This document shows, in pieces, positions 1-38,540 of a DNA stretch of 38,540 nt (positions within the stretch are counted from its first letter, which is position 1; each line of letters starts with the position of its first letter). Made by a program: the position numbers and the translations under genes. Origin of the DNA: an uncultured Methanobacteriaceae archaeon (GTDB lineage: Archaea > Methanobacteriota > Methanobacteria > Methanobacteriales > Methanobacteriaceae); NCBI GenBank assembly GCA_902797085.1, contig CADBRM010000020.1, positions 1 through 38,540 on the forward strand. Direction: 5' to 3'. The notes under the pieces were generated by a model that saw only the letters and a list, made by a program, of their open reading frames with translations, did not search any database and had not been told where the DNA came from.

Positions 1-92
1 GTGTATGATGAAAATAGGATATGTTGAAATAAAACATCTTCCCTGTATGAAAGTGATATTTGAGTATTATTCATACTTTACTCGAAGTAATG

Positions 93-106
93 TTTTCTAC
101 AGAGCC
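93..106 (+). repeat. Dispersed intergenic motif, copy A
   Basis: TTTTCTACAGAGCC. Related 14-mers occur at 11580, 11811, 17055 and, inverted, at 28436. The similarity to copy C extends about 20 bases to the left: both have ATACTT followed by TAATGTTTTCT. The copy beside the transposase relic suggests these are insertion-sequence ends, which is inference. Confidence 0.4.
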
Positions 107-270
107 ATAATGTAATTATTGTTAGTTTAGAACTTTGTGTTCTGATTTTTTATTTTATCTATTATTAATATGCATTAATATATTTGTTTATAAATGATTA
201 TATACTTTATCAAATAATATTACTTTAAGTTATTAAAATATTTATTTTCCTGGTTTTTTAATCCTTAAAT

Positions 271-287
271 TAATTAGAGACTAATTA
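271..287. promoter_or_regulatory. Perfect inverted repeat upstream of the arginine decarboxylase gene
   Basis: TAATTAG and CTAATTA flank a 3-base spacer (AGA), a perfect 7-bp dyad ending about 40 bases before the ATG. Its placement fits an operator or the transcription start region. AT-rich dyads arise easily by chance in this genome, so confidence is moderate. Confidence 0.35.
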
Positions 288-326
288 CAAAGATGTTATT
301 GATAACTATTGGGGGGATTATTAATA

Positions 327-782
327 ATGAAAGTATCACTAACAAAAGGAGCATCAGAAGGACCAAACAAACTCAACGCCTTTGACAATGCATTACTTGA
401 AGCAAAAATTGGTAATGTTAATTTAATACCTGTTTCAAGTATGTTACCACCCAATACTGAAGTAATACCTATGCCAAATTTTGAACCGGGAGAAATGACG
501 AATTGTGTACTTTCCCATCAATATTCAGACAATCCGGGGGATGAAATATCTGCAGTAATAGCATTCTGTCAAGCTAGAGAAATGGGTTGTGTAATAGAAA
601 CCGGTGGAATAAACAGGGACGTTAAAGAACTCGAAGAGGAAGCAAGGTTCATGGCAGAATACATGATGGAAAAAAGGGAACTGGAAATCATAGATTACAA
701 AGAAGTTATTCAAACGCATGAAGTAATAGACAAGGCTAGTGTTGTGGCAGCACTTGTATATCATAATCCAAAAAGACATTAA
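327..782 (+). CDS. pdaD: Pyruvoyl-dependent arginine decarboxylase
   Basis: This enzyme decarboxylates arginine to agmatine, the first step of archaeal polyamine synthesis. It is made as a proenzyme that cleaves itself at a serine and turns that serine into a pyruvoyl cofactor. The 151-residue product shows the family signature LIPVSSMLPPNTE, with the expected Ser-Ser cleavage site at about residues 37-38, and the length matches the family (about 150-165). I chose the ATG at 327, which follows a GGGGGG ribosome-binding stretch at 311-316; an upstream in-frame TTG at 309 lies before that site. The gene stands alone with a hairpin terminator just downstream. Family assignment is confident; cleavage position is inferred from the motif. 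Confidence 0.93.
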   Translation: MKVSLTKGASEGPNKLNAFDNALLEAKIGNVNLIPVSSMLPPNTEVIPMPNFEPGEMTNCVLSHQYSDNPGDEISAVIAFCQAREMGCVIETGGINRDVKELEEEARFMAEYMMEKRELEIIDYKEVIQTHEVIDKASVVAALVYHNPKRH

Positions 783-792
783 AAATAGAGCA

Positions 793-823
793 GGGGAGTA
801 TAGTAGGGTACTCCTCATTTTTT
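793..823 (+). terminator. Hairpin plus T-run after pdaD
   Basis: GGGGAGTA and TACTCCTC form an 8-bp stem (one G-U pair in RNA) around an 8-base loop, followed by ATTTTTT. It lies between the convergent pdaD and hisC genes, 10 bases after the pdaD stop, and looks like an intrinsic-type terminator for the plus strand. Confidence 0.6.
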
Positions 824-824
824 G

Positions 825-1925
825 TTATTCTACTATTTCTTTAAGAACTTCAATGAACTTTTCATTCTTAGGATGAGTTTCAACACTAATTCGCATATAA
901 TATTCATCTAAGTCTTGGAAACTAGTACAATCTCTTACAATGATGCCGTTTTTCATTAACTCTTCAGCCATTTGTGCAGCAGTATAACCACTTTTATGCA
1001 AATCAACTAACAGATAGTTGGATTTGGATTTATATATGTGTAAATTTTTCATAGCATCAATGCTTTCATATAAGTATTCACGTTCGGCAATAGACTTTCT
1101 TGTAGATTCTTCAATAAACTCTTTATCCTCAAGAGTAGCAAGGACTGCTTTTTGGGAAGGTACGGTTAAGCTGAACACGGGCTTAATTCTGTTCATTTTT
1201 TCCAAAAAGTCGGGATTACTTAAACCGTAACCTATTCTAAGACCGGCAAGCCCCATAACTTTTGAAAAAGTTCTGATAATAAATACATTATCATACTTAT
1301 CTAACAGGTTAACATTGTTGGTTTCAGAAAATTCCCAATAAGCCTCATCAACAACTACTAATGCATCAGTGGCTTCAATTATCTTAATAATATCTTCTTG
1401 TGGAATCAGTCCGCCAGTAGGATTGTTGGGAGTACAAAGGAATATTGCCCTGGTTTTGTCGGTAATGTTATCTAACACGGAATCAACATCTAGTTTATTT
1501 TCTTCAACATCCCAACGAGCATAAACAGGTTTTGCAAACTGTTGTTTGAAAACATACTCATAATATGTGTATGTAGGTGGATGAACAATAAATTCATCAC
1601 CAGGTTCAATAACAGTCTTTGCTAGAACATCAAACAGTTCATCAGCACCGTCACCGCCTACAATTACCTGATTTTGCCCGACACCAGCATACTCAGCAAT
1701 TTTTTCCTTAAGATATTCATGATTGCTCTCAGGATATCGGTTCATCTCACAAATGGCATTTGTAATGGCATCATAAACTCCGGGAGCAGGACCCCATGGA
1801 TTTTCATTGGAACCTAACTTGATAATATCCTCTTCTTTTACACCATACTTTTCAGCAATTTCCTTCTTACTTCTACCCGGCACATATGTTTTAAATTCTT
1901 CAAGTACATTTCTAGTCTTAACCAT
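825..1925 (-). CDS. hisC: Histidinol-phosphate aminotransferase
   Basis: A PLP-dependent fold-type I aminotransferase that converts imidazole acetol phosphate and glutamate to histidinol phosphate in histidine synthesis. The 366-residue length is typical. Visible signatures are LGSNENPWGP (residues 37-46), CTPNNPTGG (164-172), VDEAY (192-196) and the PLP lysine in TFSKVMGLAGLRIGYG, about K222. The upstream gamma-carbonic-anhydrase-like gene ends only 6 bases before this start, so the two are probably co-transcribed. HisC-like enzymes can also act on aromatic substrates, so the exact substrate is inferred from family resemblance. Confidence 0.9.
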   Translation of the reverse strand: MVKTRNVLEEFKTYVPGRSKKEIAEKYGVKEEDIIKLGSNENPWGPAPGVYDAITNAICEMNRYPESNHEYLKEKIAEYAGVGQNQVIVGGDGADELFDVLAKTVIEPGDEFIVHPPTYTYYEYVFKQQFAKPVYARWDVEENKLDVDSVLDNITDKTRAIFLCTPNNPTGGLIPQEDIIKIIEATDALVVVDEAYWEFSETNNVNLLDKYDNVFIIRTFSKVMGLAGLRIGYGLSNPDFLEKMNRIKPVFSLTVPSQKAVLATLEDKEFIEESTRKSIAEREYLYESIDAMKNLHIYKSKSNYLLVDLHKSGYTAAQMAEELMKNGIIVRDCTSFQDLDEYYMRISVETHPKNEKFIEVLKEIVE

Positions 1926-1931
1926 AATAAT

Positions 1932-2402
1932 CTACTCTTCTTTTCCAAATGCAAGGTTAACATATTCATCGGCATTAGCAGTAATGCCTTTAATTTCTTC
2001 TTCATTCAATTCTCTAACAGCCTTTGCAGGACTGCCAATAATCAGGGAACCTTCAGGGAATTCCTTATTTTCAGTCACTAATGCTCCGGCTCCAACCAGG
2101 GAATTACTTTTAATGTGGGCACCATTCAAAACAATAGCACCCATACCAATAATTACATTATCGTCAATAGTACATCCGTGAATTATAGCACCATGTCCGA
2201 TAGAAACGTTCTTACCAATTTTAACTGGTTTACCTTCACTAACATGCACAACACAATTGTCCTGTACATTTGATCTTTCACCAATACTGATAGGAGCTTC
2301 ATCACCCCTAACTACAGCGTTATACCAGATACCAACTTTATCACTGAGTGTTACATCACCAACAACTTTGGCACCCTCATAAATTTTAGTTTTATCAGAC
2401 AT
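1932..2402 (-). CDS. Gamma-class carbonic anhydrase-like hexapeptide-repeat protein
   Basis: A 156-residue left-handed beta-helix protein of the Cam/CamH/YrdA group. Hexapeptide-type repeats run through residues 10-120. Three histidines match the metal ligands of gamma carbonic anhydrases: H53 (VVHV), H70 and H75 (IGHGAIIHG), with the same five-residue spacing between the last two as in Methanosarcina Cam. The long acidic loop of true Cam is absent, so this is the short CamH-like form, whose members do not always have measurable carbonic anhydrase activity. It is the first gene of a probable two-gene unit with hisC; the link to histidine synthesis is not obvious. Confidence 0.82.
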   Translation of the reverse strand: MSDKTKIYEGAKVVGDVTLSDKVGIWYNAVVRGDEAPISIGERSNVQDNCVVHVSEGKPVKIGKNVSIGHGAIIHGCTIDDNVIIGMGAIVLNGAHIKSNSLVGAGALVTENKEFPEGSLIIGSPAKAVRELNEEEIKGITANADEYVNLAFGKEE

Positions 2403-2895
2403 TATATCACTTTATTTATATTTTAATTTTTATTATTTTTCTTACACATTAAGGTTTAATTTGGAACTATTTATTTTTTTCTAAAACAGAAAATATCATT
2501 TATTTCTCTATAAAAAAGGTATAATCCGTTAACAGTTTGAAATTCCATAATAAGGGGAATTAGGATAGAAGTATTTTGATATTATTAACATTTTTGGTTC
2601 AGGGCGATTATGTGGCTAATTATCTAGTTGAAGTTCTTGCACGAGGAAATTACACAGACTTAAATTCATCTAAAGCTACATTAACAATACTAAAATAACA
2701 TTCTTTTCTTTTTTTTGCATGAATTCTTTTTTTGATTTTATGCATATCTTCATAAGTTAATAGGTTTTTTCTAACATTTTCCTGTTTTTATGGAAGGTAT
2801 GTTCATAATACTTTCGGTATTAAATTTTAAAATTATTAGTATTTGGAATTACAAATAGTATATCAGTAATTTATTATAGTGCGTATAGTGATTTT
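2403..2895. other. AT-rich divergent intergenic region, possible short ORF
   Basis: A 490-base gap between the divergent carbonic-anhydrase-like and radical SAM genes. It must hold both promoters. The only coding hint is a TTG-started frame on the plus strand at 2576-2698 (40 codons) reading LILLTFLVQGDYVANYLVEV at its start. It has less A/T than its surroundings but no good ribosome-binding site and no recognisable family, so I do not call it a gene. No tRNA or other RNA gene was seen. Confidence 0.4.
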
Positions 2896-3612
2896 ATGAA
2901 TATTCAACCAACTTATTCCTCTCTGGATTATCCCGGAAAAATGGCTTTGGTTCTATTTACTCCAGGATGCAATCTTAGATGTAAATATTGTCATAATCCT
3001 CAACTGCTTAAAAACCAGCAGCTTACCCGGTGGGATATTGAGGAGATTGAGGAAGAAGTTGAAAGTAATATGGATTTCATTGATGCTATTGTGCTTAGTG
3101 GTGGCGAACCACTGTTGCATGTTGATGATATTAAGAATTTCATTAAACAAGCTAAGGATAATGATTTATTGGTTAAATTGGATACTAATGGTTTGCATCC
3201 CGATGAAACTAGGGAAATCATTAGGGATTTGGATTATGTTGCAATGGATATTAAAGCACCATTGGATAAATATTATAAGATTAGTGATGTTTATCCAAGT
3301 AATACTAGGGAATTAATCACAGAAACTATCAATTTAATTATGGATTCGGATGTATATCTTGAATGTAGAACAACATATGTTCCTGGATTATTGGAACCGA
3401 AGGATGTTGCTGAACTTACAAGAGATCTTAATTGTAATCGTTATACGCTTCAACAGTTTAGAAATAGGGTAACATTGGATTCTAGTTTGTCCAATTATGA
3501 AGAACCTAATCCTGAATTTTTAAGGGAAATATTAGAAAATATTGAAACCAAAATACCGGAAATTCGTCTAAAATCTAGACAATTTGGTAATCAACTGATA
3601 AAGAGAAATTAA
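2896..3612 (+). CDS. Radical SAM protein, anaerobic ribonucleotide reductase activase-like
   Basis: A radical S-adenosylmethionine enzyme of the NrdG-like activating group (238 residues). The cluster-binding motif CxxxCxxC is at C25, C29 and C32 (PGCNLRCKYC), followed by the GGEP SAM-binding motif (SGGEPLL) near residue 70. The N-terminal YSSLDYPGKMALVLFTPGCN is characteristic of the NrdG2/YjjW-like subgroup, which installs glycyl radicals or has unknown targets. No partner reductase lies nearby. The next gene starts one base after its stop, so the two are co-transcribed. The family is certain; the substrate protein is not. Confidence 0.85.
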   Translation: MNIQPTYSSLDYPGKMALVLFTPGCNLRCKYCHNPQLLKNQQLTRWDIEEIEEEVESNMDFIDAIVLSGGEPLLHVDDIKNFIKQAKDNDLLVKLDTNGLHPDETREIIRDLDYVAMDIKAPLDKYYKISDVYPSNTRELITETINLIMDSDVYLECRTTYVPGLLEPKDVAELTRDLNCNRYTLQQFRNRVTLDSSLSNYEEPNPEFLREILENIETKIPEIRLKSRQFGNQLIKRN

Positions 3613-3613
3613 C

Positions 3614-4747
3614 ATGCCAATTTTATTATTAGGAAATAGGGATATTGATTTGATATCTGGAAAGAGGAATATTACTATAAGGAGGCTTTGGAAACAACCG
3701 TTATACCGTGGTGATAGGTTGTATTGTTACTGGAATATTCTCTCTAAGGAAAGGGAGAAAATATTTGAGGCTGAAGTAACAAAAGTTGACATTCTTACTT
3801 TCAAAGAGGTAATATCTGATAATGAGCTTCCAGCAAAATTGGGCTATAAAAATTCCAGAGAGTTAGAGAAAGACCTTAGAAAATCGTATCCCAACAATAC
3901 AAAGGATAATGATGAATTCCAAGTTTTCGAATTTAAGAAACTTCATGTTACTCAGTGGGAAGGATCCGCTATAAATCAAAAGAATATGATTATTAAGAAG
4001 GCGGATGTACTATTTGACATGGGGGAATACAGGCAATCATCGTTATGTTACCAAGCAGCATTGGAATATGATCCTGATGATGCTAACTTATTAAATCGTA
4101 TTGGGGACAATCTTACTCGTCTTGGACAGTTTGGGGATGCTATTAAAAATTATAGGAAAGCAATAAAGTTAGAGCCAAATAATGAGTATTTATATAATAA
4201 CATGGCAATAGCCTACCTTAATAAGGGAGAACCAGATAAGGCTCTTAAGATGAGTACGGAGGCTTTTAAAGTCAATCCACAAAATACCACCATCCTTTAT
4301 TGGAGGGGCTTGATTTATGAAATGTTAAATGATTTTGAAAAGGCGTTACAATACTTTGACAATGTACTGCAAATAGATGATACTGACCCTGATGTATGGA
4401 ACGAAAGGGGAACAATATTGAATATGCTTGGTAAAAGTGAAGAAGCATTGGAATCATATGATAAATCATTGGAACTATGTCTTGATGATATGAAAGACTC
4501 TACAACATGGGCAAGCAAGGGAAATACTTTGCTGGACTTGCAGCGTTACGAGGAAGCAATAGAATGTTATGATAATGCATTAAAAATAGATGATACTAAT
4601 GCAATCATATTAAACAATAAGGGAGTGGCATACATGGAATTGGACAACTTCCAAAGGGCCATAGAGTGCTTTACAAAAGTATTGGTAATGTACCCTAACA
4701 ATCCCGATGCACAAGTGCTGCAGGAAGTTTGTCTTGAAAATTTATAG
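3614..4747 (+). CDS. ASCH-like domain fused to tetratricopeptide repeats
   Basis: The 377-residue product has two parts. Residues 1 to about 115 resemble an ASCH (PUA-like, RNA-associated) domain: a conserved sGkrniTiRrlWkqPLYRGDRLYCYW pattern at residues 15-41 (its start reads SGKRNITIRRLWKQP). From about residue 125 to the end there are roughly seven TPR units of 34 residues, with typical A..Y..AL.. and P.N...L.N.G patterns (for example YRQSSLCYQAALEYDP). TPRs bind proteins, while ASCH domains are thought to bind RNA or nucleotides, so an adaptor role is plausible but inferred. It starts one base after the radical SAM gene, so it may serve that enzyme. Confidence 0.7.
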   Translation: MPILLLGNRDIDLISGKRNITIRRLWKQPLYRGDRLYCYWNILSKEREKIFEAEVTKVDILTFKEVISDNELPAKLGYKNSRELEKDLRKSYPNNTKDNDEFQVFEFKKLHVTQWEGSAINQKNMIIKKADVLFDMGEYRQSSLCYQAALEYDPDDANLLNRIGDNLTRLGQFGDAIKNYRKAIKLEPNNEYLYNNMAIAYLNKGEPDKALKMSTEAFKVNPQNTTILYWRGLIYEMLNDFEKALQYFDNVLQIDDTDPDVWNERGTILNMLGKSEEALESYDKSLELCLDDMKDSTTWASKGNTLLDLQRYEEAIECYDNALKIDDTNAIILNNKGVAYMELDNFQRAIECFTKVLVMYPNNPDAQVLQEVCLENL

Positions 4748-4759
4748 GAGTGCAATATT

Positions 4760-4843
4760 ATGGATAAAAGAACGTTAAACAGTATATTGGTTTCGGTACT
4801 GATTATAATAGTTATAGTGATTTTAGGTTCATTCTTGAGATAA
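4760..4843 (+). CDS. Small single-pass membrane protein (27 residues)
   Basis: A 27-residue ORF starting MDKRTLNSILVSVLIIIVIV and ending FLR, that is, a charged N-terminus, one strongly hydrophobic helix of about 17 residues, and a basic end. A good ribosome-binding site, AGGAGTG at 4747-4753, stands 6 bases before the ATG, and the gene follows the ASCH-TPR gene by 12 bases, which suggests co-transcription. I know no family for it. The ribosome-binding site and clean positive-inside topology support it as real; it has no homology support here. Confidence 0.55.
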   Translation: MDKRTLNSILVSVLIIIVIVILGSFLR

Positions 4844-4884
4844 AAGGTTTCTATAAAAAAATAGTAGAAAAATAAGGTTTTAAA

Positions 4885-5148
4885 CTATTTTTTCCACCTT
4901 TTTAATTGTGGCATAACCTTATTTAACATTACAGTTACGGATTGTTCGTCCATGTCGGAATTTGCAACAGTCAATGGTATGCAAAATTCAATCATTTCGG
5001 CCATAGTGAAATCTTCTTTAAATTCTCCATTTTCATAACAGAACTTGCAATAATCTTCACTTAAGCTACCGTCTTCATTTGTACCACGGATTTCATCATT
5101 CATAGGCATAGCACAAGATTGGCAAAATTTATTATTATCAAATTCCAT
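4885..5148 (-). CDS. Small zinc-ribbon protein
   Basis: An 87-residue protein with four cysteines in two CxxC knuckles: FCQSC (C9, C12) and YCKFC (C34, C37). It fits the family described in Pfam as a putative zinc-ribbon domain, with sequences of the form FCQSCGMPM...E.YCKYCY.NG.F, found in many anaerobes and of unknown function. The start is supported by AGGGTGAT upstream of the ATG. The gene is convergent with the plus-strand genes to its left and is probably monocistronic. The C-terminal half is helical and basic. Confidence 0.8.
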   Translation of the reverse strand: MEFDNNKFCQSCAMPMNDEIRGTNEDGSLSEDYCKFCYENGEFKEDFTMAEMIEFCIPLTVANSDMDEQSVTVMLNKVMPQLKRWKK

Positions 5149-5474
5149 AATTAATCACCCTAGAAAAATTTGTTTTTAAATATATATTATTATTGTATGT
5201 ATGTATTAATTATATGTTTTAATTTATTTTTTTCTCGAATTGTTTCTTAAGTTAATATATTGTTAATAATTACATGATAATGGCTACAAAATCAGGGGAT
5301 GGTTGGAAAATCTATCCTTTGTAACTCGGGCTTGGGACGGCTAATAAAATACTGCTTATTCATATGTTAATCTGTGGGAAGAGTAATGGTTATAAGTCAA
5401 CCAATCAATCGCTCTTTTCATCCATTTCAGTGTGATATTCTTCCTTTCTGATTGGTGGTGTGAACTTTGGGATG
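5149..5474. other. Intergenic region with out-of-frame coding remnants or a structured RNA
   Basis: The part at 5280-5470 is visibly less A/T-rich than ordinary intergenic DNA here. On the minus strand, beyond the UPF0280 stop, a shifted frame continues with INIPKFTPPIRKEEYHTEMD and ends at 5405; a 21-residue ATG ORF follows at 5356-5421 and a further open stretch contains ISRPKPELQRIDFPTIP. On the plus strand TGGTT and AACCA pair inside a GAAGAG/CTCTTT stem near 5377-5420. A decayed gene or a structured RNA could each explain this; I cannot decide. Confidence 0.35.
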
Positions 5475-6173
5475 TTAATTGATTCTTACTATTCTTGGTA
5501 TATTCCCTACTTTTGCAAGGTATTCTCCCTTGATAACTATTACTCCATCATAATAAGAAGAGTATTCTTCGGCCTTTTCCAATGCGTTGTTTACTATTTC
5601 TTCATCATCTTCCCCGTTTCCATAGTTTCCTATTTGTGTTGCAAGACTATCTGTTATACTCGCTTCTTTTCCCAGAACTATTGTGGCATCAGTCTTTCCA
5701 AAACTTTTTGATGGGCCTACCGTTCCACTGGATGTGCATACTCCATAAGAGTCTTTTTGAGGTTTTAATTTTAGTCCAATATTATTTGAGAAAGGACTTT
5801 TACCTGCATATATTGCAAGTATGGCTTCTTTGTTGGTCTTTAATGCAATGTCTCCACCATTTTCTATTATTGAGTATCTTGTATCAAATTTTTCAAGATG
5901 TTCTAGGCATATTTGACTCATACTGCCTGCTACTGCTGACATGGGACCTATGCCACTAATGTTTGAAGCTTTTGTCATCAGATTCAGGATTCTTGGTTTT
6001 TCGATCTGAGGTACTTTTCTGTAACCGTTAAATTGGTGATTTCTGTTTATTTCATTTTGTATTATTGTTCTTTGTTTAGCAATGAATTCTTCTAGATTTG
6101 CATTGATATCAGTTTTTAATAATAAATGTGTTGATTCTATGTTTATTTCTTTCTCTATAATCTTTGAATTCAT
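5475..6173 (-). CDS. UPF0280 family protein (ApbE-like fold)
   Basis: A 232-residue protein of the UPF0280 family, common in methanogens and distantly related to the ApbE flavin-transferase fold. Recognisable stretches are ISGIGPMSAVAGSMSQ (residues about 93-108), ENGGDIAL (about 123-130) and CTSSGTVGPSKSFGKTDATI (about 168-187). The GDI and SFGKTDA-type motifs resemble the metal- and FAD-binding segments of ApbE, but enzymatic function is not established for the family. It is divergent from the membrane bPH gene, with a shared AT-rich promoter region carrying a 10-bp inverted repeat. Confidence 0.85.
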   Translation of the reverse strand: MNSKIIEKEINIESTHLLLKTDINANLEEFIAKQRTIIQNEINRNHQFNGYRKVPQIEKPRILNLMTKASNISGIGPMSAVAGSMSQICLEHLEKFDTRYSIIENGGDIALKTNKEAILAIYAGKSPFSNNIGLKLKPQKDSYGVCTSSGTVGPSKSFGKTDATIVLGKEASITDSLATQIGNYGNGEDDEEIVNNALEKAEEYSSYYDGVIVIKGEYLAKVGNIPRIVRIN

Positions 6174-6214
6174 ATTATTTTTGTCCTAAATTTTGTATAT
6201 ACTCGGGTTAATTA

Positions 6215-6248
6215 TAAATATATTATTCATTAATTACAAATATATTTA
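6215..6248. promoter_or_regulatory. Divergent promoter dyad (probable opposed TATA boxes)
   Basis: TAAATATATT and AATATATTTA form a perfect 10-bp inverted repeat with a 14-base spacer, midway between the divergent UPF0280 and bPH genes. Both arms match the archaeal TATA-box pattern, one facing each gene, so two opposed core promoters are the simplest reading. Confidence 0.45.
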
Positions 6249-6277
6249 ACATATATATTAAAAGGAAGGTATTACTG

Positions 6278-7261
6278 ATGATGCCGAAACCAAATCAGAA
6301 TAAACATATAGAGCGTAGTAATAGGGGAGAATATGATACTATTCATTCCGAAAAGTTATTACTGGAGACTAAACCTAATTTTTGGTTGTACTCCGATAAT
6401 TTTCTACTGAAAATTGTAGTGCTGTTCTTGCTAATATTCATGTTTGCACCAATTATGGCAATTGTTTATACTTTACACTCTCAGTTGGTAAGCAACTTTC
6501 ATATTTCAATTGATAATGTAATGTTTTATGCTGAATTATTACTTATGCTCTTGATATTGGTGGTAATAATTAAGTTAATCTTGGATATTATGGACTGGAA
6601 TTATACGAAGTACGTCTTCACGGATAAACGTATTATCATTGAGAGAGGATTTATTCGTAAGGAAAAAATCATGATGTCATATAACAAAATTCAGGACATA
6701 GAAATTAGACAATCATTGCTTGAAAGATTAATCAGTGTTGGTGACATTATAATTTATGGAGCTAATGAAATGTCAGAAACAATTCTTGATGATATTCCGT
6801 CTCCAAAAAATGTTGAAGAAATAATATTAACACAGATGAACAATATTGGTTTTGGTAATCAAAACACCTATATGAACAATAATTTCCAACAACAAGGTTA
6901 TCAGCAACAATATCAGCAGCCTAACTACCAGCCACAGAGTAATTATAATCAGCAGCCTAACTACCAGCCACAGAGTAATTATAATCAGCAGCCTAACTAC
7001 CAGCCACAAAATCAACAGAATTACATGGATGAAGGTTACATTCAACCGGATCATTATGATGAATATCGACAGGATTATTCTCAGGACAATTACCTGGAAG
7101 ATGAAGGGTTTATTCAACCGGACCACAATCAATATGATGAAACCAACAACGTGTCTGTAAAAGAAAGATGGGAAGACAACAGAAACAATTATCAGTCCAG
7201 ACAACTGGATAAAGAAGAAATACTAAGAAAACATGATGAAATGTTTAAAAGACATAAATAG
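6278..7261 (+). CDS. Membrane protein with bPH domain and Q/N-rich repeat tail
   Basis: A 327-residue protein in three parts. Two membrane helices lie at about residues 42-66 and 81-104. They are followed by a bacterial PH domain of the YdbS/YdbT membrane-flanked type (about 107-188; YVFTDKRIIIERGFIRKEK is the hallmark start). Residues 195-327 are low-complexity, rich in Gln, Asn, Tyr and Pro, with a 12-residue repeat (QQPNYQPQSNYN) and a duplicated GYIQPDH/GFIQPDH motif. Tail composition resembles prion-like disordered regions. A GGAAGGT ribosome-binding site precedes two adjacent ATGs (6278, 6281). Function of archaeal bPH proteins is unknown; the tail suggests protein-protein assembly at the membrane, which is inference. 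Confidence 0.8.
   Translation: MMPKPNQNKHIERSNRGEYDTIHSEKLLLETKPNFWLYSDNFLLKIVVLFLLIFMFAPIMAIVYTLHSQLVSNFHISIDNVMFYAELLLMLLILVVIIKLILDIMDWNYTKYVFTDKRIIIERGFIRKEKIMMSYNKIQDIEIRQSLLERLISVGDIIIYGANEMSETILDDIPSPKNVEEIILTQMNNIGFGNQNTYMNNNFQQQGYQQQYQQPNYQPQSNYNQQPNYQPQSNYNQQPNYQPQNQQNYMDEGYIQPDHYDEYRQDYSQDNYLEDEGFIQPDHNQYDETNNVSVKERWEDNRNNYQSRQLDKEEILRKHDEMFKRHK
6914..7008 (+). repeat. 36-bp coding tandem repeat
   Basis: Two perfect 36-bp units (6914-6949, 6950-6985) and a partial third (6986-7008) encode the Q/N/P/Y-rich tail of the bPH protein. Identity at the DNA level suggests recent expansion and possible length variation between strains. Confidence 0.9.
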
Positions 7262-7272
7262 TGGGATGTTAA

Positions 7273-8433
7273 ATGACGAATTACGATATTACTGTGGTGG
7301 GTGCTGGACCAATAGGTTCTACATATGCATATAAGATGGCTAAACAGGGGTATGATGTAGCCCTCTTTGATATGAAAAACAGGATAGGACAACCACTACA
7401 ATGTGCAGGTTTGGTATCAACAAACATTTGTGGTACTAAAAATCTCCCTAAACAATTTATTGACAATGAAGTAAGGGGAGCAAACCTTTACTCACCGGAT
7501 AATAATAGTATAAGGGTAGGTAAGGATAAAACAGTTGCATATGTGTTGGATAGGGTAATGTATGATAAGTACCTGTTTGATAGGGCACAAGATGCAGGTG
7601 TAGATGCACACTTGGGTGAAAGAGTATTGGATGTGGATATGGATAACACCATTATTAAAACGATAGACCGCAAATACTCATCACGACTGATAACTATATC
7701 TACAGGACCGACATGCCACACTTCAGAAAAAATGAATCCTGAAATAAAAAATGACTCCTTTCTTGGATTGCAATATACGGTTAGAACAGATAATGTGGAT
7801 ACAGATTATGTTAACCTCAGTATCAACAAGCAGTTACTTCCCGGATTTTTATGGGAAATTCCAACATCACCCTCTACTAAGAGAGTAGGGCTGTTTACTA
7901 AGGGATCATACAGGGATGCAGAAAAACTCTTAAAAAATAGATTAAACGTTAATGACAGGATTATTGAAAAACATAACGGATTGATACCAAGATTTAATTC
8001 AAAAAGAAAGATTGTTCAAAACAATACTATACTGTTGGGAGATGCGGCCGGACAAGTTAAACCTACAACCGGTGGAGGTTTAATAGCCGGTTTTACCTGT
8101 GCAGAAATTGCCAGTCTAAATTCAAACAAGATGCTTGAGGAAGAAAATAATAAATATCTATTAGACTATGAAAAACAATACCATAAAAGATATGATAATG
8201 AATTTAAAGCACAGCAAAACGTTCAAAATATAATAGAAGACATGGAAGAGGATGACTTTAATTACATGTTCAAACAGTTAAAAGAATACGATGTCGATAA
8301 AATCATATCTGAACATGGGGACATGGATAGTCAAACACCATTGCTTAAAGAATTAGTTAAAACAGGAATAATATTCAAATTAGTACCAAAAATAGGTGTA
8401 AGGAGGCTTAAAAACATATGGAAATCACTGTAG
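7273..8433 (+). CDS. FAD-dependent oxidoreductase, geranylgeranyl reductase family
   Basis: A 386-residue flavoprotein with an N-terminal Rossmann dinucleotide fold (VVGAGPIGSTYA; GAGPIG at 10-15), the conserved cysteine of the geranylgeranyl reductase family in QCAGLVS (C44), and the second FAD motif LLGDAAGQVKPTTGGGL near residue 256. Family members reduce isoprenoid double bonds in archaeal lipids or related polyprenyl groups. A second, more canonical member is at 26492-27685, so this one is a paralog that may act on another isoprenoid; the substrate is unknown. The start follows GGGATG by a few bases. Its 3' end overlaps trmG10 by 16 bases, making it the first gene of a four-gene operon. 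Confidence 0.82.
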   Translation: MTNYDITVVGAGPIGSTYAYKMAKQGYDVALFDMKNRIGQPLQCAGLVSTNICGTKNLPKQFIDNEVRGANLYSPDNNSIRVGKDKTVAYVLDRVMYDKYLFDRAQDAGVDAHLGERVLDVDMDNTIIKTIDRKYSSRLITISTGPTCHTSEKMNPEIKNDSFLGLQYTVRTDNVDTDYVNLSINKQLLPGFLWEIPTSPSTKRVGLFTKGSYRDAEKLLKNRLNVNDRIIEKHNGLIPRFNSKRKIVQNNTILLGDAAGQVKPTTGGGLIAGFTCAEIASLNSNKMLEEENNKYLLDYEKQYHKRYDNEFKAQQNVQNIIEDMEEDDFNYMFKQLKEYDVDKIISEHGDMDSQTPLLKELVKTGIIFKLVPKIGVRRLKNIWKSL

Positions 8434-9488
8434 TATTATCACAAGAAAATGAAACATTACCTAAGGCAGAACTCTTAGCAAGACTTAAAACGTTGGAAAT
8501 TGACTATGAAATAATAAATGAATACCCTGGAATAATTGAATTGAACGTGGATGCCAACAAAGAACAGGTAATAGGACTAGGTTCACACCTTGGATACACA
8601 CATGAAATATTATTGACATTAAGCAAAACCACGCCCGAAGAAGTGGAAACTTCCATTAAGGAAATATCCTGGAAAGAACATATTAAAGACACCTTCAAGG
8701 TAAGGGTAAAGAGAATGGGTAATGGGGAAGTAGACAAGGATAAAACTGAAAGGCTAATTGGAGGAATCATTAAACAGGACTGTCAAATGCCCGTATCATT
8801 GGACAATGCAGTACACACAATAAAACTGGTATATACAGATCCAAAAATATGTACAAACGAATTTAAAGAAGATAAAGTAATAGGATACAATAAAACCATA
8901 ATCACGGAACTTCTGATAGAACAGGACAAACGACACTTCTTCGATAACAAACCACACAAAAGGCCATATTTCCATCCGGGATCAATGAGTCCAAAACTGG
9001 CCCTATGCATGGTAAACCTTGCACACGTAAAAGAGGGGGACATAGTATTGGATCCGTTCTGTGGAACGGGAGGAATCCTGATAGAAGCAGGAGACCTTAA
9101 CACAACCCTAATAGCATCAGACCTTGAAAAATGTATGTATGAGGGAACAAAACTTAACCTTGCACATGAAGGATTCGAAAACTTCAAAGTATACTGGGAA
9201 GATGTAAGAAAACTGGAAATTGAGGAAACAGTAGATGCAGTAGCAATGGATCCACCATATGGAATATCAACAACATTGGGTGGGGAAGACACAAAAAAAC
9301 TGTATACCGAAGCATTAGTGGCAATAGAAAAATATTTAAAGGATGATGGACACATCTGTATGGCAAGCCCACATTACATAGATATGAATGAAGTAGTTGA
9401 AAACACACCTCTTAAAATATTGGAACAGCATTCAATAAGGATGCATAAAAGCTTAACAAGAATAATAACCGTATTGGCAAAAAAATAG
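8418..9488 (+). CDS. trmG10: tRNA (guanine(10)-N2)-dimethyltransferase
   Basis: This SAM-dependent enzyme methylates the exocyclic amine of G10 in tRNA. The 356-residue protein has an N-terminal THUMP region (about 45-150) and a C-terminal Rossmann methyltransferase. The SAM motif DPFCGTGGILIEAG is at 212-225 and the catalytic DPPYG, typical of amino-methyltransferases acting on guanine N2, at 278-282. Length and domain order match archaeal Trm11/TrmG10. It overlaps the end of the upstream flavoprotein gene and is followed by cimA within 10 bases, so translation is probably coupled. Confidence 0.9.
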   Translation: MEITVVLSQENETLPKAELLARLKTLEIDYEIINEYPGIIELNVDANKEQVIGLGSHLGYTHEILLTLSKTTPEEVETSIKEISWKEHIKDTFKVRVKRMGNGEVDKDKTERLIGGIIKQDCQMPVSLDNAVHTIKLVYTDPKICTNEFKEDKVIGYNKTIITELLIEQDKRHFFDNKPHKRPYFHPGSMSPKLALCMVNLAHVKEGDIVLDPFCGTGGILIEAGDLNTTLIASDLEKCMYEGTKLNLAHEGFENFKVYWEDVRKLEIEETVDAVAMDPPYGISTTLGGEDTKKLYTEALVAIEKYLKDDGHICMASPHYIDMNEVVENTPLKILEQHSIRMHKSLTRIITVLAKK

Positions 9489-9497
9489 GTGATAGCA

Positions 9498-10985
9498 ATG
9501 TTTGAAAATCTGAGAATATTAGATACCACACTAAGGGATGGTGAACAAACACCAGGAGTACTAATAACATCCAACGAAAAACTAAAAATAGCACTTAAAC
9601 TGGATGAATTGGGGGTAGATGTCATAGAAGCGGGATCGGCAATAACCTCAAAAGATGAACAGAAAAGTATTAAAACAATAACAGAAAACAACCTGAATGC
9701 AGAAATATGTAGCTTCGCAAGACCAGTAAAAATAGACATAGACACAGCAATAGACTGTGAAGTAGACAGTATTCACCTGGTGATTCCGTCATCAGACTTA
9801 CACATAGAACAAAAACTAAGAAAAACAAGGGAACAAGTAGAAGAAATGGCTGTAAATGCAACAGAATATGCAAAAAGTCACGGACTGATAGTGGAGCTCT
9901 CAACAGAAGATGCTACAAGAACAAGTATTGAAGATCTAAAACAATTATACACGAAATGTATAGATGCAGGAACAGACAGGATATGTGCATGTGACACAAT
10001 AGGATTACTAACACCAGAAAGAGCATATGACTTCTATGGGGAACTAGCAAAACTGAACATGCCTCTAAGTGTGCATTGCCACAATGACTTTGGACTTGCA
10101 GTAGCAAATACACTGGCAGCACTAAGGGCAGGAGCAACACAAGCACATGTAACAATCAATGGACTTGGGGAAAGAGCAGGAAATGCTTCATGTGAAGAGC
10201 TAATCATGGCAATAGAATCGTTATACAAAGAAGAAACACACCTCAAAACGGAACTGTTCTATGAAACATCACAATTGGTAGAAAGAATATCAGGGGTAAC
10301 ACTACAAACAAACAAAGCAATAGTTGGAGCAAATGCATTTGCACACGAATCAGGAATACATGCAGATGGGGTACTGAAAAATTCGGATACATATGAACCA
10401 ATAAAACCGGAAAAGGTAGGACATCGCAGAAGATTCATCCTTGGAAAACATGTGGGAAAACATGTTATAAGTGAAAAAATTAAGGAAACAGGAACAGAAG
10501 TAACGGATGATGAGCTAAACAGAATATTCGAAAGAGTAAAAAACCTATCCGATATGGGAAAAACGGTAACGGATGTGGACCTACAGGCAATAACAGATGA
10601 AATATTAAGCATAAACCCAGAAGACTCCCTAATACTACAGGAATACACAACAGTATCCGGTAACAAAGTAACACCAACAGCATCAGTAAAAGTAAACATA
10701 AACAACAGGGAAAAAATAGAGGCAGGTGTAGGAGTAGGGCCGGTAGATGCGGCAATAGAAGCAATAAGAAAAAGTATTGCAGATACGGCAGACATTACTC
10801 TGGAAGAATATCATGTGGATGCAATAACTGGAGGAACAGATGCACTGATTGATGTGCTGGTGAAACTCAAACACGAAGACAAGATAATAACATCAAGAAG
10901 TACGGAACCGGACATCATTATGGCAAGTGTAGAAGCATACCTCAAAGGAGTAAACAAAATACTGACCGACAAAAAAAGAAGGTAA
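9498..10985 (+). CDS. cimA: (R)-citramalate synthase (or 2-isopropylmalate synthase)
   Basis: A 495-residue member of the isopropylmalate/citramalate synthase family, which condenses acetyl-CoA with a 2-oxoacid. For citramalate synthase this is pyruvate, leading to isoleucine. The catalytic start [13 protein letters not shown] is at residues 8-20 and the metal-binding HCHND at 193-197; GERAGNA follows. Residues about 385-495 form the LeuA-type regulatory domain, so end-product feedback is likely. The segment [13 protein letters not shown] resembles the characterised Methanocaldococcus citramalate synthase more than LeuA, which has a different residue pattern there; that choice is from memory of the families. 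The ATG at 9498 is preferred over GTG 9489 because AGGTGA at 9487-9492 sits properly in front of it. Confidence 0.82.
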
Positions 10986-10989
10986 AAAA

Positions 10990-11508
10990 ATGCATGATCT
11001 ACAAAAAGACTTACTGTCCGTTTATCCAATAGAAATACGCACGTATGCAAATGTGGAAATAGAAAACATACCAAAATTTCTAAAACAAATAGATAAAATA
11101 ACCTCATTAAAGGAAGATTCCATAATACAATTACTGGACGCAGATAACATATGCGGGACAAAACACATTAGACAAGGAATATCACAGGCAATAAAGGCAT
11201 TCAACGAAAAACAAAACTTTGCAAAAGACAGAGGACTGGAAATCTGTGTAAGAACATCAGCACAAAAACAGATAAGTCAAGCACTAAAAATGCTTGGAAT
11301 TAAAAGTAGGGGCAACATCACAGCAGTATACATAAACACAACATCACAGCAAGTCGAAAAAACCGAAGAAACACTAACTGATAGGAAGGACAATTTGCTG
11401 GAAAGCTATGATGAAGATAAAATAATAGAAATCTATGAATTAGGCAGTAATGAAAATATAGTTGATCAAATAAATGAAAAAATAGCATTGCTTGCACTTA
11501 AAAATTAA
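10990..11508 (+). CDS. cgi121: KEOPS complex subunit Cgi121
   Basis: A 172-residue protein that fits Cgi121, the KEOPS subunit that binds the tRNA 3' CCA end and helps the complex make threonylcarbamoyladenosine (t6A37). The pattern is the usual one: ICGTKHIRQGISQAIKAF (residues 54-71), GLEICVRTSAQKQISQALKMLGIK (about 82-105) and a following hydrophobic strand ITAVYIN. The ending, residues 120-172, is more variable and acidic. A GAAGGT ribosome-binding site precedes the ATG, four bases after the cimA stop. Other KEOPS genes are not in the window. With trmG10 in the same operon, two of four genes concern tRNA modification. Confidence 0.82.
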   Translation: MHDLQKDLLSVYPIEIRTYANVEIENIPKFLKQIDKITSLKEDSIIQLLDADNICGTKHIRQGISQAIKAFNEKQNFAKDRGLEICVRTSAQKQISQALKMLGIKSRGNITAVYINTTSQQVEKTEETLTDRKDNLLESYDEDKIIEIYELGSNENIVDQINEKIALLALKN

Positions 11509-11579
11509 CCTCCTACTACTCTTTTTTCTATTGTAAAGTTCCATATGTATCTTTACAATATTTTTTTTCAATTTTGGGG

Positions 11580-11593
11580 TTTTCTACAAAGCC
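11580..11593 (+). repeat. Dispersed intergenic motif, copy B
   Basis: TTTTCTACAAAGCC preceded by GGGG, nearly identical to the copy at 17055 next to the transposase relic (GGGATTTCTACAAAGCCC). Read on the minus strand it begins GGCTTTGTAGAAAA, a plausible inverted-repeat end of an insertion sequence. Confidence 0.5.
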
Positions 11594-11810
11594 GAATCTT
11601 TAGTTTATCATATCTTAAAACGATGAAGGATATGTAAAAGTTATAACAAAAGTTTGGTAACAGGTTATAATTCTGAAATCTGTCTTTTTCTATAAATATA
11701 ATATTAGAATAGTCTATAGGGTAACGCGTAATATGATTCCTTTTTGGGAACACATAGAAATTGCACGAATGTTAAATTTGACTAACAGGTATACTTCACA
11801 CAAAATAATG

Positions 11811-11824
11811 TTTTCTGTAGAGTC
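11811..11824 (+). repeat. Dispersed intergenic motif, copy C
   Basis: TTTTCTGTAGAGTC, a diverged copy. Its left flank, ATACTTCACACAAAATAATG, resembles the left flank of copy A (ATACTTTACTCGAAGTAATG), so the shared unit is about 34 bases, not only 14. Confidence 0.4.
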
Positions 11825-11909
11825 GATTTATATCTGTTCTGCTAAAAATTTTTAAGTTTGGAATATGATATTATTATTATAGCAAGAAAAAAAAGGGGTG
11901 TTGATTATA

Positions 11910-12572
11910 ATGTTTGAAGAAAATTGTCCTGAGGGACCTACTGATTTTGCTAAGGTTGTTTCAGAAGAATATGATGGGATATTGATTGGTGAAAATGAAC
12001 TGGGTTCTGTACATATTCACGGACCCTATGGAAATAAGGATTCTGATGTGAAGATTGCATATTTGATTGGTATGCATCCATTGGAAAGTAAGTCACACAG
12101 GGCATTGTTTGACACGATAAGAAAGTATGATAATGATTTGAAACATGCCTACTATATCTACAATACTAATGTGTTCGGTGAACTTGATGATAAAACGGAA
12201 GGACGCATGGATGGACAATTATTGGCACAGGAATTTATAGCACCACACGTTATAGAGAGAGGTTATGATTTTGTTGTTGATGTGCATTCCAATAAGGGAT
12301 TAAGAGGTCCTGGAAAGTATGAAAAAACTAACTTCCTATTTGCACCGGGGTTTGATGAGAAATCAACAGAATACCTGGATATGCTGTTGTCACAAATGGA
12401 AGAACTGGAATATTACGCTCCGGAGTATAGGACCAGTCCTGAATTCATAACAATACCTATAATGGAAAGTGGTATACCTACATTAGTATATGAAACTTTT
12501 TCTTATGAGCCTATGAGTAAAACCTATGAATTAGCGGAAAAGTTAGTAAATGGTGTGGATGAACTATTTTAG
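11910..12572 (+). CDS. Zinc hydrolase of the AstE/AspA (M14-like) fold, function unknown
   Basis: A 220-residue protein with the metal-site arrangement of M14/succinylglutamate desuccinylase-type enzymes: GMHPLES supplies H56 and E59 (HxxE), VVDVHSN supplies H126, and a glutamate in VYETFSYE near residue 203 could be the catalytic base. These enzymes cleave amide bonds of acylated amino acids or peptides; the substrate here cannot be named. It is shorter than typical AstE (about 320). The ATG at 11910 is chosen because GGGGTG at 11895-11900 is well spaced; GTG 11898 would lie inside that site. The next gene follows closely and is probably co-transcribed. Confidence 0.65.
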   Translation: MFEENCPEGPTDFAKVVSEEYDGILIGENELGSVHIHGPYGNKDSDVKIAYLIGMHPLESKSHRALFDTIRKYDNDLKHAYYIYNTNVFGELDDKTEGRMDGQLLAQEFIAPHVIERGYDFVVDVHSNKGLRGPGKYEKTNFLFAPGFDEKSTEYLDMLLSQMEELEYYAPEYRTSPEFITIPIMESGIPTLVYETFSYEPMSKTYELAEKLVNGVDELF

Positions 12573-12591
12573 CAACGGGATGTGCAGTATC

Positions 12592-13158
12592 ATGGAAATA
12601 ACAGCAGAGCAAATGAAGAAAAGTATAGAAAAGATATACAAAATGTTGGATGAGGTTTCTCCAGTAAACTTTGACTGTGGAACATTATGTGGTGAAGTAT
12701 GTTGTATATACGATGAAGGGGACTACATTAACCAAAACTTGGCATTATATTTATTACCTGGTGAAGAATTGATGTATGAGGACAGCGACTGCTTTGATTT
12801 GTATGTAATGAGTTCCAAGGATTTGGATTATCCACACACATGGCAAGACGATGTATTTTTGGTTGAATGCAAAAATCCTCCACATTGTGATAGGAGGATA
12901 AGGCCGATACAGTGCAGGACATTTCCGTTAATACCTCATCTTTCAAAAAATTCAAGACTACACTTAATATTTGACGAAAACGAATTTCCATATGAATGTC
13001 CATTAATAACCGATAACATAAAATTAAATGAAGACTTTATAAAGGTAACGTATAATGTCTGGAAAATATTAATTAGAGATCCAGTGGTATATGATTTGGT
13101 TGCATTCGATTCAAGAAGAAGAGAAAACAAAAGAAAGGGCTATAAAATCATAATATGA
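12592..13158 (+). CDS. YkgJ-type cysteine-cluster protein
   Basis: A 188-residue protein with the cysteine pattern CGTLCGEVCC (Cx3Cx3CC) near residue 22 and a later CDRRIRPIQCRTFPL, as in the YkgJ/UPF0153 family, which binds a metal or Fe-S cluster through such cysteines. Function is unknown. Several in-frame starts exist (ATG 12550, 12559, 12580, 12592); the first two would overlap the preceding gene. I prefer 12592 because CGGGATG lies about 10 bases upstream, but 12580 is possible. It probably forms a two-gene unit with the AstE-like gene. Confidence 0.75.
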   Translation: MEITAEQMKKSIEKIYKMLDEVSPVNFDCGTLCGEVCCIYDEGDYINQNLALYLLPGEELMYEDSDCFDLYVMSSKDLDYPHTWQDDVFLVECKNPPHCDRRIRPIQCRTFPLIPHLSKNSRLHLIFDENEFPYECPLITDNIKLNEDFIKVTYNVWKILIRDPVVYDLVAFDSRRRENKRKGYKIII

Positions 13159-13206
13159 TTCTTTTCTTTTGACATTTTTCCCGAGAGGGCAATGTAATGA
13201 AGCTGT

Positions 13207-14202
13207 TTAACTTTCATTATCTAATTTTTCTATTGATTCTAATATTAGCTCTGACAGTTTTTTCATATTTTCTTTTTTTAGGGAGGTTATGTCTAAGTTT
13301 TTGGTTTCGATTACTATGCTTGCCTTTTTTATTCTATTGTAGTTTGGTCCTGTTGTGATGATATTTTTTTCGATGTTTATTTCTTGTCTTATATGGTTGG
13401 CTAGTGTTTTTGCCTTCTTTTTGCTTTCCGCCGTTATTATTGTGTTGAGTCCCTTTGATGTTGGGTGTATTATTTTGTGGATGTTGTCATGGGATAGCGT
13501 TTCGCATAGTTTTTCCTTTAGATACGTGTTCATCTCCATAGTTTTTGATTCTATCAGAGGGGCCTTTTTTATTTCGTTTCTTATTCCGGCACATGTTATG
13601 TTGTCCGCTTTTAGACTTTTTATTAAGTGTTTGTTTAACTCTATTTTTCTGGTTTTGTTGTTTATGAATCCACCATTTTCTATGTTTACTATTTTTGGAC
13701 TTCCCGTTGATGCTACTTGTATGTCTCCATATTTTTTTATTTCAGGGTTACCTACTGATGCTGAAATGTCCACTATAAGCAGTACTCCGTATTTGTTGCA
13801 GATTTCTTGTATTTCTTTTAATGGTTGTGGTGCCGTGTATCCTGCAAGACTTGTTATGTAAAGACTTTTTGCCCTATTTTTTTTCAATCGGCTTTTCAGT
13901 ATTTCCATGTTTATTATGCCATCGTTTGTCTCTATTTTTTGTATTTCTTTTCCAAAGAGTTCACAGGATTTTATAAAACCGTTCCATCCTCCTTGATCTG
14001 CTACGATTATTGGTTCTGGAAGTTTTTCTGCTATTGCTATGAGACAACTGTTGGCACTGTTTAGGATGTGGGTTTCTTCACAATCAAACATTTCTTTTAT
14101 TGCTTCGACTGTGGGGAGGTAATGGTCTTGGTTGTCTGATAATGATTTGATCATTGCTTCACGCGTGTCTTGGGGTATTTCCTTAAATTTTAGTTCTAAC
14201 AA
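13207..14202 (-). CDS. PLP-dependent fold-type I enzyme, function unknown
   Basis: A 331-residue protein with the layout of fold-type I PLP enzymes related to class V aminotransferases and SelA-like archaeal proteins. LLIVDISASVG carries the aspartate for the pyridine nitrogen (D145) and ASTGSPKIVNIENGGF carries the probable PLP lysine (K170). At 331 residues it is somewhat short. The start is a TTG with a strong AAGGTG ribosome-binding site in front of it, partly inside the 3' end of nreA, so the two genes are translationally linked. The substrate cannot be inferred. Confidence 0.7.
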   Translation of the reverse strand: MLELKFKEIPQDTREAMIKSLSDNQDHYLPTVEAIKEMFDCEETHILNSANSCLIAIAEKLPEPIIVADQGGWNGFIKSCELFGKEIQKIETNDGIINMEILKSRLKKNRAKSLYITSLAGYTAPQPLKEIQEICNKYGVLLIVDISASVGNPEIKKYGDIQVASTGSPKIVNIENGGFINNKTRKIELNKHLIKSLKADNITCAGIRNEIKKAPLIESKTMEMNTYLKEKLCETLSHDNIHKIIHPTSKGLNTIITAESKKKAKTLANHIRQEINIEKNIITTGPNYNRIKKASIVIETKNLDITSLKKENMKKLSELILESIEKLDNES

Positions 14203-14217
14203 TATTCACACCTTCCT

Positions 14218-15384
14218 TTAGAAGTACTGGTCCAATGTTGTTTGTCTTTCTTTTAATACTTCATCTAACAGTTGACTTGCCCTTCTGAAATCTTTGACTG
14301 TCAACTTTAATTTTGTTTCAATGTAATCCAGGGACTGTTTCATTGTTTCAAATTCTCTTGGTTTGGTTTTCATGGCATGTCTTATGTTTTCTCTTACATT
14401 GAATACTCCCAGTGGTATGTAATCTTCATTGGCTTCTCTGAATACTATGCATCCTGCCTGTAGTTTATCTTTTTCTAGTTGTTCAAGTATTGCCATTTTT
14501 GCAGTATAATAACATCCACCTACCCGTGAGTATTCTTTTTTTCCTTTGTTATGTTCACAGTCGGTAAAAATCATACTGCCCTTTCCTTTAACATCCAGAA
14601 ACGCTTCCATCCATTCATATTGCCATTGTGTTGGCATTTCCAGTATTGCATAGTAATTGTTCAGGCTTTCAAATTCGTATACTCTGAATGTGTCCAGTAT
14701 GTTGTAATGACGCACATTCTTTAATAGTCTGTCTGCTATGGTGGTGTCTACTGCTGTTATTGACCATCTTGTAGGTACTAGCTTCCTGTTTTTCTTTTCT
14801 CCCATTGTCCCGACGGAAAATGCTTTTTGTATCTGGGAGAAGGGTACTTCTTTGTCATGTAATATTTCCACTGCATCCGCTGCTTTTAAGTCGGTATCAT
14901 AGAATGTTTTTTCTAGTTGGTGATCCCATTTTACGTTGTCTATGTCAAACTTTTTTAGTTCTGCACTTGGTCCGTGTGGTGCATTTTCTGCACTGAATGT
15001 CATGCCCATTGGTTTTTTGTTGAATTCCGCCTCACTTGCTATTGATTTTGAGGCCATGGATATTTCTTGTAGTTTTTCGATGTAGTTGTTTTCCAGATCT
15101 TTTATTCCGATGGTTTGTTTTCCTCGTACAAGATTTAATCTGTAACCTATTATGTCCTGTTGTGATGCATTTGTTGCTATCCATTCTTCTGGTTTGTCCA
15201 TTATTGCTGAATCATCATAACTGGGTGCAAGTAAGGGTCCTGCAAATACTTTTGGGTAGTTGTAGCTTCCAATGAACACTGAGGGAGGGGTTGTACCATC
15301 AATTTCTTTACCAATATCTTTTGTTCTCATGTTATACAGTTGTTTTGTAATTTTTTTTAGGTATTGGTATTTGCTATCTATCAT
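14218..15384 (-). CDS. nreA: Archaeal DNA repair protein NreA
   Basis: A 388-residue member of the archaeal Nre family, implicated in repair of DNA damage in haloarchaea. N-terminal [17 protein letters not shown] and central [19 protein letters not shown] are typical of the family. The last residues, QTTLDQYF, are a clear PCNA-interacting (PIP) box, as described for NreA, and tie it to the sliding clamp. I see no N-terminal zinc finger. GGAGG stands 8 bases before the ATG. It is the first gene of a unit with the PLP enzyme gene and is divergent from the P5C-reductase-like gene. Confidence 0.85.
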
Positions 15385-15459
15385 ACATTTTCCTCCATTG
15401 TTCTATTATTTATCTCTATTTACAAATTATTAATTATTTCTAAAAACATAGTTATCTTT

Positions 15460-16242
15460 ATGAATGAAAAAGTGTTATTTGAAAATAAAATTGGTGTTAT
15501 TGGTGCAGGTCATATTGGCCGTGCTTTAATTCTTAAATTATTGGAAAAAGGTTTTCCCTACGAAAACATACAATTAACTTACAATGGTTCTATTTTTACC
15601 TTCAGTGATATTGCGGACAATAATCTGATTGATATGATTAGTTCTAATGCAGAGATTGTTAAATCTTCTTCAATTCTTATATTGTCTGTACCGCCTCAAT
15701 CTTTTAAGCCCATAGGTGACTTTAATTTGGATAAGGATACGCTTGTTATTTCATTTATGGCTGGTATCAGCAGTGATGAAGTTAAAAAACAGACGGGTTC
15801 TGATAATGTTGTACGTATAATTCCTACAGGTCCTGATACCATAATGAATTCACATGCAATTGCAGGGGTGTATGGTGAAAGTAAGGTGGCTGAAGAACTT
15901 TTTGATTTGTTGGACATTGATTATTATGTTCTGGATGATGAAGAAAAGATGAATTATATGGCCATTGCAGGATGTCTCCCTGCAGTCTACTGTAGAATTG
16001 ATCCGGAGAGTGATGAAAATAGGGAGGCTGTCGACAAGATATCGGAGGACTTTCCCGAGTTTAAAGAAATTGCCGAGAAATGTGAGAAATTGGTTCCGGA
16101 TGAGGGTAGGGAGGAGTTCATTAAGAGTTTTTCCACTCCGGGGGGAATAACTGAAGCAATATTCATTAGATTAAATAATGGTCGTTCAATGTATCATGCT
16201 TTAATGCGCGGACTTGAACGTAACGAAGAGTTGAGTAGATAA
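15460..16242 (+). CDS. Pyrroline-5-carboxylate reductase-like NADP-binding protein
   Basis: A 260-residue protein with an N-terminal Rossmann fold (IGVIGAGHIGRALILKLLEKG), the family-typical SVPPQ and SFMAGIS segments, and a C-terminal dimerisation segment (STPGGITEAIFIRLNNG). Pyrroline-5-carboxylate reductase makes proline, but the usual RxMPNTP loop reads RIIPTGPDTI here and is altered, so proline synthesis is not certain. The start is the ATG at 15460; longer in-frame starts would run back through the nreA promoter. No strong ribosome-binding site precedes this ATG, so the transcript may be leaderless. Confidence 0.72.
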   Translation: MNEKVLFENKIGVIGAGHIGRALILKLLEKGFPYENIQLTYNGSIFTFSDIADNNLIDMISSNAEIVKSSSILILSVPPQSFKPIGDFNLDKDTLVISFMAGISSDEVKKQTGSDNVVRIIPTGPDTIMNSHAIAGVYGESKVAEELFDLLDIDYYVLDDEEKMNYMAIAGCLPAVYCRIDPESDENREAVDKISEDFPEFKEIAEKCEKLVPDEGREEFIKSFSTPGGITEAIFIRLNNGRSMYHALMRGLERNEELSR

Positions 16243-16339
16243 GACAATTTCATTTAACATTTGGAATCTTTGTTTTTACATTAGTTGCTGGTGTAAAGAC
16301 AACACAGGTTCTTTTTTTTCAATTTTAACATACAAAACA

Positions 16340-17035
16340 TACAATAAATACGATTACAGAAACACAATAGAAAATTTAAAGATATCCACGAAATTACAAA
16401 AGGCTTTGAAACTCAAAATCAATACCACACTACACAACTATCCAAAAATTCTTTAAAAAACTTTCAGTTAAGAAATTAAACCAAATAGACAGATTATTTT
16501 TACATCATTTTCCCGTATCCGAATGTTATTTTAGTTTAGATGGAACAGGATACACTAATTCCTATTCTGACCTATATTATAATAACAGAACTAAAAAAAA
16601 TACGGCGTAGCTACATCAAAAACCGCATAATGTTAGACTCACAATACATGCTAATACGACACTAGAACGCTACAAAAGGACCAAAATATGACACAAACTT
16701 TTCAATGAGTGCAATACGAGCAATAATATGTTACAAACTGGTATACATATATCAGACAAAGCATACGATACATAAATAATTAAACAAACAATTACTGAAG
16801 AAACAATAGCATTACCGCAGATACCAGTAAAAACAAGACAAAAAAGTGGAACATACATGATAAAATGTAGAGCAATATTCCGACCACAAGTATACAGATT
16901 CATAAACCAAGTATAAGGAGTAAATAGTGTAGAAAAAAGAAAATTTGATGGAATAGACAACAGTAAAACCACTAATTTACAAATAAAAGAAACAAAACTC
17001 AAAAATATCTTCTATAATATTTTACAGGTCTGTTC
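16340..17035 (+). pseudogene. Decayed DDE transposase (insertion-sequence relic)
   Basis: Translating across frames gives a recognisable but broken transposase. Pieces in order are TTIQKFFKKLSVKKLNQIDR, then LDGTGYTNSYSDLYYNNRT with the first catalytic Asp (about 16540), then an in-frame TAG, HISDKAYDT with the second Asp region (about 16755), IPVKTRQKSGTYMIKC, and KRKFDGIDNSKTTNLQIKET near the third catalytic site (about 16940), where the glutamate segment seems partly deleted. There are several stops and at least two frameshifts. The pattern fits the IS4/IS5-type transposases frequent in Methanobacteriales. Nothing suggests activity. The rest of the 16243-17136 gap has no other gene. Confidence 0.72.
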
Positions 17036-17054
17036 ATATTGTACAAAAATAGGG

Positions 17055-17068
17055 ATTTCTACAAAGCC
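17055..17068 (+). repeat. Dispersed motif, copy D, at the right edge of the transposase relic
   Basis: ATTTCTACAAAGCC within GGGATTTCTACAAAGCCC, about 20 bases after the transposase-like reading ends. This placement is the main reason to read the dispersed motif as an insertion-sequence end. No clean inverted partner is seen on the left side (16243-16340), consistent with decay. Confidence 0.5.
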
Positions 17069-17136
17069 CTTTTTAAAAATAATTTGTAAAGTCCTCATCG
17101 TATTCTCATGTGTGGGATTAAAAAAATAAGTTTAAT

Positions 17137-18441
17137 TTAATTATCTCCCAAGAGATAATAAATCAATTGTTCTGCAGTACGTCCTGACTGTGCGCCATGG
17201 GTTCTTACCCAAACATTAGCCTGTTTTTCTAATTCTTCGTCATTGAGGGTTATCTCAGGATACTTTTTAGCTAACGTTTTTACAATTTCAAAGTATTCCT
17301 TCATACTAGGTTTATAATAGCCGATAGTAATACCAAAACGATCAACCAGTGATAATTTTTCTCTTATGGTATCGGAATGATATAATTCTTCAGTGGAGGA
17401 TGTGTTAACCCTTTCATTCCATGTTTCCTTGATAAGATGTCTTCTATTAGATGTAGCATAAATTAAAACATTGTCCGGGCTGGTTTCTATTCCTCCTTCA
17501 ATCAATGCCTTAAGATATTTGTAGTCGCTTTCACTTTCTTCGAATGAAAGGTCATCCATGTATATGATGAATTTGTAGTTGCGGTTTTTAATCTCGGATA
17601 TGATTTTGGGGATGTACTTTGATTCGTGTTTGTACACTTCAATCATACGTAAGCCCTTGGAGTAGTACTGGTTCAATATGGCTTTGATGCTGGTTGATTT
17701 ACCCGTTCCTGCATCACCATATAACAGTACATTGTTTGCCTTTTTACCGTTGATAAAGCTTTCAGTATTCCTGATTAGTTTTTCTTTCTGTAATTCATAT
17801 CCCACAAGATCATCTAATACAACATCATCCAATGATGTAATAGGTATGATGAATTCGTCATTTTTATCATGGGACAATTTAAATGCTCTGTTAAGACCAT
17901 ACTTGCCGACACCATATTTTTCATAGAAATCGGTCACTACCGTGAACATTTTATCCACATCATCTACACCGGCAATGCTGTTGCTTAATTCCTGTACTTT
18001 AATGCTGACATCCTTGTTGTATACCTGTTTCTTTTTAACTATGGCTTTGTAGTTTTGTATCTTAGTAAAACAGGTTATTCCAAGATCCTTTTCTATCCTA
18101 GAAAAATCATATGAGAATAACTGTAGGAAAATCTTAAGGTCATCTTTCACGAAATCGTTTACACTACCGTTCCTTTTTCCTACTTTCTCGGATACCAAAG
18201 TAAAAGGGTTTTCTGTTGTTGCTAAAAGGTATGCCAGATAGTTCTGCCATAAGTTATTGTTAAAACCATAATCTGTTGCGGTTTTTAATAACTTGTTTAT
18301 CTGTGTGTAGATCTCGGATATTATCTGGTTATCATCGTAATTTCCCAATTCATATTCCTTGAATATCTCGGATAAATTATATAATAGGCTGTTTTTTTCA
18401 TTATCCTTGTATATTATGAGTTTTGATACTAGGTTATACAT
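17137..18441 (-). CDS. DUF815 family AAA ATPase
   Basis: A 434-residue P-loop ATPase. The N-terminal 200 residues are alpha-helical and without known motifs. The ATPase core has Walker A GDAGTGKS (242-249) and Walker B FIIYMDD (291-297), followed by an ATSNRRHL sensor-1 segment and the RDRFG-like [12 protein letters not shown]. This is the DUF815 pattern, best known from Firmicutes and Proteobacteria; function unknown. Presence beside a dead transposase and the mainly bacterial spread of the family suggest lateral transfer, which is inference. It is upstream-separated by 51 bases from guaAB's stop and is probably its own unit. Confidence 0.85.
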
Positions 18442-18492
18442 TTAAATCACATTAAAAAATAATAAAATTTTGTGGGGGAGAATTTTATGAAT

Positions 18493-19422
18493 TTATTCAA
18501 ATTCAATCGTGCTAGGTGGTTTGTTACTTAATGATAGGGATACGTGGGTAACTTCGGGTACGTTTGCTGTTATTTCCTGTGATACTTTGTGTAGGAAATC
18601 CCATGGTAAATCTGGTACGTTTGCAGTCATTGCATCAAATGATTGTACCATTCTTATAACAACAAGGTATCCGAAATCTCTTTGGTCTCCTTTAACTCCT
18701 GTTACTTTGCTGTCTGTCAACACTACAAAATATTGCCAGAGGTCTTTGTGTAATCCGGCTTCTTCCACATTTTTGTTAAGGATAGCATTAGCTTCACGGC
18801 ATATTTCAAGTTTTTCTTTTGTAAGGTCTCCCAGTACTCTTACGGCAAGTCCCGGTCCTGGGAAGGGTTGTCTGTGTACAATTTTGTCTGGAAGTCCTAA
18901 TTCTGTTCCAACTTCTCTAACTTCATCTTTGTATAGTTCACGTAATGGTTCAATAATTTCAAGCACTAAACCGTCAGGCAATGTTACATTGTGGTGTGAT
19001 TTAATTTTTCCTTCACTTTCAATCCAGTCGGGGGCAATTGTTCCCTGAAGTAAGAATTTTGCTCCGGATTTTTTTGCTTCTCTTTCAAATACTTCAATGA
19101 ATTTGTGACCAATTATTTCACGTTTCTTTTCAGGGTCTTTTATTCCTGCAAGTGCAGCTATGAATTCATCTTCAGCATTGATCAGTTTAAAGTTAAGTCG
19201 GTCTTTGAAGGTTTCTTCAACTTCTTGTGCTTCGCCCTTTCTTAGTAAACCATGATCTACAAATATTGCTTCAAGTTGGTCACCAACTGCTTCTGATGCA
19301 AGTACTGATGCTACAGAACTATCCACTCCACCGGATAATGCAATAATAACTTTATCATCTTTAACTTCTTCTTTAATGTTCTTTATTGATTCTTCTATGA
19401 ATTTTTTAGTATCCATCATCAT
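18493..19422 (-). CDS. guaAB: GMP synthase, PP-ATPase (synthetase) subunit
   Basis: This subunit adenylates XMP and aminates it to GMP using ammonia from the partner glutaminase. The 309-residue length matches archaeal split GMP synthetases. The PP-loop SGGVDSS is at residues 30-36, and [11 protein letters not shown] and [15 protein letters not shown] are diagnostic; the protein ends in KPPSTIEFE as in GuaA. The start is one of three consecutive ATGs, with AAGGTTGTG upstream. It follows guaAA with a 14-base gap and is certainly in the same operon. Confidence 0.95.
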
Positions 19423-19436
19423 TTATTCACACAACC

Positions 19437-19994
19437 TTAATTCTTACATAATTTGTAGAAGTTTTCAAATATTTCTCCACCGCGTGGTGTATGTTGAACT
19501 TCTGGATGGAATTGTATTCCATAAATTTCTTTGTTCTTATGTTTCATTGCTTCAATAGCACATTTATCTGAATTTGCAAGTATTTCAAAGTCTTCTGGTA
19601 ATGTTATGACTTCATCTTTGTGTGAAGCCCAAACTTTAAGTGAATCACCTACATTTTCGAATATACCTTCTTCCTTAAGTATGTTTAAGTTTATCTGTGC
19701 ATAACTTTCTATTTGTGCAGATTTTGTTTCTCCACCAAAAACATTAGCAATTATCTGATGTCCTAAGCATATGCCTAGTATTGGCACATCCATCTGCATA
19801 ATAATATCTTCACAGTTACCTATTCTTTCTATTGAAGGTCCACCACCTAATATGATACCCTCAGGATTCATGGCTTTAATATCTTCCAAACTTGTTTCGT
19901 TTGAAACTAGTTTGTTTTCTATTCCAAGATAGGTTAAAGTTCTGGATATTCTATGATTGTATTGTCCGAAATTATTAATAATTACAATGCTCAT
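19437..19994 (-). CDS. guaAA: GMP synthase, glutamine amidotransferase subunit
   Basis: The class I glutamine amidotransferase half of the split archaeal GMP synthetase; it releases ammonia from glutamine for the PP-ATPase subunit. The nucleophile cysteine is in ILGICLGHQ (C76) and the His-Glu pair in IQFHPEVQ. At 185 residues it has the expected length. I take the ATG at 19994 ([10 protein letters not shown]), matching the usual start of the family; an in-frame TTG at 20000 also exists. It is divergent from the small membrane protein gene at 20092, sharing a 97-base promoter region with TATA-like sequences on both strands. Confidence 0.94.
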
Positions 19995-20091
19995 ATTCAA
20001 TTCCCGTATTAATTTAAAATTAGTTAAAATAACAAATATGACTCTTCGTTTATAAATCTGTTATATATTACTTTTATCTATATATAATATT

Positions 20092-20256
20092 ATGGAACTA
20101 GATAATATTATAATTATTGTAATTTCTGTTGTTGTTGCAATTATTTTAACTAAATTGTTCTTCAATTTGATACTACCTGTAATTGTATTTTTGGTACTTG
20201 CATATTTTGTGTATCAGGTATTGAATGGTTGGAACGAAAAACAGAAATACCAATGA
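20092..20256 (+). CDS. Small membrane protein (54 residues)
   Basis: A 54-residue ORF beginning MELDNIIIIVISVVVAIILT and ending NGWNEKQKYQ. It has two hydrophobic helices (about residues 5-20 and 24-43) and a charged C-terminus. A TATA-like TTATATATTA at 20061-20070 lies about 30 bases before the ATG, which would give a leaderless transcript. The DUF447 gene follows after 18 bases, so they may be co-transcribed. I recognise no family. The consistent topology and neighbour spacing support a real gene, but no homology is available here. Confidence 0.6.
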   Translation: MELDNIIIIVISVVVAIILTKLFFNLILPVIVFLVLAYFVYQVLNGWNEKQKYQ

Positions 20257-20274
20257 AGATAGGACTTATAAAAT

Positions 20275-20844
20275 ATGAATATTCTAAACAAATTGGAAGA
20301 GGGCAATATTTATGAGGTTTTAATCGCTACTGAAAATGGTGATGGAACTTTAAATATTAAACCTTTTGGCGTAAAATTCGAAGAACAACATTTTGTTCTT
20401 CATTTATTTCCAAATAAAACTCTTTTTAATATTAAACAGAAGAAATCATTCACTGTCTATTTTACTAATGATGTACTTGCTTATACAAATGCTTTGTTTG
20501 GATTGCTTGATGATTTTGATAAGGATTTTGCAGTTGAGTGTGAGGTTGAAAATATTTCATCAGACCAAGTTGCTGATTCTTATGGAAAAAATATTGCTGC
20601 AATAATAACGGCAAAGGTAATTAAGATAATTGAACATGATAAAACATTGCCTATAATAAATAGGGCTACAAACCATATAATAGACTTGTTGGTTGAATTT
20701 TCAAGATATTCATTTATGGATGTAGATAAGCAAACTCAATTTGTTGAAAAAATTGAATCAACAGAAAACATAATAAATAAATGCGGTAATAAAAAGCATA
20801 AAAAGGCATTAAACTTAATAAAAAAAGAGTTAAAACAAGAATAA
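20275..20844 (+). CDS. DUF447 family protein (flavin-binding split-barrel type)
   Basis: A 189-residue protein of the archaeal DUF447 family. The opening EGNIYEVLIATENGDGTLNI (residues 8-27) followed by KPFGV matches the split-barrel flavin-reductase-like pattern IYETIVTT.N.DG..N.AP.G. The C-terminal third is helical and lysine-rich. FMN binding is expected from the fold but not proven; the reaction is unknown. It stops 8 bases from the convergent adenine deaminase stop. Confidence 0.8.
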   Translation: MNILNKLEEGNIYEVLIATENGDGTLNIKPFGVKFEEQHFVLHLFPNKTLFNIKQKKSFTVYFTNDVLAYTNALFGLLDDFDKDFAVECEVENISSDQVADSYGKNIAAIITAKVIKIIEHDKTLPIINRATNHIIDLLVEFSRYSFMDVDKQTQFVEKIESTENIINKCGNKKHKKALNLIKKELKQE

Positions 20845-20852
20845 TATTTATA

Positions 20853-22481
20853 TTATTCTTCTTTTTCTATAACATCAATAAATTTATTTGCATTAACATC
20901 AAATAAACCTAAATTAGTTATTTTAACATCAGGCACTACTGGTAGAGCCATGAAAGATAATGTAGTAAAAGGACTTTCCAATGAACAACCCATTCTATTA
21001 ACCATATCATTTAAGGCAGCAGATTTTTTAGCAACCTCCTGAACAGGTTTATCACTCATAAGGCCGGCAATAGGTAATGCCAGATCCATCTTTTCTTCAT
21101 TGGAAATAGCTACAAGTCCTCCCTTATTTTCAATGATTTTATTGGTGGCCTCTGCCATATAATGGCTATTGGTACCAACGACAATGATGTTATGTGAGTC
21201 ATGACTAACACTGGAAGCAATAGCACCATTCTTTATTCCAATACCTGAAATGAAAGCATTGGCAATTGTGTTTCCACCATACCTCTCAACAACACTAATT
21301 TTAAGGATGTCTTCGAATACTGAAGGAATAACAGTACCCTTGTCCACAGTTAATTTTGCAGTGGTTCTTGTTGTAATTATGGCATTAGGAACTATGCGCA
21401 TAACATTAACAGTAGCACTTTTACGGTTAGGGTCTTCTGCTTTCAAATCAAAATCTTCAGGTTTCTTATAATCCAATTTTATACTGGTTTCTAATGGTAT
21501 GGGATTAGCCCGATATAATACCTTCTGTTTTTTAAATATGGTATTACCATTAATAATAACTCTGTTTACCTTGAAATCCTCAAGATTATCAATAAATACT
21601 AAATCTGCACTTTTACCTGGTGAAATACTGCCGCAATTAAGGTTATAGTGTTCGGCAGGATTGAGTGTAACTAATTTAATTGCTTCAAAAGGATCCATTC
21701 CTAAATCCACGGCTTTTCTTAGACGCAAGTTAAGATGACCCTTAATCAAATCTTCTGATTTTAAATCATCAGTGATGATGAAGTCGGCAGGCATTTTTGA
21801 TAGCTCTTCAAGCATGTGGGATTCTGAACCTTCACGGATCATAATCTTCATACCTAAACGCTTTTTCTCAAGAGCTTCCCTTCTACTTGTACATTCATGT
21901 TCTGTACTGATGCCATACTGAATATATTTCTGTAGATTTTCTCCGCTGAGTAATGGTGCATGGCCATCAATAGGCTTATGGTATTTCTTGGCAATTTCAA
22001 GCTTTTTAATTAAATCCTCTTCTCCATTAATAACGCCATAATAATCCATTACTTCAGACAAAGCAACAAAATCATCCCTACTTAGTAATGTTTCAATGTT
22101 GGAGCTGTCTAATCTTGCTCCACTGGTTTCATATTTGGTGGAAGGAACACATGAAGGTGCAGTAAAGAAAAATTTCAATGGAGCAAACTTGGCATCATTA
22201 ATCATGTATTCAATACCTTCCATTCCCATTACATTGGCTATTTCATGGGGATCACAAACCACTCCTGTTGTGCCGTGTCTTAGAGCAACTTCGGCAAAAC
22301 GTGAGGGTGTAACCATGGAACTTTCAATGTGTGTATGGGCATCGATAAATCCCGGAACAATAATATCATTGAAGTATTGGTCCACTTCTTTGATGGATTC
22401 AATGATTCCCTGTTTGATTTTAATCTCACCAGGATATATTTCATCAGTAAACACATTTAAAATATTTCCTCTAATAATCAT
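20853..22481 (-). CDS. ade: Adenine deaminase
   Basis: Hydrolyses adenine to hypoxanthine and ammonia in purine salvage. The 542-residue protein is an amidohydrolase with the metal site FIDAHTHIESSM (H49, H51), GVVCDPHEIANV, GHAPLLSG and HECTS along the barrel, and the C-terminal adenine-deaminase signature VSHDSHNIIVVG. Length and motifs match AdeC/YerA proteins. It is convergent with the DUF447 gene and stands alone. Supply of hypoxanthine would feed IMP and then the GMP synthetase nearby, but no operon links them. Confidence 0.94.
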   Translation of the reverse strand: MIIRGNILNVFTDEIYPGEIKIKQGIIESIKEVDQYFNDIIVPGFIDAHTHIESSMVTPSRFAEVALRHGTTGVVCDPHEIANVMGMEGIEYMINDAKFAPLKFFFTAPSCVPSTKYETSGARLDSSNIETLLSRDDFVALSEVMDYYGVINGEEDLIKKLEIAKKYHKPIDGHAPLLSGENLQKYIQYGISTEHECTSRREALEKKRLGMKIMIREGSESHMLEELSKMPADFIITDDLKSEDLIKGHLNLRLRKAVDLGMDPFEAIKLVTLNPAEHYNLNCGSISPGKSADLVFIDNLEDFKVNRVIINGNTIFKKQKVLYRANPIPLETSIKLDYKKPEDFDLKAEDPNRKSATVNVMRIVPNAIITTRTTAKLTVDKGTVIPSVFEDILKISVVERYGGNTIANAFISGIGIKNGAIASSVSHDSHNIIVVGTNSHYMAEATNKIIENKGGLVAISNEEKMDLALPIAGLMSDKPVQEVAKKSAALNDMVNRMGCSLESPFTTLSFMALPVVPDVKITNLGLFDVNANKFIDVIEKEE

Positions 22482-22851
22482 TTCCTATTTCTCCCGATTT
22501 AAATCTTTTAGGAATTATTAAAAAAGAATTTTAATAATAAAGAAATCAATAAATGCACATCCTGTTTTTAATCATAAAAAAATAAAAAATTAAATTCCTT
22601 AAAGACTTACTGTGCATAATGTCATCGTATTCTAGTTTAATAATATTCATTTTGTCAATATAGTGTAAAAATTACAACATACATTATCCTAAAAATTTTA
22701 ACAACATACATAATTTATATAAATAAATTTGTTTTGTATTGTATAAATATTTTAAATCCTGATTAAATTTCTTATCTTAAGAGGTTTTAAATCATTTAAA
22801 ATCATGATTTCAAATGTTTAATTCTTCTAAATTAATAAAAAAGGATTAAAC
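22482..22851. other. AT-rich divergent promoter region
   Basis: No gene found. The region separates adenine deaminase from the CPBP protease and must hold both promoters. It includes TATA-like stretches and a 12-bp perfect palindrome at 22799-22810. Confidence 0.45.
22799..22810. promoter_or_regulatory. 12-bp palindrome upstream of the CPBP protease gene
   Basis: AAATCATGATTT is perfectly palindromic and overlaps a run of related ATCATTT/ATCATG words; it lies 41 bases before the ATG. A possible operator, but short and AT-rich. Confidence 0.25.
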
Positions 22852-23820
22852 ATGAATATCATATCCATTAGAGATAAAAGGAGTAATAAAAATATTTACT
22901 CATTAAAAGAAATTTTAAGTAGTTTAAACAAAATTATTATCATGCTCAAGAAAATTAGAAGAATAAGTGATAGTTCCATAACACTACAAGAGGCAAGAAA
23001 AAATGGACAGGGGTTGCCGTTACATTTGGAACTTCTTAAATTTCTAATAGTACTGGTAATGTTTGTGATATTGGTGTTGTCTGTTCAATACTCTATTGAT
23101 ACAGTATTCCATCCACATAATTACGACCGATACAAAATAATGTCTCTGTCAGTAAACATTATTTACCTATTTCTATTTTTAATTGCAATGTCTAAACTGG
23201 AAAAACGTAATCTGAGAAGTATGGGATTTGCTGATAACATAATCCCCTCCTATATAAAGGGATTCCTTGTGGGAAGCTTGATGATTATAATTGTAATTGT
23301 ATTGGGGTTATTGTTAGGACAATACGAAATAATTTCAATAAATTTATCTTCAGCATACCTTGCAGTTCCCTTCTTGCTTGCATTCATGATTCAATCAATG
23401 GAAGAGGAAATACTTTCAAGAGGATGGATGCTAGTTTCAATATCCAGAAAAAACAGTGTTGTAATGGCAATATTCGTAACTTCAATCGTATTTCTACTGT
23501 TACATTTGGGAAACAATAGTTTGGACATAATTGCAGTAATCAATGTATTCCTGTTTTCAGTACTGTTGTCAGTAATCTTTTTCAGAGTTGACAATATATG
23601 GTTCTGTGGAGCGTTACATGCAGCATGGAATTATATTCAGGGGTATCTGATGGGATTTAATGTAAGTGGACAGGAAGAAATAACATCCTTAATCAATTTC
23701 AACCAAGTGCACTATTCCATTTTGGGTGGAAATAATTTTGGACCGGAATCAGGGTTGATAGTAACTGTTGTACTGGTTGTGATGTTGTGTATATTCTTGT
23801 TTGTGTATGAAGAAGGATAA
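22852..23820 (+). CDS. CPBP family intramembrane metalloprotease
   Basis: A 322-residue multi-pass membrane protein of the CAAX-protease/bacteriocin-processing (CPBP, Abi) family. Catalytic motifs are EEILSR (E185, E186, R190; EExxxR), H218 in LLLHLG and HAAWN (H256, N260; HxxxN). About seven to eight hydrophobic helices are visible; the first 55 residues are a basic cytoplasmic extension, longer than usual. Members process prenylated or small peptides, or act in self-immunity; the substrate is unknown. It is monocistronic. Confidence 0.85.
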   Translation: MNIISIRDKRSNKNIYSLKEILSSLNKIIIMLKKIRRISDSSITLQEARKNGQGLPLHLELLKFLIVLVMFVILVLSVQYSIDTVFHPHNYDRYKIMSLSVNIIYLFLFLIAMSKLEKRNLRSMGFADNIIPSYIKGFLVGSLMIIIVIVLGLLLGQYEIISINLSSAYLAVPFLLAFMIQSMEEEILSRGWMLVSISRKNSVVMAIFVTSIVFLLLHLGNNSLDIIAVINVFLFSVLLSVIFFRVDNIWFCGALHAAWNYIQGYLMGFNVSGQEEITSLINFNQVHYSILGGNNFGPESGLIVTVVLVVMLCIFLFVYEEG

Positions 23821-23922
23821 GGTGTTGTTTTTAGAAAATTGGCTAAGTGAAGAGTATTATTGTTGCTGTGATTGTGGATACGATTATTGCTGTTTTAAAT
23901 ATGCTTAATGCTGTGATTCAAT

Positions 23923-24933
23923 TCATAATATCATATGTTCTTCTTTGAAAAAGTCGGTACTGTCGTAGTAGTATTTTGTTTTATATTCCTCTTTATAGTA
24001 TTTTCTCTCGAATTTTTTCACCAGATCTTTACGCCAATTGGCAAGTATTAACTTATTTTTAACGTAACGTGCTTGTTCTATGTTATTATAAACGCCATAT
24101 GTTGTCGTTTCTTCTTTATATGTACGTTCTATGTAGTATTTTCCGTTACGCTTTTGAATGTATTTGTCTCGTTTGTGGATGTTTTTAGTGACTGTTATGA
24201 TTTTTTTAATGTCTTTTTTATTCCATTTTTTACTCTCAAGATATCTTTTTATTAGGCATGCAAGGTTGTATGTGGGATATGCTCCTATTATTATCTTGTG
24301 ATTTCTTATCTGCTTTTCTAGTTGGTATTTGTTTCTGTTTTCATCTTTGTATCTTATATTATCCATATTATGGTCGAATGATGGGATTTCATCTTTGCCG
24401 TAATCATAGATTAATGTTGGATCTTCACACATTAATTCTTCATCACCATCATATTTGACTATCAAATCTCTTTCGTATAATGCTTCTTTTAGGTCTCTGT
24501 GTGTACTTCTTATAAAACCTTTGTATATGATGTGATACCTTCCGGTCATTTTGTTTTTTGTGATGTACCTGAAATATTCTTTATGTGCTACTTTTTCTAT
24601 AAGTTCTATGTCTATCTCATTTTCATAGAACGGAAGAATTTTTTTAATGATTGTTGCATATTTATAACTTTTATATGTTCCAAATGATTTTCCTGTCTTC
24701 CTGTTAAGAACAAGGTAACCACAGTCCGTTTCTTTTATTTGGTATTTGGGAAAGCGTTGTCCTTTCGGATATCCTGTTGTGGCATTTTTGTGCCATCTGT
24801 TTTTCATAAGGATGTTTCTTTGTTCTGTTGCTCTTTCTATGGTGTCAAATGTCCCATATTTTATTGTCTTTTTGTATATTGTTTTTTTGATGATGTATCT
24901 TCCATTTAACTTATAGATGTTACGATATTTCAT
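23923..24933 (-). CDS. Five-repeat AP2-like protein, possibly DNA-binding
   Basis: The 336-residue basic protein contains five diverged copies of a roughly 42-residue module, at about 5-47, 63-103, 121-161, 193-237 and 257-300. The common pattern is YI.K..GkYyI........YGtY...E.A...K..L....W; copies 1 and 5 are the clearest (for example NGKYYIERTYKEETTTYGVY). The motif resembles AP2-like or integrase-arm DNA-binding modules seen in phage and methanogen proteins. DNA binding is inferred from this resemblance and the high Lys/Arg content. The start overlaps the end of the upstream gene by four bases (ATGA), so the pair is one operon. Confidence 0.6.
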   Translation of the reverse strand: MKYRNIYKLNGRYIIKKTIYKKTIKYGTFDTIERATEQRNILMKNRWHKNATTGYPKGQRFPKYQIKETDCGYLVLNRKTGKSFGTYKSYKYATIIKKILPFYENEIDIELIEKVAHKEYFRYITKNKMTGRYHIIYKGFIRSTHRDLKEALYERDLIVKYDGDEELMCEDPTLIYDYGKDEIPSFDHNMDNIRYKDENRNKYQLEKQIRNHKIIIGAYPTYNLACLIKRYLESKKWNKKDIKKIITVTKNIHKRDKYIQKRNGKYYIERTYKEETTTYGVYNNIEQARYVKNKLILANWRKDLVKKFERKYYKEEYKTKYYYDSTDFFKEEHMIL

Positions 24934-25334
24934 TTCACACCTCCTTCGAACACCAAATCCAATGTTTTGAATATGTCATTCTCTTTAATTTTTTTTGTTT
25001 TTACGTTTTCAAGACTGTTTATCTTTTTAATTTTTGAGGTTATCTGTTCGTTGTTGTTTTTTTTCATGTTGTCTATGATGATTAGTGTTATTTTTCCTTG
25101 TGCTTTTAGTCTTTTTATCATTTTGTTTATGTTGGTGTTTTGGATGGTTTTTGTGTAGGTTTGTGTTATCTTTGTTTCTTTTGTTTGGTATTGGATGTTG
25201 GGATCCAGTGTTGTTGTAATCACATTGTACTTTTTACCAAATCTTTGAAATATTTCTATTATTGAGTCTATGTCATTTTTTTCGTTTACTTTTAATAGTT
25301 TTTTATTCTTATATTTTTGTTTGATTTTGTTCAT
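24930..25334 (-). CDS. Small basic protein with a Walker-B-like strand, unknown
   Basis: A 134-residue lysine-rich protein. The only recognisable feature is a hydrophobic strand ending in acid, ITLIIIDNM (about 82-90), like a Walker B motif, preceded by KKYNVITTTL; no P-loop is visible. The same layout (KYN.I, then LIIC.DN) occurs in the mini-AAA protein at 32987-33580, so it may be a reduced ATPase relative. It is the first gene of an operon with the five-repeat AP2-like protein, and divergent from the Orc1/Cdc6-like gene. A GGAGGG ribosome-binding site precedes the ATG. Confidence 0.55.
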   Translation of the reverse strand: MNKIKQKYKNKKLLKVNEKNDIDSIIEIFQRFGKKYNVITTTLDPNIQYQTKETKITQTYTKTIQNTNINKMIKRLKAQGKITLIIIDNMKKNNNEQITSKIKKINSLENVKTKKIKENDIFKTLDLVFEGGVK

Positions 25335-25632
25335 CTAATTTCCCTCCTATTACTTTTTTAACACGATTTTTATTTTATTTTTCAAGATAAATTAATTATT
25401 TTTTCTTGATTATATTTTAATTTGGTAATTGTTCTTTATAAAGGATTTCAAGCCCCACACACTCCCTCTCTCACTCACTCCCACTCCCCCTCTCCCCCAC
25501 CTATTTTTAATGTATAGCGAAATAAATTATTACTTATCAAGACCCGGTTTCTTTTAAATAGGATATTTTACTAAATAAAAATAGAGAATATTAATTCATA
25601 AGGGGTAAAACAAAAATATGTGAGGGGTGAAA
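25335..25632. other. Divergent intergenic region with a C-rich tract
   Basis: No gene. It separates the AP2-repeat operon from the Orc1/Cdc6-like gene. It contains a 59-base stretch without G (25453-25511), far richer in C than anything else in the window, and two AGGGGTRAAA words at 25601 and 25623, the second being the ribosome-binding region of the downstream gene. Confidence 0.6.
25453..25511 (-). repeat. G-free, C-rich tract (G-rich on the minus strand)
   Basis: The plus strand has only C, T and A for 59 bases, with CT and CACT repeats. On the minus strand the runs GGGGG, GGGGG, GGG, GGG and GGGG occur, some separated by three bases (AGA, AGT), which could support G-quadruplex or purine-rich strand structures. 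Its place next to an Orc1/Cdc6-like gene raises an origin-related role, which is inference. Confidence 0.55.
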
Positions 25633-26457
25633 ATGAGCATATTTGAGGAGATAATGGATAGTGACAGTTCAGTTTTTAAAAATCAGGAAATATTTAACAT
25701 AAATTATTTTCCGGAAATAATACAATGTCGGGATAATGAGTTAAAGAGTATTCTTATTAATATAAAACCACTGTTAACCAATAATAAGGCATTGAATACT
25801 ATAATAATGGGAAATACAAGCACTGGAAAAACAACAGTTATAAAACATGCAATGATGGAAATTGAACAATATACTGATATTAAAACATGCTACTTAAATT
25901 GCAATATTCATGGAACAGCAAGAAAATGTTACTTTCAAATATATAAAGTTCTCTTCGGATATCCTCCGGCAGATTACATAAGTACGGAAGTATTACAAGA
26001 ACAGATAATGGAAAAATTGGAGGAGGAGTCATTCATATTGGTTATTGATGATATGAATCATCTTCCAAAAGCTGATTCTAATAAATTAATAAATGAATTA
26101 TTTAGGGCTAATGAGTTTTATCATGTTAACATTGCATTGATAATTGTTGTTACGGGAATGTCATTTAAATATTCGTTAGAAAAGAATGCACGTGCCGTTT
26201 TACAATGTAATGAAGTGGAATTTAAGGATTACACTGTGGATGAAATTTATAATATATTGGTGTATAGATGTGAGTTGGGATTTAAAAATGGTGTAATAAC
26301 GAAGGAACAGATTAGGAAAATAAGTGTAATTGCACATACTTATCATGATTTAAGATGGGCATTAACTATGTTGAATATGTTGGGACAAAGGTTGGAATCA
26401 GAAAATAGGGATCATGTGGATGATAGGGATTTGTCCGGTTTTTTCATAATGAATTAA
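25633..26457 (+). CDS. Orc1/Cdc6-like AAA ATPase lacking the winged helix
   Basis: A 274-residue AAA+ protein with Walker A GNTSTGKT (60-67), Walker B FILVIDD (134-140), FKDYTVDEIYNIL (197-209; the Cdc6-typical F..Y...E...IL) and a sensor-2-like HDLRWALTML (238-247, R241). Together these match archaeal Orc1/Cdc6 initiators. Those proteins are normally 370-420 residues and continue into a winged-helix DNA-binding domain; here the protein ends right after the lid, without a frameshift visible. It may be a regulatory or mobile-element-derived paralog. ATG 25633 is preferred over GTG 25627, which lies in the ribosome-binding site GAGGGGTG. Confidence 0.72.
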   Translation: MSIFEEIMDSDSSVFKNQEIFNINYFPEIIQCRDNELKSILINIKPLLTNNKALNTIIMGNTSTGKTTVIKHAMMEIEQYTDIKTCYLNCNIHGTARKCYFQIYKVLFGYPPADYISTEVLQEQIMEKLEEESFILVIDDMNHLPKADSNKLINELFRANEFYHVNIALIIVVTGMSFKYSLEKNARAVLQCNEVEFKDYTVDEIYNILVYRCELGFKNGVITKEQIRKISVIAHTYHDLRWALTMLNMLGQRLESENRDHVDDRDLSGFFIMN

Positions 26458-26491
26458 CTTTTTTTTCAAAAAAGGGAGAGAGTGGTGTTAA

Positions 26492-27685
26492 TTATAATAA
26501 TTTACGAAGTTTGAGTAACTTTCTGGGGGAAACTTTAATCATTGCTTTAAGGAGGGCACTTGTGGAAAGTTTGGTGATGTTTGCATTAGCAATAGCACCT
26601 AAATATTCGTTCATGTCCTCGTCATCTAGGTTGTATATGAAGTCACGGACGGTTATGAGTTTTCTGAATTTTTTAGCTATGTGCTCTTCAACATAATCTG
26701 CATATTCTTGCAAGTTTTCTTCAGAAGTATTGTTTTCTTTAACTGCATTGGCAGCTACACGGCCAGCTATCATTCCACTTTCCAGACCAGTGTCTATCCC
26801 GCCACCGGTAATTGGACTTACACAACCTGCAGCATCACCGACCAGCATAAAATTGTCTGCAATAATTTTATCAAATACTCCACATAATGGGTTTCCGCCA
26901 ACATTAACTTCAACAATTTGTCCGTCTTTAGTTTCTTCATTGTTTTTAACGAAATCATCAAGATATTCTAGTGCAGTTTTTTCTCCTTTAACACCGGAAA
27001 CATCAATACCTACATTAGCAGTATCATATCCTTTTGGGAAAATCCATGCATATCCTCCTGGGGCTACACTACCGAAGTAAAATTCTATGGTATCACTCTT
27101 TTCCATTTTTAGGTTTGTCATTTCATATTGTGCACCAGATTCCATTTCGTTGAGACTTACTTTGGTGTTTAAACCCATCCATGTACCGACACGACCTTCA
27201 GGACCATCCGCTCCAATCACTATTTTTGCTTTGACCTGTGAATATTCGTTGTTGAAACTTTCAATATCAACCAGTAAAAAGTCTCCTTCTCTAGTTATGC
27301 CTGTGGCTTCAGTTTTAATCATTACTTCGGCACCATTACGTATAGCATCCATTGTAACATGTTTGTCAAAGACTTTACGTTCTAATATAATGCCTGTGGC
27401 CGGTGTCTCCAATGTTTCGGAGGTAAACCATGCACTGGTATTGTCCGGTGCTACCAATCTTGCACCATCAATATGCCTTGCAATCCATCTTTCATCAGGT
27501 TCTATTTCAACTCTCTCAAGAACCCCATCCATAATTCCTTCCCCACATCTTTTTGGAGTTCCTATTTCTGATTTTTTGTCTATGATTAATGTTTTGGCAC
27601 CATTTTTACTAGATTCTCTAGCTGCTATTGAACCGGCTGGACCGGCTCCTATAATTAACACATCAACTTCTTTAATATTAGTCAT
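26492..27685 (-). CDS. Digeranylgeranylglycerophospholipid reductase
   Basis: A 397-residue flavoprotein that saturates the geranylgeranyl chains of archaeal ether lipids at the membrane. It has the FAD motif GAGPAG (13-18), the family cysteine in KRCGEGI (C47), and LVGDAAGCVSPITGGGIDTG, all as in characterised Thermoplasma and Methanosarcina enzymes. The PGGYAWIFPKG segment is also typical. Length fits. It is monocistronic; its promoter region is shared with the divergent metallopeptidase gene and carries a 10-bp inverted repeat at 27767-27792. Confidence 0.9.
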   Translation of the reverse strand: MTNIKEVDVLIIGAGPAGSIAARESSKNGAKTLIIDKKSEIGTPKRCGEGIMDGVLERVEIEPDERWIARHIDGARLVAPDNTSAWFTSETLETPATGIILERKVFDKHVTMDAIRNGAEVMIKTEATGITREGDFLLVDIESFNNEYSQVKAKIVIGADGPEGRVGTWMGLNTKVSLNEMESGAQYEMTNLKMEKSDTIEFYFGSVAPGGYAWIFPKGYDTANVGIDVSGVKGEKTALEYLDDFVKNNEETKDGQIVEVNVGGNPLCGVFDKIIADNFMLVGDAAGCVSPITGGGIDTGLESGMIAGRVAANAVKENNTSEENLQEYADYVEEHIAKKFRKLITVRDFIYNLDDEDMNEYLGAIANANITKLSTSALLKAMIKVSPRKLLKLRKLL

Positions 27686-27766
27686 AACATTCCCTTTTGC
27701 ATTTTGTTTAAAAAAATATCTAACTATTAATAATATATGACTTTTTTAGATTATTAGTTTTTTCTT

Positions 27767-27792
27767 AATAACTATTCTTCAAAATAGTTATT
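27767..27792. promoter_or_regulatory. 10-bp perfect inverted repeat between divergent genes
   Basis: AATAACTATT and AATAGTTATT are separated by CTTCAA. The site lies 82 bases before the lipid reductase start and 38 bases before the metallopeptidase ATG. Its ACTATT..AATAGT core is the same as in the larger palindrome before frhA. Confidence 0.45.
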
Positions 27793-27829
27793 TAGTCATA
27801 TTAATAATATATTAATTAGTTGGAATATT

Positions 27830-28414
27830 ATGAAAAATAAAAAAATATACAAAACTATGATTCAAGACCTCGAATTAGAATACTATGTTGAATTTCGTAA
27901 TGTTAAGTATATTCGTTATGAATTGAGAAGGGGTAAACTTCGATTGATAGTGCCTAAACGTAATAAGGATGATGTTGAAGAGTTCATACATAAAAAAGAT
28001 AAATGGCTCTATAAAAAGTTAAAAGAGTATTATGATGATGAGAAAAAATTATCCGAAGAAACTAAAAGCATGAATTTATCACAAAGGAGCATGTCTGAAT
28101 TAAAGCATATGGTTTCCCTCTTTATTGAGAAGTATGAGAAACAATTAAATGTTAAGGTAAACCGGCTTCAGTACAGGGACATGGTTCATAAGTGGGGTAG
28201 TTGTAGTAGTTTAAGGAACATAACATTATCCAGGGATTTGCGTTATTTGCCGGATAATCTTGTATCTTATATAGTTTATCACGAATTAACGCATATCATT
28301 GTATTAGCGCATAATGATAAATTTTATGAAATAATCGAAAAAGAGTTTCCGGATTATAGGGAATACGATGAGGATTTGAAATCATATATTTATTTGATTA
28401 ATAAAAATGAATGA
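27830..28414 (+). CDS. YgjP-like zinc metallopeptidase (DUF45/M48 clan)
   Basis: A 194-residue protein of the YgjP/WLM-like metallopeptidase group. The zinc motif HELTH (H151, E152, H155) is followed by a third histidine H161 (LAHN), and the upstream KWGSCSS (121-127) is the family hallmark. Related bacterial proteins sit next to type I restriction genes or act alone; the substrate is unknown. The gene is preceded by a TATA-like AATATATTAATTAG with the ATG shortly after, suggesting a leaderless or short-leader transcript. Confidence 0.88.
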   Translation: MKNKKIYKTMIQDLELEYYVEFRNVKYIRYELRRGKLRLIVPKRNKDDVEEFIHKKDKWLYKKLKEYYDDEKKLSEETKSMNLSQRSMSELKHMVSLFIEKYEKQLNVKVNRLQYRDMVHKWGSCSSLRNITLSRDLRYLPDNLVSYIVYHELTHIIVLAHNDKFYEIIEKEFPDYREYDEDLKSYIYLINKNE

Positions 28415-28435
28415 TTTTTTCTGGTTTTTTAAAGT

Positions 28436-28449
28436 GTTTTGTAGAAAAT
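28436..28449 (-). repeat. Dispersed motif, copy E (inverted)
   Basis: On the minus strand it reads ATTTTCTACAAAAC and continues ACTTTAAAAAA, matching copy D (ATTTCTACAAAGCCCTTTTTAAAA) over about 25 bases with few changes. Confidence 0.4.
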
Positions 28450-28453
28450 CCAA

Positions 28454-28477
28454 GTAATATCGTCCATACAATATTAC
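28454..28477. repeat. Short inverted repeat
   Basis: GTAATAT and ATATTAC around a 10-base spacer, directly next to copy E of the dispersed motif, between the YgjP-like gene and the end of the frh operon. It could be part of the same relic element or a weak hairpin downstream of either gene. Confidence 0.3.
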
Positions 28478-28597
28478 CTGTTGGAATATTCAAAGTTGTG
28501 CTTCGTAAGTTCATACGTATTATTATGGGGTATTGCTTTAAAATTATAATGTATGATATAAGTCAAAAATAATAAAAGAGGGGAAAAATAAGAAAAA

Positions 28598-29494
28598 TTA
28601 TCTGTTTTCCAAAATATCCTCCTTAAATTTTGAGTGGGTGAATGGAATTTGAAGGCCCATGTCTAATTTTTTGTCAATATTCTTTTGACGTTGGGTTTTC
28701 TTATTTTTGGATAGTTTTCTAAGCATTTCTAAACCGAATTTACCTTCATTGGTTTCAGTAACTTCAAGAACTCCATCTTCAATGGCACTATCAATGAGGG
28801 AAGCCCCTTTGTCAGTACGTTTAATGATGGTGGACCATCCCGGTTTTGCACCAACGGATCCACAAGATACGTCAGATAATTCTGCAACATAATCCAGACA
28901 ATATTGACAACCACTTTGTTCATATCCGTGTGTTTGTTTAATCGGGATTGCAGTTTCATCATCAGCAGTTCTAATGAATAATTTACCTTTGGAAATATCC
29001 ATTTTAGTTACTTTGTCTGGTGTAGTTCCTGCTTTGTCTTGGATGAAAGTTTTTAATGAATCATATGGGAAGTTCTCCATACAATAAATACCAAGTACCA
29101 ATGCTATTTTATCAGTTACGTGTCTTGCACCAAGAGGGTAAGTTTGCATTTTACGAATACCCATGACCTGACAAGGTGTACCAACAGTTCCAATTTTTTC
29201 AAGGCCGTATCCACGGGTAGCTTCCTTAATTAGTGCAACATTAGGACACATTGTGTATTTTGTTCCTGCACTTTTAAGAATGTCTTTTTTTGTTGTTGCT
29301 ACCATAGGTTCTGGTTTCCAAGGTTCTTTTCCAGGTCCGGCAACTACTGTACCATCAATGATGTTCTTTTCTAATGCATAAACAAGTAATGCAGTAACGA
29401 TACCACCATCTTGTGATTTATCCAAAATCTTTTTATCGGTTGCTCTTGCTGTAAGAATTTCTTGATGTGGTCCAAGGACTGAATCTTGTATCAT
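28598..29494 (-). CDS. frhB: F420-reducing hydrogenase, beta subunit
   Basis: FrhB binds FAD and coenzyme F420 and passes electrons from the hydrogenase clusters to F420. The product is 298 residues with the family opening EILTARATDKKILDKSQDGG and the VGTPCQVMGIRKMQ and GCQYCLDYVAELSDVSCG segments that hold cluster cysteines. The start is the ATG at 29494, because GGAGG lies at the right distance in front of it and the protein then begins like known FrhB; a longer in-frame ORF upstream overlaps frhG. It is the last gene of frhADGB, 14 bases after frhG. Confidence 0.93.
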   Translation of the reverse strand: MIQDSVLGPHQEILTARATDKKILDKSQDGGIVTALLVYALEKNIIDGTVVAGPGKEPWKPEPMVATTKKDILKSAGTKYTMCPNVALIKEATRGYGLEKIGTVGTPCQVMGIRKMQTYPLGARHVTDKIALVLGIYCMENFPYDSLKTFIQDKAGTTPDKVTKMDISKGKLFIRTADDETAIPIKQTHGYEQSGCQYCLDYVAELSDVSCGSVGAKPGWSTIIKRTDKGASLIDSAIEDGVLEVTETNEGKFGLEMLRKLSKNKKTQRQKNIDKKLDMGLQIPFTHSKFKEDILENR

Positions 29495-29508
29495 TTTTAT
29501 TTGCCTCC

Positions 29509-30288
29509 TTATTCTAATCCCATTTCTTTTTTGATTTGATCGATAGGCCACCAGCTACGTGTACATTGATAATAGCATAAACCACATTTTACACATCTGT
29601 CACAGTTAAATGATGGTCTTCCATCTTTCATAGTCATTGCTCTAGTAGGACAAGCTGCTGCACAAGCTCCACATCCAATACAGATGGACTGGTTGATAAT
29701 TTTCTTTTGTAGGTCGCAACCACATGCTTCTTCATCATCGGTAAATTTCATGAATGGAGCAAGATAGTCCATATCGTTATTTACGGCTGCTAATATTACT
29801 TTTTTAATCATTTGTGGTGACGGTGGACATCCTGGTATGGCCATATCTACTTTTACTAGGTGTTGCAATGCTAGGAATGATGAATGTTGTGGCTGTCCTC
29901 CTTGACCACCTTTGGCATAAACTGTAAATCCGCCGGTACATGCACATGAACCTAATGCTACTAATAGTTTGGATTTTTCTCTGGCTTCTTTAAGTTCTTT
30001 TATTGAATGTGCATCTTCAAGACATACTGATCCTTCAATAAGGACAATGTCCATTTCTGGCATTTCCCATTTGTCCACTAGTGTTTGTCCATATACAATA
30101 TCCACTGCCTGAAGTAAATCGGCTAATTCATCATAGTTTTCTGTAAAGGACATTAAATCACCGGTACATCCAGATAAGTGAATGTATCCAATTTTTAATT
30201 TATCTCCAGAACCTTGAGGAGCAGATGCCGGAGTGTTTTTTGTTTCACTTTCCTCACTTTTTAAAATATTTTTAAGTTTTTCAAACAA
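29509..30288 (-). CDS. frhG: F420-reducing hydrogenase, gamma (small) subunit
   Basis: The small hydrogenase subunit, which carries the electron-transfer Fe-S clusters. It shows the proximal cluster region ([23 protein letters not shown]) and two C-terminal ferredoxin motifs ([12 protein letters not shown] and [14 protein letters not shown]). I place the start at TTG 30288, which has AAGGTGAG directly upstream; an in-frame ATG at 30330 would overlap frhD but has no ribosome-binding site. The N-terminus is therefore uncertain by 14 residues. Confidence 0.92.
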
Positions 30289-30322
30289 GGTACTCACCTT
30301 TTTATAATTGTTAAAAGTATAA

Positions 30323-30799
30323 TCATTCATTTAACATAGAGTTTAACACTTCTATGGTCGTATCAATTGTTTGTGGAATTTTACTTTCTAATGTTTCACT
30401 TAATCCGAGTTCCATTTCAACAGGAATGTTTTCTGGCTGTATTGCAATTATTTTGATGTTAATATTATCCTTTAGGTCATGTAATGGGTACGTTGCGGAT
30501 AATCCATGTACATCCATATAACGATCTTCTTCGTGAACATCCTCTAATTCTAATACTTTTATGCTTCCAGGCTTCATATTCATTGAAGCAATATCTATGA
30601 TTATAATGTTTTTCCATTTTTCTTGAGGCAATGTGAATATATAGTGTGGTGCACTGGTTGCACCATCAATAACACAGGTATCTCCATTAAAGGTAATGTT
30701 GTTTTCCTGTATATACTTTATAACCTCTGGTCCAAATCCATCATCACCATATAAGATGTTTCCACATCCAACAATTAGATTTTCATGATTATATGACAT
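30323..30799 (-). CDS. frhD: F420-reducing hydrogenase maturation endopeptidase
   Basis: A 158-residue HycI/HybD-type protease that removes the C-terminal tail of the large subunit FrhA after nickel insertion. The family start [17 protein letters not shown] (residues 10-26) carries the metal-binding acid (D19 or D20), and the [11 protein letters not shown] and DIASMN segments follow. It sits between frhA and frhG as in other Methanobacteriales. GAAGGGA precedes the ATG. Confidence 0.93.
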
Positions 30800-30812
30800 T
30801 AAATCCCTTCAC

Positions 30813-32087
30813 TTATAATTGAACCATGTCGTCTTTTATTACTTCTTTGCTTTCATCATCTACGACTACCATGTGTGTAGCACATGATAAACAAGGGTCA
30901 TATGCTCTTATTACATCAGGAGCATAGTCGTAGTGTGTTCCTTCTGTAGCCATACCCATTGTTGGAATGTTCCATGTTGTTGGTACAATACAGTTGTAGT
31001 CAGTTATGTAACCTTCTGGTGAAATTTTAGCAGTGTGTAAGTTGGTTCCTCTAGGTCCTTCTATGACTCCTACACCCAAACGGTCAGTTCCTTCCAAGGA
31101 ATATTTGGCCATTGTTTGTGCAGAAGGATCTACTTTGTCTACTAAGTCAAGAATACATTCTGCTGCATTTAACATTTCTTGTGCTCTTGCTAAATGTTGT
31201 GCTTTAACTCCAACATCATCGAATTTTCTGTATTTTTTGGCTCTTGCTCTAGGTCCTGTTTCCACAGGTGTATCGTCGTATAGTGGTATTTGTGAACATG
31301 CTGTTTTTCCAATCTTTTTAGCAGTCTTTTTGGTTTCTTTAGCAAATTCTTCGTCTTCTTGTTCGGTATATTTGTCCTCATACCAGGAACCTGGCATAAT
31401 TTCGTTAATACTCTGTAAATTAATGTTTTGTCTTGAACCATATGTATTGCTTGTAGCAAGTACCGGTTGGGCATGCACTCCTAAATCTTTAGGGAAATCT
31501 TTTGCTTCAATGTATCCTGCCATTTGTTCTACATGTTTCTCAAGTAAGCCCATTAATCCACTTATTCTTGTTTTAATTTTATTTTTGGTGTTTTTGGTAA
31601 TGTTGTGTGCCATTCCACCAATTCTGATATCGGATGGATGGATACCTTCTCCACCAATAACATCTTCAACATATTGGGCTTGTTTTCTTATTTCGGATAT
31701 GTTTTTAACTACTTGTATGTAGTCTTCTTCAGGTACAAAATCAGGTGCTACCAAAAAATGGTGTATTGCATGACTATTAATCATATGAGCATTTAAACAC
31801 ATTTCTCTAAGTATTTGTCCTGTTTTTGGTACATCAATTTTTAATGAATCATCAATAGCTTCAACTGATGCAAGTGTATGTGTAACTGGACATACTCCAC
31901 AGATTCTTTGTACTAATACAGGGGCAGATTCTGGTCTTCTTCCTAAAACCATTTTTTCTATTCCTCGTACTGGTGTTATACTGTAGTAACGTCCGGTTGT
32001 TACTATTCCTTCATCATCAACTTCTAATGATAATGTGGCGTGTCCCTCTTGTCGGGAAGTTGGGGATATAGTAATAGTTTTACTCAA
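30813..32087 (-). CDS. frhA: F420-reducing hydrogenase, alpha (large, NiFe) subunit
   Basis: The catalytic subunit of the [NiFe] hydrogenase that reduces F420 with H2. It has 424 residues. The nickel ligands are in RICGVCPVTH (C63, C66) and DPCLSCATH (C399, C402). FrhD is expected to cut after H405, releasing a 19-residue tail. The nickel site has Cys and no selenocysteine. The start is TTG at 32087, with a strong AAGGTGA ribosome-binding site at 32094-32100; the protein then opens SKTITISPTSRQEGHA like other FrhA. It is the first gene of frhADGB; a large palindrome lies just upstream. Confidence 0.94.
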   Translation of the reverse strand: MSKTITISPTSRQEGHATLSLEVDDEGIVTTGRYYSITPVRGIEKMVLGRRPESAPVLVQRICGVCPVTHTLASVEAIDDSLKIDVPKTGQILREMCLNAHMINSHAIHHFLVAPDFVPEEDYIQVVKNISEIRKQAQYVEDVIGGEGIHPSDIRIGGMAHNITKNTKNKIKTRISGLMGLLEKHVEQMAGYIEAKDFPKDLGVHAQPVLATSNTYGSRQNINLQSINEIMPGSWYEDKYTEQEDEEFAKETKKTAKKIGKTACSQIPLYDDTPVETGPRARAKKYRKFDDVGVKAQHLARAQEMLNAAECILDLVDKVDPSAQTMAKYSLEGTDRLGVGVIEGPRGTNLHTAKISPEGYITDYNCIVPTTWNIPTMGMATEGTHYDYAPDVIRAYDPCLSCATHMVVVDDESKEVIKDDMVQL

Positions 32088-32108
32088 TTTAAATCACCTT
32101 TGTCTTAT

Positions 32109-32130
32109 ATGACTATTAATTAATAGTCAT
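32109..32130. promoter_or_regulatory. 22-bp perfect palindrome upstream of frhA
   Basis: Each half is ATGACTATTAA followed by its reverse complement with no spacer. It ends 9 bases before the frhA ribosome-binding site and about 21 bases before the TTG. A perfect 22-bp palindrome is unlikely by chance even in AT-rich DNA. It may be an operator controlling the hydrogenase operon or a leader hairpin. Confidence 0.6.
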
Positions 32131-32352
32131 TCTATTTTTACTTTTATTTTTTTATTTTAAAAGTAATCTTGTTTATATTTTTATTTTTATCCTTTCATTT
32201 GTCTTAATATCATGGTGAGAATATTAAGTCGGAAAATCATTTCTGATTATATAATTAATTTGTCATTATTTATTATTATATTTTGTTTATATATCGAAAA
32301 AATGAATGATATAATTTTAGGCGATTTTTTAACCTTCGGACAAATACAAGTC

Positions 32353-32376
32353 TAGGAAAAAATTTTCCTATATATC
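32353..32376 (+). promoter_or_regulatory. Operator-like dyad abutting a TATA box
   Basis: TAGGAAAA and TTTTCCTA flank a 2-base spacer at 32353-32370, and the right arm runs into CCTATATATC (TATA box). Transcription would start about 25 bases later, near 32395-32400, which is where the first cassette gene begins. A repressor bound here would block the promoter. Confidence 0.5.
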
Positions 32377-32399
32377 AAAAGTAGGGAGGAAGTGATAAA

Positions 32400-32729
32400 A
32401 TCAACATACTAGGAAACTCTTTTAAGGAGAACGAATCCGATTCTGGATGGATAAAAATTACAGTTAACACGTGGAAGCCTGACGTTGGAGAACAGATAGA
32501 AGGTAAACTATTAAAAGTGAACACCACAGATAGTTGGATAATTTATGTAATAGAAACCAATGATAAAAAACGAGTAAATGTGTGGGGTACAACTTACTTA
32601 AACCAACTGATGGATGAAATAAAAGTCAATGATTACATAAGAATTACATACAATGGTCTTAAGGAAACAAAAAACAACAGACAAATGAAGAAATACAATC
32701 TGGAAAAGAAAGTGATAAATAATGAATAA
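32400..32729 (+). CDS. Small OB-like protein 1, no standard start codon
   Basis: The open frame runs from after a stop at 32382 to 32729 (about 109 residues from 32400). Its part from WKPDVGEQIEGKL to the end matches the next gene: WKPDVGEQIEGKL/WNPEVNDEIEGIL, then VNVWGTTYLNQLMD/ILVWGKTQLDALMD, then MKKYNLEKKV/MKKYELEIL. Predicted beta-rich pattern and length suggest an OB-fold-like module, which is inference. There is no ATG, GTG or TTG in frame before GTG 32517, which would delete a conserved third of the protein. A GTG at 32392 behind GGGAGG is one base out of frame. The end overlaps the next gene by 8 bases. Confidence 0.5.
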   Translation: MNILGNSFKENESDSGWIKITVNTWKPDVGEQIEGKLLKVNTTDSWIIYVIETNDKKRVNVWGTTYLNQLMDEIKVNDYIRITYNGLKETKNNRQMKKYNLEKKVINNE

Positions 32730-32994
32730 TCGAGAAAAGTTCTGGAATCCGGAGGTCAACGACGAGATAGAAGGTATACTGGTGGATAAATTGTGTGATG
32801 TGGGAAGATACAATAGTAAACTATATAAAATCCATTGTGAAGAAGGAGAAATATTGGTGTGGGGCAAAACACAATTGGATGCACTAATGGATTTAACGGA
32901 GATTGGTGATAAGATTTTATTACGTTACGTTGGATTAGAACTGGTAAATGGGTATCAAATGAAAAAATATGAATTGGAAATTTTAGATGGATAA
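32722..32994 (+). CDS. Small OB-like protein 2
   Basis: A 90-residue protein paralogous to the preceding one (shared pattern W.PEV.DEIEG.L, VWGKTQLDALMD, GDKILLRYVGL, QMKKYELE). It starts at an ATG that overlaps the previous stop (ATGAATAA) and ends overlapping the ATG of the next gene, so the three are translationally coupled. The short beta-strand pattern with alternating charged residues resembles single-strand-nucleic-acid-binding OB folds, but I cannot confirm this. Two adjacent copies could act as a heterodimer. Confidence 0.6.
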   Translation: MNNREKFWNPEVNDEIEGILVDKLCDVGRYNSKLYKIHCEEGEILVWGKTQLDALMDLTEIGDKILLRYVGLELVNGYQMKKYELEILDG

Positions 32995-33580
32995 TTTATA
33001 CGAAGAAATAATAAAACAATTAGAAGACAACAACAATGTTTTGATATACAAAGAGAATTTATATGAGGAATATGCTAAAATTAATCAGAAATATAATGCA
33101 ATTTACATCTCAACACCTAAAAAAGGTAAAACGGCATTTGAACAGATACTTAAAAAAGTAGATAACACTACAACAATTAAGAATAAAACAATAAGTGGGA
33201 TAATAGAAGAAATTAAAGATAAAACAAGGTACAAAACTTTAATAATATGTATGGATAACTTTGAACAGCTGTCTAGGCGTGAATTACAAAGTTACAAAGA
33301 ATTGGAACAAGAAAAATACATATTTTTTGTAGCAAATATTAATGAAGACAAGGAATTCATTGATAACAAGTTCTTGGATAAGTTCGTGATAGTTAATGAA
33401 ATAGAATTTAGAAGTAATCGTTCACAAAGCATAAACATTAACTATGTTATTCTTCTTCTGTTATCATTCTTAATGTTCATACTCTTTTTAAGGATACAGT
33501 TGAGTATGTTACGCTATATTGTCAGTGCTTTGTGGTTTACATTGTTAATGTATAGATCGTTTTATTATATATCAAAATAA
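32987..33580 (+). CDS. Mini AAA-like protein with C-terminal membrane anchor
   Basis: A 197-residue protein. Residues 42-49 (STPKKGKT) look like a Walker A motif with Ser in place of the first Gly; LIICMDNFEQL (85-95) looks like Walker B; YIFFVANIN (111-119) fits sensor 1. These are the core elements of an Orc1/Cdc6- or STAND-like ATPase in very compact form. Residues 152-170 and 173-192 are two membrane helices. The ATP-binding motifs are imperfect, so activity is uncertain. It overlaps the upstream OB-like gene by 8 bases and precedes the membrane gene by 7. The combination of compact ATPase and membrane tail next to small beta-proteins is unusual. Confidence 0.6.
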   Translation: MDNLYEEIIKQLEDNNNVLIYKENLYEEYAKINQKYNAIYISTPKKGKTAFEQILKKVDNTTTIKNKTISGIIEEIKDKTRYKTLIICMDNFEQLSRRELQSYKELEQEKYIFFVANINEDKEFIDNKFLDKFVIVNEIEFRSNRSQSININYVILLLLSFLMFILFLRIQLSMLRYIVSALWFTLLMYRSFYYISK

Positions 33581-33587
33581 GGATATT

Positions 33588-34193
33588 ATGAGTAAAATAA
33601 ATGAAATATTAGCTGCGGCAATATTGTACTGTTTAATATCGTACATATTGTATTTACCAAACATAGAATACGGTTTGCTGTTATCAATAGTGGGTTCACA
33701 AATAAATATTCTGCTACCCGATAATTATAAACATACATTACTGCTTTATTTACCATTAATTATGTTATCATTGTTTTATCCGGTAATATTTGTGCCAGTA
33801 GGAGTAGGTTACACAGCATCAATATTCATTTCATTACTTTCAAAAGAAGGATGTAAATTATTGCATCCTATAAGTTCCACAACATTCACCGGTCCAAAAA
33901 ATTACTTGGAAAATGATACTAAAAAGGATTATGCGGCAACAACATTTCTTGTGACTTTAGTAATAATAACCTTGCTATTGTCGTTTAACGGAATGGAAAT
34001 AGTCAATCATATAAGTGAAAGTAATGATTATAACTCCTATTTCAATAACTATGAATCAAGATATAACAATACACCTGGTGCTGTTCAGTATATTAATATC
34101 AATCCGGCATGCTGTGTTAATAAAAATATAACAACAATAAATTCAGAAAATACAACGACAACGTTGATAACAGAAATAGAAAAAAGTAATTAA
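33588..34193 (+). CDS. Multi-pass membrane protein with Asn/Thr-rich tail
   Basis: A 201-residue protein with about five hydrophobic helices (roughly 6-22, 27-44, 50-66, 67-84 and 117-133). Between the fourth and fifth helices is KLLHPISSTTFTGPKNYLEN. The last 65 residues are hydrophilic, rich in Asn, Thr and Ser, with NNT, NIT and NTT sequons and a CC pair, which suggests a surface-exposed, glycosylated tail. No family recognised, though helices 2-4 with LLPDNYKH faintly recall YdjM-like membrane hydrolases. It is the last gene of the cassette and stops 6 bases before the convergent glmU-type gene. Confidence 0.6.
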   Translation: MSKINEILAAAILYCLISYILYLPNIEYGLLLSIVGSQINILLPDNYKHTLLLYLPLIMLSLFYPVIFVPVGVGYTASIFISLLSKEGCKLLHPISSTTFTGPKNYLENDTKKDYAATTFLVTLVIITLLLSFNGMEIVNHISESNDYNSYFNNYESRYNNTPGAVQYININPACCVNKNITTINSENTTTTLITEIEKSN

Positions 34194-34199
34194 GAAGAT

Positions 34200-35492
34200 T
34201 TATTCTTCATCTTCTTTTAATTTTCTAACTATTAAATTAGTTTCAGTAGTTACTAGTGAGAAAGAATCAATGTCTTGGTAAATAACACATCCTGCGTTAA
34301 TAAAGGTACCGTTACCTATTTTTACACCAGGGTTAACACTAGTGTTAATTCCGGTTTTAACACCATCACCAAATATGGCTCCCAATTTTCGCAATCCTGA
34401 GTCTATTCTTTCATTTTTAACAGTAACTTTAACGTGTCCATCATCAAAACGGAGGTTGGCTAAATTGGTACCTGCACCTAGGTTACAGTTAACTCCAATA
34501 ACGGAATCTCCGACATATGATAGGTGGCTAACGTTAGTTCCATCCATTATAATACTATTTTTAATTTCAACAGCATTACCTACGCTAACATCATTGCAGA
34601 GACAAGCATTGGGTCTAAGATAAGTGTTAGGTCCTACATCACAATTATCTCCAATAAACACAGGACCTTGGATGTAACAGCCTGATCTTATAATACTGTT
34701 CTTACCTAAATGAACGGGACCGTGAATGGTAACATTCTCCTCTATTTCTCCCTGAATGTCCTCTTCCATTTTAGCTAAGAAATCTTGGTTACATTTAAGT
34801 AATTCCCATGGTCTTCCAACATCCATCCATGGTTCATGGGAAATAAGACCAAGAATTTCATATCCTGAATTAAGTTCTATTTCTAATGAGTCAGTAATTT
34901 CATATTCTCCACGTTCTGATAATTTTGTTTCACGAATTGCATCAAATATTTCAGTACTGAACAAGTAGATCCCAGCGTTAGCTAAGTTACTTGGAGCTTC
35001 TTGGGCAGAAGGCTTTTCGACAATTTCAATAATTTTATCATTTAACATGCTGACAATACCATAACTGGAGGGATTGTCTACTTCAATAAGTGTAAGAACA
35101 GATTTAACATCATTGCTTGTACGGGTAGCATATTTTTCAATTAAGTTTCGTATAAGATCGTAACTAACAATAATGTCTCCATTTAGCACGATAAAACTTT
35201 CATCTATATATTTTTCAGCACTTCCAATAGCGTGGGCAGTACCTAACTGTCCTTCTTGTACTGCGTAAGTAATATTAACACCAAATTCACTACCATCGCC
35301 GAAATATTCTTCTATAACTTCTTTTTTATATCCTACAACTAAGGTGATATCTTTAATACCTGCATCTCTTAATGATTCAATATTGTATTGTATTAATGGT
35401 TTTCCACCAGTAATTAACATAGTCTTTGGTCGTGTAGTAGTTAAAGGACGCATCCTTGTTCCTTCGCCTGCTGTTAGTATAACTGCCTTCAT
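34200..35492 (-). CDS. glmU: Bifunctional sugar-1-phosphate nucleotidylyltransferase / acetyltransferase (GlmU type)
   Basis: A 430-residue protein. Residues 1 to about 235 are a nucleotidyltransferase (VILTAGEGTRMRPLTTTRPK, the nucleotide-binding loop; VLNGDII). From about 245 there is a left-handed beta-helix of hexapeptide repeats (IRSGCYIQGPVFIGDNCDVG and onward), giving the GlmU-like two-domain layout of archaeal enzymes such as MJ1101. The likely role is acetylation of glucosamine-1-phosphate and UDP-GlcNAc formation. glmM lies upstream on the same strand and makes the substrate. The ATG is preceded by AGGTGACT. Confidence 0.87.
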   Translation of the reverse strand: MKAVILTAGEGTRMRPLTTTRPKTMLITGGKPLIQYNIESLRDAGIKDITLVVGYKKEVIEEYFGDGSEFGVNITYAVQEGQLGTAHAIGSAEKYIDESFIVLNGDIIVSYDLIRNLIEKYATRTSNDVKSVLTLIEVDNPSSYGIVSMLNDKIIEIVEKPSAQEAPSNLANAGIYLFSTEIFDAIRETKLSERGEYEITDSLEIELNSGYEILGLISHEPWMDVGRPWELLKCNQDFLAKMEEDIQGEIEENVTIHGPVHLGKNSIIRSGCYIQGPVFIGDNCDVGPNTYLRPNACLCNDVSVGNAVEIKNSIIMDGTNVSHLSYVGDSVIGVNCNLGAGTNLANLRFDDGHVKVTVKNERIDSGLRKLGAIFGDGVKTGINTSVNPGVKIGNGTFINAGCVIYQDIDSFSLVTTETNLIVRKLKEDEE

Positions 35493-35681
35493 TAATAGTC
35501 ACCTAAAAATAATTATTTAATTATTTATATTTTTATAATTGGATATATTTAATTTTTAAAAGATTTTTTTTTAAACAGCTTTTGTATAAAAACAGTTTAT
35601 TATCATATGATATTCATCTTTTGTAAAAAATAGGATATTGTCGGGTGATGTTTCCAAAGTTTATAACCTTACCTTCTGATT

Positions 35682-35700
35682 CATAATTCTTACAATTATG
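35682..35700. promoter_or_regulatory. Perfect hairpin upstream of glmU
   Basis: CATAATT, CTTAC loop, AATTATG: a 7-bp stem. A second pairing, ATTCATAA with TTATGAAT, encloses it, so two nested or alternative stems exist. It lies about 190 bases before glmU and could act as an operator, leader structure or part of a terminator. Confidence 0.35.
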
Positions 35701-35755
35701 GTTATGAATTATTTGTATATTTTTTTTAATGATGGGATTAAATTAGTCTTTAAAG

Positions 35756-35785
35756 AAAAACAGTTTTTAAAAAGGGGGTTATGGA
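35756..35785 (-). terminator. Possible terminator of glmM
   Basis: On the minus strand, about 25 bases after the glmM stop, ATAACCCCCTTTTTAAAAAC supplies a T-run. The ATAACCCCCTT word also occurs after the apgM stop (37249-37259). Confidence 0.3.
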
Positions 35786-35808
35786 AGGGTTTCTATTGAA
35801 TTGAATTT

Positions 35809-37170
35809 TCAGATTAGTTTTGCAAGGAAATTTTTAGATATTTCTTCAATTTGGTCTAAATGTTCTTGTGTTTTACCTTCAGCGGTTATACGAACATAAG
35901 GTTCCGTACCGGAAGGTCTTATTAAAACCCAACTATCATCTGCGAATGATATTCTGACACCATCTATTGTAAGAATTTCTTCCACATCATCAAATTCATC
36001 TACAAAGGATTCGGATACTATAGACATAACTTCTTCTTTTTTATCGTTAGGGCAGGTTACTTTTTCTCGTATGGTTGGATAACTTTCAATACTGTCCAGT
36101 TGCTGGGATAATGCTCCATGATCTTGTACACATTTAACTATGCGAAGACCGGATAATAATCCGTCAGGACACATGCAGAAATCAGGATGTAACCATGTAC
36201 CTGAAGGTTCTCCACCAAATGTGGCATTATTTTCATTGATTGATTCAGCTACATGAACATCTCCAACGGGAGTTCTAAGTACATTGCCTCCAATCTTTTT
36301 CATTTCGGTATCAAGGCAAGCTGATGCATCAACTGTTGTAACTACTGTTCCACCAAATTCTTTTGCAATAATTGTTAAAAGTTTGTCAAAGTCAGAAAGG
36401 TTACCTTTTTCATCAACAGCAATCATGCGATCTGCATCACCGTCATGAGCTAAACCTACATCTGCACCTAATACTTCAACGGTTTTCATTAGTTCTTGAA
36501 GGTTGGCACTATTTGGTTCGGGGTTACGGCCGGGGAAGAAACCATCCGGTTGTGCATTCAATGTTATAACATTCATTCCGGCACGTCTTAATGCTTCTGG
36601 GGACAATTCTGATCCGGCACCACTGGCACAATCAACAACAACTTTTAAAGGTTTGGATGAATCGATACCTGAAATTTTTATAATATCATTAACATACTCA
36701 TCTTTAAATGGACTGATATCATATTCTTTACCTATTTCATCCCATCCTACTTTAACAAATTCTTTTTTGAAAACTATCCTTTCAATTTCACGTTCTTGTC
36801 CCTGTTTGTATGCAAGTCCGTCGGCATTCCATAATTTTATTCCATTGTATTTTGAAGGGTTATGTGAAGCTGTAATCATAATACCTGCATCGGCACCTTT
36901 TTTAAGGGTTGCATAGCCAACTGTTGGTGTAGGAACCATACCTAATGTAAACACATCGCAGCCACATTCTAGTAGTCCTGTTATCATTATATTTTCGAGT
37001 AGTTTACCTGTAGTTCTTGTGTCACGACCAATAACTACTTTTTTACCTTTTCCACCAATATATTTAGCAAGTGCCCTTGCAACGTCTAATGCTAATTCAG
37101 GTGTAACTTCTTTTTGGTATTCTCCTCTTATACCTGATGTTCCAAATAATCTTGGTATATCATCTGTCAT
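35809..37170 (-). CDS. glmM: Phosphoglucosamine mutase
   Basis: Interconverts glucosamine-6-phosphate and glucosamine-1-phosphate. The 453-residue protein belongs to the alpha-D-phosphohexomutase family: opening RLFGTSGIRG, phosphoserine loop TASHNPSKYNG (S102), metal-binding DGDADR (about 242-247) and the C-terminal sugar-phosphate loop RPSGTEPYVR. Archaeal members can also act on glucose or mannose phosphates. With glmU downstream on the same strand it forms the UDP-GlcNAc branch, used for cell-wall and glycan precursors. The ATG is preceded by GGAGAAAG. Confidence 0.9.
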   Translation of the reverse strand: MTDDIPRLFGTSGIRGEYQKEVTPELALDVARALAKYIGGKGKKVVIGRDTRTTGKLLENIMITGLLECGCDVFTLGMVPTPTVGYATLKKGADAGIMITASHNPSKYNGIKLWNADGLAYKQGQEREIERIVFKKEFVKVGWDEIGKEYDISPFKDEYVNDIIKISGIDSSKPLKVVVDCASGAGSELSPEALRRAGMNVITLNAQPDGFFPGRNPEPNSANLQELMKTVEVLGADVGLAHDGDADRMIAVDEKGNLSDFDKLLTIIAKEFGGTVVTTVDASACLDTEMKKIGGNVLRTPVGDVHVAESINENNATFGGEPSGTWLHPDFCMCPDGLLSGLRIVKCVQDHGALSQQLDSIESYPTIREKVTCPNDKKEEVMSIVSESFVDEFDDVEEILTIDGVRISFADDSWVLIRPSGTEPYVRITAEGKTQEHLDQIEEISKNFLAKLI

Positions 37171-37280
37171 GTATTTTCTTTCTCCTTGTAATGAATCTTT
37201 TAAGATTGTAGTTTAAAAAAAATTATTAATTTGTCAATAAAAGTAATTAAGGGGGTTATTTTTTTGGAGGGTAATTGTAT
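37171..37280. other. Short intergenic region between apgM and glmM
   Basis: On the minus strand the apgM stop is followed by a pyrimidine-rich TACCCTCC, an A-run, ATAACCCCCTT and then the AT-rich glmM promoter. AATCTT and AAGATT form a small dyad at about 37194-37207. No gene. Confidence 0.4.
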
Positions 37281-38513
37281 TTATGCTCCAAATTTGGAAA
37301 CTACGTTCATGAGGTCTCTTATGATGTACATTACATCAGTACCTCTTATACGGCATAATCCTCCTTTGGCTGCAGGTCTTTCACCGTATTCTTTAATGTC
37401 ATCTACACGTAATCCATCTGCTTTAATGAATACTGGGACAGGATCTCCTGTGTGGTCCATAACTCCTACTGGTGTTGAATGGTCTGCTGTAACGAATAAT
37501 ACAATATCGTCTATTTCATAAAGTTCTTTCATGATTAGAGCATCGATTTTTTCTATGAAATCACGTTTGTCAAATGCAGCTCCATCGTGACCGCATTCGT
37601 CTGCACCATCAATATTTACTAACATGAAATCGTAATTATCATCTTTAGCATATTTTACAATGTAATCACGTACACTTTCTAAATCAGTTGTAATTCCACC
37701 AGTTGCACCTGGAATGTCTACTACATCCATTCCTGCAATTCCTGCTATACCTTTAATAATTCCTGTTTCTGCAACACATACTCCTTTAAGACCATATTTG
37801 TCTTCAAATGATTCAACACAAGGTACTTCTCCTCCACCTCTAGGAAGTACTATGTTTGCAGGGTTTTCACCATCTTCAATTCTTTTGAGGTTTACAGGAT
37901 GGTCTTTAAGCATTTCATAGGATTTTTCTACAAATTTGTTAACAATTTCTGCTGTGTATTTTGCTTCTTCAGAGTCGTCTAATGCTTTAACTTTTTTAGG
38001 TTTGTTACCTTCATGTTTTGGATCAGCGTCTGTAATTTGATCGGATAATCCTTCTCCTCTAAGAACTAATACTGCTCTATGTGCATCTGATTCTTTGAAG
38101 ATAATTTCTACATTATCATCAATTTTCATTTGATTAATGGTATCTGCAATTTTATCAGTTCCACAACTAATTCTGCCGGCACGTCTATCAATAACAGTTA
38201 AGTCATCTTCTGCTGTAGCAAAGTTACATCTAAATGCAATGTCTCCCGGTTCTACAGGTACATGTACTCCTGCTGCTTCAAACGGTCCACGTCCTGTGTA
38301 TACTTCATAAGGGTTGTAGCCTAGTAGGGTAAGGTGTGCTGTGTCACTACCCGGTCTTACACCTGGTCTTATAGTGTCCATAATTCCAGTTATACCTTCT
38401 TCAACCATTTTGTCCATGTAAGGAGTTTTTGCATTTTCTAAAGGTGTTTGATTATCTAATTCTTTAACTGGGCGATCACCCATTCCATCAATTACAAATA
38501 TAATTCCTTTCAT
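37281..38513 (-). CDS. apgM: Cofactor-independent phosphoglycerate mutase, archaeal type
   Basis: Interconverts 3- and 2-phosphoglycerate in glycolysis/gluconeogenesis without 2,3-bisphosphoglycerate. The 410-residue protein is in the alkaline phosphatase superfamily. The metal-binding start [10 protein letters not shown] and the nucleophile serine in RPGSDTAHL (S56) are visible, as are [13 protein letters not shown] and [10 protein letters not shown] near the C-terminus, which supply the other metal ligands. It fits the ApgM length (about 400-415). Two ATGs occur at 38522 and 38513; GGAG ends one base before the first, which is too close, so I prefer 38513. Confidence 0.92.
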
Positions 38514-38540
38514 TTTTTTCATGCTCCAATAGTTATTATA

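Follow-up and report, generated by a model that had tools for sequence, protein, structure and literature searches.

A four-gene membrane cassette of Methanosphaera with an apparent AUC or AUU start

The gut methanogen genus Methanosphaera, to which the host genome of the DNA analysed here belongs (the window, 38,540 nucleotides), carries a cassette of four plus-strand genes that matches no known system. Judged from its sequence and its orthologues, the first gene (g1) appears to initiate at AUC or AUU, not AUG. A previous interpretation of the same DNA from its letters only (the sequence-only reading) had recognized the cassette. It missed the apparent non-AUG start of g1 and the origin of the fourth gene (g4) from YdjM hydrolases. 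The features under study, with the evidence for each, are:

30813-32087, minus strand: frhA, upstream flank, divergent (synteny across Methanosphaera)
32384-32396, plus strand: Shine-Dalgarno-like sequence GGGAGGAAGTGAT of g1 (best anti-SD duplex -10.0 kcal/mol)
32400-32402, plus strand: ATC, apparent non-AUG start codon of g1 (no in-frame ATG/GTG/TTG; orthologue alignment)
32400-32729, plus strand: g1, OB-fold paralogue of g2 (aligned to g2 and to orthologues; tree; dN/dS)
32722-32994, plus strand: g2, OB-fold protein (AF2 model, pLDDT 88; weak Foldseek OB matches)
32987-33580, plus strand: g3, putative membrane-anchored pseudo-AAA+ protein (AF2 model, Foldseek, glycine-free P-loop position, hydrophobic C-terminal region)
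33110-33133, plus strand: STPKKGKT segment of g3, a Walker A look-alike after strand 2
33588-34193, plus strand: g4, probable YdjM-derived multi-pass membrane pseudo-enzyme with a sequon-bearing tail (hhalign; metal ligands lost)
34062-34190, plus strand: conserved tail at the C-terminus of g4, carrying NNT, NIT and NTT sequons (alignment)
34200-35492, minus strand: glmU-type bifunctional sugar-phosphate nucleotidyl/acetyltransferase, downstream flank, convergent (synteny across Methanosphaera)

Together the four genes span 32400-34193. Overlaps of 8 nt join g1 to g2 and g2 to g3, and a gap of 7 nt separates g3 from g4, exactly the spacing given before (8, 8 and 7 bases). The accompanying claim of one translational unit is borne out as one coupled unit, in which translation itself would probably be coupled; the weak Shine-Dalgarno sequences (SDs) of g3 and g4 in the window (-3.3 and -3.8 kcal/mol) are in keeping with such coupling. 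The left end had been placed at 32353, which is ruled out because a TAG at 32382-32384 lies in the g1 frame. A YgjP-like metallopeptidase gene is found at 27830-28411, upstream of the frh operon (PF01863, E 7e-32).

Start codon of g1

Between the stop at 32382 and the conserved OB domain, the window g1 contains no in-frame ATG, GTG or TTG, and the first canonical codon of the frame is a GTG at 32517, within the OB domain. The SD of g1 is stronger than those of g2 to g4 by duplex energy, and 7 nt separate its core from the ATC in an ungapped alignment. Orthologue codons aligned to the ATC at 32400 read ATC, ATT, TTG, GTG or ATG.

For a survey of starts, each g1 frame was traced back to its stop. 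Five species lacked any ATG, GTG or TTG before the conserved domain, and the start-aligned codon was ATC in the window and L042 and ATT in L047, L049 and L052. All five combine this absence with an SD at normal distance and a conserved coding region. Sequencing error in the window was rejected as the cause, since four further species lack a canonical g1 start. ATT is also found at similar spacing behind the SD in L038, where the sole canonical codons are 5' of the SD, in L043, with one TTG 5' of the SD and another well downstream, and in L039 and L036/L045. Canonical starts occur as TTG in L037, L040, L041 and L044, as GTG in L034, and as ATG in L033, L048, L050 and L051. Among ATC and ATT cases with readable coordinates (the L043 row used a wrong coordinate), SD duplex energies ranged from -7.3 to -15 kcal/mol, and the spacing resembled that of canonical g1 starts.

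As a control we checked 11 other genes of these loci, 137 copies in all. A canonical start near the expected place was absent in 6 of them: g2 in L033 and L034, where an upstream ATG is present; g4 in L042 and L046 and the YgjP-like gene in L046, all in loci with N-gaps or broken frames; and frhG in L037. In a tree of g3, ATG and GTG copies from sites other than the frhA-glmU interval grouped together (100/100). Parsimony on this tree gave about 3 changes between AUH and canonical g1 starts, a rough figure because the tree is poorly resolved inside the main-site group.

An alternative is that g1 is not translated from AUC or AUU at all and that frameshifting, a missed upstream start, or a dispensable g1 with drifting upstream codons explains the pattern. 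It draws on L039 and L036/L045, where an in-frame ATG is also present just 5' of the SD. We consider it improbable, given the five species devoid of any canonical start, the strong and correctly spaced SDs, the low dN/dS of g1 (0.12-0.18 for the window copy where dS was measurable), and the canonical starts in nearly all control copies.

The AUU start codon of bacterial infC is a poor initiator used for translational control. In Streptomyces, a non-canonical GTC start serves the same end in sigR (PMC5472188). g1 resembles both in its conserved poor initiator behind a Shine-Dalgarno sequence. It differs from them in being archaeal, in that some species have TTG, GTG or ATG in place of AUC/AUU, and in that no link to an initiation factor is known. 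According to a 2021 review, non-canonical events in archaea have been demonstrated in elongation and termination only (PMC8211752). We found no archaeal AUU or AUC start in the literature searched, which largely excludes subscription papers, and novelty is thus unproven; such a start in archaea has little precedent.

Folds and families of the four proteins

g1 and g2 are 33-49% identical where both align, and AF2 modelled g2 as a five-stranded barrel whose strands and single helix follow the OB order. Both results bear out the small beta-type, OB-like paralogues of the sequence-only reading. The best Foldseek matches of g2 were largely OB folds (AspRS, RPA-related, SSB, Teb1), although weak (E 0.02-0.1). 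A PDB sequence search with the OB profile gave chance-level matches only, no Pfam or NCBIfam model scored above its cut-off for g1, g2 or g3, and the best PHROG match linked one g2 orthologue to an unnamed family (E 1.6e-6). In the OB tree, g2 forms a single clade (SH-aLRT 96) and g1 mostly a single clade, which suggests that the two arose by duplication close to the base of Methanosphaera.

Outside the cassette, OB homologues occur as single genes. Several are found in a provirus-like setting, next to genes for an integrase, MCM or a nuclease, and others adjoin genes for ion channels and small membrane proteins; in genus g21, three genomes (L135, L136, L137) have an ion-channel gene and two genes for small membrane proteins as the neighbours. 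g1 and g2 share the five-stranded barrel and relatives in provirus-like contexts with the ssDNA-binding OB proteins known from archaeal mobile elements and with RPA/SSB. They differ in being a pair of divergent paralogues that is fixed within a membrane cassette of the chromosome, and their DNA binding is putative. For the replication role on which the sequence-only reading had speculated, nothing was found beyond the OB fold. Two loci hold remnants of OB pairs: L143 (3224-4017), a decayed extra pair of a g1-like gene and a broken g2, and L144 (4793-5345), where the remnants adjoin a type I specificity-like gene.

g3 had been described as a membrane-tailed mini-AAA protein with the motifs STPKKGKT, LIICMDN and FFVANI, which it indeed carries together with hydrophobic C-terminal helices. 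The AF2 model (pLDDT 86) found its best Foldseek matches among the AAA+ proteins TRIP13, ORC, RFC and MuB (E about 1e-4 to 1e-3), with TM-scores of about 0.35-0.5 that give moderate support to the fold. A PDB sequence search with the g3 profile returned chance-level matches only. In the predicted fold, MDN and N117 occupy the positions of Walker B and sensor 1. STPKKGKT, however, follows strand 2 (38-41) and not strand 1 (17-21), after which the Walker A position reads YKENLYE, with no glycines and no GxxxxGK[ST] P-loop. Within Methanosphaera, P44, G47 and K48 never change, but of the three K48 alone is kept throughout the order, and the position that follows GK is freely variable (T, V, A, N, Y, E, R, S, I). 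In the C-terminal part, W183, F184 and R190 are invariant across the order.

Thus, the AAA+-like fold and the membrane tail of the earlier description stand. The active mini-AAA ATPase was rejected because STPKKGKT lies outside the P-loop position and is not conserved. Based on the model, we take g3 to be a pseudo-AAA+ adaptor whose C-terminal region would form a hydrophobic hairpin. It shares with AAA+, ORC-Cdc6 and STAND-type ATPase domains the predicted strand-helix order, the Walker-B-like MDN and the sensor-1-like N117. Unlike them, it lacks a P-loop after strand 1 and a lid or winged-helix part and has two C-terminal membrane helices; the sequence match is weak.

g4 is multi-pass and Asn/Thr-rich at its C-terminus, as had been noted, with tail sequons at N160, N180 and N188. 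Its family became visible through sister lineages. Their g4 profile matched that of Methanosphaera at 99.3% in hhalign (E 3e-20), and sister members match PF04307 (YdjM) at E 1.8e-14 and 7.8e-14, whereas the window g4 alone stays under the Pfam cut-off (12.6 versus 29 bits, E 0.097). By this sequence route, g4 is homologous to the YdjM family. The YdjM ligand motif (T-H, D, H...GH, S-H...D) is present in all 11 sister copies tabulated. In readable Methanosphaera copies the metal ligands are essentially absent: the H3 histidine alone survives in several, the window included, and D3 is aligned in L049. The alignments therefore identify Methanosphaera g4 as a pseudo-enzyme derivative of YdjM and no longer an active member. 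Homology, membrane helices and the GCxLLYP region tie it to the YdjM/YbcI inner-membrane hydrolases (PF04307, DUF457). It differs from them in the missing H/D ligands, except for one histidine in some species, in the sequon-bearing tail, and in always standing behind g3 in the loci inspected. N180, I181, T182, T183 and N188 of the tail are invariant (alignment A6), and most sister lineages have a matching NxT/NGS tail.

In two sister copies, L087 (5737-6354) and L089 (5916-6548), the ligand motif is partly altered, with PN for PD, and L089 has KPRAWGH for HRGWGH; these are perhaps early steps of the same ligand loss. In L050 (6325-10269), g4 is followed by tandem repeats of a unit of about 2 kb that contains a PIN-domain gene, a small AbrB-like gene and an ORF copy of the g4 C-terminal tail (8109-8297 and 10081-10269).

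Distribution and history

A search with g3 gave matches in 19 of the 20 Methanosphaera genomes, and BLAST of the surrounding loci showed the order g1-g2-g3-g4 in 16 of them; the genes thus keep together in relatives, as the sequence-only reading would require. Two further genomes hold three of the genes (L046 without g1, L051 without g2), so the two OB genes need not both be present. The cassette lies between frhA and glmU, beside glmU and glmM, in 15 of the 20 genomes, a count that includes some in which the contig shows just one flank. In G001, G002 and G004 it is found at other sites, and frhA and glmU flank no cassette; G007 and G018 carry an additional copy elsewhere. Several of the copies at other sites adjoin genes for Ig-like surface proteins. 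In G003 the cassette is decaying, with g1 and g3 broken and g4 reduced to a tail remnant, and in G014 the frhA-glmU site is empty and g3 was not found anywhere in the genome. Given this decay and absence, the cassette is dispensable. All four genes are under purifying selection: pairwise dN/dS was about 0.1-0.2 in most pairs with measurable dS, reaching 0.53 in the closest pair, with many pairs saturated at silent sites. At the main site the cassette is inherited in place, and some sister loci are island-like.

With wider profiles, g3 proved patchy across the genomes of the phylum examined, being present in Methanosphaera, in the same-family genera g13, g20 and g21, and in families f2 and f3, with weak traces only in g5. 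Two longer open frames of genus g5 (G046:C31:11586-12443 and G047:C1:158766-159179; 307 and 231 aa) weakly match part of the g3 profile, at E about 1e-6 to 1e-8, and may represent a distant branch of the g3 family. In all sister-lineage loci inspected, g3 is directly followed by g4, and OB genes are missing. This arrangement indicates that g3-g4 is the older module and that the OB pair was added in Methanosphaera. Some sister pairs lie near genes for a flippase, glycosyltransferase, UDP-galactopyranose mutase, NTP-transferase or GDP-mannose dehydratase; others adjoin DNA methylases, a SIR2 protein, an integrase or Hjc.

PADLOC gave no match for g1-g4 of the window and marginal Csn2 matches to one sister-lineage g3 (E 0.004-0.03); a known anti-phage defence system was rejected on this ground. 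A viral origin of the cassette was likewise rejected after viral contig scans with g2 and with g3 found no relatives.

Possible working of the cassette

Tentatively, we picture the cassette as a low-abundance, membrane-anchored scaffold of OB and pseudo-AAA+ proteins, built on a dead YdjM module and throttled in its expression by a poor initiator. The ancestral two-gene module, as seen in sister lineages, would have paired g3, a membrane pseudo-AAA+ adaptor, with g4, a membrane metal hydrolase of YdjM type whose sequon-bearing tail would lie outside. The ancestor of Methanosphaera would have lost the active site of g4 and recruited an OB protein, of a type that archaeal mobile elements also carry, which was duplicated into g1 and g2. 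In the cytoplasm, these two may bind nucleic acid, or possibly glycan, and attach to the AAA-like domain of g3; g3 would be held at the membrane beside g4, with the g4 tail outside. Translation of the whole unit would be gated at g1, where a strong SD precedes a poor initiator (AUC/AUU in many species), and that of g2 to g4 would be coupled to it through the overlaps and weak downstream SDs. A bolder version is possible but doubtful: the conserved AUC or AUU behind a strong SD would act as a translational valve gating the coupled membrane cassette, possibly read by aIF1 or the OB proteins, and the cassette proteins, two pseudo-enzymes and two OB proteins, would make up a membrane complex of an undescribed kind.

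The scaffold might tether nucleic acid at the membrane or regulate the envelope, the latter favoured to some degree by the nearby glycan genes. Taken further, the envelope view makes the cassette a cell-surface glycan module: ancestral g4 proteins would have cleaved a lipid-linked or membrane substrate under regulation by g3, the OB pair would bind an oligosaccharide or a regulator, and the Methanosphaera form would regulate envelope synthesis beside glmU and glmM. The glycan-type neighbours of part of the sister pairs, the main site itself and the Ig-like surface proteins beside other copies speak for it, as does the published relationship of YdjM to phospholipase-C-like hydrolases and domains (PMC8557891). 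Yet the sister contexts are mixed, including methylases, SIR2, integrase or Hjc, and Methanosphaera g4 has no active site, so that we regard this fuller version as rather unlikely.

The same methylase and SIR2 neighbours in island-like sister loci, the OB homologues in mobile elements and the extra and decayed copies would suit an anti-virus defence or toxin-antitoxin-like membrane effector, with the OB pair as the sensor of foreign nucleic acid and g3 and g4 acting on the membrane. The speculative defence role in the sequence-only reading went in this direction and finds no support in the marginal Csn2 matches or in a main-site cassette inherited in place. With no convincing PADLOC match, a fixed chromosomal site in 15 of the 20 genomes, predicted active sites lost in both g3 and g4, and no relative detected in the viral contig scans with g2 and g3, such an effector seems quite improbable.

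If g1 truly starts at AUC or AUU, comparative genomics would here argue for regulated non-canonical initiation in archaea, and standard gene callers would truncate or miss g1 in these genomes. Its orthologues are natural start variants (AUG, GUG, UUG, AUU, AUC) for a comparison of start-codon strength. For gut Methanosphaera, the cassette represents a near-genus-wide trait, in which OB proteins appear to have been added to an enzyme family that persists as a pseudo-enzyme.
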